Shown in pieces: positions 1 through 64,000 of a stretch of DNA of 64,000 bases. The stretch's first letter is position 1. Each line of letters starts with the position of its first letter. The notes beneath the pieces are model-generated. The model saw nothing but the letters and a program-made list of their open reading frames with translations, was not told the DNA's origin and did no database searches. Position numbers and translations under genes: made by a program. The DNA comes from Hydrogenobacter sp. T-8. Its GTDB lineage: Bacteria > Aquificota > Aquificia > Aquificales > Aquificaceae. The stretch covers positions 310,001 through 374,000 of the forward strand of contig NZ_CP048795.1 of the NCBI RefSeq assembly GCF_011006175.1, read 5' to 3'.

Positions 1-1
1 T

Positions 2-712
2 ACACCTATAACGGGCTACCTGTCCTCTGTGCCAAAGGTTGCCCTTTACTTTCTCCTTGTTCAGCTCCTTGGCTACTTCTACCATCTCAAGCAGTGGCTT
101 GTGCTTGTGGCTCTTCTTTCCCTTCTTTCCATGTTCTACGCCAACTTCGTGGCTTACGCCCAGCGATCCGTCAAGAGGCTATTGGCTTACTCCACCATCG
201 CCCACGCAGGCTATTTTCTTCTTGGTATAAGCACTGTAGACCCTTACCTTCAGAAGGCTCTTCTTTTCTATGTTTCCCTGTATGCCTTCGCAAGCCTTGG
301 TGCTTTTACCCTCCTGTCTGTGCTTGAGAAGAAGCCCGGCTTTTCCCATCATATGTTAGACTACAGGGGGCTTTTCAAGGAACATCCAGTCCTTGCATCC
401 CTCCTTGCCCTATTCCTCTTTGCCTTCATCGGTATACCGCCCATGGCTCTCTTTGTAGGAAAACTGGGCCTCTTTATGGGTCTTGTCAACACCTTGCTTT
501 TACCCCTAGCCCTTGCCTTCGTGGTTGCCAGCATCATATCTGCCGGCTACTACCTGAGGGTTATAGTCTCCATGTTCCTTGAAGAGGGTGAAAAGAGGTT
601 TCCACCCACAAAGGTATCTGGCGGTGAAGCCCTCACATTACTCCTTTGCTCTCTGTTTGTGGTCTTGCTTGGCATATTCCCACACCTGCTCTATGACCTC
701 ATAAGGATCTGA
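2..712 (+). CDS. nuoN: NADH-quinone oxidoreductase subunit N, C-terminal part (5' end outside window)
   Basis: The frame is open from the left edge, so only the last ~236 residues are seen. The protein is strongly hydrophobic with about six membrane helices. It carries the TPITGYLSSVPK stretch and the conserved KRLLAYSTIAHAGY segment of the NuoN/antiporter-like complex I subunits, which carry out proton translocation in the inner membrane. A GTG at 29 is internal, because homology continues upstream of it. The stop overlaps the next ATG by one base (TGATG), so the two genes are probably translationally coupled. NuoN is favoured over NuoL/M by the short C-terminus, but subtype is inference. 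Confidence 0.85.
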   Translation, partial: TPITGYLSSVPKVALYFLLVQLLGYFYHLKQWLVLVALLSLLSMFYANFVAYAQRSVKRLLAYSTIAHAGYFLLGISTVDPYLQKALLFYVSLYAFASLGAFTLLSVLEKKPGFSHHMLDYRGLFKEHPVLASLLALFLFAFIGIPPMALFVGKLGLFMGLVNTLLLPLALAFVVASIISAGYYLRVIVSMFLEEGEKRFPPTKVSGGEALTLLLCSLFVVLLGIFPHLLYDLIRI

Positions 713-1344
713 TGATACTGAAGGTCTTGCCAGTAGGAATTCTCTCTGTTAACTGCTCTTTGTTAGTGGACGAGGAGAGTGGTCAAGCCCTTGTAGTAGA
801 CCCGGGGGCGGACGCTCATAAAATAATCAGAGAATTAGAACATTACCAACTTGTAGGTATAGTAGCAACCCATGGACATATAGACCACGTGGGTCAGGTA
901 AGGACTCTAAAGGAGAGATTCAACGCACCTTTCTATCTACACCCTATGGACAGATTTCTGATAAACGACCCCATATGGCAGGGCTTTGAAAGACAGATAG
1001 AGGCAAACCTCCCCTGTCCAGAGCCAGACATAGAGCTAAAGGACAAAATGGAGATAAAACTGGGAAACACCACCCTTTGCATAATCCACACCCCCGGACA
1101 CACTCCTGGTCTTTGCTGTCTCTATGAGGAAAAGAGCAAAATCCTCATAGCAGGAGACCTGCTCTTTAGAGGTGGAGTAGGCAGATGGGACTTACCCGGC
1201 GGAGACCTCAACGCACTAAGAAACTCCCTAAGGAGAATCTTTTCAGAGCTTGAGGACGATGTATTGGTAATATGCGGACACTACGAGGAGACTACCATAG
1301 GACAGGAAAGAAAGTTCAACCCATACCTAAGACAGCTGTTATAA
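712..1344 (+). CDS. MBL-fold metallo-hydrolase (glyoxalase II-like)
   Basis: A 210-residue metallo-beta-lactamase fold protein. The metal ligands are visible: THGHIDH (residues 53-59), HTPGH (126-130), Asp149 and His190. The family hydrolyses thioesters or related substrates with a dinuclear metal centre. The compact length and the GGVGRWDLPGGD segment fit the short hydroxyacylglutathione hydrolase-like group common in thermophiles, but the true substrate cannot be told. It is coupled to the upstream nuoN by a one-base overlap. Its last codons (tta taa) also form part of a TATAAT box that appears to drive the downstream small-RNA element. Confidence 0.85.
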   Translation: MILKVLPVGILSVNCSLLVDEESGQALVVDPGADAHKIIRELEHYQLVGIVATHGHIDHVGQVRTLKERFNAPFYLHPMDRFLINDPIWQGFERQIEANLPCPEPDIELKDKMEIKLGNTTLCIIHTPGHTPGLCCLYEEKSKILIAGDLLFRGGVGRWDLPGGDLNALRNSLRRIFSELEDDVLVICGHYEETTIGQERKFNPYLRQLL

Positions 1345-1351
1345 TATTTTT

Positions 1352-1430
1352 GAGGCTAACTTAGGGGCTAAAAACCCCTTGACATCTTGGCAACTGAATA
1401 GGGCTTTTGCTTCTTGAAGTTAAGGGGGTA
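1352..1430 (+). ncRNA. Candidate small RNA, copy A
   Basis: TATAAT at 1340-1345 overlaps the stop of the preceding gene. A short hairpin follows (AGGGG 1363-1367 with CCCCT 1375-1379), then TCTTGGCA, two variable bases, and TGAATAGGGC (1385-1404), then TTCTTG at 1411-1416. The same order with the same 39-base spacing from TATAAT to the conserved block occurs at 11427-11501 behind cas6, where the hairpin has different bases but still pairs. This is evidence for a homologous structured RNA. Ends are approximate and no terminator is obvious. No known RNA family was recognised. Confidence 0.5.
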
Positions 1431-1434
1431 GTAT

Positions 1435-1647
1435 TCATTCAAGAGGTTTGAAAAGTCCCTCCTCGTCCACTTGCATTATGGCGGTCTTTTCTTTGAGTTT
1501 TTCCAGCCCCTCTAACTTTTTGGCTATTAGCTCTCCCATTGAGGTGTTCCTTTTTATGCTCTCTATACGCAGGTTTTCCCAGAGGTCATAAGGTAGAGAT
1601 ATAGTGGTTCTCTTAAACTTTTGCCTTTTCTTTTGCTTACCTCTCAT
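1435..1647 (-). CDS. Ribbon-helix-helix (CopG/Arc-like) DNA-binding protein
   Basis: A 70-residue basic protein. Residues ~13-19 (KRTTISL) form the predicted DNA-contacting beta strand, followed by two helices (YDLWENLRIESIKRN and TSMGELIAKKLEGLEKL) with the usual turn. This is the ribbon-helix-helix pattern of plasmid repressors, antitoxins and MetJ-like regulators, which act as dimers on tandem sites. No toxin gene is next to it. The DNA directly upstream of its start is an eight-unit octad repeat array, so autoregulation is likely. It lies between the copy A RNA and the CRISPR 1 leader and could influence either, which is inference. Confidence 0.7.
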   Translation of the reverse strand: MRGKQKKRQKFKRTTISLPYDLWENLRIESIKRNTSMGELIAKKLEGLEKLKEKTAIMQVDEEGLFKPLE

Positions 1648-1719
1648 AGGTTATATTTTAATGCCTTTATGCTTTTATGTTTTGGCATAAAGATGCAATG
1701 ATGCTTTGATGTTTTGATG
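1648..1719 (-). promoter_or_regulatory. Tandem octad operator array and promoter of the RHH gene
   Basis: Read on the minus strand, 1719 down to 1656 divides exactly into eight 8-base units close to CATnAAAR: CATCAAAA, CATCAAAG, CATCATTG, CATCTTTA, TGCCAAAA (degenerate), CATAAAAG, CATAAAGG, CATTAAAA. A TAAAAT -10 box (1655-1660 on this strand) ends 7 bases before the ATG, so the transcript would be leaderless. RHH proteins such as MetJ (8-bp boxes) and omega repressor (7-bp heptads) are known to bind such contiguous repeats. Binding by the adjacent RHH protein is inference. Confidence 0.65.
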
Positions 1720-1880
1720 ATAGGTGCTTAAAAACCTTGTTTCTCAATGGTTTAAATTTGACAATACCGCACTCAACCTTGCAGAACCTGCCACTTTTGG
1801 CAAACCACCTTCACTTGAGAGGGGTATCCCCTTGACAAAAGGCTTGATATGTCTTATTATTCTTTATGTGGCAAGTTGAG
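1720..1880 (+). promoter_or_regulatory. CRISPR array 1 leader with consensus promoter
   Basis: There is no convincing gene here. TTGACA (1832-1837) and TATTAT (1855-1860) are separated by 17 bases, an almost perfect sigma-70-type promoter reading into the first repeat at 1881. Transcription should start about 15 bases before repeat 1. The degenerate repeat is at the far end, which agrees with the leader being on this side. Confidence 0.75.
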
Positions 1881-2374
1881 GTTGCTAATCCACCGTGTGG
1901 AGTTGAAATTGGGCATTTGGGCAAGAGAATTATGGAAAAACCTTTGGTTGCTAATCCACCGTGTGGAGTTGAAATTAACAGAAACATACCTGCTTATGGC
2001 GTTTTTTAGTCCGTTGCTAATCCACCGTGTGGAGTTGAAATCTTGTTCTGGCGGATATTCTTTTGATGTTTTCACCCCCGTTGCTAATCCACCGTGTGGA
2101 GTTGAAATCTCTGCTCCGGTAGAGATACCTGAGCTTGAGGTGAGCAAGGTTGCTAATCCACCGTGTGGAGTTGAAATCTTTCTTAACCTTAAGCTCCCAG
2201 TCCTCTGGGGGCTGTTGCTAATCCACCGTGTGGAGTTGAAATCTTGCTTTTTAAGCATTTAGAAGTATTAGCTTAATCTCGTTGCTAATCCACCGTGTGG
2301 AGTTGAAACTAAAGCTTCTATCCTTTCCCAGACTTTACCATATCCGTTGCTAATCCACCGTGTGGAGTTTAAAA
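1881..2374 (+). CRISPR. CRISPR array 1 (8 repeats, 7 spacers)
   Basis: Repeats of 28-29 bases start at 1881, 1947, 2013, 2080, 2149, 2214, 2281 and 2346. Each begins GTTGCTAATC and ends GTGTGGAGTTGAAA, usually followed by T. The centre can pair as TCCAC-CGT-GTGGA. Spacers are 37-41 bases and all differ. The last repeat is degenerate (GTTTAAA instead of GTTGAAA), marking the leader-distal end. The 3' GTTGAAAT is a typical crRNA 5' handle. The repeat shares its 3' core with array 2, so one Cas6 may process both. Confidence 0.97.
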
Positions 2375-2405
2375 TGACATCTTTTTATGCTGGATGTTTA
2401 AGTGT

Positions 2406-2411
2406 TATAAT
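2406..2411 (+). promoter_or_regulatory. -10 box of AbiEii-type module
   Basis: TATAAT lies 7 bases before the ATG at 2419 and just after the last CRISPR repeat. There is no Shine-Dalgarno sequence, so a leaderless mRNA is predicted. Confidence 0.55.
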
Positions 2412-2418
2412 TTACACG

Positions 2419-2691
2419 ATGGAGCAAGAAGTATTTTTGAAGAAGTTTTCTTGGGATGGAGAAGAGGGAAGAGAGGAGCTTTTGATAAGGGCTATGCTAT
2501 ATGCAAATCCTCTTGAAATAGCACCGCTTTTTAGGAAAGAAGAGCTAAGAAGAGTGTTTTTGAATAACCTGCATAGGTTTCGTGGGAAAGACAGGAGCTT
2601 TTGGAAGGTGGTTTTAGATGTCTCAGAAGAAGAGCTTAAAAGATATTCAGAAAAAAACTTTAGAGAAAATAGTATCTTTATCCCTTACTGA
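2419..2691 (+). CDS. Small protein upstream of AbiEii-type toxin (possible antitoxin)
   Basis: A 90-residue, charged, probably helical protein. The ATG at 2419 was chosen because TATAAT sits 7 bases upstream; the frame also extends back into the last CRISPR repeat, but that part is repeat-derived. It overlaps the start of the nucleotidyltransferase gene by 74 bases in another frame. By position it resembles the small partner encoded ahead of AbiEii-like nucleotidyltransferases. I do not recognise a specific fold, so the antitoxin role is inferred from context only. Confidence 0.6.
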   Translation: MEQEVFLKKFSWDGEEGREELLIRAMLYANPLEIAPLFRKEELRRVFLNNLHRFRGKDRSFWKVVLDVSEEELKRYSEKNFRENSIFIPY

Positions 2692-3262
2692 AGGCTTTTA
2701 TTTGGCGGGCGGAACTGCGTTGACTATTAGGTATGCTCATAGGCTTTCTGAGGATTTTGACTTTTTCACTTTCCCCTCTCACAACTTTAACGCCAATGTG
2801 CTCTTAGAAAAACTCAGGAACACAACAGCAGAAATAGTTTCTATAAGCGACGGGACTCTTATATTCTTTGTAGAAGGGGTCAAGTTTTCCTTTTTCAACT
2901 ATCCGTATCCTCTCTTGGAAGAACCAGAGCTGTGGAAGGATTTGGGTGTATACATAGCAAAAGACAGAGATATTTTGTGTATGAAGGCTATAGCTATAGC
3001 ACAGAGAGGAAGTAAAAAGGATTTCTTTGACCTTTGGTATCTCATGAATAGAAACTCAATCAGTCTACATAACTTGCTTGAAGATTTAAAGAAGAAGTAT
3101 GAAAATTATAACCTCGGAATTTTCCTAAAGTCCTTAACCTACTTTGAAGATGCGGAAAGAGAAAAGAACCCTCATATAGACCCCTTTTGGGAAAATATTA
3201 AGAAGTTCATGTCCCTGCTCATTAAATCTGAATATAAGCTCTACGACAATCCCTCTCCATAG
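2618..3262 (+). CDS. AbiEii/AbiGii-type nucleotidyltransferase toxin
   Basis: A 214-residue protein with the hallmark FYLAGGTALTIRYAHRLSED segment followed by FDFF, the nucleotidyltransferase motif (GG...HR.S.DFD) of the AbiEii/AbiGii toxin and MenT families. A later basic segment contains K-DFFDLWYL, also typical of the family. Members transfer nucleotides to tRNA or proteins and act in abortive infection or toxin-antitoxin pairs. It overlaps the 90-residue gene and sits between CRISPR array 1 and csx1, so a defence role is plausible. The start overlaps the upstream gene and was taken at the first in-frame ATG. Confidence 0.85.
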   Translation: MSQKKSLKDIQKKTLEKIVSLSLTEGFYLAGGTALTIRYAHRLSEDFDFFTFPSHNFNANVLLEKLRNTTAEIVSISDGTLIFFVEGVKFSFFNYPYPLLEEPELWKDLGVYIAKDRDILCMKAIAIAQRGSKKDFFDLWYLMNRNSISLHNLLEDLKKKYENYNLGIFLKSLTYFEDAEREKNPHIDPFWENIKKFMSLLIKSEYKLYDNPSP

Positions 3263-3276
3263 GAGTCTCGGATAAT

Positions 3277-3319
3277 TATAACCCATTTTGCGGAGTTAAT
3301 TTGTTATAATATAACCCAT
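3277..3319 (+). promoter_or_regulatory. csx1-cmr promoter with direct repeat
   Basis: TATAAT at 3305-3310 lies 7 bases before the csx1 ATG, predicting a leaderless transcript. The decamer TATAACCCAT occurs twice, at 3277-3286 and 3310-3319, 33 bases apart (about three helical turns), with the second copy covering the start codon. This is the layout of a repressor site, but no regulator is identified. Confidence 0.45.
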
Positions 3320-4655
3320 GGGGATGGGAGCAAAGGTGGAGGAAGCTGTCCAGTCCTCTAATGCTAATAACCACTTCGTTTTCTGGGTTCATGGTGGTAT
3401 TCGTGGCAAAAAGGTAGTGGAATTTGAGTATAGAGGATACAAGGGAGATGAAACTATACAGATAATACCGGGTAAAGTCTTGGAAGACTTCTACAAAAAT
3501 AGCGTAAAACTCTATGCCTTTGTGCCACACTCTCTATATACAAAAAATTGGGATGAAGAGTATAAACAGATACAGCAGGATATTGAAGAGGTTGAGCTTA
3601 TTCCTATGCCAAGTTTGGGAAATATAAACGGCTACCACTTTGGCGGGACTTTTGAATACATTAAGTTTTGGATATTCCTTAATCTTCTAAGGGTATATCT
3701 CTCAAAGGGCAAAGGTATATATTACTGCGATATCTCTCAGGGGCTAAATGTTTATATGGATGCTCTCAGGGAAGCCTTTAGAAACCTTGTGGTCTTTGAT
3801 AAACTTATGCATTTTTCAAAAGGTTCTATTGAGGCTAAGCTCTTATATTCAGACCCTATACTTCACGGCGTGGAAACACCAAAGATATACGATGATGTAA
3901 ACATAGAGGTAAAGGTTTGGTTTGACACACCTATAAAACAGAAACCAGATGAAAGCTTTGCAAGGAAACATTGCTTAGATAAAAGCATAGAGAGGATACT
4001 AAAGAACTACTATAGAACCTACAGAGCCATAAAATACAATGCACCGGGTGTAGTTATAACCTTTGGATACGATACTCCAGAGAGAATAAAAGAAGAATTG
4101 GAGAAACTCTTGAAGAAATACATAGAGGAGTATGACCCGGGAGAGTTTAAGGAGGATGTGAAAAACTATAAATATACAATACCTGAGGCTATTGGAGAAA
4201 AGTTTGCTGTCTTCTACTCTTTGGCACTATACTATCATATATCCAAAAGCCTTCAAACACTTGGTATAAAGCCAGAGGGTAAGAGGGAGTTTACTATAAA
4301 GGATATGAAAAAGTTTTGCAAAATTTACCTCTCTTATGGACTGTCTGTAAATGTGGATATGCTTGAGATGGATATGGGAAGGCTCGGGAATGTCCGTGCT
4401 GGAACAGATTGGGAAATTTACGGAAGATTAATTAATAACAACTTCAGACCAATTCCTACAGAAGAATTATTAAGAGATGATAGGGCTAAAAGGAACTTTT
4501 ACGCACATTCTGGTTTGGAAAACAATATTGTGGCTGTCAGAAAGGGCGATAACGGGGAGATTTTATTAAAGTATAGGGAAGAGATGAGAAGTGTAGTGGA
4601 GAGATTTCTTTACGATGACCATGTATACGAAAGGGCTTGTGAGGGAGAAGGATGA
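3318..4655 (+). CDS. csx1: Csx1-family CARF-HEPN ribonuclease
   Basis: A 445-residue protein. The N-terminal ~200 residues look like a CARF (Rossmann-like) sensor, and the C-terminal half is helical with the HEPN catalytic motif RNFYAH (R392-H397, RX4H). Csx1 proteins are cytoplasmic RNases switched on by cyclic oligoadenylate made by Cas10, giving non-specific RNA degradation during infection. The gene heads the cmr operon and overlaps cmr1 by 4 bases (ATGA). Two ATGs (3318, 3324) are possible; the first fits the TATAAT spacing best. A Cmr2 with an intact GGDD palm two genes downstream supports the pairing. Confidence 0.9.
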   Translation: MGMGAKVEEAVQSSNANNHFVFWVHGGIRGKKVVEFEYRGYKGDETIQIIPGKVLEDFYKNSVKLYAFVPHSLYTKNWDEEYKQIQQDIEEVELIPMPSLGNINGYHFGGTFEYIKFWIFLNLLRVYLSKGKGIYYCDISQGLNVYMDALREAFRNLVVFDKLMHFSKGSIEAKLLYSDPILHGVETPKIYDDVNIEVKVWFDTPIKQKPDESFARKHCLDKSIERILKNYYRTYRAIKYNAPGVVITFGYDTPERIKEELEKLLKKYIEEYDPGEFKEDVKNYKYTIPEAIGEKFAVFYSLALYYHISKSLQTLGIKPEGKREFTIKDMKKFCKIYLSYGLSVNVDMLEMDMGRLGNVRAGTDWEIYGRLINNNFRPIPTEELLRDDRAKRNFYAHSGLENNIVAVRKGDNGEILLKYREEMRSVVERFLYDDHVYERACEGEG

Positions 4656-5785
4656 GAAAGTTAACCTTTGAGCTGGAATTTATTACTCCTGCTTTTATAG
4701 GTAATGCACAGAAGCAGGCTGAACTTAGACCTGCCAGCTTTGTGGGGCTTTTGAGATGGTGGTGGAGGGTAATATTGGCAACCTATCTCAATAATAGTGA
4801 AGAAATATTTAAATACGAGGCGGAGCTTTTTGGCTCTCAAGAAAAAACTGCTAAGATAATGGTAAGAACAAAAGGTCATGTATCTACCGTTGATATACTA
4901 AAGGATAGAAGAGAGCCAATATATATGCTTGGTATGGGGGCAAGAGGGAGAACTTGTATCCCTTCTGGCTCTAAGTTTTATTTGGAGGTAATTTATAGGG
5001 AAGTTTCTGAGCAACTTGTAAGAAGTCTTGTAAACCTTGCAATTAACTTTAGTGGTATAGGATACCGGGCGAGAAAAGGCTTTGGAAATATGAAAAGCAA
5101 AGAAGAGTCTCTAAGCCTAAGACTCCTAAGTAGAGACTATTGGTCTGAAATACTAAGTAAAGACAAGATTTTCAAAGATATACCTAAAATTGGCTCTGGA
5201 TTTAATGACCTTCCTAACTTGAATAACCTAAGGGTGCTTAGGTATCAAAGGGCTTTTGATAACTGGGAAGATGCCATAAGATTTCTTGGAAACTTATATA
5301 GGAAGGTGAGGCTAAGAGATAGCAGAACCTACGAATACGAAACGGGTATAGCTCAATACATAAGGTCAAATCCTATACCTAAATCTATTGAATTGAAAAA
5401 CTATGTGTTTGGTCTGCCAATAATGTATCAAAGTAAAAGCCTTGAAAAAAGACAGCAAAACAATAAACCAGTAAGACCTCAAGCTCAATTAAACTGGTCT
5501 ACTCAAAGAAGGCAAGAGAACGAAGAAAGGAGTGATAGAAGAAGAGGCTCTCCTTTTATCTTTCTTGTAAAGGAAGATGGTTTTTATGTGCTTGCTTTTA
5601 TGTGCAGATTTCTTCCAGAGGGTGCTAACTTTCTACTTCAAACCAAGGGTAAATACTGGGACATATCAGGGATTAGAAAACCCGGCAGGGAAAACCTTCC
5701 CTATTCTGAAGAAAAGTTCCGTAGGGATTTTGAAGATGCGGTTTCAAGATTAAAGAGCGTAGGCTTTGTGGAGGTAAAAGTATGA
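4652..5785 (+). CDS. cmr1: Type III-B RAMP protein Cmr1
   Basis: A 377-residue RAMP (RRM-fold) protein. The start carries the Cmr1 signature FITPAFIGNA, then ELRPASFVGLLRWWWR, then EAELFGSQ. Cmr1 caps the 3' end of the crRNA and helps target-RNA capture in the Cmr complex. A glycine-rich RAMP loop is seen around GIGYRARKGFG. It overlaps both neighbours by four bases (ATGA), so translation is coupled. Length is usual for the family. Confidence 0.93.
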   Translation: MRKLTFELEFITPAFIGNAQKQAELRPASFVGLLRWWWRVILATYLNNSEEIFKYEAELFGSQEKTAKIMVRTKGHVSTVDILKDRREPIYMLGMGARGRTCIPSGSKFYLEVIYREVSEQLVRSLVNLAINFSGIGYRARKGFGNMKSKEESLSLRLLSRDYWSEILSKDKIFKDIPKIGSGFNDLPNLNNLRVLRYQRAFDNWEDAIRFLGNLYRKVRLRDSRTYEYETGIAQYIRSNPIPKSIELKNYVFGLPIMYQSKSLEKRQQNNKPVRPQAQLNWSTQRRQENEERSDRRRGSPFIFLVKEDGFYVLAFMCRFLPEGANFLLQTKGKYWDISGIRKPGRENLPYSEEKFRRDFEDAVSRLKSVGFVEVKV

Positions 5786-7599
5786 AACTATGCATCTTCA
5801 CCTTTTCTCCCGTGCAGAGCTTTATATCTCAATCAAGAAAACTCCTTGACCTTTTTAACTCCAGCTTTTTACTTTCGTATTTTACAGAAAGGCTTATAGA
5901 ATACATAAGAAATAAGGGATTGGGAGATGTGGTGTATCCTGTTTATGCACCCGGGCTTAAAAGCACAGAGCTTGCGGGGTATCCTAATAGAATAGTGATA
6001 AAAAGCACACAAGACCTGTGTGAGAGGCTAAGAGAAGTTTTTAAGAAAACTTGGGAAGATACATACAACCATGTTATACTATCTCTCGGTTTATCCACTG
6101 GGGAGCGTCTTCAATTTGAAAAACATGTGGATGGATACTTTGAGAGTTTCTGTGAGTGTCAGGACTTTATAGATAAAAAGCAATGGCTTGAGACTATGGA
6201 GTTATGTCAAGTGGAAGATGCGGAGGACTATGGATACACTTACGACCTCGTGGAGAGATTTTTGGGTGCTAAAAAGAGCTTTAGGGCGTATAGGGGTAGG
6301 GTGGATGAGGGGATCTACAATGGGGAATTTCCGGATGGTTGCACCCTGTGTGGAGAGCGTCCTGCCCTGGCTATAGATTGGGAGAGCTTAAGAAGGAAAA
6401 AGAAACTGCTTTTGTCAAGTGGGGAAAAACTCTGTGGCGTATGTCTTACAAAGAGGTTTGCTATGGAATACTTTAGGGAGGTTGGGAGGTTAAACAAAAA
6501 GGGCTTTTCATCCACAAAGGACTTTGCATGGGCTCCTTTCAAAAATAGGCTAATAGAGGATAAGAGGAATGACAGAAATAGGGATGTTATAAGCAGGCTG
6601 GAATACTTGGTGGGGCTTGTGCTGGGTAAGGAAAGTATGCCAATAGAGTATATAAGTGCGGATTGGCTTGACCCAAAGGATGTGAGAACTATGATGGAAG
6701 AGGCGGAGCAGGGAGATAGAAAGTATTACGAAGAACTGCTTGATTTTCTTGAGGGGGTCTTTTATGACAAGGAGATAACGGGCTATAAAAAGCCAGATAA
6801 CTCCTACTTTGGTCTCCTTATGATGGACGGGGACAATATGGGTAAATGGCTGGGGTTAAAGAGGGAGCTTAGAAAGGAAAAGCTAAGTGAAGACTTCCAT
6901 AGGAGATTTTCAGAAGGGCTTTCTGAATATGCCAAAAGTGTCTATCAAAAGGCACAAAAGAAAAAACCTTGTGTGGAGCTTGTGTATGCAGGTGGAGACG
7001 ACGTGTTGGCGGTAGGCTATCCTACAAGCCTTTTGAGCTTTGCGGAAAATATAAGAGGAGATTTCTCAAAAACTCTTAGGTTAGGAAAGGCTACCACAAG
7101 TGCAGGCTTGGTGGTGGGACACGAAAGCGAAAACCTTAGGTTCTTACTTGAGGAGCTAAGGGAGGCGGAAAAACTTGCCAAGCGGGAGGGAAGAGATAGG
7201 ATATGCATAAGTGTAGTTATGAGAAACTCTCAACCTGTGAGTGTTGTTCTTAAATGGAATGACCTGCAACTTTTCAAGAAGATAACCGAGTATTTCAAAG
7301 TCAAGAAGGTAGCTGAGCATTCCAAAGACTCTTTAATCTCTCAAAACATGCCTTATGCCCTCAGAGAGGAGTTGTGGCTTTTCAAAGAGGATGCGGACTC
7401 CTATAAGCCTATAGTGGTGTCCTTACTAAAAAGACTTTTTGCCAGAAAGAGTAAGTTGAAAAAAGAAGAAGCTACTGTTTTGATAGAAGATTTAGAAAAG
7501 GCTGGGTTTTTGAAAGACCTTAACTCTTTAGAGCATCTCTTTTACATAGCACGCTTTTTCTCCAAGTTGGAGGAAGGGAATGAAGCTGTATGTGTTTGA
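5782..7599 (+). CDS. cmr2: Cas10-family protein Cmr2 (no HD domain)
   Basis: A 605-residue Cas10. The palm/cyclase motif GGDD is intact at residues 404-407 (YAGGDDVLAV), with a second palm segment MDGDNMGKW upstream, so ATP conversion to cyclic oligoadenylate is predicted. A zinc-binding cluster is at about 186-220 (CTLCGE ... CGVC). The N-terminus starts directly with FTFSPVQSFISQSRKLLDLF, and no HD nuclease motif precedes it, so this is the HD-less form and target DNA cleavage by Cmr2 is not expected. It overlaps cmr1 by 4 bases and cmr3 by 20 bases. Confidence 0.95.
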   Translation: MKLCIFTFSPVQSFISQSRKLLDLFNSSFLLSYFTERLIEYIRNKGLGDVVYPVYAPGLKSTELAGYPNRIVIKSTQDLCERLREVFKKTWEDTYNHVILSLGLSTGERLQFEKHVDGYFESFCECQDFIDKKQWLETMELCQVEDAEDYGYTYDLVERFLGAKKSFRAYRGRVDEGIYNGEFPDGCTLCGERPALAIDWESLRRKKKLLLSSGEKLCGVCLTKRFAMEYFREVGRLNKKGFSSTKDFAWAPFKNRLIEDKRNDRNRDVISRLEYLVGLVLGKESMPIEYISADWLDPKDVRTMMEEAEQGDRKYYEELLDFLEGVFYDKEITGYKKPDNSYFGLLMMDGDNMGKWLGLKRELRKEKLSEDFHRRFSEGLSEYAKSVYQKAQKKKPCVELVYAGGDDVLAVGYPTSLLSFAENIRGDFSKTLRLGKATTSAGLVVGHESENLRFLLEELREAEKLAKREGRDRICISVVMRNSQPVSVVLKWNDLQLFKKITEYFKVKKVAEHSKDSLISQNMPYALREELWLFKEDADSYKPIVVSLLKRLFARKSKLKKEEATVLIEDLEKAGFLKDLNSLEHLFYIARFFSKLEEGNEAVCV

Positions 7600-8557
7600 A
7601 CCTTACGATGTTTTGAGTTTTGGCGGGCTTAGGCATTTTGCTGGGGGAGAAACCCATGTGCAAAAAAGTGCCTTTCCACCACCTATAATGAGGTTTTTCC
7701 ACATATTTGAAAGGGTTTACGGAGTTTTTCTGTATAAGGATGGTAAGGTGTATATCCCTTTGCCTGCGGACGTGGTAAAGGAAAGAAAAAAGGAAGACAA
7801 GCCTAATATAAAGATACTTAAGCTAAATGAAAGAGGTATTCCTCTCCTTAGGGGTGTTGAAGGTGCATACGAGCAGGCAAGGGAATACTTTATAAGTCTT
7901 AAAGACTTTTTTACAAAATATGCGAAGGGTCAAGGGGACTTTTCCATCTGTAGCCTTAGGGACTTTATCCAAAAGGAGCAAAGGGTTGGTATAAGCATAG
8001 ATAAGGACACAAGAACTGCAAAGGATAGGTTTTTATACTCTCAAGACTTTTTGAGGTTTTCAGAGGGTTCTCGTATTGGGGTTTTGGCGGAGGGTTTAAG
8101 AGAGGACATAAGGGATAATAGGGTCTTCCTCGGCGGGGAGAGAAGGGTATCTTACATGCATAGTGAAGACCTTAAGGCTTTTGAAAAGCCCGTATCCATA
8201 CAAAAGGGAAAGCTCTACAAGTTCTATGCCCTTAGTCATCTCTTTATAGAAGGCGGTCTTAAAGGGGATTTGAAAATAGGAAACTTGAGGTTTGAAGTGC
8301 TGTGGTTTTTCAGTGCTGGCATAGAGTATGTTTCTGGCTTTGGAAAGCCCTTTTTGGAGATGATAAAGCCGGGGAGTGTGCTTTTGCTGTCTGCTTTGGA
8401 TGTGGGTGGGATGGGTTGTTCCATATGTCAGATAGAGTCCGTTCCTACGGTTAACTATAAAAAGAGGATGGGTAAGGATAAGAAAACGCTTTGGAATTTG
8501 GAAAACTTTTTGCAAAGAGGATGGAATAGTGGAATACTTTTGGAGGTGGAAGGATGA
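7580..8557 (+). CDS. cmr3: Type III-B RAMP protein Cmr3
   Basis: A 325-residue RAMP protein beginning FEPYDVLSFGGLRHFAGGE, the usual Cmr3 N-terminus. A conserved PPPIMRFF segment follows, and a glycine-rich GIEYVSGFGKPFLE region lies near the C-terminus. Cmr3 binds the crRNA 5' handle together with Cmr2 at the foot of the complex. The ATG lies 20 bases inside the end of cmr2, and the stop overlaps cmr4 by 4 bases (ATGA). Confidence 0.92.
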   Translation: MKLYVFEPYDVLSFGGLRHFAGGETHVQKSAFPPPIMRFFHIFERVYGVFLYKDGKVYIPLPADVVKERKKEDKPNIKILKLNERGIPLLRGVEGAYEQAREYFISLKDFFTKYAKGQGDFSICSLRDFIQKEQRVGISIDKDTRTAKDRFLYSQDFLRFSEGSRIGVLAEGLREDIRDNRVFLGGERRVSYMHSEDLKAFEKPVSIQKGKLYKFYALSHLFIEGGLKGDLKIGNLRFEVLWFFSAGIEYVSGFGKPFLEMIKPGSVLLLSALDVGGMGCSICQIESVPTVNYKKRMGKDKKTLWNLENFLQRGWNSGILLEVEG

Positions 8558-9438
8558 AAAGAAAAACCTATCTAATTGAGGTTTTAACTCCTCTCCATGT
8601 GGGAGCGGGTCAGGGGCTGTCTCACGTAGACCTGCCTATAATGAGAGAAGTTCACACAGGCTTTCCCTTTGTTCCCGGCAGTGCTATAAAAGGTTCTGCA
8701 AGGGAGTATGCACTCAGAGAAGTCTGGAAAAGACACCTTGCCAACTCGGGAGTGAAACTCTCTGACTTGGACGAAGAGGTTAGCAAGGGCAAAAAGCTAA
8801 AAGAGGATGAGGCAAAAAAGATAAAGGATGACTTGGAATACCTAAGGTCTGTCTTTGGCACTGCTGGAGAGTTAGAAGAGGGAAGTGCGGGAAAGGTGTC
8901 CTTTGGTGATGCAAGCATTTTACTCTTTCCTGTGAGGAGCTTAAGCCACATATTCCTGTTGGTTACTTGTCCCTATGTTATAAGCAGGTTTGCGCGCACT
9001 GTGGGTATGGATATCCCTCCGCAAAAGGTTGAGGACACAGAAGCCCTCTGCTACTCTATGGAGATAACCATAGACGGACAGGTAGTGCTTGAGGAGTTTG
9101 TCTTTAAGGCAAAGGAGGCTGGAGAAGACTTCAAAAAGTTTGTGGACCTTCTTGGAATAGGCTATAAGCATAGGGTGGTGTGTGTGAGCGATACGGTCTT
9201 TTCTGAGCTTGTGCAAAACTATACAGAGGTGTAAACCCATGTAAGAATAGACCCAGACAAGGGAACGGTGGCAAGTCGTGCACTTTGGACGAGCGAGTAT
9301 CTTCCTGCGGAGAGTGTGCTTTTTGTAAACCTTTTCCTTGATGAGGACATTGAATATTCCTTGCCGGAAGAGATGTGGCTTGGTGGCGATATGACTACGG
9401 GTAAGGGTAGGGTAAAGCTAAGGGAGGTGAAAACATGA
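8554..9438 (+). pseudogene. cmr4: Type III-B backbone nuclease Cmr4, interrupted by in-frame TAA
   Basis: The open part (8554-9234) encodes 226 residues with the Cmr4 N-terminus TPLHVGAGQGLSHVDLPIMR, including the catalytic Asp at position 26, and the FVPGSAIKGSARE RAMP motif. Codon 227 is TAA (9232-9234). Without any frame change the reading frame then continues for 67 sense codons to TGA at 9436-9438, and this tail is clearly Cmr4-like (VRIDPDKGTVASRALWTSEY, then LGGDMTTGKGRVKL). The true end overlaps cmr5 by ATGA, like the other junctions. A full product would be about 294 residues, normal for Cmr4. Either a recent nonsense mutation, a sequencing error or stop readthrough explains this. 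Confidence 0.88.
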
Positions 9439-9836
9439 AGAGCAAACTTCAAGAGATTGCAAGCTTTGCCTATGACTGTGTGAAAGAGGTAGTAGAGGTA
9501 AAAGATAAGGACCTTAAAGAAAAGTATTACTCACACGCAAGAGAGCTACCCTCTATGATAGTCCATAACGGACTTTTAACTACCTGTGCCTTTATAAGGT
9601 CAAAGAAAAACGATGAAGCTTGGAAGAAGATAGAGGAGCATATTAAGAGATATCTAAAGGAGATAGAAATCAAAGAAAAGGAGGCAGAAGGTAAGCAGGT
9701 GGATAGTCTTGTGAAATTTTTCTCGGGGCTTGACCTTAAGGGCTATAGACTATACACAAGAAAGGTCTTGTATTTTGCACAGTGGCTAAAAAGAGTAGCG
9801 GAAGGAGAACTAAAGTATGAAGAGCAGGCTGAATAG
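9435..9836 (+). CDS. cmr5: Small helical Cmr subunit Cmr5
   Basis: A 133-residue all-helical protein with the Cmr5 signature ARELPSMIVHNGLLTTCAFI (residues ~36-55) and a C-terminal YLYFAQWLKR-like helix (here VLYFAQWLKR). Cmr5 forms the minor filament along the Cmr4 backbone. Its ATG overlaps the expected cmr4 stop at 9436-9438, not the premature stop 200 bases upstream. So if translation ended at the premature stop, coupling to cmr5 would be lost. Confidence 0.9.
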   Translation: MKSKLQEIASFAYDCVKEVVEVKDKDLKEKYYSHARELPSMIVHNGLLTTCAFIRSKKNDEAWKKIEEHIKRYLKEIEIKEKEAEGKQVDSLVKFFSGLDLKGYRLYTRKVLYFAQWLKRVAEGELKYEEQAE

Positions 9837-10743
9837 TTTCTCAGAACTACCTGCTGGCTTTAAGAGGCAACTTAGCGAGCTTCTCTCAAAGGCAAAATCG
9901 CCTCATATTGGTCTTGTCTTTTACAAGGTCTTGGTTTCTAAATTTACAGAGGATGAATTAGAAAAAGGCTTAAAGGCTGAGGAGTTTGCAAGAAAGTTGG
10001 AGTCTACTTTGAGAGAACTTGAAAACTACTCTCTGGAAACTCCAAAACTTCCCTGCAAAAAGTCCTTTGAGCTAAAGACCGCTTACAGGTTGGCTATAGG
10101 TATGGGCTATCCATCCCTTTTGGAAAACGGCTTTCTTTTCCACCATACTTATGGCATTCCTTACATACCGGGAGAAACTCTAAAGGGCTTGACAAGGCAT
10201 GTGCTTTTGCTTTCCATATACGAAGGGATAAAGGAAAAACTCGCTTCCACACAAGAGCCTCTTAACTATCTTGATAAGTATCTAAGTTCAAAGGAAGAGG
10301 AATTCTCAAAAAATAGCCTTACAGAAACCCTTGACAGGACAGAAATAAGCATAATTCTTAGCGACTACAAAATTAGAAAGCCTCATAGGGTTTTTAGGAG
10401 GATTTTTGGAACGCAAGAGAAAAGGGGTGAGGTTATATTCCTTGATGCTTTTCCAAAAAAATTTAACCCTCAGGACCTTGAGCTTGATATTATGAACCCT
10501 CATTATGCAGGCTACTACACAGAAAAGGGTAAAAACCCACCGGGAGACTGGGAAAGCCCAGTGCCAATAAAGTTTTTAACCTTAAAGAAGGGGACAACCT
10601 TTATATTCTGCTTGGACTATGAGCCTCTTGGAGAAGAAGAGCCTGAGCTTTTGGAGCATGCCTATAACCTACTGAGGGTTGGCTTGGAAAACCTCGGGGT
10701 GGGTGGAAAGAAGGCTAAGGGTTATGGATGGTTTGAGGCTTAG
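9817..10743 (+). CDS. cmr6: Type III-B RAMP protein Cmr6
   Basis: A 308-residue RAMP protein. Typical Cmr6 features are LAIGMGYPSLLENGFLFHHT, PYIPGETLKGLTRHVL, IFGTQEKRGEVIFLDAFP, the DIMNPHYAGYY block and the C-terminal glycine-rich GLGVGGKKAKGYGWF-like loop. Cmr6 sits at the head of the Cmr filament beside Cmr1. It overlaps cmr5 by 20 bases and cas6 by 20 bases, consistent with one polycistronic mRNA. Confidence 0.92.
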   Translation: MKSRLNSFSELPAGFKRQLSELLSKAKSPHIGLVFYKVLVSKFTEDELEKGLKAEEFARKLESTLRELENYSLETPKLPCKKSFELKTAYRLAIGMGYPSLLENGFLFHHTYGIPYIPGETLKGLTRHVLLLSIYEGIKEKLASTQEPLNYLDKYLSSKEEEFSKNSLTETLDRTEISIILSDYKIRKPHRVFRRIFGTQEKRGEVIFLDAFPKKFNPQDLELDIMNPHYAGYYTEKGKNPPGDWESPVPIKFLTLKKGTTFIFCLDYEPLGEEEPELLEHAYNLLRVGLENLGVGGKKAKGYGWFEA

Positions 10744-11431
10744 GGTTGACCTAAGGCTAAGCGACAAATACCTGCCTCTTTTGTTTAGAAATAGGATCAT
10801 GTCCGCCCTAAAGAGCCTCTTGGGTGAGGAGTATTTTACAGAGAGAAGTCCAAGACCCTTTAGCTTTTTTCTTAGTTTTCAGGGAGAGCTTGACACAAAT
10901 AGAAATAGATTTTTGCTAAAAGAACCCTACGCAAGACTATACATGAGCTTTTTGGACAAAAAACTTGGAGAAGAGACCGCAGGAAAGTTAATTAGTCTAA
11001 GAGACTTTCCAATAGACAAAAACCTAAAGATAAGCGTAAACTCCATAAAGAGCCTAAGGGTAAAGAAAATAGACCAAAGGGCTATCTTTAAAGTGCTTTC
11101 TCCTGCAATAATAGAAGACAAGGAAGACAAGCCTATACTGCCATGGGATAAGAACTTTGAAAGGGAATTTAACCTTCTCCATAGAAAGGTCTTTGACTTA
11201 CTTGGATATAGCTACGAAGATGTGAGTTTGAGGTATCTCTTTTGGAAAAAGGTGGTGATAAAGCATACCCTAAGAGGTTTTAGAAGGGCAAGCGGTAAGA
11301 GGGTTATGTATCTCACAGGCTTTGTAGGCAGGTTTGAGCTGAAGGGAAACCCAGAGAGCCTAAGGCTTTTATATCTGAAGGGTTGGGGCGTTAGGACAGG
11401 AGAGGGTTTCGGCTTTGTGGATGTGTTATAA
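10724..11431 (+). CDS. cas6: CRISPR repeat endoribonuclease Cas6
   Basis: A 235-residue protein from the ATG at 10724. An upstream ATG at 10679 would only add residues read out of frame through cmr6. The C-terminal GWGVRTGEGFGFVDV matches the G-rich loop that defines Cas6, and the N-terminus (LRLRVDLRLS) fits the first RRM-like strand. Cas6 cuts pre-crRNA within repeats, leaving the 8-base handle. It is the only Cas6 here, so it probably serves both arrays, whose repeats share their 3' half. The last codons form a TATAAT for the following small RNA element. Confidence 0.88.
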   Translation: MDGLRLRVDLRLSDKYLPLLFRNRIMSALKSLLGEEYFTERSPRPFSFFLSFQGELDTNRNRFLLKEPYARLYMSFLDKKLGEETAGKLISLRDFPIDKNLKISVNSIKSLRVKKIDQRAIFKVLSPAIIEDKEDKPILPWDKNFEREFNLLHRKVFDLLGYSYEDVSLRYLFWKKVVIKHTLRGFRRASGKRVMYLTGFVGRFELKGNPESLRLLYLKGWGVRTGEGFGFVDVL

Positions 11432-11438
11432 TATGAGT

Positions 11439-11524
11439 AGTGGATTTTCGGGGGCTTTTGCTCCCGTGATATCTTGGCAGTTGAATAGGGCGAGGTTCTT
11501 GTAAAAACTCCACGGGTTTTTTGG
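11439..11524 (+). ncRNA. Candidate small RNA, copy B
   Basis: TATAAT at 11427-11432 overlaps the cas6 stop. Next come a hairpin (CGGGGGC 11449-11455, loop TTTT, GCTCCCG), TCTTGGCA, two variable bases and TGAATAGGGC (11472-11491), TTCTTG (11496-11501) and a terminator-like stem with a T run. It is homologous to 1352-1430: the spacing from TATAAT to the conserved block is 39 bases in both, and the hairpin is kept despite different bases. The function is unknown. Confidence 0.5.
11503..11522 (+). terminator. Possible intrinsic terminator of copy B RNA
   Basis: AAAAACTC pairs with GGGTTTTT across a CAC loop (8 pairs, one G-T), with T residues continuing after the stem. The stem is AT-rich and weak at high temperature, so this is tentative. 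The same bases read on the minus strand resemble the CRISPR repeat core (ACCCGTGGAGTT). Confidence 0.4.
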
Positions 11525-11544
11525 CTTTTGACTTGTTGCAAATG

Positions 11545-11801
11545 ATACTCGTCTCAAAATTTTATGCATAAGACAGAGTTTTTGAGATTTTGTCTACCTT
11601 TAGCTTTTGGTTGTTTTACAAGGCTTTTGGAAGTTTTTGAGATTTTCAGTTTTCTTGTGTGCTTCAGAGCAAGATGTATCAACAACTTCGTGTATAAGCC
11701 TTGATACTCAAAGGTTGGATGCGTGTTTATGATATTTATCATGTCAAAAGTCAAAAAAGAGCCTATTCTAATCTTTGTCTTTCAAGGACTTTAAAAGTAG
11801 G
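11545..11801 (+). promoter_or_regulatory. CRISPR array 2 leader
   Basis: No gene is supported here. The region is AT-rich and lies between the copy B RNA and the first repeat of array 2. The 14-mer GTTTTTGAGATTTT occurs twice, at 11578-11591 and 11633-11646, 55 bases apart. This could be a leader motif for spacer integration or a protein site. TATTCT near 11763 is a possible -10, but no convincing -35 was seen. Confidence 0.5.
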
Positions 11802-12138
11802 GTTGCACTTTTATCTGACCCGTGGGGAGTTGCAACGATTCGTACTCCACAGTATCATCAGAAACATACATCTTGAAAAGTTGCACTTTTATCTGACCCG
11901 TGGGGAGTTGCAACTCTCCAAGCACTGCTCTTATAACATCTCCTGCAGTGTTTTGCCCGTTGCACTTTTATCTGACCCGTGGGGAGTTGCAACACATCCG
12001 TTTGGATATTTGTTGCTTGAAACTAGTCTATAGTTGCACTTTTATCTGACCCGTGGGGAGTTGCAACACTAGGCAAGTCTTCTTTTACCAAATACCTGGA
12101 GGAGTTGCATTTTTATCTGACCCGTGGGGAGTTGCAAC
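11802..12138 (+). CRISPR. CRISPR array 2 (5 repeats, 4 spacers)
   Basis: Repeats of 35 bases start at 11802, 11880, 11959, 12033 and 12104. They begin GTTGCACTTTTATC and end ACCCGTGGGGAGTTGCAAC. The ends GTTGCA/TGCAAC are inverted copies, and the centre pairs CCC-GTG-GGG. The fifth repeat has C to T at position 7, which suggests it is the old, leader-distal end. Spacers are 43, 44, 39 and 36 bases. The adaptation genes follow on the same strand. Confidence 0.97.
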
Positions 12139-12191
12139 TACTGTTATCCTTTAGATAAAAAGATGTCAGATTTCCAAGACCTTCCTCGTTA

Positions 12192-12197
12192 TATAAA
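12192..12197 (+). promoter_or_regulatory. -10 box of the adaptation operon
   Basis: TATAAA ends 8 bases before the ATG at 12206, with no Shine-Dalgarno sequence between, so a leaderless start is predicted for the unknown gene that leads the cas2-cas1-cas2 operon. Confidence 0.45.
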
Positions 12198-12205
12198 TTC
12201 ATAGC

Positions 12206-12856
12206 ATGAGTTACCCGGATAACCTGAAGATTGGTATAGCTTTTGACACTAATAGTTTAATAAGGTTCAAAGACTGTGATGCTATCATCTATTTTGGAGA
12301 CGAACCTGAAGAGGTCAATACACCTCTTGTAATTGTCAACCAAGATTATAGGATAAAATTTTGCAACTTCCCAATTATTGACCGTGAAAAAAGTGCAGAA
12401 TATATAAGAATAACAAGCTACTGGCTACATGAAATATATAAAAAGCCATACGCATATATAGAAAAGAGATTTCACGATCTGCCAACCAAGTTAAATATAT
12501 TTGAAATTATAAAAAGGAGAAAGAAGTATTTCAATATAGCTATTGCACTCTGCGTACCTATATTCTTCCTATATGAAGGTATTCCTTTAAGTAAACCATT
12601 TATTCCCTATGGTTTCTACAACATTAAAGAAAAATTTCCTTTAAGCGTATATAAGTGGATACTTTCTCCATTAGCTTACTTTTTTGCAGTAAGCGAATAC
12701 AGGGTAGATATGCATGTTGGATTTAGTCTAAAGTCAAAAATGGAGATAGTAAGGAGTTTCCTGTCTTTTCTCTGTTGGGAAGAAACGGAGCTTTACTTTT
12801 CCTATGTGGGATTTTTCATGCAATTCTTAAAAAAGAAGCTTGATGTATGGCTATGA
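12206..12856 (+). CDS. Unrecognised protein leading the cas2-cas1-cas2 operon
   Basis: A 216-residue protein that I cannot assign to a family. It starts KIGIAFDTNSLIRF, is rich in aromatic and basic residues, and has one hydrophobic stretch (FNIAIALCVPIFFLYEGIPL, about residues 110-130) that could be a buried helix or a membrane segment. Its stop overlaps the cas2 ATG by ATGA, so it is translated with the adaptation genes. Base composition is clearly more AT-rich than the housekeeping genes nearby. Its position suggests a role in spacer acquisition or its control. No catalytic motif is evident. Confidence 0.75.
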   Translation: MSYPDNLKIGIAFDTNSLIRFKDCDAIIYFGDEPEEVNTPLVIVNQDYRIKFCNFPIIDREKSAEYIRITSYWLHEIYKKPYAYIEKRFHDLPTKLNIFEIIKRRKKYFNIAIALCVPIFFLYEGIPLSKPFIPYGFYNIKEKFPLSVYKWILSPLAYFFAVSEYRVDMHVGFSLKSKMEIVRSFLSFLCWEETELYFSYVGFFMQFLKKKLDVWL

Positions 12857-13116
12857 AAAACTGGGTTATAGTTTATGATATAAGCGATAACAAAAACAGA
12901 CTAAAGGTTGCGAGAATTCTAAAAACTGCAGGTTTTCACATACAAAGAAGCACGTTTTATATTACAGATATGGGTAAAAATCAAGTAGAAAAACTTGTTG
13001 ACAGATTAAGACCGTACTTAAATGAGAAAACAGACAGATTTTTTGTATATCCTGTGGAAGACATGGAGGTTGCTGAAGGTTATTTTATAAAACCTTGGGA
13101 TATTTTTGTGATATGA
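12853..13116 (+). CDS. cas2: Cas2 (first copy)
   Basis: An 87-residue ferredoxin-fold protein. VIVYDISDNKNR places the conserved Asp at residue 9, and HIQRSTFYI is the usual second Cas2 block. Cas2 bridges two Cas1 dimers in the spacer integration complex. The ATG at 12853 overlaps the stop of the unknown gene (ATGA); an ATG two codons earlier is possible. The stop overlaps cas1 by ATGA. The length is normal. Confidence 0.93.
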   Translation: MKNWVIVYDISDNKNRLKVARILKTAGFHIQRSTFYITDMGKNQVEKLVDRLRPYLNEKTDRFFVYPVEDMEVAEGYFIKPWDIFVI

Positions 13117-13997
13117 GTATACTTGTAATAATTTCAAACGGTTATAGTGTTTACAGAAAAAAGGGAAGGCTTAATATAAAAACAACTAATGGTGAGAATA
13201 GCTATCCTGTCTCAAGACTTTCAAGCTTATTTTTGGTAGGAGGTGGAACTATAACCACTGAAGCGATAGGAATGCTCTCCAGTGCTGGGGTGAGTCTCTG
13301 TCTTATGTCAAAAAATTTCAGGATTAAGGGCATTTTCATTCCAGAGGAGAATATTGGTTCTATAGTGGAAAGGAGAATCCAGCAATACACACTGTGGAAA
13401 AGTTCAAGACTTGAGGTAGCAAAAAAGATAGTTAGCTTGAAAATTGAGAGAATACAGCAAGAGTTTAAAACGGATTTGAACCATTATCTGGCTCTTGTAG
13501 ATAAGGTTCAAAGCATTTCAGAGCTTATGGGATACGAAGGGCTTGTATCTAAAATTATGTTTGATATACTATCAAAAAGTGTGCCTATTTTTAAAGAAAG
13601 AAGTTATAGACCACCTACAGACCCAGTAAACGCAGTGTTGAGCTTTGTGTATACTCTTAGCTACCAAAAGGCTAAAGCTATCCTACTATCTCTTAGTTTT
13701 GACCCATATCTTTCCTTTTTACACAATGGAAGAGGTAAACATGCAGGCTTTGCTTCAGACCTTATAGAACCTGTAAGACCCATACTAACAAGGTTTGTTA
13801 TGAAACTATTCATAGAAAACAAACTAAAGGAAGGATACTTTTCAAAGAATGGGAATAAACACATAATGAGTAAGGAAGCCCTTAATATCCTAATTGAAGA
13901 ATACACAGATGTCTTGCGGGAAATTATAGAAAAAATGTACAAAGACCTATTTAAAATCCTTAAGCTTGAGTACCATAATGAGACTTGTGATTTATGA
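13113..13997 (+). CDS. cas1: CRISPR integrase Cas1
   Basis: A 294-residue protein from the ATG at 13113 (ATGA overlap with cas2). Signature segments are RPPTDPVNAVLSFVYT (about 166-181) and FLHNGRGKHAGFASDLIEP (202-220). The metal-binding triad is visible as Glu142 (MGYEG), His204 and Asp216. Cas1 catalyses insertion of spacers at the leader-repeat junction. It has a Cas2 gene on each side, and its end overlaps the second cas2 by 20 bases. The coding sequence is AT-rich compared with glyQ downstream. Confidence 0.96.
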   Translation: MSILVIISNGYSVYRKKGRLNIKTTNGENSYPVSRLSSLFLVGGGTITTEAIGMLSSAGVSLCLMSKNFRIKGIFIPEENIGSIVERRIQQYTLWKSSRLEVAKKIVSLKIERIQQEFKTDLNHYLALVDKVQSISELMGYEGLVSKIMFDILSKSVPIFKERSYRPPTDPVNAVLSFVYTLSYQKAKAILLSLSFDPYLSFLHNGRGKHAGFASDLIEPVRPILTRFVMKLFIENKLKEGYFSKNGNKHIMSKEALNILIEEYTDVLREIIEKMYKDLFKILKLEYHNETCDL

Positions 13998-14226
13998 CTA
14001 TACCTCGGAAAAGATAAGGGGGAAAGTAAGAAAATCTCTCAAAAAGAAAGGTTCACATGTTCAGCTCAGCGTGTTTGAAACGGGAGAAGACCTAAGTTCT
14101 ATAAAGGAAAAAGTAATCAAGGAAAACAGTCTCAACTTCCGTCTCGTGGTTTTCAGGCTAAGAAGAAACGCAGAGGTTATAAAGATAGGGAGAGCTTTTG
14201 ATGGCAGTGATGAAAAAATCCTATAA
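13978..14226 (+). CDS. Second Cas2-like protein
   Basis: An 82-residue protein from the ATG at 13978. It begins RLVIYDYTSEKIRGKVRKSL, with the Cas2 Asp at residue 7, and has GSHVQLSVFE, the Cas2 second block. It matches the common Cas2 pattern better than the first copy in the VQ.SVFE block. It overlaps the cas1 end by 20 bases in another frame, so translation is coupled. The two copies are clearly diverged, not a recent duplication. It could form heterodimers with the first Cas2 or be specialised for one of the two repeat types (inference). Confidence 0.85.
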   Translation: MRLVIYDYTSEKIRGKVRKSLKKKGSHVQLSVFETGEDLSSIKEKVIKENSLNFRLVVFRLRRNAEVIKIGRAFDGSDEKIL

Positions 14227-14244
14227 AAACCAGCGAAGTTAATG

Positions 14245-14250
14245 TAAAAT
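14245..14250 (+). promoter_or_regulatory. -10 box of glyQ
   Basis: TAAAAT ends 7 bases before the glyQ ATG. No ribosome binding site fits between, so a leaderless mRNA is predicted. This marks the end of the CRISPR island. Confidence 0.45.
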
Positions 14251-14257
14251 AACACTC

Positions 14258-15100
14258 ATGACCTTCCAAGAGATTATCATGACCTTGCATCGCTTTTGGG
14301 CAGAGAAGGGCTGTGCGATTTGGCAACCCTATGATATAGAGACGGGTGCGGGAACTATGAACCCTGCCACCTTTCTCAAGGTGCTTGGCAGAAAGCCATG
14401 GAACGTGGCGTATGTGGAGCCTTCAAGGAGACCAAAGGATGGACGCTATGGCGAAAACCCTAACAGACTTCAGCACTACTTTCAGTTTCAAGTTATCCTA
14501 AAGCCTGCACCAGACAACCCTCAGGAGATATACTTGGATAGCCTAAGGGCACTTGGTATAAACCCAGAGGAGCACGATATTCGCTTTGTAGAAGATGACT
14601 GGGAGTCTCCTACTTTGGGTGCTTGGGGTCTTGGGTGGGAGGTGTGGCTGGACGGTATGGAAATAACTCAGTTTACCTACTTCCAGCAGGCGGGTGGGCT
14701 TGACCTTGAGGAGATATCGGTGGAGATAACCTACGGGCTTGAGAGGATTGCCATGTATCTTCAAGATGTGGACAGTGTGTTTGATATAAAGTGGAACGAG
14801 TGGCTCACCTACGGAGAGGTCTTTAAGCCTGCGGAATACCAGTGGAGCGTATACAACTTTGAAAAGTCAGACCCAAAGGTGCTTTTTGAACTATATGAAA
14901 TATACGAAAAGGAGACCAAAAGGCTTCTTGAGGAGGGGCTTGTGCTTCCTGCCTATGACCATCTTCTTAAATGTTCTCATACCTTTAACCTCCTTGACGC
15001 AAGGGGTGTTATCTCTGTCCAAGAAAGGGCAAGATATATAAGAAGGATGAACGCCTTAGCCCAAAGGGTGGCAAAGCTATACCTTGAAACCATGACATGA
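14258..15100 (+). CDS. glyQ: Glycyl-tRNA synthetase alpha subunit
   Basis: A 280-residue protein starting [20 protein letters not shown], with [18 protein letters not shown] and [17 protein letters not shown], the highly conserved catalytic (class II) segments of the bacterial alpha subunit. It charges tRNA-Gly as an alpha2-beta2 enzyme. The beta subunit (glyS) is not in this window. The last codons overlap the next gene by 4 bases (ATGA). Confidence 0.97.
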
Positions 15101-16479
15101 AAGTTATTCCTTACGGCGGTGCAAAGACGGTAACTGGTAGCTGTTTCTATGTGGAGGCAAGGGGTCTAAAACTTCTTATAGACTGTGGAATGTTTCAAGG
15201 TCTTGAGGAAAGGAAAAACCGCGAACCCTTTCCCTTTGACCCAAAGGAAATAGACTATCTTGTGCTTACACATGCTCATATAGACCATTGTGGAAGGATA
15301 CCGCTCCTTGTGAGAGAAGGCTTTAAAGGTAAGATAATCTCCACAGAGCCTACCGCCAAGTTAGCCAGACTTATGCTCCTTGATGCCAGCAAGGTTATGT
15401 ATGAAAACTACAAAACCGCCCTAAAAAAGCTTCAAAGGACTGGGAAAGTGCCAGAACCACCACTCTATGAAGAATACGATGTGTTAGAGGCTATGGAGCT
15501 TTTCAAAATAAGGCTTGCCTACGGGCAAGAGTATAGGCTATCTAAGGGTATAAGCCTAAAACTCAGAGATTCTGGACATATTCTTGGTTCTGCCTTTGTG
15601 GAGCTTGAAGTATACGAGGACAAAAGGCACAAGAGAATAATCTTTTCTGGAGACCTTGGAAACAAAAACAAGCCCATAGTCCACGACCCAGATACACCTT
15701 CTCTTGCGGACTACGTCTTTATAGAAAGCACCTACGGAGACAGAAATCATAAAGGCTTTGAAGAATCAAAGGAAGAGCTACTTGATGCCATAAGGTACGC
15801 TATAGGAAAAGGTGGAAATGTGATAATTCCCTCTTACGCCCTTGAGAGAGCCCAAGAAATACTCTATGTGCTAAGGGAGTTTTACGAACAAGGCAGGCTT
15901 CCAAGGTGTGAAATCTTCCTTGACAGCCCATTAGCCATAAGCATAACAAAGCTCTTTACATCCCATCCAGAGTTTTACGACAGAGAAACCTACAGGGTCT
16001 TTTTGGAGAGAAATCCCTTTGAACTTCCCAACCTCCATTACACAAAGGAAGTGGAAGAATCAAAAGCCATAAACTCCATAAGCTCTGGTGCAATAATAAT
16101 CGCAGGCTCTGGTATGCTTAACGGCGGAAGAGTGCTTCATCATCTTAAATACAACCTTTGGCGTGAAGAATGTGCCATCGTTTTTGTAGGTTATCAGCCT
16201 CGTGGAACCTTAGGAAGAAAGATAATAGAGGGTGCGGAAAGTGTAAGGATATTTGGAGAGGAGATAGCGGTTAGAGCAAAGGTTTTTACCATAAACGGCT
16301 TTTCTTCCCATGCGGACCAGCAGGGTCTTATTGAGTGGCTCTCTTACACCTCAAAGCCCAAGAGAGTGTTTTTAGTGCATGGAGAAGAGGAGAAAATGAA
16401 GGTCTTTAGCAAGGAAATAAAGGAAAAGTTGGGTTTTGAATCTCACATACCAGATTTTGGAGAAAACCTTGAGCTTTAG
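15097..16479 (+). CDS. MBL-fold beta-CASP ribonuclease
   Basis: A 460-residue protein with [12 protein letters not shown] (residues 58-69), [19 protein letters not shown], the beta-CASP segment [14 protein letters not shown], and the RNA-specific C-terminal SSHADQQGL and FLVHGEE motifs. This is the CPSF-like/RMMBL group, which cuts RNA with two zinc ions; in bacteria and archaea they act in RNA maturation or decay. Start overlap with glyQ (ATGA) indicates one operon. It converges on the next gene with a 4-base overlap. Confidence 0.9.
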
Positions 16480-17606
16480 TCAAGCACCCTCACCGCTACT
16501 ATAGATTTATATAAGTTTCTCAACCCGTCTCTTTCAAGGAGGTTTTTATAGATGCTGTTTACATGCCATTGAGACCCATCCTCCCTTCTTAGTTTATGAA
16601 CCGCATGGTAGATAACTGGCTGACCTTCCTCAAAACCCCCGTATATCATTACATGACCTCTCATAAAAAGAAGCGTCCTAAAGGGTGGCAGGGCTCTGAG
16701 AGTTTCTTTAAACTCTTCGTAGCTACCAAAACCCTCCGCTACAAGCCTGCCTATCTGTGCCTGCTGAGAGGAGTTTCTTGGAAGCTCAAGTCCATATATG
16801 GCATAAAGGCTTTGCACCAAGGAAGAGCAATCCCACCTTCCCTCCTTTCCACCCCAATCGTAAGGTGTGCCAAGAAGACTGTCTAATATGGACTTAGTCC
16901 TTTTTTCGTTAAAGGCTATATAGCCTTCCTCAAGACCCTCTGTCCTTTTTATCCATACCCTCCTCTTGTCTGGAAGGACTACCTTGTAGATGTCTCCCTT
17001 CTTCTCTTCGTAGTAGACCTTTGAACCAAGTCCAAAGACAGTGCTATCTACCTTTACGCTTCCCTTGGTTACCACCAAAAAGGGCAGGCTCATAACTTTG
17101 AGAAGCTCATTTCTTTCCACAAAAACCACATCCTCTCTCCTTACCCAGCCTCTCATATAGGGTGCATGCGCGTATAACCACTTTCCACTCTTTGAGCTAT
17201 GAAGTATAACCAAAGGAGTATGAGGCTCAAGAAGCGTATACTGGTTGTAGTCTATTCTTGGGTTTCCCTTATGAACCACCGCATCGCTCGGATACATACG
17301 CATATTGGTCCTTCTTAGGGTCCAGCCATACCCCACAGAAACCTCCTCTGGTATGGCAGAGAGGTTAGCCTCCTCCATAAAACTCTCAAGGTCCTTTTCT
17401 GTAAAAAACCTCTCTCCTATGAAAAGCCTGCCCTCTGGAAGCCTGTCCTGAGTCATCCAATCTCTTATCTGTTCTCCTCTTAGCCTTTGTGGAAACTCTT
17501 CTATTCTTTTCATGTATTCTATAAGTCTGTAGGACTGCTCGTTTATTTCTGCTTTATCAAAGGCAAAGGAAAGGTTAAGAAGGACAAGAAGTATGAGAAG
17601 TCTCAC
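16476..17606 (-). CDS. Secreted NlpC/P60 cell-wall peptidase with SH3-like domains
   Basis: A 376-residue protein with a signal peptide (MRLLILLVLLNLSFAF). Two SH3-like regions lie in the middle (about 120-230). The C-terminal NlpC/P60 domain has DCSSLVQSLYAIYG with the catalytic Cys, and HVMIYGG and the later YHAVHKL block with His residues. The family cleaves peptide stems of peptidoglycan in the periplasm. It is coupled to the small upstream gene by a 4-base overlap. Confidence 0.87.
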   Translation of the reverse strand: MRLLILLVLLNLSFAFDKAEINEQSYRLIEYMKRIEEFPQRLRGEQIRDWMTQDRLPEGRLFIGERFFTEKDLESFMEEANLSAIPEEVSVGYGWTLRRTNMRMYPSDAVVHKGNPRIDYNQYTLLEPHTPLVILHSSKSGKWLYAHAPYMRGWVRREDVVFVERNELLKVMSLPFLVVTKGSVKVDSTVFGLGSKVYYEEKKGDIYKVVLPDKRRVWIKRTEGLEEGYIAFNEKRTKSILDSLLGTPYDWGGKEGRWDCSSLVQSLYAIYGLELPRNSSQQAQIGRLVAEGFGSYEEFKETLRALPPFRTLLFMRGHVMIYGGFEEGQPVIYHAVHKLRREDGSQWHVNSIYKNLLERDGLRNLYKSIVAVRVLD

Positions 17607-17845
17607 ACTTGCCTCCTAAAGCCTCCTTTAAAAACCTCTTCTATCCAGCCAAAGCATATACGATAATTCTCTTCAACTCTTTTCTCAAGTTTTTGGAGAA
17701 ACCTCAAAAGCTCTTCCCTTTCCTCTTTGCTCATTTTTGGGATGCTTTTCATGATATTTTCCAACTCCTCCCTTAAGGCTTCTGGCTTAAAAGGGTCAAG
17801 AGAAAGCCTTTCTAACTCTTTGAGTTTTTCCTTAAGGTTTTCCAC
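17603..17845 (-). CDS. Small charged helical protein
   Basis: An 80-residue protein, almost all Glu/Lys/Leu-rich helix (LKEKLKELERL, then MSKEEREELLRFLQKLEKRV). No family was recognised. It overlaps the NlpC/P60 gene by four bases and begins 14 bases from the divergent secreted-protein gene, so it is likely the first gene of a two-gene operon. Cytoplasmic, as no signal peptide is seen. Confidence 0.6.
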   Translation of the reverse strand: MENLKEKLKELERLSLDPFKPEALREELENIMKSIPKMSKEEREELLRFLQKLEKRVEENYRICFGWIEEVFKGGFRRQV

Positions 17846-17855
17846 AGTTATGTAT

Positions 17856-17861
17856 TATAAT
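17856..17861 (+). promoter_or_regulatory. -10 box deciding the start of the next gene
   Basis: TATAAT overlaps an ATG at 17860, so that ATG cannot be transcribed from this promoter. The ATG at 17869 lies 7 bases after the box, in frame, and directly precedes a signal peptide. This supports the later start. Confidence 0.5.
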
Positions 17862-17868
17862 GAAGGTC

Positions 17869-18501
17869 ATGAGAAAATGCGTATTAGGACTTGGTGTAAT
17901 TCTGTCAGTGGTTGCCTTTTCACCCGCTCAGCAGGTTAATCCCTTTCTCGTGCCAGAAAGGGCAAACTCACGCATAAATGCTAGCGTCCAAATAGCCAGG
18001 CTACTAAAAGACATGGGTTATAACCGCATTGCAGTGGTCTACATGGAAACCTCAGACCTGTGTGCTCTCTTTTCTGCTTCTTTGGTAGCTTCCTTGAGGA
18101 CTTTGGGTGTGGAAGCCTACTATGTAAAGGGTGGAGAGGGTCTTGAGGATAGGCTCAAACTGCTTCAGCCCTTTCATGTTTACATGGCTTATTTTGGAGA
18201 AAGACCTCACGAAGAGGTGCAAAGCCAGTTTAACCAGGACCTAAAGAGGGTGCTAAAATATCAGGAAAAACCAAGCCTTGTGCTTCAACCCTCCCTTTTG
18301 GGTTTAGGTTTTGTAAGTGGTATACTCGCAGATGAAACCTTGTCCTACAGCTTGGAAAACCATCCTATGCTTAGCTTTGTCTTTGAGGAGGGAAGGGTAA
18401 AACCTGCGAGGGTGGTTATAAAGGACTTTGAAGTAAAAGTTTCTGTGCAAGAGCCAAAGGCACCACAAAAACAACAACCAACCAGACAGAGGAGAAAGTG
18501 A
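17869..18501 (+). CDS. Exported protein of unknown function
   Basis: A 210-residue protein starting with a signal peptide (MRKCVLGLGVILSVVAFSPA) if the ATG at 17869 is used. The mature part looks alpha/beta (INASVQIARLLKDMGYNRIAVVYME) and ends in a basic Pro/Gln-rich tail. I do not recognise it. Its stop overlaps the apbE GTG start by 4 bases, so the two are co-translated, which hints at a periplasmic role linked to flavin attachment or redox proteins. Confidence 0.7.
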   Translation: MRKCVLGLGVILSVVAFSPAQQVNPFLVPERANSRINASVQIARLLKDMGYNRIAVVYMETSDLCALFSASLVASLRTLGVEAYYVKGGEGLEDRLKLLQPFHVYMAYFGERPHEEVQSQFNQDLKRVLKYQEKPSLVLQPSLLGLGFVSGILADETLSYSLENHPMLSFVFEEGRVKPARVVIKDFEVKVSVQEPKAPQKQQPTRQRRK

Positions 18502-19373
18502 GGCTCTTTGCCCTTTTGCTCTTTATAGCCTTTACCTTCTCACAGGAGAAACTTTTCCACCTAATGGGGACATACGCCCTTATTGAACTTCCTCAAGGTA
18601 AAGAGTATGAAGCCTATAGATACATGAGAAGCCTTGAGGAGAAGCTCTCTGACTACTTGGAAGGCTCTGAGGTCTCTCAGATAAACCAAAAGGCTGGCAA
18701 GGGTTGTGTGGAAGTCTCTGAAGAGACCCTTGAGGTCATAAAAAAGTCCCTTGAGGTATCAAGGTGGACAGGGGGTGCTTTTGACATAACAGTGGGAAGC
18801 TACACTATAAACTACAAAAGGAAGGGTATGCTAAAGGAGGAGGAAGCCAAAAGGCTTATAGACTACAGGAAGGTGAGGATAGAAGGAAATAGGGTATGTC
18901 TTTTGGAAGAGGGTATGGCTATAGACCTTGGGGGTGTTGGCAAGGGTTATGCGGTGCAGAAGGCTTATGAGATGTTGAAAACGGACTGGGGCTTTTTGTC
19001 CATAGCGGGCGACTTGAAGGTCTGGGGACACAAAAGACGCCTTGCGGTCTTTAATCCTATAAACAACAAAATACTCGCAGAAGGCTATAATGCAAAAGAC
19101 CTGTGCCTTTCAACGGGTGGAAACTATCTAAGAAGGCACATTCTGGGTAGGGAAAATAACCTGCTCCAAGCGACAGTTGCCTATGGAGATTGCACCATTA
19201 ACGATGCAATAGAGACTGCTCTTTTGGCTATGGATGACCAAAGCAGGGAGAAGTTTCTTAGGGAAAATCCACACATAGGTGTTTTGCTTCTGTTTAAGGA
19301 TGGGAGCATATACATAAACAAGGCTTTTATGGAGTATTTTGAAGGGCTTAAGATATATCCAACAGCTCCCTAA
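18498..19373 (+). CDS. apbE: FAD:protein FMN transferase (ApbE)
   Basis: A 291-residue exported protein (signal peptide MRLFALLLFIAFTFS) with a GTG start that overlaps the previous stop (GTGA). ApbE motifs are GGAFDITVG, AIDLGGVGKGYAVQKA and LCLSTGGNYLRR. ApbE covalently attaches FMN to Thr/Ser of proteins such as RnfG or NqrC, using FAD and Mg2+, at the periplasmic face. Its 3' end overlaps the convergent glycosyltransferase gene by 26 bases. Confidence 0.9.
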   Translation: MRLFALLLFIAFTFSQEKLFHLMGTYALIELPQGKEYEAYRYMRSLEEKLSDYLEGSEVSQINQKAGKGCVEVSEETLEVIKKSLEVSRWTGGAFDITVGSYTINYKRKGMLKEEEAKRLIDYRKVRIEGNRVCLLEEGMAIDLGGVGKGYAVQKAYEMLKTDWGFLSIAGDLKVWGHKRRLAVFNPINNKILAEGYNAKDLCLSTGGNYLRRHILGRENNLLQATVAYGDCTINDAIETALLAMDDQSREKFLRENPHIGVLLLFKDGSIYINKAFMEYFEGLKIYPTAP

Positions 19374-20451
19374 AAAGCTCCACATACTTGTCTACAGTGC
19401 TTTTTATTGAGTATTGACTTGCGGTTTGAAGTGCCTTTGTGGAAATTTTTCTGTATTCCTCTTCTGAAAGGCTTAGAGCACGGGACATCTTTTGCGTTAA
19501 GCCCTCAAGGTCTCCCACCTGCACTGCAAGACCGTTCTCACCATCCACAAGATAGTCCCTTATGCCACCTGCAAGGGTGGATATTACCACCTTTTGGCAA
19601 GCCATAGCCTGAAGCACCGCCCCTGCTATACCCTCAAAGTAAGAGGAAAAGACAAAGTAGTCCGCCATATTCAAAAGCTCTGGCACGTCTTCCCTAAAGC
19701 CAAGACCTATTAATCTACCTTCAAGACCATACCTTTTTGCGTATTCTGGTGCATGCCTGTCCGTTTCAAGTCCTACGAGGATAAGAAGGCAGTCCACACA
19801 CTCAAGCCTTGAGAAAGCCTTTATAAGAAGAGGTTGACCCTTATGCTCTGGGTTCCAGTTGGCTACATTTATGAAAACCCTCTTGCTTGGCTCTATGCCT
19901 AACTCCTTTCTTTTCTGTAGTGCCTTCTCCCTTCCCAAGGGTCTGAACCTCTCAAGGTCAAGCCCGCTGGGTATATACACAAGCCTTTCTGGAAAGAAGT
20001 TTTCCTCTTTTAGCCTTTCAAAGGTTGTCTTGTCCACCACCACTATCCTGTCCGCCACAGCGTATTTGAAGGTTTTTGATAGGAAGTTTGAGCTTTTGCC
20101 TGTTCTTTTGTAGGCTATTATTTTAGGCTTTTTTCTCAAAAAGGATATGGCTACCCTTACAAAGTCAAGGGCATGAGGAGAATTGGCTATCACTATATCA
20201 AAGCCCTCTTTTAGCACCCTCCAAAGCCTGTAGTAATTGGCAGGATTAAACCTGGAGAGCTTGTTGTGGTTTTCAAAAAGATGAAACTTAACTCCAAAGT
20301 CTCTTAGCTTTTCTCTCATGAGCTCATACTGAAAGGAAAGAGCCATGTGGACTTGAAAGCCTCTAAGAGATAGCTCTCTTGTTATAAGGTATGTTTGCTC
20401 CTTTGTCCCTCCCCAGCCAATACCATCCACAACCTGAAGCACCCTAAGCAT
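19348..20451 (-). CDS. GT4-family glycosyltransferase
   Basis: A 367-residue GT-B fold enzyme. The N-terminal domain starts VLQVVDGIGWGGTKEQT. The C-terminal domain has VANWNPEHKGQPLLIKAF, then the FSSYFEGIAGAVLQAMAC donor-binding E-x7-E region and TLAGGIRDYLVDGENG. Such enzymes add sugars to lipopolysaccharide or other glycans at the inner membrane. The substrate is unknown. The gene overlaps terC by 8 bases. Confidence 0.88.
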   Translation of the reverse strand: MLRVLQVVDGIGWGGTKEQTYLITRELSLRGFQVHMALSFQYELMREKLRDFGVKFHLFENHNKLSRFNPANYYRLWRVLKEGFDIVIANSPHALDFVRVAISFLRKKPKIIAYKRTGKSSNFLSKTFKYAVADRIVVVDKTTFERLKEENFFPERLVYIPSGLDLERFRPLGREKALQKRKELGIEPSKRVFINVANWNPEHKGQPLLIKAFSRLECVDCLLILVGLETDRHAPEYAKRYGLEGRLIGLGFREDVPELLNMADYFVFSSYFEGIAGAVLQAMACQKVVISTLAGGIRDYLVDGENGLAVQVGDLEGLTQKMSRALSLSEEEYRKISTKALQTASQYSIKSTVDKYVELFRELLDIS

Positions 20452-21361
20452 TGTTGGATTCTTTCTTTTTTACCACCAAGGAAGCGACCACCGACAAGAA
20501 AATGGCACTGCCAATAAGAAGCAAAGAAACCTCCACAGGTATCTTGTAAAACTCCGATAGGAGCATCTTTACACCTATAAAACCCAGTATAAAGGAAAGC
20601 CCATAGTGCAGGTAGTGAAAGAGAGGCAAAACCCCCGCAGCGGCGAAGTATAGAGACCTAAGCCCCAATATGGCAAAAATGTTAGAAGTGTATACCACAA
20701 ATGGGTCTTTGGAAATGGCAAGAATTGCAGGAACAGAGTCTATGGCAAACATTATGTCTGAACTCTCTACAAACACAAGAGCCAAGAACATGGGCGTGGC
20801 GTAAAGCCTTCCACCTTCTTTTATAAAAAACCTTCCATCACCATTATGAGGTTTTAGAGGAATAAGCCTTTTGGCTATCCTATAGACAAGGGTCTGCTCT
20901 GGATGGAACTCCTTTTCCTCCGTGGTAAGGAGCTTTATGGCAGAAACTATAAGGATTACGCCAAAGATATAAACAACCCAATGGAAGTGTTTTATAAGCT
21001 CAAGCCCAGCAAAAATAAATATTGCCCTAAAGACTATGGCACCTAACACTCCCCAGAAAAGCACCTTGTGCCTGTATTCCTCTGGGACCTTAAAGTAGGA
21101 AAATATGAGGATAAACACAAATATGTTGTCAAGGCTCAAGGCTTTTTCAAGCAGGTATCCCGTAAAGTATTCCACAGCCCTATCGTAGCCTCTATCAAAA
21201 TAGACAAAAACACCAAAGGCAAGACCCAAAGCTATCCAAAAAGCAGATAAAAGGAGTGCCTCTTTTAGAGAAATCTTGTGAGGGTTTCTATGAAACACAA
21301 AAAGGTCAAGAAAAAGGGCAGTAAAAACTACTGCACCAAAGATAAGCCACTCTAACTCCAT
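20444..21361 (-). CDS. TerC/Alx-family membrane protein
   Basis: A 305-residue membrane protein with about nine helices. The conserved EKALSLDNIFVFILIFSYF and FVESSDIMFAIDSVPAILAI segments carry the acidic residues typical of TerC/Alx. The family is linked to manganese export and metal homeostasis. ATTATA at 21370-21375 (TATAAT on this strand) ends 8 bases before the ATG, predicting a leaderless start. Confidence 0.92.
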   Translation of the reverse strand: MELEWLIFGAVVFTALFLDLFVFHRNPHKISLKEALLLSAFWIALGLAFGVFVYFDRGYDRAVEYFTGYLLEKALSLDNIFVFILIFSYFKVPEEYRHKVLFWGVLGAIVFRAIFIFAGLELIKHFHWVVYIFGVILIVSAIKLLTTEEKEFHPEQTLVYRIAKRLIPLKPHNGDGRFFIKEGGRLYATPMFLALVFVESSDIMFAIDSVPAILAISKDPFVVYTSNIFAILGLRSLYFAAAGVLPLFHYLHYGLSFILGFIGVKMLLSEFYKIPVEVSLLLIGSAIFLSVVASLVVKKKESNNA

Positions 21362-21369
21362 GTATGCAT

Positions 21370-21375
21370 ATTATA
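21370..21375 (-). promoter_or_regulatory. -10 box of terC-like gene
   Basis: TATAAT on the minus strand, 8 bases before the ATG at 21361; no Shine-Dalgarno sequence between. Confidence 0.45.
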
Positions 21376-21378
21376 AAC

Positions 21379-22320
21379 TCAAGCTAAGCTCTTCTTTATA
21401 AAGTCTATGACCTTAACTGGTATAGGGTCTTGTCCATATATATCTGCCAAGTATAGGCTCACCCAGTCTCCAAGATAGGTAAGGTATAGAAGTCTCTCTA
21501 TTAAACTTTCTCCTTTTCCAGAGAGAACCTTCAAAAGCACGCCAAGGTCTTCAAAGACCTGACGAGTTATATCCACTCTTTTTAGAATTCTCTCGTGGTC
21601 CTGTGGGTCATAAAGCAAGACAAAACCGCATAGGTTTCTTATTTGAGGGTTGTCCAAGCCTACCACCTCGTTGTGGTGCATTTCAGGCAAAATGGCATTG
21701 TAGCAAAGGGTTTTTGAGTTTTCGTTTATCTGGGTCTTCCACCTAAAGGCTACAGGCTCTGTAAGAGGCGTGCCATAAACCACTGGCAGGTAGGTAAACA
21801 TATTTTTGGCAAGCTCTTGGGCGGTCTTTTTTATTTCCTCCTTATTGGTCTCTAAGTGCTCTCTTACACGCTCCACAGAGCCATCCATTCCAAAAAGGCA
21901 CAAAAGGGCAGAAAGCATAAAGCCAAGTGCATATCTGGGTGGATATCCTTCTGGAAGTGGGATATGCACAAGTCCTTCTCTGTTTGCTATTTCCCTTAGT
22001 TTCCCTCCAGAGCTAACGCAAACTGGCTTTAGACCCCTTTGGAGTGCCTCCTCAAGGACGCTTATGGTCTCTTCTGTGTTTCCACTGTAGCTGGTGCAAA
22101 CCAAAAGCCAGTTATCTTTTACAAAGGCTGGCAGGTCATAGCCTCTTATGGAAAGCACAGGCTTTTCCGCAGAGAGAAACAACTTCATAAAGTCTCCCAC
22201 AATCCCAGAACCACCCATACCACTAAAGACCACACCCGCATAGCCTTCAAGAGAAATAGGCTGGCACTCTATTTTGCTAAACTGCTTGGGAAAATCCTCT
22301 GCCATAAGGTAAGCATCCAT
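21379..22320 (-). CDS. Bifunctional phosphoglucose/phosphomannose isomerase
   Basis: A 313-residue protein with two SIS domains. FSGMGGSGIVGDF and TSYSGNTEETIS are the sugar-phosphate binding loops, and LPEMHHNEVVG is the conserved catalytic block of the bifunctional PGI/PMI family found in archaea and Aquificae. It interconverts glucose-6-P or mannose-6-P with fructose-6-P, here likely in gluconeogenesis and sugar supply. A purine-rich GGAGGGG precedes the ATG, a normal ribosome binding site. Confidence 0.9.
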   Translation of the reverse strand: MDAYLMAEDFPKQFSKIECQPISLEGYAGVVFSGMGGSGIVGDFMKLFLSAEKPVLSIRGYDLPAFVKDNWLLVCTSYSGNTEETISVLEEALQRGLKPVCVSSGGKLREIANREGLVHIPLPEGYPPRYALGFMLSALLCLFGMDGSVERVREHLETNKEEIKKTAQELAKNMFTYLPVVYGTPLTEPVAFRWKTQINENSKTLCYNAILPEMHHNEVVGLDNPQIRNLCGFVLLYDPQDHERILKRVDITRQVFEDLGVLLKVLSGKGESLIERLLYLTYLGDWVSLYLADIYGQDPIPVKVIDFIKKSLA

Positions 22321-22348
22321 ACCACCCCTCCTCTACGAAATTTTAAAA

Positions 22349-23068
22349 CTAAATCTCCAGTATTACTTGCTTTCCACCCTCTACCTTGAGTTTTGGTGTA
22401 TGCCTTAAGAGGTTTATGGAAAACTCAAGGTTGTCGTAGAGGGTTATGGAGTAATTATCCCAAAAGACGCATGTCCCTGCAAGGCAGAAATAGCCTCCAC
22501 TTGTAGGTGCTATCTGCTCCGCTATTAAGAGGGTATAGTGTCCCATATTAGACTGGGCAGTGTCTTCCGCACGCACCACCACCTTTATGTCTGGCATGAG
22601 AGGTTTTATAGAGGCACTGCAGGCGAGCATAATCTTGTTTACATTGACCTCGTTCTTCTCGTTTTTGTTATACCTTCTTATCTTTGAAGTGACCAAAAAG
22701 TATTTGTCTCCTTGGTGGTTGTTTACCTCGTCTATAACCTCATCTGGGTTTAGCTCCATGCCAAACCTTCTGGCAAGAGTGTTGCAGGTGTCCGCTATGT
22801 GGTCTTCGTTTTTGTAATAGCCAAGGAGAATGACCTTTTTACCCTCCTCCCAGACCCACCTTTCCACGTCTTGGACTTCCTTCTCTGTGAAAGGAATCTC
22901 GGGGTAGTTAAATACTATGGTGTGGTATTCCTTGAGTTTTTCCCAGTTGTCCACCTCGTGGACTATTAGCCCTCTCTTTTCCGCTTCTCTTTGAAGTATG
23001 GAAAAGTAGTAGTAGTCCGTTATGGTAAACTCTTGATGGGTGATGCTCCAAGCAACCTTTGTCTGCAT
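22349..23068 (-). CDS. Uncharacterised protein with class I glutamine-amidotransferase-like fold
   Basis: A 239-residue protein. The N-terminal region (HTIVFNYPEIPFTEKEVQDV, then KKVILLGYY) resembles the GATase-like domain of DUF4350-type proteins, without an evident catalytic Cys nucleophile elbow. The C-terminal half is beta-rich (ITLYDNLEFSINLLRHTPKL). No function is assigned. It is followed after 28 bases by the pgi/pmi gene. The minus-strand TATAAT at 23076-23081 lies 7 bases before the ATG. Confidence 0.65.
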   Translation of the reverse strand: MQTKVAWSITHQEFTITDYYYFSILQREAEKRGLIVHEVDNWEKLKEYHTIVFNYPEIPFTEKEVQDVERWVWEEGKKVILLGYYKNEDHIADTCNTLARRFGMELNPDEVIDEVNNHQGDKYFLVTSKIRRYNKNEKNEVNVNKIMLACSASIKPLMPDIKVVVRAEDTAQSNMGHYTLLIAEQIAPTSGGYFCLAGTCVFWDNYSITLYDNLEFSINLLRHTPKLKVEGGKQVILEI

Positions 23069-23075
23069 GCTTTAC

Positions 23076-23081
23076 ATTATA
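23076..23081 (-). promoter_or_regulatory. -10 box upstream of 23068
   Basis: TATAAT on the minus strand ends 7 bases before the ATG at 23068 and overlaps the end of the helicase gene. A leaderless start is predicted. Confidence 0.45.
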
Positions 23082-25044
23082 CCACAGGCTTTAAAAAGGC
23101 GGTATGTATGCTCTTTCTACCAGCTTTGAACTCCACAAGAGCCTTGGAGTCCTCAATGGCAAGTATAACTCCCTCACCAAAGATTTCATGCAAGACCCTA
23201 TCACCCACCTTGAAGTCCTTCAAGCTCTTTAGCTCTGGCATGTAGGTGGTCTTCTTCTTTGCAAAGGCGGAAAGGTCAAGAAGCTCCTTAGGAATTAAAG
23301 AAAGAAACCTGCTTGGCTTGGAGTTTCTTGTGTAGGTCATAAAGAGAAGCTCCTTAGCCCTGGTTATAGCCACATAGAAAAGCCTTAGCTCCTCTTCCAT
23401 CTCCTCTTGGCTTTCCTTTGCCTTTTCGTGTGGCAGTATGCCCTCCTCCAACCTTGGCAGGAAAACCACATCAAACTCAAGCCCCTTACTGGCATGTATA
23501 GTGCTTATCTTAACAGCACCCTCCTCCTCTTCCCTTTCTGTGAGAAAGTCCACCTCCTCAAGCACATCCACAAGACGGTATCCTTCGGAGTGCTTTTGCC
23601 TTAGGTATCTCAAAAGCTCTTTAACATTTTCTTCCCTTTCTTCCGCATCCTTGTAGCTTTCCCTTAGATAATCCCAGAAGTCTATCTCCCTCAAGAAGTC
23701 CTCTATAGCCTGAGGATAGTCCTCAAGTCTTTTGTAGAGCCTTGAAAGTTTCTGTAAAAAGCCATAAAGCTCCACCGCCTTTGCCTGTGGTAGGCTTTTT
23801 AAGATAGCCTGAGAGCCCGCAAGACAATTGCCCCTTCCTGCCTGAAGTATATGCTCCAAAGTTTTTTCTCCTATACCCCTTGTGGCAACCTCCAAAGCCC
23901 TTGAGAAGCTAACCGCATCGTAAGGATTGGTAAGAACTCGGAAAAAGCTAAGCACATCCTTTATTTCCGCCCTTTCAAAAAACCTTATGGCACCCACTAT
24001 TTTGTAAAGAATTCTCATCCCAGCAAGGGCTCTTTCAAAGGGTTCTGTTATGTATCCCACCCTCACGAGTATGGCTATTTGATGAGGCTTATAGCTCTGG
24101 AGTAGCTCCTTGACCTTGGTGGCTATCCAAACCGCCTCTTCCTCTTCCCTTTCAAAGCGTCTAACAGTTGGCTTTTGACCACCTTCCTTTACAGGTCTAA
24201 GGGTAGGTATTAGGCTCTTCCATTCTGCATTAGAGGCGGATAGCACTGCGTTTGCAATATGTATTATGTAAGGTCTTGACCTGTAGTTGTATTCAAGCTT
24301 TATCACATCTGGGTTAAAGTCTTCCTTAAAGCGAAGTATATTGTCCGGTCTTGCATAACGCCATTCGTATATGCACTGGTTTGGGTCTCCCACCACACAA
24401 ACATTTTCTCTTGCCAAAAGTTTCAAAATCTCATACTGGACTGTGTTCGTATCTTGAAACTCGTCCACAAGCACAAAGTCAAAGTTTTCTCTTATGCTTT
24501 GGTTTTTAAGGAGTAGCTCTCTTGTATATAGCATCAAGGTGCTAAAATCTAAAAGGTTCATACTTTTTAAAGCCTTCAAATACTCCTGCAAAGCATATTC
24601 AAGTTTTTCATCATAGGGTTCTCTTAGGTTTTCAAACCTTTCTGAAAGATAATTTTTTAAGGTCTCTGGTTTTGTGTTTATGGACTGCGAGAGCTTTTTT
24701 ATTATCTGGTTTCTATCTCCTTCAGAAAGTATGCTAAAGTTGGTGCTTATCCCCACTTGCTTACCCTTTGCCCTCAAAAGCCTCAAAGCCACAGAGTGAA
24801 AAGTGCCAGCCCATGGTAGGTCTACGCCCGCTACCCTCTTTACCCTATCCCTTATCTCCTTACCCGCCTTGTTGGTAAAGGTAATGGCTAAGAGCCTCTC
24901 CGGTGCTATGCCCTTTTCCCTTATGAGAAACTCCACCTTGTGGGCGAGGGTTTTGGTCTTTCCAGAGCCAGCACCCGCTATAATAAGCAGAGGCTTGCCA
25001 AAGTGCTTTACCGCTCTTTCTTGAGAAGGGTTTAAGCCTTCCAT
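23077..25044 (-). CDS. UvrD/PcrA/Rep-type superfamily 1 DNA helicase
   Basis: A 655-residue helicase. Visible motifs are NPSQERAVKHFGKPLLIIAG then AGSGKTKTLA (Walker A), VDEFQDTNTVQYEIL (motif II), VVGDPNQCIYEWR (III), LEYNYRSRPYI (IV), ISTIHASKGLEFDVVFLP (V) and YVAITRAKELLFMT (VI). The C-terminus has a Tudor-like VGDRVLHEIFGEGVILAIED, typical of PcrA/UvrD. It unwinds DNA 3'-5' in repair and replication restart. Confidence 0.93.
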   Translation of the reverse strand: MEGLNPSQERAVKHFGKPLLIIAGAGSGKTKTLAHKVEFLIREKGIAPERLLAITFTNKAGKEIRDRVKRVAGVDLPWAGTFHSVALRLLRAKGKQVGISTNFSILSEGDRNQIIKKLSQSINTKPETLKNYLSERFENLREPYDEKLEYALQEYLKALKSMNLLDFSTLMLYTRELLLKNQSIRENFDFVLVDEFQDTNTVQYEILKLLARENVCVVGDPNQCIYEWRYARPDNILRFKEDFNPDVIKLEYNYRSRPYIIHIANAVLSASNAEWKSLIPTLRPVKEGGQKPTVRRFEREEEEAVWIATKVKELLQSYKPHQIAILVRVGYITEPFERALAGMRILYKIVGAIRFFERAEIKDVLSFFRVLTNPYDAVSFSRALEVATRGIGEKTLEHILQAGRGNCLAGSQAILKSLPQAKAVELYGFLQKLSRLYKRLEDYPQAIEDFLREIDFWDYLRESYKDAEEREENVKELLRYLRQKHSEGYRLVDVLEEVDFLTEREEEEGAVKISTIHASKGLEFDVVFLPRLEEGILPHEKAKESQEEMEEELRLFYVAITRAKELLFMTYTRNSKPSRFLSLIPKELLDLSAFAKKKTTYMPELKSLKDFKVGDRVLHEIFGEGVILAIEDSKALVEFKAGRKSIHTAFLKPVV

Positions 25045-25118
25045 GGCTTAGGTTTTAAGATTATAAAGCTAAGAGAGTAAGCAAGTTCATACTGACCTAC
25101 TGTATAATAGAATTTACT

Positions 25119-25673
25119 ATGCGTAGAAAAGGAACAAGAGAAAAAATTCTTGATGCTTCTCTGAAGCTATTCTCTGAAAAGGGTATAAGAGAAACCACCA
25201 TAAAGGATATAGCGAGGGGAGTTGGTATAACAGAGGGAGCCATATACAGACACTTCAAGAGTAAGGATGAGATAGTTCTTGGTCTTTTTGGTTTATACTC
25301 GGAGGAATTCTACAACAGGCTCTTGTCTGGTGTAAGGTCTCCCATAAGCTACAAGGAAAAGTTTTACCTGACAGTTCATAACTTTCTGAGTTTTTGTTTT
25401 GAAAACCCTTCCGCCTTTAAATACCTTGACCTCTTTCATTACCTTAGAGCTCAGGATGTGAAAAATTTTAGTCCCCTTCCTAAGGACGCAATTCTTGAGC
25501 TTATAGAGGAAGGTATAAAGGCAGGTTTTGTAAATATAGAAAAAGAATACGCCCTTGCGGTCTTTGTAGGAACCCTTGAAAGGGTTTTCTTGCTTGTGGA
25601 GGCTGGGCTTTTAGATAGAAAGGAGGGTCTTGAAGAGGAAATAGCGGGAATAATATGGAAGGCTGTGAGTTAA
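25119..25673 (+). CDS. TetR-family transcriptional regulator
   Basis: A 184-residue regulator. The N-terminal helix-turn-helix is clear (REKILDASLKLFSEKG, TTIKDIARGVGITEGAIYRH, FKSKDEIV). The C-terminal ligand domain is helical. TATAAT (25103-25108) lies 10 bases upstream of the ATG. It is transcribed away from the helicase gene and towards trpB2, which starts 21 bases after it; control of trpB2 or of itself is possible. Confidence 0.9.
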   Translation: MRRKGTREKILDASLKLFSEKGIRETTIKDIARGVGITEGAIYRHFKSKDEIVLGLFGLYSEEFYNRLLSGVRSPISYKEKFYLTVHNFLSFCFENPSAFKYLDLFHYLRAQDVKNFSPLPKDAILELIEEGIKAGFVNIEKEYALAVFVGTLERVFLLVEAGLLDRKEGLEEEIAGIIWKAVS

Positions 25674-25694
25674 AATTCTCCTTAGGAGGGTAAC

Positions 25695-26993
25695 ATGAAG
25701 TATTTCCTTTCAGAAAGTCAGATACCAAAAAGATGGTTTAACATAGTTCCCTACCTTCCAAAACCCCTTGACCCACCCCTTGACCCCCAAACTGGTCAAC
25801 CTGTTAGCCCAGACAAGCTCCTCGCCATATTCCCAGAGCCTATAGTGGAGCAAGAGGTTTCAGACAAGGAATGGATAGATATTCCAGAAGAGGTGCTAAA
25901 AATATACAGCCTTTGGAGACCTACTCCCCTTCACAGGGCAAAAAACCTTGAAGAATACTTAGGCACACCTGCAAAGATCTTCTACAAAAACGAGAGCGTC
26001 TCCCCTCCTGGAAGCCACAAGCCAAACACCGCGGTTGCACAAGCATACTACAACAAGATATCAGGTGTGAAAAGGCTTACCACAGAAACGGGAGCAGGTC
26101 AGTGGGGAAGCTCTCTTTCCTTCGCTACCCAGTTCTTTGGGCTTGAATGCGAGGTTTTCATGGTAAGAGTGAGCTATAACCAAAAACCTTTTAGAAGGAT
26201 ACTTATGGAAACTTGGGGTGGCAAGGTGGTTCCCTCCCCAAGCCCCCTTACGCAGTCAGGAAGGAAGTTTTACGACGAAAACCCAGAACACCCAGGAAGC
26301 CTTGGCATCGCCATAAGCGAAGCCATAGAGAGAGCCGTCTTTACCCCAGACACCAAATATTCCCTCGGAAGCGTCCTAAACCATGTTTTACTTCACCAGA
26401 CAGTTATTGGGCTTGAGGCAAAGCTACAGATGGAAATGGCAGGATACTATCCAGACTATGTGATAGGTTGTATAGGTGGTGGAAGTAGCTTTGCAGGCAT
26501 AGCCTTCCCCTTTTTGAAGGATAAACTAACAGGAGAGAAACCAAACCTTGAAGTGATAGCGGTTGAGCCCAAAGCCTGCCCAACCCTCACAGAAGGAGAA
26601 TATAAATACGATTATGGAGACACGGTTGGGCTTACGCCCCTTATAAAGATGTATACCCTTGGGCATGATTTTGTCCCTCCACCCATACATGCGGGTGGCT
26701 TGCGTTATCATGGTGATGCACCACTTGTCTGCCTCTTGTATCATGAAGGCTTTGTCTCCGCATCCGCCTACAAACAAAGAGAAGTCTTTGAATCCGCTGT
26801 TATCTTCGCAAGGACAGAGGGTATAGTGCCTGCTCCAGAGTCCGCTCACGCCATAAAGAAAGCGATAGACATAGCCCTTGAGTGCAAGAAGACTGGAGAA
26901 GAGAAGGTTATCCTCTTTAACCTCTCAGGACACGGATACTTTGACCTAAACGCTTACTATATGTATCTAAAGGGAGAGCTTCCAGATACTTAA
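25695..26993 (+). CDS. trpB2: Tryptophan synthase beta chain, TrpB2 type
   Basis: A 432-residue PLP enzyme, longer at the N-terminus than ordinary Trp[12 protein letters not shown] holds the PLP lysine, [13 protein letters not shown] follows, [10 protein letters not shown] binds the cofactor phosphate, and HAGGLRYHG is TrpB2-specific. It joins indole (or makes it usable) with serine to give tryptophan; TrpB2 proteins often act without TrpA. AGGAGGGTAAC precedes the ATG. The stop is followed within 3 bases by the convergent SRP RNA gene. Confidence 0.93.
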
Positions 26994-26996
26994 AAA

Positions 26997-27073
26997 CCCC
27001 GCACCCGAGACTGCAGGTCTACCGTTGCTCCCTTTCGGGCCTGGCGGGGTTCAACCCTGTCCCGTTGCGGGGC
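26997..27073 (-). ncRNA. ffs: Signal recognition particle RNA (4.5S type)
   Basis: On the minus strand the ends pair (5' GCCCCGCA at 27073-27066 with TGCGGGG at 27003-26997), and the conserved Ffh-binding tip is seen: GCCAGGCCCGAAAGGGAGCA followed by ACGG. This is the short bacterial SRP RNA, which guides ribosomes with signal peptides to the membrane. TATAAT/TATAAAT just upstream (about 27077-27090) is a likely promoter, and a T run follows the 3' end. The first 23 bases overlap the 3' end of trmFO. Confidence 0.9.
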
Positions 27074-28394
27074 TATTTATAATTATATCCTCGTTTACGC
27101 ATTTTGCCCACTCCTGCATGATGCTTATAGCCCTCTCCGCCAAAAGCCTTTTCCTCTCCTGTTTATCCTTTACCCTTTTCTCTAAGGGTGGCAAAAGTCC
27201 AAGCACAGGGGACATGGGTTGAAGCGTCCCTTCCTTACTGGTTATATACCTCACAAGAGAACCCAGCATGGTCTCCTCTGGTGGGACAACCAAGGGTTTA
27301 CCCTTCATAAGCCTTCCTGCGTTTATACCGGCTAACAGACCAGTGCCTGCGGATGCGGAGTATCCTTCCACGCCTGTTATCTGTCCAGCAAAAAAGATAT
27401 TCTCATACTTCCTCATATTCAAAAAGGGCGTGAGAATCCTGTTTGACTGTATAAAGGTGTTTCTGTGCATAGAGCCAAGTTTTACAAAGACCGCATTTCT
27501 AAGACAGGGTATTAGTCTAAGAACTCTTTTTTGTTCTGAGTAAGTCATGCGTGTCTGAAAGCCTACAAGGGAAAGCAGGGTGCCTTCCTTGTTTTCTTTT
27601 CTTAACTGGACCACGGCGAAGGGCTCTTTGCCCGTTTTGGGGTCCACCAGTCCCACAGGCTTCATAGGTCCAAAGAGAAGAGTTTTATAGCCTCGCTCAG
27701 CCATCTCCTCCACGGGCATACAACCTTCAAAGTATACAAGGTTTTCAAAGTCCTTTGGTTGAATCTTCTCAGCCTTCAAAAGCTCTTCGTAAAAGAGTTT
27801 GTATTCCTCCTCTGTAAGAGTGCAGTTAAAGTAGTCATCTCCTCCCTTTCCGTAGCGCGACGCCCAAAAGCCCTTTGAAAAGTCTACACTGTCCGCCTCC
27901 ACTATGGGGGATATGGCATCATAAAAGTAAAGGTAGTCAAAGCCCACAAGCTCCCTTATGTCCTCTGTTAGAGCAGGCGACGTGAGGGGCCCTGTGGCTA
28001 CTATCACAATGCGGTCTCTTGGAACCCTTTTTACCTCCTCCCTTACAAGCCTTATGTTGGGATGTTCTAAGATTTTTCTGGTGATGTATTCCGAGAACAG
28101 CTCTCTGTCTACCGCAAGGGCTGTACCTGCAGGCACATGGGCGTGCTTGCCTGCTTCTACCACCAGAGAGTGGAGAAGTTCCATCTCAGCTTTTAAAAGA
28201 CCAGCACCAGAGGTAAGCTCCACGCTACCGAGGGTATTGCTACAAACCAGCTCTGCCAACCGCTCCGTTCTGTGGACTGGCGTGTATTGATTAGGCCTCA
28301 TCTCGTAAAGTAATACCTTAATGCCCATGTTTGCCAGTCTGTAGCTGGCTTCTGAGCCTGCCAGACCACCTCCTATTACAATGACTTCTTCCAT
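27051..28394 (-). CDS. trmFO: tRNA U54 methyltransferase TrmFO (folate/FAD-dependent)
   Basis: A 447-residue FAD protein. EEVIVIGGGLAGSEASYRLA is the FAD-binding loop, and RLAELVCSNTLGS and VEGYSASAGTGLLAG are TrmFO signatures. It methylates U54 in the T-loop of tRNA with methylenetetrahydrofolate. The last eight or so codons and the stop lie inside the SRP RNA gene, so the C-terminal residues (SPATGQG) are dictated by the RNA. The start is 18 bases from the divergent glmS ATG, sharing an AT-rich palindromic promoter region. Confidence 0.95.
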   Translation of the reverse strand: MEEVIVIGGGLAGSEASYRLANMGIKVLLYEMRPNQYTPVHRTERLAELVCSNTLGSVELTSGAGLLKAEMELLHSLVVEAGKHAHVPAGTALAVDRELFSEYITRKILEHPNIRLVREEVKRVPRDRIVIVATGPLTSPALTEDIRELVGFDYLYFYDAISPIVEADSVDFSKGFWASRYGKGGDDYFNCTLTEEEYKLFYEELLKAEKIQPKDFENLVYFEGCMPVEEMAERGYKTLLFGPMKPVGLVDPKTGKEPFAVVQLRKENKEGTLLSLVGFQTRMTYSEQKRVLRLIPCLRNAVFVKLGSMHRNTFIQSNRILTPFLNMRKYENIFFAGQITGVEGYSASAGTGLLAGINAGRLMKGKPLVVPPEETMLGSLVRYITSKEGTLQPMSPVLGLLPPLEKRVKDKQERKRLLAERAISIMQEWAKCVNEDIIINSPATGQG

Positions 28395-28399
28395 AGCCT

Positions 28400-28405
28400 T
28401 ATAAT
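28400..28405 (+). promoter_or_regulatory. -10 box of glmS in an 18-base divergent promoter
   Basis: TATAAT ends 7 bases before the glmS ATG (leaderless prediction). trmFO starts in the opposite direction at 28394, so both promoters must overlap in this gap and each -35 lies within the other gene. Confidence 0.5.
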
Positions 28406-28412
28406 TTTAGGC

Positions 28413-30191
28413 ATGTGTGGTATAGTTGGTTATACAGGTTCAAACCCAGCTCTTATTGTCCTTTTGCAGGGGCTTGAAAGGCTTGAATATAGGGGCTATG
28501 ACTCTGCAGGTGTGGCTCTCATAGAGGACGGGAAGATATACGTGGAAAAGAAGGTGGGCAAGATAAGGGAGCTGGTGCGTAGCCTTTGGGGTAAGGAGCT
28601 AAGGGCAAGGGTAGGTATAGGTCATACTCGGTGGGCAACCCATGGAGAGGTCTGCGAGCTAAATGCCCATCCTCATACGGACAGTAGCGGTGAGTTTGCT
28701 GTAGTCCACAACGGAATAATAGAGAACTACAGAGAGCTAAGAGAGGAACTTCAAAGGCTTGGAGTGGAATACAAATCTCAAACGGACACGGAAGCAATTG
28801 TGCATCTTATAAAGCTACACTACGAAAGAGACCTTCTCAAGGCGGTGCTTGCAGGCGTAAGGAGGCTAAAGGGAGCTTACGCCTTCGCAGTCATAACCTC
28901 AAGAGAACCCGACAGGATTGTGGCGGTCAGATACGGAAGCCCCCTTGTGGTGGGTGTGGGCAAGAACGAGAACTTCATCGCCTCCGACATACCAGCCCTC
29001 CTGCCCTTTACAAGGGATGTAATACCCCTCAACGACGGTGAGGTAGTGGACCTAAGACCTGACGGCTTTTTCATATACGACTTTGAGGGCAACCTGCTGA
29101 CAAAGGAGATAATGCATGTGCCTTGGGATGTGCTATCTGCGGAGAAGGGAGGCTTTAAGCACTTTATGCTAAAGGAGATATTTGAACAACCCAGAACCCT
29201 TGGAGACACCGTAAGAGGATACATATCAAGAAACTACGAAATGCCCATAAATCTGCGGGACTTTCGCCGTGTCTTGGTGGTAGCCTGCGGAACTTCTTAT
29301 CATGCAGGTCTTGTGGGTAAATACTGGATTGAAAAGTATGCAAAGGTGCCAGTGGAGATTCTTTATGCCTCAGAGCTTAGATATTCAGACAGCCCAGTAG
29401 GAGAGGGAGACCTAATAATAGCCATATCCCAATCTGGTGAAACCGCAGACACGAGGTTTTCTTCCCTTGCCATGAAGGAAAAGGGGGCAACCCTGCTTTC
29501 TATTGTGAATGTGATAGGCAGTGCTTTAGACAGGGAGTCTGATTATAGCCTTTACACGCACGCAGGACCAGAGATTGGTGTTGCTGCCACAAAAACCTTT
29601 ACCGCACAGCTTGCAGTTCTCTATGCCCTTGCGGTGAGCCATTCTGAGGAGAGGGAAAAACTTACGGAAAATCTCCTCAAAGTGCCGCACCTCGTGGAGG
29701 AGGTTCTCTCAGAGGCGGAGAAAGTAAAAGACATAGCCCTCAAGTATGCGGATTTCAAAAACGCCATATATCTTGGCAGGTATCTGAGCTACCCCATGGC
29801 CCTTGAAGGTGCACTAAAGCTAAAGGAAATATCCTACATACACGCAGAGGGCTACCCAGCCGGTGAGATGAAGCACGGACCTATAGCCCTCATAGACGAG
29901 CGTATGCCTGTTGTGGCAATCGTGCCAAGGGACAGGGTTTATGAAAAAACACTTTCCAACGTGGAAGAGGTGCTGGCACGAAAGGGCAAGGTTATAGGCG
30001 TAGGGTTCAGAGGAGACCAGAGACTCAAAGAGCTCTGCGAGAACATCCTTGAAATACCACATGTGGAAGAAGACCTCACGCCCTTTTTGACCGCTGTCCC
30101 CCTACAGCTCTTTGCCTACTACATAGCGGATTACCTTGGGCTTGATGTAGACCAGCCACGAAACCTCGCAAAGACTGTTACCGTGGAGTAA
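28413..30191 (+). CDS. glmS: Glutamine-fructose-6-phosphate aminotransferase
   Basis: A 592-residue enzyme. Met-Cys-Gly-Ile (MCGIVGYTG) exposes the N-terminal Cys nucleophile of the glutaminase domain, with GHTRWATHG following. Two SIS isomerase domains come next (VACGTSYHAG, AISQSGETADT, and GRYLSYPMALEGALKLKEIS), and the C-terminus ends LAKTVTVE as usual. It makes glucosamine-6-phosphate, the first step towards peptidoglycan and lipopolysaccharide. No glmS ribozyme is possible upstream, since the start is leaderless. Confidence 0.96.
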   Translation: MCGIVGYTGSNPALIVLLQGLERLEYRGYDSAGVALIEDGKIYVEKKVGKIRELVRSLWGKELRARVGIGHTRWATHGEVCELNAHPHTDSSGEFAVVHNGIIENYRELREELQRLGVEYKSQTDTEAIVHLIKLHYERDLLKAVLAGVRRLKGAYAFAVITSREPDRIVAVRYGSPLVVGVGKNENFIASDIPALLPFTRDVIPLNDGEVVDLRPDGFFIYDFEGNLLTKEIMHVPWDVLSAEKGGFKHFMLKEIFEQPRTLGDTVRGYISRNYEMPINLRDFRRVLVVACGTSYHAGLVGKYWIEKYAKVPVEILYASELRYSDSPVGEGDLIIAISQSGETADTRFSSLAMKEKGATLLSIVNVIGSALDRESDYSLYTHAGPEIGVAATKTFTAQLAVLYALAVSHSEEREKLTENLLKVPHLVEEVLSEAEKVKDIALKYADFKNAIYLGRYLSYPMALEGALKLKEISYIHAEGYPAGEMKHGPIALIDERMPVVAIVPRDRVYEKTLSNVEEVLARKGKVIGVGFRGDQRLKELCENILEIPHVEEDLTPFLTAVPLQLFAYYIADYLGLDVDQPRNLAKTVTVE

Positions 30192-30223
30192 AATTTATTG
30201 AGACAACATGGAGGTTCGTGCTT

Positions 30224-30574
30224 GTGGTTGGTCTATTAAGTTTATTAAGGGACTTGGACATATACCTATCTCAGCATGCCATATATATTTCCAAACTGGA
30301 AAGAGCCATAGAAAACCGTCAGCCCTTTGAACATAAGACCTGTAGAGAATGTGCCTTTAGGAAAAAGTTTTACGAAGAGGTTTATCCTTATATGGAAGAA
30401 TACGAAGATAAGATTAAAGAGCTACTACATGAGATAGAAAAACTTCATTGTGGTTTTCACGAGATAGCCAGCAAAATAGATACCCAAAATCCAAAGCCAG
30501 AGGATGCGGAAATAATAAAAAAGGTTAAAGAGGACTCCACTCACCTATTCCAACTACTTCTTGCATTAAAATAG
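30224..30574 (+). CDS. Stand-alone CZB (chemoreceptor zinc-binding) domain protein
   Basis: A protein of about 116 residues. The three-part CZB pattern is seen: a His in LSQHAIYI, then KTCRECAFRKKFYEE (compare CALGKWYY in the receptor at 55.9 kb), then a final helix with His (ELLHEIEKLHCGFHEIA). CZB domains bind zinc and sense zinc or hypochlorous acid. GGAGG at 30210-30214 is 9 bases before the GTG at 30224, so this start is preferred over the GTG at 30218. It is separate from the chemotaxis cluster; a partner is unknown. Confidence 0.6.
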   Translation: MVGLLSLLRDLDIYLSQHAIYISKLERAIENRQPFEHKTCRECAFRKKFYEEVYPYMEEYEDKIKELLHEIEKLHCGFHEIASKIDTQNPKPEDAEIIKKVKEDSTHLFQLLLALK

Positions 30575-30582
30575 AGAAATCC

Positions 30583-31503
30583 TCAAGTAGAGGTAGAAAA
30601 CAAAAACTTAAGCAGTGCCTTTTGGGTGTGAAGTCTGTTTTCCGCCTGCGTAAATATAAAGTCCGCATAGGACTCAAAAACCTCTTCCGTTATCTCCTCT
30701 CCCTTCTTTGCAGGAAGACAGTGCATAACTTTAACCTCAGGCTTTGCGTATGAAAGTAATTCCTTGTTTACCTGATAGGGTCTTAGGGCTTGTAGCTTTT
30801 CCTCTTTTCTATCTTGGTTCATGCTAACCCATACATCTGTGTATACCACATGAGCGTCCCTTACAGCCTCTACGGGGTTTGTAGTTAGATATATGCTACC
30901 ACCAGTTATCTTGCATAGGTCTTCGCCTGCTTGATAGTATAGACTGCTTGGCTCATAACCCTCTGGAGTTGCCACAAAGAGCTTAAGACCAAAAAGACCC
31001 GCACCCACAAGCCATGTGTTGCATACGTTGTTTCCATCTCCCACATAAGCTATTTTGATACTCCGCACATCTTCCCCAAAAACTTCGTAAAGGGTAAAAA
31101 TATCACTCAGTATCTGGCACGGATGTGCCATGTCTGTGAGGGCGTTTATCACCGGTATATCTGAGTATTTGGCAAACTCCTCTAACTTTTTGTGGGAGTC
31201 TGTCCTTATAACTATCCCATCCACATATCTTGAAAGGGTCCTTGCGGTGTCCTTTAGGTCTTCACCCCTTGAGACCTGCAGACTATTCTCCTGTAGAAAT
31301 ATGGTATTACCACCAAGCTGGGCTATGGCTACCTCAAAGGATACGCGGGTCCTTGTGGAGGGTTTTGTAAAGTATAAGGCTATGTTTTTCCCTTCTAAAT
31401 ACCGCTCCTTATCAATACCTCTCTTTATACTCAAAGCGTCTTGGAGTATGCTCCACCCTTCCTCAGGGCTTATTTCCCAAAGGTCAACAAAATTCCGTTT
31501 CAT
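30583..31503 (-). CDS. argF: Ornithine carbamoyltransferase
   Basis: A 306-residue enzyme. FTKPSTRTRVSFE binds carbamoyl phosphate, MAHPCQILSDIFT and MHCLPAKKG bind ornithine. It makes citrulline in arginine synthesis. The frame is open 59 codons further upstream across the next gene, but the ATG at 31503 is right: homology begins there and TAAAAT on this strand (31511-31516) is 7 bases away. Confidence 0.95.
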   Translation of the reverse strand: MKRNFVDLWEISPEEGWSILQDALSIKRGIDKERYLEGKNIALYFTKPSTRTRVSFEVAIAQLGGNTIFLQENSLQVSRGEDLKDTARTLSRYVDGIVIRTDSHKKLEEFAKYSDIPVINALTDMAHPCQILSDIFTLYEVFGEDVRSIKIAYVGDGNNVCNTWLVGAGLFGLKLFVATPEGYEPSSLYYQAGEDLCKITGGSIYLTTNPVEAVRDAHVVYTDVWVSMNQDRKEEKLQALRPYQVNKELLSYAKPEVKVMHCLPAKKGEEITEEVFESYADFIFTQAENRLHTQKALLKFLFSTST

Positions 31504-31508
31504 TTTAT

Positions 31509-31925
31509 CTATTTTAACATAGTGTAGTATCTTTTGTAGTTTCTGAAAACCCTTTCCACATAAGCACCATGACCCTTTGCTTTGCTTCCCTTGTTGTAGC
31601 AGTCCACCGCATGGCTTATGTCTTTGTATTGCTCCATGCACTTTCTCAGCACCATAGCTCCAAAGTGTATGTTGTAGCAAGGCTCAAAAAGCCACTCCTT
31701 TGGTATTTTGTATCTTTCAAGCCAATGTGAGTTTATCTGCATAATGCCGTAGTCCCTCGTGCCATTTCTGTTGACGTTTATAGCCCGTAGATTAAAGTTG
31801 CTTTCCACCTTTGCTATAGCTATCAAAAGGACAGGGTCAACTCCATACCTCTTGCCTGCATCAAAAAAGCAATGATAAAAGGCAAAAGAGAGGTAAGGCA
31901 CAATTAAGAGAAGGAGCAATTTCAT
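31509..31925 (-). CDS. Lytic transglycosylase (SLT/IagB-like), exported
   Basis: A 138-residue protein with a signal peptide (MKLLLLLIVPYLSFAF). AIAKVESNFN carries the catalytic Glu, followed by RDYGIMQINSHWLERY and CYNIHFGAMVLRKCM, the goose-lysozyme-like fold of small transglycosylases such as IagB/VirB1. It opens peptidoglycan locally, often for secretion or pilus machines. None is nearby. It follows the lipoprotein gene after 6 bases and may share its mRNA. Confidence 0.85.
   Translation of the reverse strand: MKLLLLLIVPYLSFAFYHCFFDAGKRYGVDPVLLIAIAKVESNFNLRAINVNRNGTRDYGIMQINSHWLERYKIPKEWLFEPCYNIHFGAMVLRKCMEQYKDISHAVDCYNKGSKAKGHGAYVERVFRNYKRYYTMLK
31511..31516 (-). promoter_or_regulatory. 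-10 box of argF inside the upstream gene
   Basis: TAAAAT on the minus strand ends 7 bases before the argF ATG and lies within the last codons of the transglycosylase gene. It decides the argF start. Confidence 0.45.
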
Positions 31926-31931
31926 AGAGTT

Positions 31932-32690
31932 TTATTCTAACAAAACGTTCATGTAGGGGCTAAGTTTAAACCATGAAGGTGGATCTTCATCTACTGCGTA
32001 GGCACAACTGGCACCACGAGATGTTAGGTATGAAAGAAGCTCTCTTGCCTGTCCCGTATCTCTTACACCATACACAAGAAAGCAGTCCTTTGTGTTTGCC
32101 CTTGTTAGCCCATATCCGTTGTATAGGAAACTTAAATTGCTTTCAAAAGCTACCAACTTGTCCGCCACACTGTAATATTCCTGAGGCACCCTTGCCCCTG
32201 GGTTTATTACCACCATGAAGTTTCCTTGTTCTTTGACATAATTGTATATCTGTCTGTAGTATTCAAAATCTCCAAGCTCATTGCTCACCTCATCAAGGAA
32301 AAAGCCCTCTATCTGAGGATAAAAGTCCAAATACCTTTGTATATCCGCTATGACCCCTTGCCGATTTCTGCGAGCGTATTCAGTCTTCAAATAACCCAAC
32401 ACCCTTTTACCCGATGCCTTGTATGTGTTTATAATGTTCTCAAACTCCTGGTCTTTTATGACACTTGGACCACTATCGGGGTTTATTATCACTATTATCT
32501 CCTTTGGGCTTCTCAACTGGGCTAATCGCTGATGGTCATCTCTGTAGTTTGCATCCGCAGGGTAGGAATAGAGAGGCACAAGTATGGTGGATACTCTAAG
32601 CGTTTGCTCTTGAGAGGAATTAGAACCAGACCATCCACATCCTAAAAGCAGGGTGAAGGCAACAAGAAAAAGAGCCCAAAACTTTTTCAT
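31932..32690 (-). CDS. Lipoprotein with spherulation-specific family 4 domain (glycosidase-like)
   Basis: A 252-residue protein with a lipoprotein signal (LLLGCGWS, lipidated Cys ~17). The mature part is a TIM-barrel-like domain (ILVPLYSYP, then VIINPDSGP, KRVLGYLKTEYA, EGFFLDEVSNE, VVINPGARVP) typical of the spherulation-specific family 4. Members resemble glycoside hydrolases, with DE acidic residues possibly catalytic. The substrate is unknown; it may act on polysaccharide at the cell surface. A GGGAG site lies upstream of the ATG. Confidence 0.8.
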   Translation of the reverse strand: MKKFWALFLVAFTLLLGCGWSGSNSSQEQTLRVSTILVPLYSYPADANYRDDHQRLAQLRSPKEIIVIINPDSGPSVIKDQEFENIINTYKASGKRVLGYLKTEYARRNRQGVIADIQRYLDFYPQIEGFFLDEVSNELGDFEYYRQIYNYVKEQGNFMVVINPGARVPQEYYSVADKLVAFESNLSFLYNGYGLTRANTKDCFLVYGVRDTGQARELLSYLTSRGASCAYAVDEDPPSWFKLSPYMNVLLE

Positions 32691-32751
32691 CTTTATCTCC
32701 CAGTGAAAATTGTAATATAATCATAAAGCATATAGGTTTTGGAGGTAAAAA

Positions 32752-33786
32752 ATGGAGAAAAACTGGAGCGTGGGAACTGTATATCTGAACGACAAGACAC
32801 GAATAATAGTAATGGGCATAACAGGAAGGGAAGCCTCTCAAGTGGTAACAGAGTCTGAAGCTCTATATCCGGGTTTTATAGTGGCGGGCGTCACGCCAGG
32901 AAAGGGTGGTTCTGAGGTGGCTGGGAAGCCTGTCTACAATACGGTCAAAGAAGCCCTGCAAAAACATCCAGAGATAAACACAGGCATAGTTTATGTGCCG
33001 CCAGCCTCTGTAAAAGATGCGGTTATAGAGCTTGTAGATGCGGGCATAAAGGTCATATTCATAATCACCGAGCATGTGCCAATAAGGGATACGGTCTACT
33101 TTTACCACTATGCGAAGGAAAGAGGAGTGATAATAGTGGGTCCCACTTCTTTGGGTTGTATGATGCCCTGGATTCCCGCAAGGATTGGAGCTATAGGGGG
33201 TAAAAATCCCTCCATAGCCTACGAAAAGGGTGGGCTCGTGATACTTTCCAAATCTGGTGGGCTTACCACTACCACTGCGGAGATGTTCAAGCGTAGAGGG
33301 TGGGGCGTGTATATGGCTCTGGCTCTAGGTGGAGATGTTATCTCCTGCACTACCTTTGCGGATGCCCTTGAAAACATAGCGGATGACCCAAACGTGAAGG
33401 GTGTAATAATTCAAGGTGAAGTGGGTGGCTCTTACGAAGAGCAGGCTGCGGAGACCATCCTAAGACTTTGGAAGGAAGGCAGATGGAACAAGCCGGTAGC
33501 TGCCTTTGTAGCAGGAAGATTTCAAGAAAAACTTGAAGGTGTCTCTTTTGGACACGCAGGTGCTATAGTGGAAAGGGGTAAGGGTAAAGCCACCGATAAG
33601 ATAAGAGCCTTCAACGAGGTTGGCAAGATAACAGGGCTTGTCAAGGTTGCGGAGTTTTACCATGACCTTGTGCATTGTATAGAAGAGCTTGGAGTTCCAA
33701 GAGACTTTGAAGACACTACTCCAGAAGGAAGAGTCAGACCTCTGTATTCTACCATTGATGAGGAGACCTGTCAGTTTAGAGGTTGA
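32752..33786 (+). CDS. ccsB: Citryl-CoA synthetase small subunit / succinyl-CoA ligase alpha-like
   Basis: A 344-residue protein of the SucD family. It has a CoA-binding N-terminus (VMGITGREASQVV), GPTSLGCMMP, and the phosphorylated His in FGHAGAIVERG. It is ~50 residues longer than ordinary SucD at the C-terminus, as in the small subunit of Hydrogenobacter citryl-CoA synthetase, the first step of citrate cleavage in the reductive TCA cycle. Fumarase, mdh and aconitase nearby agree. The large subunit is not in the window, and succinyl-CoA ligase cannot be fully excluded. TTGGAGGTAAAAA precedes the ATG. Confidence 0.82.
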   Translation: MEKNWSVGTVYLNDKTRIIVMGITGREASQVVTESEALYPGFIVAGVTPGKGGSEVAGKPVYNTVKEALQKHPEINTGIVYVPPASVKDAVIELVDAGIKVIFIITEHVPIRDTVYFYHYAKERGVIIVGPTSLGCMMPWIPARIGAIGGKNPSIAYEKGGLVILSKSGGLTTTTAEMFKRRGWGVYMALALGGDVISCTTFADALENIADDPNVKGVIIQGEVGGSYEEQAAETILRLWKEGRWNKPVAAFVAGRFQEKLEGVSFGHAGAIVERGKGKATDKIRAFNEVGKITGLVKVAEFYHDLVHCIEELGVPRDFEDTTPEGRVRPLYSTIDEETCQFRG

Positions 33787-33822
33787 TTTATTAATGCTTT
33801 AATTGGGCTTTGATATAGCTAC

Positions 33823-33851
33823 TTGACAAAAACGAATAGAATAGTTATAAT
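33823..33851 (+). promoter_or_regulatory. Strong consensus promoter
   Basis: TTGACA (33823-33828), a 17-base spacer and TATAAT (33846-33851): a perfect match to the sigma-70-type consensus, the best promoter in the window together with that of CRISPR array 1. It does not precede a convincing gene but reads into the structured region 33858-34175. Confidence 0.75.
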
Positions 33852-33857
33852 AAAACA

Positions 33858-34175
33858 CAGAACTAACTATTACAATTATGTGGGAGGCTCCCCCTCCCGA
33901 ATTAAAACTAACTGAAAATGTATCAGCTTGGTTTATACATAGAGTATCCCTTAGTATAGACAAATATCCCTTTTAGGGACATTTATCCACACCTCGGGTT
34001 TAGGGGCTCACCGACCCCAATGCCTTACTCCAGAGGCACTAATACCGCTCATCAAGCAGGCTTTTTATACCCACTTGATAAGGGCTTGCAGAGTGCAGTG
34101 TAAACACCAACCTCACCTAACACGGTTAGGCGAGCCTTTGTCGGTGTTCACGTTCCGCACCCCGCTTTAAAAACT
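33858..34175 (+). ncRNA. Candidate long structured RNA, unknown family
   Basis: About 320 bases without a credible gene. Local stems: GGGAGG/CCTCCC (33882-33898), ATGTAT/ATACAT (33918-33940), TCCC/GGGA (33967-33979), GGGG/CCCC (34003-34017), GCCT/AGGC (34022-34037), ATCAAG/CTTGAT (34051-34079), and a long two-part arm in which GTG and ACACC (34098-34108) pair with GGTGT and CAC (34143-34151) around CTCACCTAA/TTAGGCGAG (34112-34134). Driven by a consensus promoter. It is not tmRNA, SRP RNA or RNase P RNA by its conserved cores. Ends are approximate. Confidence 0.5.
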
Positions 34176-34204
34176 AAAGAATAATATACAACATTTATCT
34201 TCGT

Positions 34205-34890
34205 TTGTCAACATTTTCAAAGACTAGTCGCCAAGACCTTGATAACATATATGGTGCGTGTCTCGACCATTTCGGAATAAAGGTCGGAAATTCTAAATTT
34301 TTAGAATACGAAAAGTGTATAATAGAACAATTTCTATACAGTTTATACTTAATTCGTAGCCTTATGGTTGATAGCCTTGATAGGAATGACATAAACATAC
34401 GTTTTGTAAAAGCCTTTGCAGAATTTGAGAACCTTCCTTTTTCCAAGACCATAAACATACAACAAATTCTGTCATCTGTTGGTGTTAAACTAATGATATA
34501 CAGCTTGCCCTTGAAGTTACCACTGACCTTAGTATAAAAAGGTTGGACCTTGACGGTATAGCAATATTCTCTGGCGATATCGATATGTATCCTATAGCTT
34601 CTTAGATAAAAGAGCATTTTGGAAGGGATGTTTATATTGTATCTTACTCTAAGAGAATTAATTCCATAGAAGGATTGAAAAACTGGCTAAAGAAAAACGA
34701 CTATGCAACAACTGGGTTGATAATAACTAACTGGTTACCAAGATGGAACTTAGATATGGATCAAAAACAAGCTAATGAATGTCTAAAAAGGCTTATAGAA
34801 GAAGGTTTGTTAGATAAGGAAGGCATAGTGTTTCAAAAGGAATATGAGGAAGGCGATAATTTAATAGGCAGGTTCTTCCTATCTCCTTAG
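34205..34890 (+). pseudogene. Decayed NYN (LabA/DUF88-type) domain gene
   Basis: Two frames together give an NYN-like protein. Frame 2 from about 34205 ends with SSVGVKLMIYS. Frame 1 continues from about 34501 with QLALEVTTDL, LDLDGIAIFSGDIDMYPIAS, then a TAG (34603-34605), then IKEHFGRDVYIVSYS and a C-terminal winged-helix-like part to TAG at 34888-34890. GVKL followed by SGDIDMYP is the core of NYN/PIN-like RNases. At least one frameshift and one nonsense codon are needed, so the gene looks dead. The start is uncertain. Confidence 0.6.
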
Positions 34891-34965
34891 CAACCTAAAA
34901 GCAAAGCCACTTAGGAATATGACCGTTATAAGCCCTATAAAAGCCAAGATTAGGATGTATTTCAC
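34879..34965 (-). CDS. Putative 28-residue membrane micro-protein
   Basis: A GTG start overlaps the fumarase stop (GTGA), giving 28 residues that are one hydrophobic helix followed by FRLLRR: a typical single-span small membrane protein with a positive-inside end. It overlaps the 3' end of the decayed NYN gene by 12 bases on the other strand. Such short frames occur by chance, so coding is only suggested by the coupling overlap and the clean hydrophobic pattern. Confidence 0.35.
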   Translation of the reverse strand: MKYILILAFIGLITVIFLSGFAFRLLRR

Positions 34966-35807
34966 AGCTCTATCTCTGCGTGCCTGCTGGCATGGCATTG
35001 GATGTTTACCGCCACTGGGAGAGAGGCTATGTGGCAAGGATAAAGCTCCACCTTTACATCCACCGCAGTCACAGTCCCACCAAAACCCATAGGACCCCAG
35101 CCTATCTTGTTTATTTCCTCTATAAGCTCCTCTTCTATTCTCTTGGCTACAGGGTCTTTACTTCTTTCTCCCACTGGTCTAAGGAGTGCCTTCTTGGCAA
35201 GCAAGGCACAGTATTCAAATGTGCCACCTATTCCTACTCCAACGGTGAAGGGTGGACAGGCATTGGGACCAGCAAGCTTTACCGTCTCAAGGACAAACCT
35301 TTTTACACCCTCCCAACCGTCCGCAGGTTTTAGCATAGCAAGACGCGAGGTGTTTTCTGAACCCGCACCCTTTGGTGCAAAGGTGAGCTTTATCCTATCT
35401 CCGGGAACCACCCTATAGTGTATCACTGCAGGAGTGTTGTCTTTTGTGTTTTTTCTTTCAAAAACAGGGTCGTAAACCATAGAGGCTCTAAGATAGCCCT
35501 CTGTGTAAGCCCTTCTTACTCCTTCGTTTATGGCATCTTCAAGAGACCCACCCACCACATGGACATCTTGACCTATTTCCACAAAAACCACTGCCACACC
35601 TGTGTCTTGACAGTATGCCATCTGCTCCTCTCTTGCGGACTTTATGTTAAGGAGTATCTGGCTGAGGACCTCTCTTCCTATTTCAGATTCTTCTCTCCTT
35701 ATGGCACTTTGATAGGCAAGCTCCACATCCTCTGGAATTTCGTAGTTAGCCTTTATGGCAATCTCCCTTACCGCCTCCACTATTTGGTCATAGTGCACTT
35801 CTCGCAT
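34962..35807 (-). CDS. Fumarate hydratase class I, alpha subunit
   Basis: A 281-residue protein matching the N-terminal (iron-sulfur) part of class I fumarase: EEQMAYCQDTGVAVVFVEIG, PKGAGSENTSRLAMLKP, and GPNACPPFTVGVGIGGTFE with conserved Cys residues for the [4Fe-4S] cluster. The separate beta subunit is not in the window. It interconverts fumarate and malate, here in the reductive TCA direction. The start lies 20 bases inside mdh, so the two are coupled. Confidence 0.93.
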   Translation of the reverse strand: MREVHYDQIVEAVREIAIKANYEIPEDVELAYQSAIRREESEIGREVLSQILLNIKSAREEQMAYCQDTGVAVVFVEIGQDVHVVGGSLEDAINEGVRRAYTEGYLRASMVYDPVFERKNTKDNTPAVIHYRVVPGDRIKLTFAPKGAGSENTSRLAMLKPADGWEGVKRFVLETVKLAGPNACPPFTVGVGIGGTFEYCALLAKKALLRPVGERSKDPVAKRIEEELIEEINKIGWGPMGFGGTVTAVDVKVELYPCHIASLPVAVNIQCHASRHAEIEL

Positions 35808-36792
35808 TTAACAGCTCCTCCACTATGGCTATGTTTTTCCTTACAGACTCCACAGACCTCTTCCACATCTCACGCTCTTCCTCTATCATAGGTATTTTAA
35901 TCACTTCTTCTGCTCCGTTGTTGCCCAATTTTACTGGCACGCCCACACACAAGCCTTCCGCCTCGTAATACTTGCCCACTTCTCCATCCAAATATACAGA
36001 ACATGGTAGGATTCTCTTGTTGTCTGTCACAATAGCTTCCACCATTTCCACTATGGACGCAGCAGGTGCGTGATAAGCAGAAGTTCCCATAAGGTCTACT
36101 ATCTCACCACCACCAAACTGAGTTCTCCTTATAAGCTCTTGGATTTTCTCCTTTGGTAGCATATCCTTTAAAGGTATGCCTCCCACGTTAGAAATAGATA
36201 TGAGAGGGACCATTTCATCACCATGACCACCTATAACATAAGCGTTTATATCCTGTGGCGATATGCGTATTTCTCTTGATATAAAGGTTTTAAAGCGAGC
36301 AGAATCAAGCACGCCAGCCATACCCATAACCCTGTTCTTCTCAAACCCAAGAATTTTATATACCGCATAGGTCATAAGGTCTACCGGGTTGGTAACCACT
36401 ATAACTATAGCCTCAGGTGCGTATTCCTTTATTTTGCCTGCTATAACCGAGAGGATGGAGATGTTTTTTTCCAGTAGGTCTTCCCTTGACATGCCAGGTC
36501 TTCTTGGAAAGCCAGCGGTTATAACAATAAGGTCGCTGTCCTTTAAGGCTTCGTAGCCTTCACCTTCTGGTGTTACTGTGTAGCCTTCCACTCTTCCGTT
36601 AATGTTCAATGCGGAAAGCATTTGCTGAATGTCAAGGGCTTTGCCTTTAACGGGCTCAATTATTCTATCTCCATCCTTCTTTGGCAAGTCAAACATACGC
36701 ACATCCACAAGACCTCTCAGAGCCAAAAGGCTTGCGGTATGCTCACCTACATTCCCTGCACCTATTACAGACACTACCTTGCGTAGCTTCAT
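35788..36792 (-). CDS. mdh: Malate dehydrogenase
   Basis: A 334-residue NAD(P)-dependent dehydrogenase of the LDH-like MDH group. VISVIGAGNVGEHTASLLAL is the nucleotide loop, AGFPRRPGMSREDLLEKN the substrate loop with the catalytic-site arginines, and YVIGGHGDEMVPL holds the catalytic His. It reduces oxaloacetate to malate in the reductive TCA cycle. AGGAGGGTTAAT precedes the ATG. It runs directly into fumarase. Confidence 0.94.
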   Translation of the reverse strand: MKLRKVVSVIGAGNVGEHTASLLALRGLVDVRMFDLPKKDGDRIIEPVKGKALDIQQMLSALNINGRVEGYTVTPEGEGYEALKDSDLIVITAGFPRRPGMSREDLLEKNISILSVIAGKIKEYAPEAIVIVVTNPVDLMTYAVYKILGFEKNRVMGMAGVLDSARFKTFISREIRISPQDINAYVIGGHGDEMVPLISISNVGGIPLKDMLPKEKIQELIRRTQFGGGEIVDLMGTSAYHAPAASIVEMVEAIVTDNKRILPCSVYLDGEVGKYYEAEGLCVGVPVKLGNNGAEEVIKIPMIEEEREMWKRSVESVRKNIAIVEELLNARSAL

Positions 36793-36804
36793 ATTAACCC
36801 TCCT

Positions 36805-37194
36805 TTACAGCATGTTATACTTCCTTAGGATTTCATACACCTTCTTGTCTTCCTCTGCAAGGCTTTTTAAGGCTTCAAGAAAGGCTTTGTCCTTATCTTC
36901 CAGCTTCCTTATTTTATCCTCAAAAGGCTTTAGTGTAGTTCTTCTGTCCCATATGGCAAAGCCTATAGTAGCCACCGTTATGGTAGTAAATATGCCAGTA
37001 ATTATCCACAAAAAGTTGAAAAGCATGTCTATCTTGCGGTTTACCTCCTCAAAGCGAGCATCCACACTTTTACTGAGAGCTTTTAGCTCTGCCTCCATTC
37101 TAATGAGTCTATCTCTATCCTCTAAGGTAAAAGGCACTTCCTTTGCCTGCACCACGCTGAGGCACAAAACCAGGGCTAAAAGCCATTTGCTCAT
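36805..37194 (-). CDS. Small exported/membrane coiled-coil protein
   Basis: A 129-residue protein from the ATG at 37194, which overlaps the aconitase stop (ATGA) and begins a signal peptide (MSKWLLALVLCLSVVQA). A short coiled coil (about residues 25-60), one membrane helix (FLWIITGIFTTITVATIGFA) and a charged C-terminal helix follow. The family is unknown, although small proteins with this layout recur in Aquificae. The frame is open a few codons further, inside the aconitase gene. Confidence 0.65.
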   Translation of the reverse strand: MSKWLLALVLCLSVVQAKEVPFTLEDRDRLIRMEAELKALSKSVDARFEEVNRKIDMLFNFLWIITGIFTTITVATIGFAIWDRRTTLKPFEDKIRKLEDKDKAFLEALKSLAEEDKKVYEILRKYNML

Positions 37195-39167
37195 ACTTCC
37201 ACCTTTTGTTTTTTCTTTATCCAATTAAGCAGTCCACCTGCCAATAGCACAGAAACCTGCTTAGGTGAAAGGTTGTATTTGCATACTACTTGCTCTCCCG
37301 TGGTCTTGTTTATAACTACCACCTCCTGTCCAGCCTGTAGTCTTTGAGTGAGTTCTGGTATTTCTATCTCATCACCCAGAGAGAACTTACTGTAGTCCTC
37401 TTTGTTTACAAATTCCAAGGGCACTATGCCAAAGTTTACAAGATTTGCATGGTGTATCCTTGCAAAAGACTTAGCTATAACCGCACGCACTCCAAGAAAT
37501 CTGGGGGCAAGTGCTGCGTGTTCTCTGGATGAGCCTTGACCGTAGTTTTCACCACCTATTATTATGTTGGCTTTTCCTTTCTCATCCCTTATCTTCTTGG
37601 CTCTTGAGACGAACTCTGGGTCTACGTAGTGGTAAACATACTCGCTTATGGCGTAGATGTTAGACCTAAGGGGCAGTATCTTTGCACCTGCGGGCATTAT
37701 GTGGTCTGTGGTTATGTTGTCTCCCACTATAAGACTTACTTCTCCCTCTATGAGCTCTGGCATTTCGTCAAACTCGGGCAGAGGCTTTATGTTTGGACCT
37801 CTGTATATTTCCACCTCTCTCGCCTCTTCTTCTGGTAGTGGTGGTATAAAGGCTTCGTCGCCATACGGAAATCTCTCTGGGAGTTCCACCCTTATCCACT
37901 TTATGCCTTCCCTCTCTGCCAACTTTCTTGGGTCTACTATCTCTCCCGCTATGGCACAGGCTACACAGACCTCTGGAGATGCGAGGTATACTTTTGCATC
38001 GGGCGTGCCAGACCTTCCTTCAAAGTTTCTGTTAAAGCTCCTGATAGACACTCCACCGCTTGGTGGCGCGTATCCCATACCTATGCATGGACCACAGGCA
38101 CTTTCCAATATCCTCGCTCCTGCCTTTAGAAAGTTAAGGAGAATACCATTCTGAGTTATAAGCTCAAGGGCTTGCTTTGAGCCAGGGGCTACCGCAAATA
38201 TAACATCTGGATGAACCTTCCTTCCCTCAAGCATCTTGCCCGCTCTTGTCAGGTCCACAAAGGAGGAATTTGTGCAAGAGCCTATTACCACCTGGTCCAC
38301 CTTTGTGCCTTCCACTTCTCTCACTGGCACCACATTGTCGGGTGAATGAGGGCAGGCTATTAGTGGTTCAAGTTCAGAAAGGTTTATCTCAATTACTTCA
38401 TCATACTCCGCATCTGGGTCTGGCAAAAGCTCTATCCAGTCCTGCTCCCTGCCTTGAGCTTTAAGATATGCCCTTGTTATCTCATCAGATGGGAATATAG
38501 AAGTGGTTGCTCCAAGCTCCGCTCCCATGTTGGTTATGGTTGCCCTCTCTGGCACAGAAAGCTCTTTTATGCCCTCTCCAAAGTATTCAAAAATCTTTCC
38601 TACACCACCCTTTACTGTTAACCTTCTTAAAAGCTCAAGAATTATATCCTTTGCGGTTACCCACTCTGGCATCTTACCAGTTAACTTTACACCTACTATC
38701 TTTGGCATTTTTAGATAAAAGGGTTCACCAGCCATCGCTGCAGCCACATCAAGACCACCCGCACCTATGGCTATCATACCCACACCGCCAGAGGTAGGTG
38801 TGTGAGAGTCTGAGCCAAGAAGTGTCTTTCCAGGCTTTGCAAACCTTTCCACATGAACTTGATGACATATACCATTACCGGGTTTGGAAAGCCATATGCC
38901 ATACCTTTTGGCAATGCTCATAAGATATTTATGGTCATCTGGGTTTCTAAAGTCTGTTTGTAGCATGTTGTGGTCTATGTAGCTAACAGAAAGCTCCGTT
39001 TTGACCCTATCCACTCCCATTGCCTCAAATTGGAGATAAGCCATAGTTCCAGTTGCGTCCTGTGTGAGGGTTTGGTCTATCTTTATGGCTATCTCCTCAC
39101 CGGGTATTAGCTTTCCGCTAACAAGGTGTTCTTTGATTATCTTGTAAGCGACTGTTCCCTTTGCCAT
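37191..39167 (-). CDS. Aconitate hydratase
   Basis: A 658-residue iron-sulfur hydratase. LLGSDSHTPTSGGVGM, VVIGSCTNSSF, ACGPCIGMGYAP (cluster cysteines) and GSSREHAALAPRFLG are all present. The length and the domain order with a C-terminal swivel match the aconitase group of bacteria such as Aquifex, distinct from AcnB. It interconverts citrate and isocitrate in the reductive TCA cycle. AGGAGGCGCGC before the ATG and TATAAT (39199-39204 on this strand) form its expression signals. Confidence 0.94.
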   Translation of the reverse strand: MAKGTVAYKIIKEHLVSGKLIPGEEIAIKIDQTLTQDATGTMAYLQFEAMGVDRVKTELSVSYIDHNMLQTDFRNPDDHKYLMSIAKRYGIWLSKPGNGICHQVHVERFAKPGKTLLGSDSHTPTSGGVGMIAIGAGGLDVAAAMAGEPFYLKMPKIVGVKLTGKMPEWVTAKDIILELLRRLTVKGGVGKIFEYFGEGIKELSVPERATITNMGAELGATTSIFPSDEITRAYLKAQGREQDWIELLPDPDAEYDEVIEINLSELEPLIACPHSPDNVVPVREVEGTKVDQVVIGSCTNSSFVDLTRAGKMLEGRKVHPDVIFAVAPGSKQALELITQNGILLNFLKAGARILESACGPCIGMGYAPPSGGVSIRSFNRNFEGRSGTPDAKVYLASPEVCVACAIAGEIVDPRKLAEREGIKWIRVELPERFPYGDEAFIPPLPEEEAREVEIYRGPNIKPLPEFDEMPELIEGEVSLIVGDNITTDHIMPAGAKILPLRSNIYAISEYVYHYVDPEFVSRAKKIRDEKGKANIIIGGENYGQGSSREHAALAPRFLGVRAVIAKSFARIHHANLVNFGIVPLEFVNKEDYSKFSLGDEIEIPELTQRLQAGQEVVVINKTTGEQVVCKYNLSPKQVSVLLAGGLLNWIKKKQKVEV

Positions 39168-39209
39168 GCGCGCCTCCTTTCAAAAGGTAATGATTTATAT
39201 TATACCTTT

Positions 39210-40895
39210 TTAACCTTTGAGATACCTTTCTACTTCCTGCTTGAGAGTGGGGCTTATACCCAGCCTCCTTAAAGTTCCCTCGTCCGCTTTTAGAAACTCG
39301 TATAGATTTTCAAAATTCCTGTATATGAGCCTTTTCTTTACTTCTCCTATACCTTTTACTTTGTCCAAGGTGTCCTTTAGACCTTCCTTTAGTCTTAAAT
39401 TTCTGTTATAGGTGAGTGCAAACCTGTGTGCCTCGTCCCTAATTAGCCCAAAGACTCTGTATAAAATAGGATGTTGGGTCAGCCTTACTTCTCTTCTTTC
39501 CTCCGAGATAAGAATTTCCTCCTCCTTTGCAAGGGCATAGACCTTTATTGGTAAGGAAAATTTGTCTCTCACTCTTATAGCAACATTGAGCTGTCCATAA
39601 CCGCCGTCTATAAGCCAAAGGTCTGGCATTTTTTCCTCGCCTTCTTTTAGCCTTCTTGCCCTCCTTGAGAGGACTTCTTCCAAAGCTCTATAGTCATCTA
39701 TCCCTTCAAAGCTCTTTATTCTGTATCTTCTATAAGCTCTTTTGTTCATGCTTCCCATTTCCCACACTACGCAAGAACCAACAGTGTATTCACCATAAAA
39801 GTGAGAAATATCAAAACCCTCTATCCTCTCTGGCATTGGAATGCGTAGCACCCTATGAAATTCCTCCCTAAGAACCACAGGGTCAAGATGGTGTCCGAGG
39901 TTTTCCCTTATGAGTTCCTCAAGCTCTGGGCTTATATCCCTTCTTAGCTCAAAGTTTCCTCTTTGAGAGAGCCACCACAGGGTTTCTTCCGAAAGCTCAA
40001 AGTTCACAAGCAGGTTTTGAGGCAGAGGGTTTGTGTAATAAAATCCCAGCAAAAACTCCTCAAGGTCTTCTTCCCTCTCAAGGACAAAAACCTGCTTGTC
40101 CACAAGCCTTCCAGACCTAATGAGAAAAACACCCAAAACCCTACCCATAGCGTAAAGAATATCCGCATTACCATATTCAAGCCCAGAAACCCTCTGACCC
40201 TTAGAGAGGTTTTCCAAAGCCTGTATTTGGTCTCTTAGCATGGCACATCTTTCAAAGTTAAGCCTTTGCATTTCCTCTTCTATCTTTTGGTATAGCTTCT
40301 CTAAAACTTCGCTCACCTCTCCGGAGAGCAAAGCAATAGCGGATTTCACCGACAGCCTATAAGATTCCTTGTCTATAAGACCACAGCAAGGTCCAGAGCA
40401 AAGTCCAAGATGATAATCCATACAGGGTTCTTTTCTTTCTGGCATTGGGTCGCAAGTCCTGAGTTTAAACAATTTGTGGATAAGTCTTTTCACCTTTTTA
40501 GCCTTTGAGGTGCTAAAGAAAGGTCCAAAAAGCTGTCCTCTGTGTTCTGTGCCTCTTACCACTCTTACAGTAGGATATGGCTCATCGGTCAATAAAAGTA
40601 GAGGATAGCCACCGCCATATTTGTGGAGCACATTATAACGAGGTTTGTGGAGTTGAATAAGGTCTACTTCCAGCGTTAAGGCTTCAAAGGTGTTGCGTGT
40701 TATAACCCACTCCACGGAAGTGGAGTTTTCTATAATAGCTTTTTCCTTGCTGTCCTTTTCCGCCAGCTTGTAGTGTTGAAGGAGCCTATCCCTAAGGTTT
40801 TTTGCCTTACCTATGTATATGGGTCTGTTGCCCCTTTTGAAAAGGTATACGCCAGGTTTTTCTGGTGCCTTTTGAAGTTCCTCAAGGCTTAGCAT
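39210..40895 (-). CDS. uvrC: Excinuclease ABC subunit C
   Basis: A 561-residue protein. The GIY-YIG nuclease is at the start (KPGVYLFKRGNRPIYIGKAK), the UVR motif lies in the middle (EEEMQRLNFERCAMLRDQI), then the RNase H-like nuclease (GFDISHFYGEYTVGS) and helix-hairpin-helix (LDKVKGIGEVKKRLI). It makes both incisions in nucleotide excision repair. The ATG at 40895 with TATTAT 6 bases upstream is preferred over a TTG 24 bases earlier. Confidence 0.95.
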   Translation of the reverse strand: MLSLEELQKAPEKPGVYLFKRGNRPIYIGKAKNLRDRLLQHYKLAEKDSKEKAIIENSTSVEWVITRNTFEALTLEVDLIQLHKPRYNVLHKYGGGYPLLLLTDEPYPTVRVVRGTEHRGQLFGPFFSTSKAKKVKRLIHKLFKLRTCDPMPERKEPCMDYHLGLCSGPCCGLIDKESYRLSVKSAIALLSGEVSEVLEKLYQKIEEEMQRLNFERCAMLRDQIQALENLSKGQRVSGLEYGNADILYAMGRVLGVFLIRSGRLVDKQVFVLEREEDLEEFLLGFYYTNPLPQNLLVNFELSEETLWWLSQRGNFELRRDISPELEELIRENLGHHLDPVVLREEFHRVLRIPMPERIEGFDISHFYGEYTVGSCVVWEMGSMNKRAYRRYRIKSFEGIDDYRALEEVLSRRARRLKEGEEKMPDLWLIDGGYGQLNVAIRVRDKFSLPIKVYALAKEEEILISEERREVRLTQHPILYRVFGLIRDEAHRFALTYNRNLRLKEGLKDTLDKVKGIGEVKKRLIYRNFENLYEFLKADEGTLRRLGISPTLKQEVERYLKG

Positions 40896-40911
40896 ACTTA
40901 TATAATATGTG

Positions 40912-41838
40912 CTATTCAAATAAACTAACCTTTTCTTTGAGCCTTCTTGTCGCTATCTCATAGTAGTGCTTATTTATCTCAATGCCAATAAACCTTCTAC
41001 CTGTCTCTTTACAAGCTATAGCAGTAGAGCCACTACCCATAAAAGGGTCAACCACCAAGGCTTTTTCTTTTGTGGTAAGTTCAATCAGAAACCTCAAGAG
41101 TTTTATAGGTTTTACGCTTGGATGGTCGTTGAAAGCACCCTTTTCTTTCCTGTCTGGTTTTTCAATTAGAAAATATCTATCCATAACCTCATCTATGCTA
41201 TCTGTGGTTATTATGTTAGACGGGAACATCCCTTTTCCTTGCTTTATTTTGACATTAAACAACCCAACTCCATACTTTGCAAAATTTTCCAATAATGTGC
41301 CTTCTGGAGGCTTTTGAGCTACCATTATAGGCTCGTAGTTGCTTTTTACCTTCGGAACTTTGTATGCTCTTAGCTCTTCTCTTAGTTTTTCTTTCACCTC
41401 GGGAGGAAAAGCAGTTCTATCAAGAAAATGTTCAAGACTAAAAGCCTTTGGCTGATTTTGTGTATATATCCAAAGAAATATATCTCTAATCCAAAACCCA
41501 GCATCCTCTGTAGAACATACAAGCCTATGGAACAATCTTGGATGGGAAAAAGAGAGAAACCAGCCACCCGGCTTTAAAATCCTGAAAACCTTATAAGCTA
41601 CAGAGGAGAACCATTTTCCAAACTCAACAGCCTGCTCTGGAGAAAATTTCATACCTACAGGTAAGTATTTAACAGTTCCTACACTGCTTTTTGCCCTCAA
41701 TACCTCTTCATGAGACCATTTATTGTCAAGTTTATCAAGAAAATAAGGTGGGTCTGTAAGGACTAAGTCCACAGTATTCTCTGGGATTTTTTCCAACCAA
41801 ACAAGTGCATCGCCAAGTATAAGTTCTATATCTTTCAT
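40912..41838 (-). CDS. DNA methyltransferase, beta class (R-M system)
   Basis: A 308-residue amino-methyltransferase. DLVLTDPPYFLD (motif IV) comes before VVDPFMGSGSTAIAC (motif I), the order of the beta class, which makes N6-methyladenine or N4-methylcytosine. The region between holds the target recognition domain (about 95-220). It overlaps the HNH gene by 4 bases (ATGA), forming a restriction-modification pair. The recognition site cannot be read from sequence. Confidence 0.9.
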   Translation of the reverse strand: MKDIELILGDALVWLEKIPENTVDLVLTDPPYFLDKLDNKWSHEEVLRAKSSVGTVKYLPVGMKFSPEQAVEFGKWFSSVAYKVFRILKPGGWFLSFSHPRLFHRLVCSTEDAGFWIRDIFLWIYTQNQPKAFSLEHFLDRTAFPPEVKEKLREELRAYKVPKVKSNYEPIMVAQKPPEGTLLENFAKYGVGLFNVKIKQGKGMFPSNIITTDSIDEVMDRYFLIEKPDRKEKGAFNDHPSVKPIKLLRFLIELTTKEKALVVDPFMGSGSTAIACKETGRRFIGIEINKHYYEIATRRLKEKVSLFE

Positions 41839-42545
41839 AGTTCTTTCCCTTCATATTTTAGCTTTAAAATTTTGTAAACCTGTTTTTGAACCTCTTCAGA
41901 CGCCCTCAACACTACTCTTGGATTTGCTATGGTTATAACTCTTCCGAGTTTATCAAAGACGAACCAATCTCTGTATGCACGGTTACATTCATCACACTGG
42001 GGTATGTATCCCTTAGATTCGTCCTTAGGGTCTATGTGAGCCCTTTGGAGCTTTGTTATGCGTCTTGGATTTTTTAGATTTGGTTTTCCCTCCTCCGAAC
42101 CACAAGTAGCACATCTGTAATTGTAAACTTGTTTAAGTTTTTCGAAATCCACATCACTAATTCCAACTTTTCTATGTGGAGTCCAACCGGGATAAGGCTC
42201 TTCAAGAGACACCAAAAGGTAGCTATCCTTTGGAATTTTTACTTCCAAATGATTTCCTCTCGTGGATGATATTATATACCAACCCTTTTGTCTTGCAAGA
42301 TGTCTTGCTTGTTGAACATCATTGGTATCAGGATACAAACTCCTGATAAACTGGGTTAGCTCAGACTTAGAAACTGGTCTGGTTTTGGGGTAATCTTTTG
42401 CGAGATATACTAGAACAAGTCCATCTTTAGTATACTTACCATTTTTTATAAGATGTGGTAGTTTTACACCTCTGTCTTTTAAGTGCTTCTCCCAATAAAC
42501 CCTTACAAGTTCATATATACTCCTAATCTCTTCATCGCTTAGCAT
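41835..42545 (-). CDS. HNH-family restriction endonuclease
   Basis: A 236-residue protein. The C-terminal half has YRCATCGSEEG, LQRAHIDPKD and PQCDECNRAYRDWFVFD: an HNH (beta-beta-alpha metal) nuclease with a zinc knuckle. The N-terminal half is likely the specificity region. With the coupled methyltransferase it forms a type II-like restriction system. TATAAT on this strand (42557-42562) lies 11 bases before the ATG. A mobile cassette is likely, since it separates two DNA-repair genes. Confidence 0.85.
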   Translation of the reverse strand: MLSDEEIRSIYELVRVYWEKHLKDRGVKLPHLIKNGKYTKDGLVLVYLAKDYPKTRPVSKSELTQFIRSLYPDTNDVQQARHLARQKGWYIISSTRGNHLEVKIPKDSYLLVSLEEPYPGWTPHRKVGISDVDFEKLKQVYNYRCATCGSEEGKPNLKNPRRITKLQRAHIDPKDESKGYIPQCDECNRAYRDWFVFDKLGRVITIANPRVVLRASEEVQKQVYKILKLKYEGKEL

Positions 42546-42606
42546 TTCAGGTTCAAATTATATCATGCGGAGACTCCTTCATCTCCAAGCCCTTCCCAGC
42601 TATTTT

Positions 42607-42891
42607 TCAAGGCTTAGCATCAAGGTAAATATATAACTCCGAAAGGAGCTTTTCCACCGCTTTCTCTTTTTGCTTTGCCTCAAGGATAAGGTCTGAACCC
42701 AGCCTAAATATACCACAGCCCAAGTATAGGGAAATTTCTAATAGCCTTTCAAAATCTTTTAGGTTTTTCTCCAATACATCCATGACTTTTTGATAGCTCA
42801 GATTGGAGAGCCTAAACTTCCTATTAGTAGTTATCTTGCCATCTGCAGTAGAGCAGAAAAACCCTACCTTTATGCCCTTGAGTTCAAACAC
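42607..42891 (-). CDS. UvsE-like N-terminal fragment (UV-damage endonuclease)
   Basis: A 94-residue protein from a GTG at 42891, 6 bases after TATAAT on this strand. VGFFCSTADG, then NRKFRLSNLSYQKVMDVLEK, then GCGIFRLGSDLILE resembles the N-terminal part of UvsE-type UV endonucleases (TIM barrel, usually ~300 residues). The rest of the barrel is missing. The frame extends further upstream antisense to obg, but that part is not supported. Either a remnant or a small independent protein. Confidence 0.5.
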   Translation of the reverse strand: MFELKGIKVGFFCSTADGKITTNRKFRLSNLSYQKVMDVLEKNLKDFERLLEISLYLGCGIFRLGSDLILEAKQKEKAVEKLLSELYIYLDAKP

Positions 42892-42897
42892 AGGGGA

Positions 42898-42905
42898 ATT
42901 ATACT
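42898..42905. promoter_or_regulatory. Overlapping divergent -10 boxes (uvsE-like fragment and obg)
   Basis: Minus strand TATAAT (42898-42903) and plus strand TATACT (42900-42905) overlap by four bases. The starts are 6 bases (GTG at 42891) and 8 bases (ATG at 42914) away, so both genes would be leaderless and could not be transcribed at the same moment. Confidence 0.5.
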
Positions 42906-42913
42906 TATTTCTT

Positions 42914-43948
42914 ATGTTCGTTGATAGGGTAAAAATACACGTTAAGGCTGGGAATGGTGGCAATGGTGCGGTTGCTTTTCTAAGGGAAAAATACAGACCC
43001 TTTGGTGGTCCTGCGGGTGGAGATGGTGGAAAGGGTGGGGATGTGGTTTTGGTAGCCACAGGGAGAAAACATACCCTTTATGACTTTAAGTTTCAAGCGC
43101 ATTTTAAGGCTCAGAGGGGAGAGCATGGTAAAGGGAAAAACCAGAAGGGCAAGGATGGAGAAGACCTAATAATAGAGGTGCCAGTAGGGACGGTGGTTAT
43201 TGATGCAGAAACTGGAGAAGTCCTTTGCGACCTTGTAAAAGATGGGCAAAGGTGCGTGGTGGCAAAGGGTGGGAGAGGTGGAAGAGGCAACGCACACTTT
43301 GCAACACCTACCAATCAAACACCAAGATACGCAGAAAAAGGGGAGAAGGGAGAAGAAAGGTGGCTCATATTGGAGCTAAAGCTCATAGCGGATGTGGGTC
43401 TTGTAGGGCTTCCTAATGCGGGAAAGTCCACTCTAATATCTGTCCTTACAAGGGCAAAGCCAAAGATAGCGGACTATCCCTTTACTACCCTTTCTCCTGT
43501 CTTGGGTGTTATGGATTTGGACGAAGAGAGGCATGTGGTAATTGCGGACATCCCCGGTCTTATAGAGGGTGCGAGCCAGGGAAAGGGTCTTGGTCTTGAC
43601 TTCCTAAGGCATATAGAAAGAACTAAGTTGCTCTTGCACTTGGTAGACATATCAGAGGGAAGGGCAGAGGACCCTATAAAAGCCTTTCAAACAGTCTTGA
43701 AGGAGATGGAAAACTATAGTCCAGAACTCCTTAAAAAACCTCAGATAGTAGTGGGAACAAAACTTGACGCCCTATCAGACAGGTCTTATATAGAAAGCTT
43801 AAAGAAGGTCTTTGAAAGTATGGGTTATCCCTTTGTAGCCATATCCGCTGTGACTGGTGAGAACCTCAATGATTTAAAATACCTCATAGGAAGGAAGTTA
43901 GAGGAGCTTAAGGATGCAGAGCTTGGGAAGATACAAGTTGTCTCTTAG
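42914..43948 (+). CDS. obg: GTPase Obg/CgtA
   Basis: A 344-residue GTPase. The N-terminal Obg fold is glycine-rich (VKAGNGGNGAVAFLREKY, GGRGGRGNAHFAT), followed by the G domain with GLPNAGKSTLI (P loop), DIPGLIEGA (G3) and VGTKLDA (G4). It acts in 50S ribosome assembly. The start is the ATG at 42914, where the Obg homology (MFVDRVKIHVKAG) begins; earlier ATGs are in the fragment's antisense. The end overlaps the NurA-like gene by 35 bases. Confidence 0.96.
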   Translation: MFVDRVKIHVKAGNGGNGAVAFLREKYRPFGGPAGGDGGKGGDVVLVATGRKHTLYDFKFQAHFKAQRGEHGKGKNQKGKDGEDLIIEVPVGTVVIDAETGEVLCDLVKDGQRCVVAKGGRGGRGNAHFATPTNQTPRYAEKGEKGEERWLILELKLIADVGLVGLPNAGKSTLISVLTRAKPKIADYPFTTLSPVLGVMDLDEERHVVIADIPGLIEGASQGKGLGLDFLRHIERTKLLLHLVDISEGRAEDPIKAFQTVLKEMENYSPELLKKPQIVVGTKLDALSDRSYIESLKKVFESMGYPFVAISAVTGENLNDLKYLIGRKLEELKDAELGKIQVVS

Positions 43949-44849
43949 TCCACATCAACCACAGGAAATAGAATCCAATGAAATAGAAGAATCTCTGCAG
44001 TTTTCCGACCTTGCGGAAGAGCCAAAGGTATACGATGGATACGTGCCAGAAAATTTCAGTCTTGTGTTTATAGACGGAGTAAGACGCACCGAGTGTCTTG
44101 CCTATGTTAGAGATGAGGAAACAGGAGAGAGTTTTGAGGGTGCTTTCTTATCCTTGGGTGCTGGTGCCCTAAGGATAGAATACGGAAAACTAAACCTTTT
44201 AAAGGAATCTCTTATACTCCATAGAGTGGAACGGCTTTTCTTTCATAAAGGTGGTATTCTTGTGGACGAATTGCTTGGGTTTAGACCGTATGCGGTTGAG
44301 GGAGAGCTTTCTGTGGAAATTAACAGATACATGAGAGAAGAGCTTGAGGCAAGGCTCGCCCTACAAATTCAAAAGGAAGTCAAGGACAGTCTTGTAATAT
44401 GCGATGGAATATTGAGCTATAAGCTCAGGAAAACACCCTTTCTGGGTCTTGTAAAAAGCATGAAAAAGCTCTATATGGATAGGTCGTATCTTCCTCTTTT
44501 ATACACTTTGAGGCTTGGACAAAGAAGCCCTATTATGAAAGTCCACTACCAGCAAGAACAAGAAGAGAAGGAAAAGGTAGATAAGTATACATGGTATGTA
44601 AAGCTCACAGAACACGAAGGGCTACAAGGTCTTGTAAGAGTTGAGGTCTTCAAAAGGGACTTTGAAGAGGTAAAAAGGCTTGCGGACATCTCCGCAGGAG
44701 TGATTCCTCTCTTTGCCAGCCAATCTTTCCAAGATAGAAGGTCTCCACAAAATCTTTTACCCATAGGCAGGCTTGAAAAGTTTCTCAGACTTCATTTAGG
44801 TCCATACCGCATTATAAGGAGGCAGATAGAGAGCTTTTTCTATGCTTGA
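43914..44849 (+). CDS. NurA-like nuclease-domain protein
   Basis: A 311-residue protein. FSLVFIDGVRR near residue 50 and DSLVICDGIL near 165 carry the paired Asp-Gly motifs of the NurA 5'-3' nuclease domain; KVHYQQEQ- and LRVGLE-like later strands are less clear. NurA usually works with the HerA ATPase in DNA end resection, and HerA is not in the window. Overlaps obg (35 bases) and the AEC carrier gene (8 bases). The first ATG at 43914 may not be the true start. Confidence 0.65.
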   Translation: MQSLGRYKLSLSPHQPQEIESNEIEESLQFSDLAEEPKVYDGYVPENFSLVFIDGVRRTECLAYVRDEETGESFEGAFLSLGAGALRIEYGKLNLLKESLILHRVERLFFHKGGILVDELLGFRPYAVEGELSVEINRYMREELEARLALQIQKEVKDSLVICDGILSYKLRKTPFLGLVKSMKKLYMDRSYLPLLYTLRLGQRSPIMKVHYQQEQEEKEKVDKYTWYVKLTEHEGLQGLVRVEVFKRDFEEVKRLADISAGVIPLFASQSFQDRRSPQNLLPIGRLEKFLRLHLGPYRIIRRQIESFFYA

Positions 44850-45711
44850 GGTCTTTCTTACCGTAAGCATTGCATACATACTCAAAAGGCTTGGTCTGTT
44901 TTCCGAGGAACATTCTAAGGTTTTGGTAAACTACGTGTTATATTTTGCCCTTCCTTTGTTAAGCTTTAAGACCGCACATAATATAGGTCTTTCTAAGGAA
45001 GTGGCTTTTATCGGCGTTGGTGCTTGGCTTGTAATAGCCTTGTGTATAATCACTTCATATCTCGTAGGTAAGGCTCTCAAGCTCAAAAAATCAGACCTCA
45101 GGACACTTATGATGGCTTCTGCCTTTGGCAATACAGCCTTTCTTGGCTATCCTTACAGCTTTACCTACTTTGGAGAGGAAGGGCTAAAGTATGCGGTTAT
45201 CTACGACAGCGTAGGTTCTTTTCTTGCGGTATCCTCTTTGGGCTTTTTTATAGTAAGCGGTAGTCTTCAATTAAGGTCCATAATACTCTTTCCACCCTTT
45301 CTTGGCTTGTTATTTGGCTTTCTGCTAAGGGCTTATGAGCTTCCAGCCTTCTTTTGGAAGTTTGTGGACTTTTCTATTGCATCGCTACTGCCAGTGGTTT
45401 TGTTTTCTCTGGGTCTTTCCCTTGAGTTTTCTCATGTTGGTAAAGGTCTTAAACTCTTGGCTACCGCCATTGGCATAAGGATGTTTCTATCTCCACTTTT
45501 TGCCCTTTTGGTATTTAAAGCCTTGCCTGTGAGCGAAAGCGCTTACAGGGTCTCTGTGCTTGAGTCCGCTATGCCTACCATGATAACCGCAAGCCTTTTG
45601 GTGCTAAGGTATGGGCTCAACCACAGCCTTGCCTTTGCCAGTGCAGGTCTTGGCATTATTCTGAGTTTTTTGAGCATTCCTGCATGGGTTTATATCCTAA
45701 ATAAGTTCTAA
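44842..45711 (+). CDS. AEC-family (auxin efflux carrier-like) transporter
   Basis: A 289-residue membrane protein with about ten helices. [13 protein letters not shown], the [18 protein letters not shown] segment and FSLGLSLEF are typical of the AEC/BART group. Bacterial members move malate, malonate or other organic acids. The substrate is unknown, but an organic-acid carrier would fit a reductive-TCA autotroph. It overlaps NurA by 8 bases and converges on the MNT gene with a 4-base overlap. Confidence 0.85.
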
Positions 45712-46061
45712 GAAAGCCAAACAACTTCCTTTTGTAAAACCTCTCTGTAAAACCTGGTGTCCTTTAGCTTTTCTATCTCCTCTTCTGTATAAACCAGCAA
45801 GTCCGCAGGCACAGGAAGTTCAGTGGTATCAAAGGCAAGAGGTCTTCTTATAAAGGGTTCATTGCTTTTGGAGACTATCACCACTATATCCACATCGCTT
45901 CCCACGTTCCAATCTCCTCTTGCGTAAGAGCCAAAATAGCCTACCTTTAACACTTCAGGGTGTTCTCTTTTTACCTTCTTTACCCATTCAACGAGAGCCT
46001 TTTCCACATCCTCTTTAGAGACCCATCTGAAGACGGACGAATTCAAGAACCTTACTGGCAT
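45708..46061 (-). CDS. MNT-type nucleotidyltransferase
   Basis: A 117-residue protein with [20 protein letters not shown], the GSxARG...SDxD active site of minimal nucleotidyltransferases. These pair with HEPN proteins in toxin-antitoxin-like modules, where the MNT protein AMPylates the HEPN partner. The start lies 47 bases inside the HEPN gene. Confidence 0.88.
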
Positions 46062-46398
46062 ATTCTATTGCCTCCTTTGCTTGCTTTTGTGTAAAGTGTT
46101 CGTAAGGTGCACCCATAGGAAAGCCGTTGGGATATCTTGTGGGTATGTAATAAAGGTCAAGCATTTTGGCAAGGTCTAAAAGCTCTTCAGGGATTTCTAT
46201 TGGTAAATCCTTAAGCAACCTACTAAGAGAATGACCCCAAGCTTCTTGCTTAAAGTAATAGTGAAGAGCCTTTATAGCTTTTTCTGCGGACTGATGGCTG
46301 GCAAAACACGCCCACTCGTAGTCTCCCATCTCCAAAGACCTTTTGGCATGCTCAAGGTCTCGCTCAGCTTGTTTATACCAATCTATGCTTCTATCCAT
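46015..46398 (-). CDS. HEPN-domain protein (COG2250 type)
   Basis: A 127-residue helical protein: [20 protein letters not shown], then [18 protein letters not shown], then [15 protein letters not shown]. This is the HEPN layout found upstream of MNT proteins. The RX4-6H RNase motif of active HEPN toxins is not evident, as is common in the COG2250 group. TATAAT on this strand (46406-46411) ends 7 bases before the ATG, and the same palindrome serves tRNA-Leu on the other strand. Confidence 0.87.
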
Positions 46399-46405
46399 GA
46401 AAAGA

Positions 46406-46413
46406 ATTATAAT
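46406..46413. promoter_or_regulatory. Palindromic bidirectional -10 box (HEPN gene and tRNA-Leu)
   Basis: AATTATAATT reads TATAAT on both strands (plus 46408-46413, minus 46406-46411). It is 7 bases from the HEPN ATG and 10 bases from the tRNA 5' end, so the toxin-antitoxin-like pair and the tRNA-queC unit share one promoter core. Confidence 0.55.
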
Positions 46414-46423
46414 TTTCTACACA

Positions 46424-46507
46424 GCCGGAGTGGCGGAACTGGCAGACGCAGGGGATTCAAAATCCCCCGCCCGCAAGGGCGTGCGGGTTCGACTCCCGCC
46501 TCCGGCA
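46424..46507 (+). tRNA. tRNA-Leu, anticodon CAA
   Basis: An 84-base class II tRNA. The acceptor stem is GCCGGAG with CTCCGGC, followed by discriminator A. The anticodon stem GGGGA/TCCCC encloses TTCAAAA, anticodon CAA. The variable arm is long (CGCCCGCAAGGGCG region), and the T arm holds GGTTCGACTCC. The terminal CCA is not encoded. It is 8 bases before queC and on the same strand, so the two are probably transcribed together. Confidence 0.95.
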
Positions 46508-46515
46508 TAAAAGCC

Positions 46516-47166
46516 ATGAAAAGGGTTATTGTTTTATTCTCTGGTGGAATGGATAGCACCACCCTCTTGTGGCTCTGTAAGAGAGAATTTCAAGAGGTCT
46601 ACGCTCTATCCTTTGACTACGGACAAAGGCACAAGGTAGAGCTAAAGTATGCAAAAGAGTTAGCTCAAATAGCGGGTGTAAAGGAGCATATACTGGTGGA
46701 AGTGCCTCACTACAGGCTCATTAAAGGTTCAGCCTTATTGGAAGGTGGTCCAGAAGTGCCAAAGGGAGAATACACCCAAGATGTGCCACCTACCAATGTG
46801 CCAATGAGAAACCTTGTCTTTCTTGCCATTGCCAGCTCCTTCGCAGACAGCCTTGGAGTGGAATACATAGCCATAGGCGTTCACGCCCTTGATACTCCCT
46901 ATCCTGACTGCAGGACAGAGTTTATAACTGCGATGGAATCCGCCATAAACGCAGGCTCCGCCTACGTGGCAAAAACAAAAAGGAGAGTGCATGTATATGC
47001 ACCCTTTCTTGGTATGAGTAAGGTAGATATAGCAAAACTTGGAAAGGAGCTGGGTGTCCCCTTTGAAAAGACCTATTCCTGCTATAGGGGGACTGAGCCT
47101 CCCTGTGGTGTGTGTGCCACCTGTATTCAAAGACAAGAGGCTCTCAAGGCTATAGGCTATGTTTAA
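46516..47166 (+). CDS. queC: 7-cyano-7-deazaguanine synthase QueC
   Basis: A 216-residue ATP-dependent enzyme. VLFSGGMDSTTLLWL is the PP-loop, SFDYGQRHKVELKYA and DVPPTNVPMRNL follow, and the zinc site is CYRGTEPPCGVCATCIQR. It makes preQ0, the precursor of queuosine. The frame is open far upstream through the tRNA and into HEPN antisense, but homology starts at the ATG at 46516. Confidence 0.96.
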   Translation: MKRVIVLFSGGMDSTTLLWLCKREFQEVYALSFDYGQRHKVELKYAKELAQIAGVKEHILVEVPHYRLIKGSALLEGGPEVPKGEYTQDVPPTNVPMRNLVFLAIASSFADSLGVEYIAIGVHALDTPYPDCRTEFITAMESAINAGSAYVAKTKRRVHVYAPFLGMSKVDIAKLGKELGVPFEKTYSCYRGTEPPCGVCATCIQRQEALKAIGYV

Positions 47167-47169
47167 TTA

Positions 47170-47838
47170 CTACATTCTCAAAAGTATCTCCTCTACCCTC
47201 TTTACAGGATTCTCCGCCCTCAGAATACTTCTACCCATCACAATTATGTCCGCACCAGCACTTAGAGCCTCTTCAAGGCTTACCACCCTCTTTTGGTCTT
47301 CCACAGGGTCTCCCTCCAACCTAACACCGGGAACAACCGCGATAAAAGGCTTAGAGGCTTTCTCTTTGAGATAGCTTAGCTCCTTACCAGAGCAGACTAT
47401 ACCGTCAAAGCCTTCTTTGAGGGCAAGTTCGGTAAAGTGGAAAACCTGTTCCTCTCTGCTTCTACAAAGACCAATGTCTTGTATATCCTCATCGTCAAGG
47501 CTTGTTAGCAGAGTGACTCCAAGGAGCTTGAGCTTTCCTTTTACCTCCACTGCAGACCTGAGGGCAGATTTCCCTGCGGATATATGAACTGTAAGATAGT
47601 CCGCACCCAACTCCTTTGCAGACAAAACTCCCTCCTTTACCGTATTGGGAATGTCATGGAGCTTAAGGTCAAGAAAAAGCTCAAATCCCTCCTCCTTTAT
47701 GTGGTCTGTTATTGCTCTATGATGACAGATGAAAAGTTTATAGCCCACTTTAAAAAGTAGAGGATAGCCCCTAAGAGATCTCACCAAGTCTTTGGCTTGT
47801 TGAAGGTTTGTGTCTAAGGCTATGCAGAGCTTAGCCAT
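47170..47838 (-). CDS. pyrF: Orotidine 5'-phosphate decarboxylase
   Basis: A 222-residue TIM-barrel enzyme from the ATG at 47838 (LCIALDTNLQQA). DLKLHDIPNTV contains the Lys/Asp catalytic network, and ADIIVMGRSILRAENPV is the phosphate-binding end. It converts OMP to UMP. The start overlaps the hisH stop by 8 bases. An ATG eight codons earlier is possible but lies deeper in hisH. Confidence 0.95.
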   Translation of the reverse strand: MAKLCIALDTNLQQAKDLVRSLRGYPLLFKVGYKLFICHHRAITDHIKEEGFELFLDLKLHDIPNTVKEGVLSAKELGADYLTVHISAGKSALRSAVEVKGKLKLLGVTLLTSLDDEDIQDIGLCRSREEQVFHFTELALKEGFDGIVCSGKELSYLKEKASKPFIAVVPGVRLEGDPVEDQKRVVSLEEALSAGADIIVMGRSILRAENPVKRVEEILLRM

Positions 47839-48439
47839 AAAGCCTCCTTCTGAAGTTTTCAAGAAGCCTTAGTCCAGCCTTTTGGCTCTTTTCTGGATGA
47901 AACTGGACCGCAAAGATATTTTCATACTCTATTGAAGAGACGAAGTCAATACCGTAATCGGTGGTGGTAAGAACTATATCCTGTCTCTTTGGCACTACAT
48001 GGTAAGAATGGACAAAGTAAAAGTATTCGCCCTCTTTGATGCCAGTAAGAAGGTCAGAAGGCTTTTGCCTCCAGAGCTGATTCCAACCTATATGTGGCAC
48101 TTTGACCTTTGGTGGAAGTAAAACTACCTCGCCTTCAAGCACTCCAAAGCCTTCTGTTTCTCCAAACTCATAACTCCTTTCAAAGAGTAGTTGAAGCCCA
48201 AGGCATATGCCCATATATGGCTTTCCCTTTTCAATATGCCTTAGTATCTCTTTCAAAAGCCCAAGTCTCCTTAAGTTTTCCATGGCATCTCTAAAGGCAC
48301 CCACACCCGGTAAGACCAATACCTCCGCCTTCTTTACCTCTTCTGGGTCTGAGCTGACCTTTACAGAAAAACCTACCTTCTCAAGTGCCTTTGATACGCT
48401 CCTTAGATTTCCCATTCCGTAGTCTATCAGAAGAAGCAT
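47831..48439 (-). CDS. hisH: Imidazole glycerol phosphate synthase, glutaminase subunit
   Basis: A 202-residue class I glutamine amidotransferase. GICLGLQLLFE holds the catalytic Cys, FHPEKS the His-Glu, and LPGVGAFRDAM is HisH-specific. It supplies ammonia to HisF in histidine synthesis. HisF is not in the window. It is placed directly after ccdA with no gap and overlaps pyrF. Confidence 0.95.
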   Translation of the reverse strand: MLLLIDYGMGNLRSVSKALEKVGFSVKVSSDPEEVKKAEVLVLPGVGAFRDAMENLRRLGLLKEILRHIEKGKPYMGICLGLQLLFERSYEFGETEGFGVLEGEVVLLPPKVKVPHIGWNQLWRQKPSDLLTGIKEGEYFYFVHSYHVVPKRQDIVLTTTDYGIDFVSSIEYENIFAVQFHPEKSQKAGLRLLENFRRRLYG

Positions 48440-49276
48440 CTATGCACCCAGCAGAAGAGATATCTCCGCTAACTTGCCCGTGGTAAGCAAGACCCCTAAA
48501 AGGATAAGCAAAAGCCCGCCCACAACCTCCACAACACCAAAGAAGCGTCCAAAACTTCTCACGAAGCCAAGAAAGGCAGAGAGCAAACCACCCGCTATGA
48601 GAAAGGGAATACCCATACCCATAGAATAGGCAAAGAGAAGGCTCGCACCTTGAAGAGCGGTCTCCTGTTGACTGGCATACAGCAGGATTGAGCCAAGCAC
48701 TGGACCTATGCAAGGACTCCATCCAAAGGCAAAGAGCATACCCACCGCCAAAGCACCCAATCCAGAAACACTACCCTTCATTTCCTTTCTCATCTGCCTG
48801 TATAACACTTCATGAAGACCAAAAAGGTAAAGAAAAGCTACCACAAGAACTATGCCCAATAGGTCAAAGAGGGTCTTCTGAGAAATAATGCCGAGAAAGA
48901 AGAAAGCAAGTATAAGTGCGGACACACCTGCCAGCTCCTTTAAAAAACTGGGTCTTAGCATAACACCAGCAAAATGCAGACCAAAGAAAACCACTATACC
49001 ACCACCCACCTTCGCTATGTGGTCTTGATACTCTCTCAAGAGCCCCCCTATACCCGTTGCGGTAGCACCCATAAGGGTAAAGACTATGGAAAAACCCACC
49101 ACAAAAAGAAGCGAAGCCATAAAAGCCTTCTTGCTAAAGCCACCCTTTTCTTTTACCTCCTGTGCTCCTATGCCAGATATGTAGGATATATAACCGGGAA
49201 TTATAGGCAGGACGCAAGGAGACAGAAAGGACAACAAGCCAGCGGTAAAGGCTATAAAAAGAGATACCTCACTCAT
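48440..49276 (-). CDS. ccdA: CcdA/DsbD-type membrane thiol transporter
   Basis: A 278-residue membrane protein with six to seven helices. The two reactive Cys lie in LSPCVLPIIPGYISYISG and GWSPCIGPVLGSIL. CcdA carries electrons from cytoplasmic thioredoxin across the membrane for cytochrome c maturation or repair of periplasmic thiols. An ATGGAGGCTG site precedes the start. It heads the ccdA-hisH-pyrF run, an arrangement driven by packing rather than by function. Confidence 0.92.
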   Translation of the reverse strand: MSEVSLFIAFTAGLLSFLSPCVLPIIPGYISYISGIGAQEVKEKGGFSKKAFMASLLFVVGFSIVFTLMGATATGIGGLLREYQDHIAKVGGGIVVFFGLHFAGVMLRPSFLKELAGVSALILAFFFLGIISQKTLFDLLGIVLVVAFLYLFGLHEVLYRQMRKEMKGSVSGLGALAVGMLFAFGWSPCIGPVLGSILLYASQQETALQGASLLFAYSMGMGIPFLIAGGLLSAFLGFVRSFGRFFGVVEVVGGLLLILLGVLLTTGKLAEISLLLGA

Positions 49277-49300
49277 TTTTCAGCCTCCATGATAAATATA

Positions 49301-50503
49301 TTACTCCAGAGCCTCAAAGGGTTCACGACCAGCAAGACTAAGGAGCTTTGCCCACAAGAGAATAAGCTTATACCGAGCTTCCATGAGCTGTCTTTCCGCC
49401 TCGCTTTTCTCTGCCATGGCATAGCCAAGGTCAAAGGCAAGCTCCAGCTCATACTCAGACCTTCTCAAGGTTAGATTTTCCTCCGCAAAGCGGTCTTTTA
49501 CTATAGCCTCTGTGAGCTTAGCCCTTAGGTATTCCCATTCGTAGGGTGCGGAGAAGAACATTAGCCTCAGGCTTGCCTCAATGCCTTCCCTTTCTGACTG
49601 GGCTGACCTTTTTAGAGAAGCCAAGTAATCAACCTTGTATTGTCTGCCTGCATCATAAATGGGTGTGGAAAGCTCAAGACCGCTTTTATCTGTGGATATC
49701 CTCAGGCTGAGCCTTGGAGATATTACTTGCCTTACAACTTTTATATCCTCCTCGTAGCTTTTAACCTCAAGGTCTTTTATTCTTAGGCTCGTGTTTTTCT
49801 CAAGGGCTTCTTTTAAAAGCTCTGGGAAGGGTTTTATTAGCCTATCTACCTCTCTTGTTGGCAGGTCTTCAACCTGTATTATGGCTTCGTAGGGTATGCC
49901 AGCAAGCTCCTTTATTTGAAGAAGGGTGTGATTATACATGTGCTGTGCATAGAATAGCTCTGACCTTTTTTCTCTGTAGACGCTTTCAAGCCTAAGGACT
50001 TCATGGTCTGTGGCAAGACCCAGCTCTTTCCTTTCCCTTGCCCTATCAAAACGCACATAGGCTATAGCCATCTCCTCTCTCTTTACCTCGCTAAGTTTCT
50101 TGTATAGCTGAGCTTCTGCAAAGAGCCTTATTATCCTAAGCTGTAGGTCTATGTGGAGTTGTCTTAGCATCAGCTGTGCGGTATCTCTCCTTATCCTTGA
50201 AAGCTCTATCCTTGACTTAGTCCGCTGGAACTCATACAGAGTGCTTACTACCGTAAGGTTGGCATCTAACTTTGTATCCTTTTTATCAAGGTCATAAAGA
50301 AGTGAAGCACCTGCGTAGACTATGGGTAGGTAATACTTTTGTGCAAGCTGATAGTCTATCTCAAGAGCATTTATCTGATGTCTTAGTCTCTGAAGCTCCT
50401 TGTTGTTTTTGAGTGCGAGTTCATACACCTTTTTGTAATCAAGGGTTATTATCTCCTGAGAGAAAGACATACCGAAGAAAAGAAGGATGGCAAGAAATAT
50501 CAT
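49301..50503 (-). CDS. TolC-family outer-membrane protein
   Basis: A 400-residue protein with signal peptide (MIFLAILLFFGMSFS). Two long coiled-coil regions (LALKNNKELQRLRHQINALE, then LRRSEYELELAFDLG) and amphipathic strand segments match the outer-membrane efflux (OEP/TolC) family. No inner-membrane pump is adjacent. It overlaps the thioredoxin-like gene by four bases and closes the chemotaxis transcript, which is an unusual place for it. Confidence 0.8.
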   Translation of the reverse strand: MIFLAILLFFGMSFSQEIITLDYKKVYELALKNNKELQRLRHQINALEIDYQLAQKYYLPIVYAGASLLYDLDKKDTKLDANLTVVSTLYEFQRTKSRIELSRIRRDTAQLMLRQLHIDLQLRIIRLFAEAQLYKKLSEVKREEMAIAYVRFDRARERKELGLATDHEVLRLESVYREKRSELFYAQHMYNHTLLQIKELAGIPYEAIIQVEDLPTREVDRLIKPFPELLKEALEKNTSLRIKDLEVKSYEEDIKVVRQVISPRLSLRISTDKSGLELSTPIYDAGRQYKVDYLASLKRSAQSEREGIEASLRLMFFSAPYEWEYLRAKLTEAIVKDRFAEENLTLRRSEYELELAFDLGYAMAEKSEAERQLMEARYKLILLWAKLLSLAGREPFEALE

Positions 50504-51006
50504 CTCCCTTTGTTTTCTCTTAAGAACTGCACCAAGTTTTTATTTCTGTAATGCCCTTCCACCACATACCTGCCTATAAGGATAAACTCCTGAGGTTCTA
50601 TATAACCCGGCACCTTTGCCACCACCTTACCCTCTTGGTCAAAAAACATAAAGACTGGAGTCAGTCTAACACCGTGCTTTAGAGAAAACTGCCTCTCTGT
50701 GAGCTTTTTCCCATCAAGGTCCACCAATTCATTAGCACCTTTTATATCTATTTCCAACATGTAGAAATACTTTGTGAAATACTCCTGAACTCTCCTGTCT
50801 TGAAAGGTCACCCTCCTCATCTTATCGCAGAAGGGACACCCCTCCTGATGGAACATTATAAAAAGAAACTTGTTTTCCTTCTTTGCTTCCTCAAAGTCTT
50901 CTTTCAGATTAAGAAAGGAAGGCTTCAAGAAGGGTATGGCTTCTGCAGAAAATACAAGTAAGGGAGTTAAAAGTATTAGCAGGAAATATTTAGCTACATA
51001 CTTCAT
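50500..51006 (-). CDS. Exported thioredoxin-fold protein
   Basis: A 168-residue protein from the ATG at 51006, with signal peptide MKYVAKYFLLILLTPLLVFS. FIMFHQEGCPFCDKMRRVTF contains the CPFC redox site, and RLTPVFMFFD the cis-Pro. It resembles SoxW/DsbD-gamma-like periplasmic thiol reductases. The start lies 17 bases inside cheB. CcdA, encoded 1.2 kb further on, could be its reductant (inference). Confidence 0.85.
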   Translation of the reverse strand: MKYVAKYFLLILLTPLLVFSAEAIPFLKPSFLNLKEDFEEAKKENKFLFIMFHQEGCPFCDKMRRVTFQDRRVQEYFTKYFYMLEIDIKGANELVDLDGKKLTERQFSLKHGVRLTPVFMFFDQEGKVVAKVPGYIEPQEFILIGRYVVEGHYRNKNLVQFLRENKGR

Positions 51007-52036
51007 GGCGTAAACCTCCACATAGCTCTCTTACCTTCTTTCCCATTTCTTCCACAGGCATAATATAAGTATATGCACCAGCTTCTATGGCGGAGCATGG
51101 CATTCCGCATACGACGCATGTGGAGGGCTCTTGAACTATTACGGTAAATCCCTTTTCCTTAAACTTCTTTGCCCCCTCTGTGCCATCATTTCCCATGCCT
51201 GTAAGTATAAGAGCTACTGGACTTTTCGCCTTTTCCGCCATGCTTTTGAAAAGCACATCAGCAGAGGGTTTTACTATTGTTTGAGGTTCTTCATGAACTC
51301 TGAGTATAAAAGACTCATTTTTCCTTTCCAAAGAACCATTCTTTCCTCCTGGGATAACTACGAAAAGCTCCCCTTCAAGCTTCATCCCATCGTAACCCTC
51401 TTCTACCCTTAGATGGGTTTCCTTTGAAAGCCACTCCGCAAGCCCCTTTGTGAAGGTAGGAGGCATGTGTTGAGCTATAACCACGGGAACAGGAAGTCTT
51501 CCCATGTTCTTTATTAAAACAGGCAAAACCTTTGGTCCACCAGTTGAAACACCAATACCCACAATATCCACCGCACTTTGGGTTTTTGTTTCTTGAACCT
51601 TTAAAGCCTGTGGAGAAAAGGGCTTTCTCTCAGACTTTTTCCTTGTGTAAAGCCTTAGCTTATCTACAAGCTCTTCAGCAACCTTTGAAAAGTCAAACTT
51701 TAATTTTGCAGAACCCTTTGAGATAAAGTCAACCGCTCCAGCCTCAAGGGCTTCAAAGGTTATCTTTGCTCCTTCAGTGGTATGGTCACTTATGACTATT
51801 ATGGGAACATCCATATGCCTTTTTATTTCCTTTATAGCCCTTACTCCATCCATCTTTGGCATAACTATATCCATGGTTATTATGTCAGGCTTTAGTTCAA
51901 GGGCAAGCCTTACCGCCTCTTCTCCATCCCTTGCTTCTCCCACCACCTCCACATCCTTTACTTCTTCAAGAACCTTTCTCAATGCCATTCTTATGAATTT
52001 GGAGTCATCAACCAAAAGAACTCTCACTCTATCCAT
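50990..52036 (-). CDS. cheB: Chemotaxis response regulator methylesterase CheB
   Basis: A 348-residue protein. The N-terminal receiver has VLLVDDSKFIRMAL and DIITMDIVMPKMDGV with the phospho-Asp. The C-terminal methylesterase has GVSTGGPKVLPVLI, AQHMPPTFTKGLAEWL and GMGNDGTEGAK (Ser-His-Asp triad). It removes methyl groups from receptor glutamates during adaptation. It overlaps cheR by 13 bases. Confidence 0.96.
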   Translation of the reverse strand: MDRVRVLLVDDSKFIRMALRKVLEEVKDVEVVGEARDGEEAVRLALELKPDIITMDIVMPKMDGVRAIKEIKRHMDVPIIVISDHTTEGAKITFEALEAGAVDFISKGSAKLKFDFSKVAEELVDKLRLYTRKKSERKPFSPQALKVQETKTQSAVDIVGIGVSTGGPKVLPVLIKNMGRLPVPVVIAQHMPPTFTKGLAEWLSKETHLRVEEGYDGMKLEGELFVVIPGGKNGSLERKNESFILRVHEEPQTIVKPSADVLFKSMAEKAKSPVALILTGMGNDGTEGAKKFKEKGFTVIVQEPSTCVVCGMPCSAIEAGAYTYIMPVEEMGKKVRELCGGLRHEVCS

Positions 52037-52817
52037 GGCTTATAAAAATATGAAAGCCTTCCACAAAATCGCCTCTCAATTTTCCCGTCAGGGTTGTCCA
52101 AAGGACCCATAATCAGAAAGCCTCCCTTCCTCATAGCCTTTATTAGATTATCATACACCTTTTTTCTCGCTTCATCGCTGAAGTATATAAGCACATTCCT
52201 GCAAACTACCAAGTCCACGTCCTTAATTGGGGGTTCGTCCATCAGATTATGCAGGTGAAATTCCACAAGGTTCTTTATTTCCTCTTTTACATGGTAATTG
52301 TTTCCATCCTTTAAGTCAAAGTATTTAAACAGGCTGCGGGGCGTGTTTCTAAAGGATCCCATAGGAATATCCTTATATATTCCTTTCGTGGCAATTTGAA
52401 GTGCATTTAGAGATATGTCAGTTCCAATGATTGTTAGCTTACCTTTAAGTGTATGGGCGATGTAGCCAAGCGAGGTGAGGTATTCTACCGCAAGCATGGC
52501 GATAGTATAAACTTCCTCACCGGTTGCACATCCTGCGGACCATATCTTTACGCCCTCTTCGAGCCTTTTAAAAATTTCGGGAAATATAGAATCCCTTATG
52601 CACTCAAAAACTTCCTTATCTCTGTAAAAATATGTTTCCTGTACACTAATTGCATCTATTATCCTCTGCCAACTATCTTCTTTTATATCCTTACCCTCAA
52701 TGCCTACAAATATCTCCCTATTACCCTCGTATAGTTTCTTTAATCTATTTAACCTGGTTCCAGAAAGGGCAATGCCTATTCTTTTTTCTATGAGCTTTAA
52801 GACCTCAGAAAATTCCA

Positions 52818-52818
<1 letters not shown>
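52024..52818 (-). CDS. cheR: Chemotaxis protein methyltransferase CheR
   Basis: A 264-residue SAM-dependent enzyme. TYFYRDKEVFECI, WSAGCATGEEVYTIAML (SAM loop) and LVVCRNVLIYFS are diagnostic. It methylates glutamates of chemoreceptors. The start touches the end of the NIT-domain receptor gene (TAATG-type overlap). Confidence 0.95.
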
Positions 52819-55244
<2,426 letters not shown>

Positions 55245-55248
<4 letters not shown>

Positions 55249-55712
55249 ATGCTATCCACCACGCGGTCAAACTCAATAATGCTTATTAGTCCTTGGGGTA
55301 GTTGGGCGACGTTTCGTATGTATTCGCTATACCTTCCAGACATGGGGTTTGGCTCAAGTCTTTCCTCTTCAATCCTTATCACACCCACCACTTCATCCAC
55401 AAGAATTCCTACCTTTCCCTTATGGCTTTCCACCAACACAACTCTATCTCCTTCCCTTTCCCTTCTGAGTCTTAGTATGGTTTTGAGGTCAATAACGGGG
55501 AGTATCTCTCCTCTTATGTTTATAACACCTAAGATAAGTGGAGAAGAAAAGGGAACAGGCACTATGGGTAGGAGCTTTGATATTTCCACCACCTCCTTCA
55601 GAGGAACACCAAAAAGCTCACTCTCAAGATAAAAGCCCAAAAATTCAAAGAACTTGCTTACTCTCTGAAGACCCTTCTCCTTTACCACAGGCACTAAGTC
55701 AGCCATGGGCAT
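55245..55712 (-). CDS. cheW: CheW coupling protein
   Basis: A 155-residue SH3-like protein: [38 protein letters not shown], then [19 protein letters not shown]. CheW couples receptors to CheA. It overlaps the J-domain gene by 4 bases and the preceding CZB receptor gene by 14 bases. Short N-terminal extension relative to E. coli CheW. Confidence 0.95.
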
Positions 55713-57261
55713 ACCTCCTTATACACTCAGCAAGGGCTTGTATTCTGTCTATTATCTGTTGAGAGTCAACAACATAATCCATAAGTTTGTTTATTGCCTC
55801 TTCAAGCTTTCCTTCTCTCATGAGCTGGATAATATGATTGCCATCCCTGTGATACTTAATGTGTGGCTCTTCTATAGCCTTAAAAAGGTTCACACATTCA
55901 TCACCGTATCTTTTCATGTCCTCAAGACCCGTAGAATAATACCATTTACCCAAAGCACACTGAGTATGGTCCGCTAAGAACTCAAACCTCTTGTAAACTA
56001 CGCTGTCGGTAACATTTTTCATAAAGTTAGCATGGTCTATAATGCGTTGAACGATGTTGATGTAGTCAGAGAATACACGGTCATCCTTTTTCATATCCCT
56101 TATGCTTAGCACTTGATCCCAGGCATCTTTGAGCATTTCGAGGGTGTGCTTTGCAGTATTGGCTGTTAGGTTGAGTATGTTCATTATGGTGGAGAAACTT
56201 CTCTGAAAATCCTTTGTGTTGCTGGTTATGTTTTTGTATGTGTCGATGATATCTTTAGAAATGGCTTTCACATCTGTAACTATGGTGTTTATAACCTCTC
56301 TCACCTGTGTGGTGCTTTGGGCTGTCTTTTCTGCAAGCCTACGAACTTCGTCCGCAACAACTGCAAAACCTCTCCCCGCCTCTCCAGCCCTCGCCGCCTC
56401 TATTGCTGCGTTTAGAGCAAGGAGGTTTGTCTGCTCCGCTATGTCCCTTATAAGGTTTATAACTGCGGTAACCCTCATGCTTTTCTCTACAAGGGAGTTG
56501 ATCACCATGCTGGTATCTTCTGAAAGGCTTTTAAGACTCTCTACTTCTTGCAGTGTAGACTTCATACTTTCTACCGTATCCTCCGAAGACCTTACAACCT
56601 CTTCCATCATACGCCTTATGGTTTCCACCTCTTCTCCAGCCTTATAAAAGTCCTTTTTAAGAATTTCAAGGTTATAGTCTATACCATTACCCAAATTGCC
56701 GAATTCCTCCACCATTTCAAACATCTCTGCAAGCATATAACTTTTCTCTATTCCTTCTATAGCTTTTTGTATCCTATCCGCTGTAGTCTTAAATATCCCC
56801 GGAAAGCCTGATGAAACAAGCCTTCTGAAAAATTTACCTTGCTGGGCGTATTCTACCGCATAAACTATCTCCCTAAGAAAACACTCTACAATGTCTATAA
56901 AGTAGTTAAACTCTCTAACGGTCCCCCTAAGCTTGCCCTGAGCCTTTGGCATATACACCCTATCCTCCAAATACCCCCTGACCGCTTGGTGTAGCACCCT
57001 GCAAGCTTCTTTGAAAAACTCCTCCACTTGAGCCTTTTCCTCCTTGAGCCTTTTGTTTTCCTCCTCCAGCTCCTTTTCCTTTTTTAACTTTTGAGACAGT
57101 ATCTCCTCATCCTCATAGCACTTTTCTTCTAAGTCTTTAAGACGCTGAGCTATAGCTCTTAGCTCCTCCTCAATACCAAGCCCAAGGTTTGGCAATTCCA
57201 CTTCCTTCCCTTCCAAAACATCCTTCAAAAAGGTTTTTAGCCTTTCCATTTCCTTTCTCAT
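55699..57261 (-). CDS. Cytoplasmic chemoreceptor with C-terminal CZB domain
   Basis: A 520-residue protein from the ATG at 57261 (GGAGG 9 bases upstream; an ATG ten codons earlier overlaps the PAS gene). No membrane helices. N-terminal coiled coil, HAMP-like middle, hairpin tip [20 protein letters not shown], then the CZB zinc-binding domain (IDHANFM ... [14 protein letters not shown] ... PHIKYHRDG). The CZB domain suggests sensing of zinc, oxidants or hypochlorous acid within the cell. Confidence 0.9.
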
Positions 57262-57263
57262 GT

Positions 57264-57773
57264 TTATTCCCTCCAAAGTGTCCATATCCATTCTTCATAG
57301 GGCATGCCTTTCAGAACTTCCTGAAGAAGCCTCTCACTAGCCTGCATGCCACCAGACCTCTCCGCTTCAAGTAGTTTCTTGTATATCTCCTCTACCTTCC
57401 TAACCGCTTCTTTATTCGCCCTCCTTCTGTCGCTCTGATAACCGATTATATTTGTTCCACTTTCATCCCAAGAGGGTGTGACATGGGCGTATACCCAGTA
57501 GTAAGAGCCATCTTTTGCCATGTTCTTCACATAGCCCCAGAATTCCTTGCCTTGCTTTATGGTATCCCAAAGGAGCTTGAAGACTATGCGAGGCATATCG
57601 GGGTGTCTTATGATGTTGTGGGGCTTGCCTACAAGCTCTTCTTCAGTGTAGCCCGCTACCTCGCAGAATACTTCATTGGCGTAAGTTATTACGCCCCTTG
57701 GGTCTGTCTTGGAGACCAAAAACCTGTCTTCTGGCACTTCCCTTTCTTTGTTTATCGGGGTTGGTCTTTCCAT
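57264..57773 (-). CDS. Aer-like PAS-domain protein without receptor part
   Basis: A 169-residue protein from the ATG at 57773 (GGGAGG upstream). The PAS domain is close to that of Aer: [52 protein letters not shown]. In Aer it binds FAD to sense redox state. The protein stops after a short C-terminal helix, so it must act in trans, perhaps on the flanking receptors. Confidence 0.87.
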
Positions 57774-57777
57774 GCTT

Positions 57778-59214
57778 CTACCTCCCTTCAAGATTTTTTA
57801 TTAAATTATCAAACTCATTGAATATTTTGGAAAGACCGTCTTCAACCCCGTTAAACTCATGGAGTATTTCATCCCTTCTTCTTATAAGCTCTTCCGCTGG
57901 GTTTTCCTTTTTCAGCACCTCGAGGACTTTTTCAATATGTTGGTGGAAGCTATCATGATAGCCTTCAACCTTCCTGTATTCTGTATAATCTCCAAACCTT
58001 TCCATGCCATATCCATAATACCAATGAGCAAAGGTGCAATTTTTACTGTCTTTATAAAAACCTGTATCCACAAGGTTGTATATACAGAAATATGCGTTAT
58101 GCTTGAAGATTATAAGGTCAAGTTTATAGGCGGTTATATTAAGAACATCCTCTATAAGGCTCGCGTGTTTTGATGTTTCATCCGCACTCCTGCTAAAGGT
58201 CTCCATTACTTTTCTTAATGAGTCCACATTTTCCGAAGATTCCTTTACATTCCTCACCACCTGCACCGACTTTTCCAGTGTAGCTCTCACTTCCTCTTGT
58301 ATACTTGTGAGTATATGAGCTACCTCTTCTGTTGCCTTCTGGGTTCTTTCCGCAAGTCTACGAACCTCATCCGCAACAACCGCAAAGCCTCTTCCCTGCT
58401 CCCCAGCCCTTGCCGCCTCTATTGCTGCGTTTAGGGCAAGAAGATTTGTCTGCTCTGCCACCTCCCTTATAAGTTCTATTATACCCACCACATTCTTAGC
58501 CCTTTCTGAAAGAGTTGTTATACTCTTGTTTTCCTCTTCAACGCTTTTTACCACATCCACAAAACTCTTTGAAACACCTTCAAGCAATTCGACTCCTTTC
58601 TTGGAAAGCTCTGAGGTTTTCTGGCTTTCTATGCTTATGCTTTTTGCCTTTTCCACGCTCCTAAGAAGGTCTTTGTATATAACCTCAAGACTTGAAGCAA
58701 TACCACCACCAAGCTGACCCAGTTGGGCATTAAGCTCTATCCTCTTCTTTAGCTCTGCATCTTCCTTCATGTCATGTAGAGGTTTTTTGAGAGCTTGAGC
58801 GGTTTGCTTAAATAGTCCCGGAAAACCTGTATCCACCACAGGTCTGAAAAACTTACCCTGTGCTGCGTACTCTATAGGAGTTCTTATCTCTCTTAGGAAG
58901 GTTTCTACCACGTCAAGGAAATAGTTAAGGTTTTTCGCCATTCTTTTCAGCTCACCCTCGTCCTTTAGAAGAACAATCCTATCATCCAGCTTTCCCCTTG
59001 ATGCGGTTTCTAAGAGAAGGGCTATACGGTGTATGGTGTTTTTTGCATGCCTTACGCTTACAAAGATAACCCAAGCAAGTAAGAAGTTGGCAATGTTTAG
59101 GACCCTTATGGGTTCAAAGCCGTATTTGTAAAACTCCACACCAAGAGCTATAGCAAAAAGAAGTATAGAGGTTATGTTAGCATACTGAACCTTATCAAGA
59201 CTGCTCCATCTCAT
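57778..59214 (-). CDS. Membrane chemoreceptor with C-terminal CZB domain
   Basis: A 478-residue protein. Two N-terminal membrane helices (about 12-30 and 40-55) with almost no periplasmic loop, then HAMP-like and coiled-coil regions, the hairpin tip [20 protein letters not shown], and a CZB domain ([13 protein letters not shown] ... [12 protein letters not shown] ... YHDSFHQH). Its sensor input must therefore be intracellular. It is probably a zinc or oxidant sensor with PAS-protein input. Confidence 0.9.
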
Positions 59215-59224
59215 ATAAAACCTC

Positions 59225-61156
59225 CTAAAATACTCCTACAGTTCTCCTTATTAAACCCACAGGGTCAAGGATTAGCACTATGCTACCGTCTCCTGTGATT
59301 GTAGCTCCAGAGATGCCTTCTATGTCTCCAAAAACCTTACCAAGTGGTTTTATAACCACCTCTTCATCTCCGAGCATATCTTCAACAGCAAGAGCAACCC
59401 TCCTATTACCTATCAAACAGACCACTATGTAGCCTATTTTGTTCATATGTATACCGAGTATCTCTCCAAGGCTAAAAAGGGGTATTGTGCTTTCTCTAAG
59501 TATAAGCACATCCTCTCCGGACACATGGGAAACCATTGCATCATCACCACTCACTATTTCAAGCACGGAGTATATGGGAATGGAGAAGAGTCTTCCACCG
59601 ATACTAACAAGAAGGGATTTTATGATGCCTACGGTGAGCGGGAAGCTCATAACCACCCTTGTCCCCTTACCCCTTTCGCTCCAAACATCTACCGTTCCTC
59701 TGAAGTTTATAACGGTGTTCATAACCACATCCATACCCACGCCTCTGCCGGAGACCTCGGAAACCCTGTCTGCGGTAGAAAAGCCTGGACTGAATATAAG
59801 AGACAGAAGCTCTTTCTCTGTCATCTTCTCTGCTCTTTCTGGTGTTATTATGCCTTTCTCTATAGCCTTTCTTTTTACCTTCTGCACATCTATGCCCCTT
59901 CCGTCGTCCTCAACAGATATAAAAACCCTGTCCCCTTGATAGTAGGCTTTGAGCTTTAATTGCCCTACTTTTTGTTTCCCTAATCTCTCCCTTTCCTCTA
60001 CTGGTTCTATACCATGGTCAATGCTGTTTCTAAGAAGATGTATAAGTGGTTCTTCAAGTTTCTCTATTAGAGATTTGTCCATCTCCGTATCTTCTCCCTC
60101 CATTATAAGCTGGACTTCTTTTCCTAAGAGCCTTGAAAGGTCCCTTACCACTCTTGGAAACTTTTGAAAGAGCTTTTTTACAGGTTGCATTCTTGTTTTC
60201 ATGACCGCAAGCTGTAAATCGCCCACTATACGGTCAACGGAAGAAACAACTGTTTCTAATTCTTCAACAGCCCTTGACTGGTATTCTTCAGATAGAGATT
60301 GGATAGTTTTTAAAAGTCTGTTCCTTTCAAGTACCAGCTCACCTACAAGGTTCATAAGGTTCTCTATCTTTTGCACATCTATACGCAGGACCCTCTCCAC
60401 CTCTTCCTCTTTTTTACCTTCTTTCCTTTCACGAGACTTTTCTTCTTCTACCTTCTCCTCTTTTGCGGGACTTTGGACTTCTGGTGTAGAGGGCTCTTCC
60501 ATATTTTCTTCAAGGAATCTTCCTTCCGCATACAACATCATAATTTTGTCTGCCTCTTCTTCTATTTCTCTTGATATCTCTGCCGGTGGTGTAGTTTTCT
60601 TAATGAGATTATCTATTAAATCTATAAGCTCCTCCGGTCTTTTATCTGGAGGCATAAGGACAAGTTCTTCAAGTATTTCTTCTATGCTTTTACCCTTAAG
60701 ATGGGAAAGACCATACTTATCAAGTAGCTCTTCAAGGGATGGTTTCTTCTCTTTTTCTGAAGCAATCCTTCCACCTTGCAGTATTGTGGAAAGCATGTGG
60801 ATAAGAGACTGGTCTATACTGACTTCTTCATTCCTTGAGTAAAGGAAAAAGGATTCCCTTATAAAGTCAATAGCTTTGAGGATTGCATCGCCTATTTCTC
60901 GGCTAAAAGAAAGTTCACCGCTTCTGATTTTACCGAGCACATCTTCCGCCTTGTGTGCGGTTTCCACTATTGCGGAAAGACCAAGAAAGCCAGCACCTCC
61001 CTTTATGGTATGCATACTTCTGAAAGCTGAGTTTATTAAGTCTGAATTCTCAGGGTCTTTTTCCAGTTCTAAAAGTATCTGTTCAAGATTATCAAGATGC
61101 TCCTTAGCTTCCACAACAAACTCTTCAAATATCTCCCTCATTTCTTCTGGTATCAT
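59225..61156 (-). CDS. cheA: Chemotaxis histidine kinase CheA
   Basis: A 643-residue kinase. The Hpt domain is at the start ([15 protein letters not shown], phospho-His), then a long variable linker, dimerisation helices ([18 protein letters not shown]), the ATPase ([31 protein letters not shown]) and the C-terminal CheW-like domain. It phosphorylates CheY and CheB. It overlaps cheV by 4 bases. No clear P2 CheY-binding domain was seen. Confidence 0.96.
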
Positions 61157-62103
61157 AGCTTGCCACCTCCTGCTTTATCAACAAGCTCAAGCATTTCCTT
61201 TGCATCAAACTTGACAAGGTAAGCGTCCGCACCCACGCTCATTGCCTTTTGTTTGTTCGCCTCATCGGAAAGCGTTGTATTCACTATAACTGGCAGGTGC
61301 ATAAGACCGGGCGTCTCTTTTATTTTTTTAGTAAGGGTTAGACCATCCATGCGTGGCATTTCAATATCTGTAAACACAACCTGCACAAAGTCCTTTATGT
61401 TCTTGTTTTCCGCCTTTGCCCTTTCAAGAAGTTCATTGAGTTTTTCCCACGCTTCAAGACCATCCTCACAAGCTATGATAGTGTGTCCAGCACTTTCTAA
61501 TGTGTCGCTTATTATTTTCCTTGCCACAGCAGAATCCTCAGCAAGAAGAACGGTGTAGTGCATCGTTTCTTTTTGAGCCAATTCTTTTGCCTCCATTTCT
61601 CCAAATATCTTAAGAATACCCATATCGTGCAATATGCCCTCAAAGTCAAGTATGAGAAGCATTCCTTCTTCCGTATCCACAACTCCCGTTATTCTACCAC
61701 CAAGCTTTATATTCAAAATCTCTGGAGGCTTTTTTATGTCCGCCCAAGATATACGCATTATCCTCTTGGCGTCATGCACTATAACACCAACCTTCTCTCT
61801 GAGGAATTCAAGATGAAGCAGATACTTTCTCCGCTCTGGAGGTTCAGGTATACCCATCCATCTTGCCAAGCTGACCACCGGTATAAGCTCTCCTCTTACC
61901 TCAGCCATTCCTTCCAAAAACTCTGGCATGTTTGGCACTCTAGTTATCTGAGGAAGTCTTAAAACTTCCCTCACCTTTGCCACGTTAACACCCAGTATCC
62001 ACTGATAGAGACCTTCAGGTCTGTCTTCGTATACCCTGAAATTAACTATCTCAAGCTCGTTCGCCCCAGTCCTCAAAACCTCAGGCATCGCATAGGTGTC
62101 CAT
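61153..62103 (-). CDS. cheV: CheV (CheW-receiver fusion)
   Basis: A 316-residue protein. The N-terminal CheW-like domain (QWILGVNVAKVREVLRL, GMAEVRGELIPVVSLARWMG) is fused to a receiver (VLLAEDSAVARKIISDTL, VVFTDIEMPRMDGLTLTK, with the phospho-Asp, and YLVKFDAKE). CheV is an adaptor whose phosphorylation tunes receptor-kinase coupling. Present next to a separate CheW, as in many motile bacteria. Confidence 0.95.
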   Translation of the reverse strand: MDTYAMPEVLRTGANELEIVNFRVYEDRPEGLYQWILGVNVAKVREVLRLPQITRVPNMPEFLEGMAEVRGELIPVVSLARWMGIPEPPERRKYLLHLEFLREKVGVIVHDAKRIMRISWADIKKPPEILNIKLGGRITGVVDTEEGMLLILDFEGILHDMGILKIFGEMEAKELAQKETMHYTVLLAEDSAVARKIISDTLESAGHTIIACEDGLEAWEKLNELLERAKAENKNIKDFVQVVFTDIEMPRMDGLTLTKKIKETPGLMHLPVIVNTTLSDEANKQKAMSVGADAYLVKFDAKEMLELVDKAGGGKL

Positions 62104-62105
62104 GT

Positions 62106-62381
62106 TTAACCCTCCTTCTTCATGTCCAACACCTCATTTTCTAATTCCCTTACCACAGCCTTCATTTCTCCAGCTATCTTATTGGAGATTTCCGCAAGCT
62201 TTCTGAACTCGGCAGCAACAACGGAAAAGCCCTTACCCATCTCTCCTACCCTTGCCGCTTCAATAACCGCATTAAGTGCGAGAAGATTGGTCTGTTTTGC
62301 AATGCGTGTGAGGTTGTCAGAAAGCTCCCTTATCTTCTCCATCTGCCCCAAGAGTCTTTCCATGGATTCTACCTTTTCCAT
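62106..62381 (-). CDS. Mini receptor: isolated chemoreceptor signalling hairpin
   Basis: A 91-residue protein. It consists almost only of the receptor hairpin tip: [40 protein letters not shown], with flanking coiled coil. No sensor, membrane, HAMP or methylation region. The tip differs from the others ([12 protein letters not shown]). A GGAGG lies 7 bases before the ATG, so it is meant to be translated. It overlaps the previous receptor gene by 65 bases in a different frame. It may bind CheA/CheW as a decoy or linker. Confidence 0.75.
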
Positions 62382-63231
62382 AACTTACCTCCTCAATGTT
62401 TTTTTCAAGCTCTTCCATATATTCCTTCATTTTTCCCATAAGTTCCTCATAGATTTCCTTTACAGCCTTAAGCCTGTCCTCTATTATTTCCAATATGGTC
62501 CGAGTATCGTCTGAGGTATCCTTGAGGGACTTTATATCCTCAAGACCAACCTCTATCTTTTCCGCTATGTTCCTTATTCCATCTCTTATTTCCTTAAGGT
62601 TTCTACTTATGTCTTTTGCAGATTCCATGGATTTCTGGGCTAGCCTACGAACTTCATCCGCAACTACCGCAAAGCCTCTTCCTTGCTCTCCAGCTCTTGC
62701 CGCCTCTATTGATGCATTGAGGGCAAGGAGATTGGTCTGTTCTGATATACCCTCTATTATCCTCGTTATGTTTTCTATGTATTTGGATTTTTCCCTGAGC
62801 TCGTCTGTCAGCTTTTTCATGTTATGCATGTCCTGAGTTTCTTCTTCCAGTTTTTTGAACATATATCCTATAAGCTCAAGCCCATTTATAAGGGTTCTAT
62901 AAACATCCTCAAACTCTTTGAGACTTTCCTCAAAGTTTTCCCTTATATATTTAGCTCTTTCAAGAATAGGCTTAAATATTTCCATGAGGTTTGGCGGTGG
63001 AATTTCTTCTGATTCCTCCACCTTTTCTACTTTTCTAAATATGCTAACATTCTCAGAGATTTTTACTTCCTCACCCTCTGGTCTTCTTTCAAAAAGAATC
63101 TCCCCATCAAGCTCTATCCTTACACCTTCAGAGATATTGTTGAGTGCAAGCTCATAGAGGGCTTTTATTCTTTTGAGCCTCTCCAGTTCAGCCCTCAACT
63201 CTTCTTCTTCCTTTTCTTTTTTCCAAAACAT
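62317..63231 (-). CDS. Cytoplasmic chemoreceptor-like protein
   Basis: A 304-residue soluble protein. A short N-terminal region ([20 protein letters not shown], perhaps a degenerate PAS) is followed by helices and a hairpin with tip [20 protein letters not shown]. It is shorter than the other receptors here. The last 22 or so codons overlap the mini receptor gene, so the tail ([17 protein letters not shown]) is unlike receptor sequence. A frameshift joining both genes cannot be excluded. Confidence 0.85.
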
Positions 63232-63234
63232 CCT

Positions 63235-63627
63235 CTACCCTCCTTTGATAGCAGTCCAAACCTTCTCTATCTTTTCCTTCAAGGTCTCTGGTGTAAAGGG
63301 TTTGACCACATAGTTGTTTGCTCCAGCTTGAATTGCTGCAAGCACGTTCTCCTTTTTTGCCTCTGCGGTAACCATTATTACGGGTATTCCTTTAAGTTTA
63401 TCGTCCGCCCTTATCTGCTTTAAAGTCTCAAGACCATCCATCTCCGGCATATTCCAGTCAAGAAGCACAAAGTCAAAGCCTCCACTTCGTAACTTTGATA
63501 GAGCTTCTTTTCCGTTCTCTGCCTCCTCCACGTTTGTATAACCAAGCTGGTTAAGTATTGTCCTTATTATCTTTCTCATAGTGCTCATGTCGTCAACCAC
63601 AAGAAACTTAGCCTCCTTCGGTGGCAT
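63235..63627 (-). CDS. cheY: Chemotaxis response regulator CheY
   Basis: A 130-residue single receiver. [18 protein letters not shown], the phospho-Asp in [28 protein letters not shown] and [17 protein letters not shown] are all present. Phospho-CheY binds the flagellar switch. It is preceded by the cheZ-like gene and followed by the receptor after 3 bases. Confidence 0.97.
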
Positions 63628-63637
63628 GCCTTACCTC

Positions 63638-64000
63638 CTAAAGTCCAAGTTCTTCAAGAAGTTTATCCACATCTTCTTGAAATATCCTATCACCGGTGAG
63701 CATTTCTGTAGCCTTACCTACAATTTTCTCCTTCTGTTCAATGGAAAGAGAAGATGCCTCTATGGAAGATAGAACAATTTTCAGTATGGTTTTCTTTATA
63801 TTATCCAGAACTTCTATCACTCTTTTTATCTGCTGGCTGGCAAGGTCTTGGAAGGACATCAGGGTTATCACCTGAAGGAGTAGTTCAGAGAGTTTCTTTG
63901 ACCTTTCCTTTATGCTTTCAAGCCTTGACCTTATACTGCTTACTGGGTTCAGGCTCAGAAGAAAGTCCACATCCTCCTGAACCTTTTCCAACTCTTTCAT
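63638..64000 (-). CDS. cheZ: CheZ-like CheY phosphatase, C-terminal part (runs off window)
   Basis: The last 120 residues are visible. MSFQDLASQQIKRVIEVLD carries the Asp and Gln of the CheZ catalytic region, and the end (FQEDVDKLLEELGL) matches the C-terminal CheY-binding helix of CheZ. An ATG lies at the window edge, but CheZ is normally ~200 residues, so the gene probably begins beyond. It is the first gene of the visible che cluster. Confidence 0.85.
   Translation of the reverse strand: MKELEKVQEDVDFLLSLNPVSSIRSRLESIKERSKKLSELLLQVITLMSFQDLASQQIKRVIEVLDNIKKTILKIVLSSIEASSLSIEQKEKIVGKATEMLTGDRIFQEDVDKLLEELGL

Follow-up and report, generated by a model that had tools for sequence, protein, structure and literature searches.

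Mobile structured guide RNAs are exemplified by the HEARO RNAs of IscB elements, some of which have been reported without an adjacent nuclease gene. HEARO is a different RNA from the one described here, and it belongs to another nuclease (IscB) and another transposon family. Closer to the present locus are the IS607 elements, which pair a serine-recombinase tnpA with tnpB and insert without target duplication, using a dinucleotide common to the target and both element ends (PMC6188088, PMC10711439). In the IS200/IS605 family, which owes its mobility to a Y1 transposase, the omegaRNA (reRNA) of TnpB has a scaffold that overlaps the tnpB 3' end and extends to the right end of the element (PMC8612924, PMC10278001), and retention of IS200/605 elements through cutting of element-free copies by TnpB has been reported (PMC11870625). 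Some IS607 TnpB proteins are accompanied by reRNAs derived from RAGATH-18, structured right-end RNAs of roughly 200 nt that lie wholly outside the tnpB ORF and are associated with AGGAG or GAGGG TAMs (PMC11061315). Short non-coding derivatives such as MITEs and PATEs consist of the ends alone and presumably move in trans (PMC7290912, PMC3119063).

The locus lies within a 64-kb stretch of DNA (the window, analysed at its full length) from a 1.8-Mb genome held in a single contig. It almost certainly derives by deletion from a TnpB-encoding transposon of the IS607 family: the protein genes are gone, and the 293-bp leftover retains a promoter together with a complete, strongly conserved guide-RNA structure (Table 1). 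The element reads on the minus strand and interrupts, at a GTC target, a nuclease gene named NYN-type after a sub-threshold Pfam match (15.8 bits against a cut-off of 24.2). We put the probability that it is an IS607 miniature and that its RNA has a use as a guide, taken jointly, at about 75%. Most likely, this guide RNA would borrow TnpB in trans and target the miniature's own empty insertion site.

Compared with described systems, the miniature shares its ends and left-end promoter with tnpA-tnpB elements of congeners, but it carries neither gene and the exchanged dinucleotide is TC, in contrast to the GG of the IS607 members studied (PMC6188088, PMC10711439). As with IS200/IS605 omegaRNAs, the scaffold overlaps the 3' end of the tnpB sequence and its terminus coincides with the right end, and therefore the host flank would serve as the guide. 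It differs from them in standing apart from tnpB behind a left-end promoter, in its lack of an Rfam match and in belonging to an element moved by a serine recombinase. Unlike the RAGATH-18 reRNAs, it overlaps a remnant of the tnpB ORF, goes with GTC at the left end and again finds no match in Rfam, and what sets the element apart from MITEs and PATEs is that a promoter and the whole of a conserved guide-RNA domain accompany its ends. TnpB systems have been studied as a nuclease and its RNA in one element, whereas here, in several lineages, the RNA seems to travel alone under a promoter of its own. This makes it possible to test directly whether transposons share guide RNAs in trans, and the miniatures offer natural minimal scaffolds of an omegaRNA family missing from Rfam, in the order that holds the Aquificaceae. 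A literature search, with most subscription papers outside its reach, returned no description of a guide-RNA-only IS607 miniature or of a miniature that keeps an omegaRNA.

Table 1. Features of the miniature and its host gene, in window coordinates.
Feature	Position	Strand	Basis or remark
Perfect sigma-70 consensus TTGACA-17-TATAAT, NYN gene	33823..33851	(+)	12/12; ORF starts at 33878
NYN-type gene, N-terminal piece, MWEAPPPELKLTENVSAWFI(H)	33878..33941	(+)	homologs in other genera contiguous across the insertion
Presumed guide TATGTATAAACCAAGCTGAT, first ~20 host bases past the right end, antisense to NYN codons	33922..33941	(-)	analogy with TnpB systems
Miniature, 293-bp, non-autonomous, IS607-family	33942..34234	(-)	left end 34234, right end 33942; shared ends, empty sites
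tnpB fossil, codons 437-513, with stops and frameshifts, under the RNA	33942..34153	(-)	tblastn of TnpB against the element, E 4e-9
3' terminal hairpin, closing CCC/GGG, beside the right end	33948..33998	(-)	helix 3 of alignment A1; 98.7% paired, 5/15 pairs changed on both sides
Fourth hairpin, GGGG...CCCC	34003..34018	(-)	individual folds; outside the counted consensus
Third hairpin	34020..34039	(-)	helix 2 of A1; 100% paired, mostly invariant
Second hairpin	34044..34085	(-)	helix 1 of A1; 98.9% paired, 8/17 pairs changed on both sides
5' hairpin of the omegaRNA/reRNA	34088..34165	(-)	95.5% of cells paired, 26/32 pairs changed on both sides, 19 sequences
Promoter consensus TTGACA-17-TATATT, left end, directed into the RNA	34183..34211	(-)	TTGACA at 34211, TATATT ending at 34183; 11/12 match
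Target trinucleotide GTC, presumed TAM	34235..34237	(-)	adjoins the left end; empty alleles of three siblings, end logo
Remainder of the NYN-type pseudogene, DLDNIYGACLDHFGIKV...	34235..34890	(+)	further frameshift and stop

Alignment of six ~300-bp copies with seven tnpB-bearing copies revealed abrupt common ends, GTCTTGGCGACTAGTCT on the left and AAGGGATACTC on the right. Three sibling insertions have empty alleles in congeners that read flank-GTC-flank, and these delimit the element proper and define GTC as its target. The empty sites show no target duplication and indicate exchange over an identical dinucleotide, the TC common to the target and both element ends. A sequence logo gave R-GTC at the left end (46 matches, a few of them probably due to chance) and, among 49 right-end matches, a T following the end in 38; one insertion site (L050) has GTT in place of GTC. 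The flank following the right end is variable, while the GTC preceding the left end is constant. With its tnpB remnant broken by stops, the 293-bp element has no coding capacity, and elements of this kind, with the ends of a coding element, number ~15 copies in six species.

Serine-recombinase tnpA genes occur in elements with the same ends, which identifies the parent family. IS607 recombinase genes scored above the cut-off in genomes G002, G005, G006, G009 and G012. In G012 (contig C7, L204) the same left end, with TTGACA-17-TATATT, directly precedes a tnpA above the NF033518 cut-off, followed by tnpB, and in G006 (L203) the order is tnpA-tnpB-RNA. There is an apparent series from tnpA plus tnpB plus RNA, through tnpB plus RNA (1.6 kb), to RNA only (293 bp). 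No IS607 TnpA exceeded the cut-off in the genome studied here, and the element may therefore be immobile in it. An IS200/IS605 parent with a Y1 (HUH) transposase was also considered and rejected, the IS607 recombinase giving the better fit: across 14 genomes of the genus a single Y1 gene was found (G000), interrupted and not beside copies of the RNA. That gene is split by an insert of ~1.3 kb with a ~400-codon ORF on the opposite strand (G000:C1:750261-751956, L202).

The RNA is encoded on the minus strand and shows strong covariation. A preliminary description of the locus had proposed an orphan structured RNA read from the perfect plus-strand promoter, and several hairpins, CTCACCTAAC/GTTAGGCGAG among them, do lie downstream of that promoter. 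The strand assignment did not hold: folding energies were -144.9 kcal/mol for the minus strand of 33858-34178 (z -10.8; range -10.2 to -10.8) and -87.2 kcal/mol (z -2.7) for the plus strand, and the lowest of 256 tiles in the window is the minus-strand tile at this position (z -8.1; next -4.8). Moreover, the stems are completed by G-U pairs that only a minus-strand RNA can form. For the 3' part, a structure of 36 pairs was 98.9% paired among 21 sequences (against 89.8% when shuffled and no more than 40.1% when slid), and 14 of the 36 pairs had changed on both sides. The pairing of the 5' hairpin likewise exceeded its shuffled (75.4%) and slid (at most 50.6%) controls among 19 sequences; as the structure was derived from the same sequences, the slid control is biased in its favour, but the two-sided changes are independent of this. 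A conserved structure thus sits at the 3' end of tnpB and reaches the right end of the element. The absence of a known RNA class, noted previously, was borne out by the suggested Rfam scan, in which no family reached its gathering score in the region and nothing relevant appeared up to E 5, RAGATH-18 included (the one match at E<=5 was meaningless). The RNA family is new to Rfam; a TnpB omegaRNA and a non-autonomous element are kinds of object already known.

Nor is the RNA an orphan. Searching the genome with the region yielded six further copies, seven in total, and many more were present in relatives, most of them extending over the 3' end of a ~500-aa ORF. The ORF encodes TnpB, as judged by NF040570 ('RNA-guided endonuclease TnpB', 103.8 bits, cut-off 100) and PF07282. 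This genome has four intact tnpB genes (514 aa) and two broken ones; the RuvC-II and RuvC-III motifs of the intact TnpB align with solved Cas12f/TnpB chains, and the last 74 nt of the window RNA are 89-91% identical to the copies beside the genome's tnpB copies. A covariance-model search, also proposed in the preliminary description, detected the RNA in 22 of the 112 genomes searched from the order. The description had further listed a match to an insertion-sequence end as evidence against a new RNA; the RNA is indeed a transposon end, yet that end carries a genuine conserved RNA. Named relatives of TnpB come from Aquificaceae MAGs, Hydrogenothermaceae MAGs and one Thermodesulfobacteriota MAG. 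On a contig of the latter (JAUQQL010000020.1; L214, L215) TnpB is 77% identical, suggesting phylum-crossing transfer or misbinning.

Miniatures of ~280-360 bp, made up of the left-end promoter, the RNA and the right end, were found in G000 (one), G013 (one), G003 (four), G005 (seven or eight), G007 (one) and G012 (one), and all of these retain the RNA. Judging from sequence comparison, RNA-only miniatures probably had at least three separate origins within the genus, because their left ends most resemble those of the local tnpB lineage (77% identity in G000/G003, 71-77% in G005/G007 and 79-82% in G012, over 62 bases, a length that makes this weak evidence of descent). The draft assembly of G003 contains four miniatures but yields no tnpB above threshold; since one RNA copy there is cut off by the end of its contig, a tnpB may have escaped assembly. 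The covariance model gave 19 matches in G005, also a draft (L118-L135), of which seven or eight are promoter-bearing miniatures and the rest mostly tnpB fragments, resembling a burst of decaying copies. In G013 a miniature is directly followed by a second, partial RNA copy in tandem (L043:5978-6401).

The main rival to guide use is that these are passive IS607 miniatures, in which the RNA is a fossil of the deleted tnpB 3' end, decays neutrally and has been spread by TnpA alone. We regard this as possible, though well short of an even chance. In its favour are the lack of a TnpA above the cut-off in this genome and the fourth hairpin, which in individual folds is short in miniatures and long in tnpB-bearing copies. 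It is also consistent with two deletion derivatives in G004 that lack the 5' hairpin, and hence the whole RNA is not kept by every miniature. In the G005/G007 set, pairing reaches 88.8% (shuffled 85.2%) and 21 pairs show two-sided change, alongside many private breaks; the broken pairs private to G005 miniatures mean that individual copies decay, the structure having been present in the founders. Against a passive fossil, promoter and RNA have been kept together in miniatures of at least three lineages. Furthermore, the 5' hairpin overlies RuvC-III codons in tnpB-bearing copies and is non-coding in the window copy, and the stems of the window lineage still pair although the coding frame is gone. 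Finally, the footprints of IS1535 TnpA cover only LE 18-67 and RE 7-28 (PMC6188088), far less than the ~230 nt retained, so that retention of the RNA is unexplained by the transposition needs known from IS1535.

The balance of this evidence is reflected in our view that the miniature RNA probably is, or recently was, used as a guide. A variable stretch, the presumed guide, adjoins the RNA and a candidate TAM lies by the left end, and from these we infer reading by TnpB. The left-end promoter would make an omegaRNA/reRNA scaffold of ~230 nt, and the transcript would continue beyond the right end, so that the adjoining 16-20 bases of host DNA become the guide. A resident intact TnpB would bind the miniature RNA in trans, the complex would cut element-free copies of the locus (GTC plus the guide sequence), and repair from an element-bearing copy would restore the miniature. 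Movement would require IS607 TnpA supplied by another element. The first 16 bases of the guide are unique in the genome, other sites carrying two mismatches; a guide aimed elsewhere in the genome was rejected, as only such two-mismatch sites were available. More tentatively, and at somewhat less than even odds, Aquificaceae IS607 elements may have repeatedly shed tnpA and tnpB to yield self-transcribing guide-RNA miniatures that parasitise resident TnpB in trans and through it hold and spread their insertion sites, a non-autonomous, RNA-only gene drive.

The host gene accounts for the perfect plus-strand promoter, whose sequence and spacing were correctly reported. Homologs of the NYN-type gene in other genera (355-404 aa) read unbroken through EVPPP...DFDNIYGGCLD (a query with part of the gene found none in 61 relatives, while a longer query did). 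Because codons resume past the element and homologs are contiguous, the promoter is most simply that of the NYN gene, now a pseudogene with further lesions. The region had been described as free of genes, yet the ATG at 33878 is the N-terminus of this gene, which continues beyond the element; likewise the decayed NYN gene, rightly recognised on one side, is interrupted by the element and not merely adjacent to it. A plus-strand non-coding RNA from this promoter is therefore very improbable. Its promoter matches at all 12 positions with the right spacing and transcription across the element is likely, but such transcripts would be antisense to the RNA, which has its own minus-strand promoter consensus; plus-strand folding is weak, covariation, G-U pairs included, favours the minus strand, and the promoter precedes the start of a gene whose homologs run straight across the element. 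Among the functions previously suggested, nothing supports a phage-defence RNA, and a mobile-element guide RNA was right in kind, though not in strand, promoter or relation to the NYN gene. An apparent orphan RNA behind a consensus promoter can thus turn out to be a mobile element lodged in a host gene. Restoration of the NYN frame by simple excision was considered and would be inexact, since four extra bases (CATA) stay behind on the side of the right end and the gene is damaged elsewhere too.

A role as a host-domesticated regulatory guide, in which the RNA would send TnpB, or a TnpB that has lost its activity, to shut down the adjacent gene or some other host locus, is scarcely credible. 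In its favour, the codons to which the predicted guide is antisense lie shortly after a strong promoter; against it, the gene is a pseudogene, the genome lacks a second full guide match, the resident TnpBs keep their RuvC motifs and GTC does not adjoin the guide target while the element is in place.

Several tnpB-bearing copies (among L039, L041, L042, L045 and L052) lie in or beside genes resembling toxin-antitoxin or nucleotidyltransferase-HEPN pairs (GSR-motif proteins, HicA-like; ORFs judged by eye). At window positions 34195-34240, opposite-strand ORFs take their first codons from the left end (MSTFSKTSRQDL in the window, MSIFSETGRQDL in L045), and automatic gene calls may therefore give false N-termini beside such elements. 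Elsewhere in the window, a bacterial small SRP RNA (RF00169) was detected at 26986-27081 on the minus strand with 57.4 bits.
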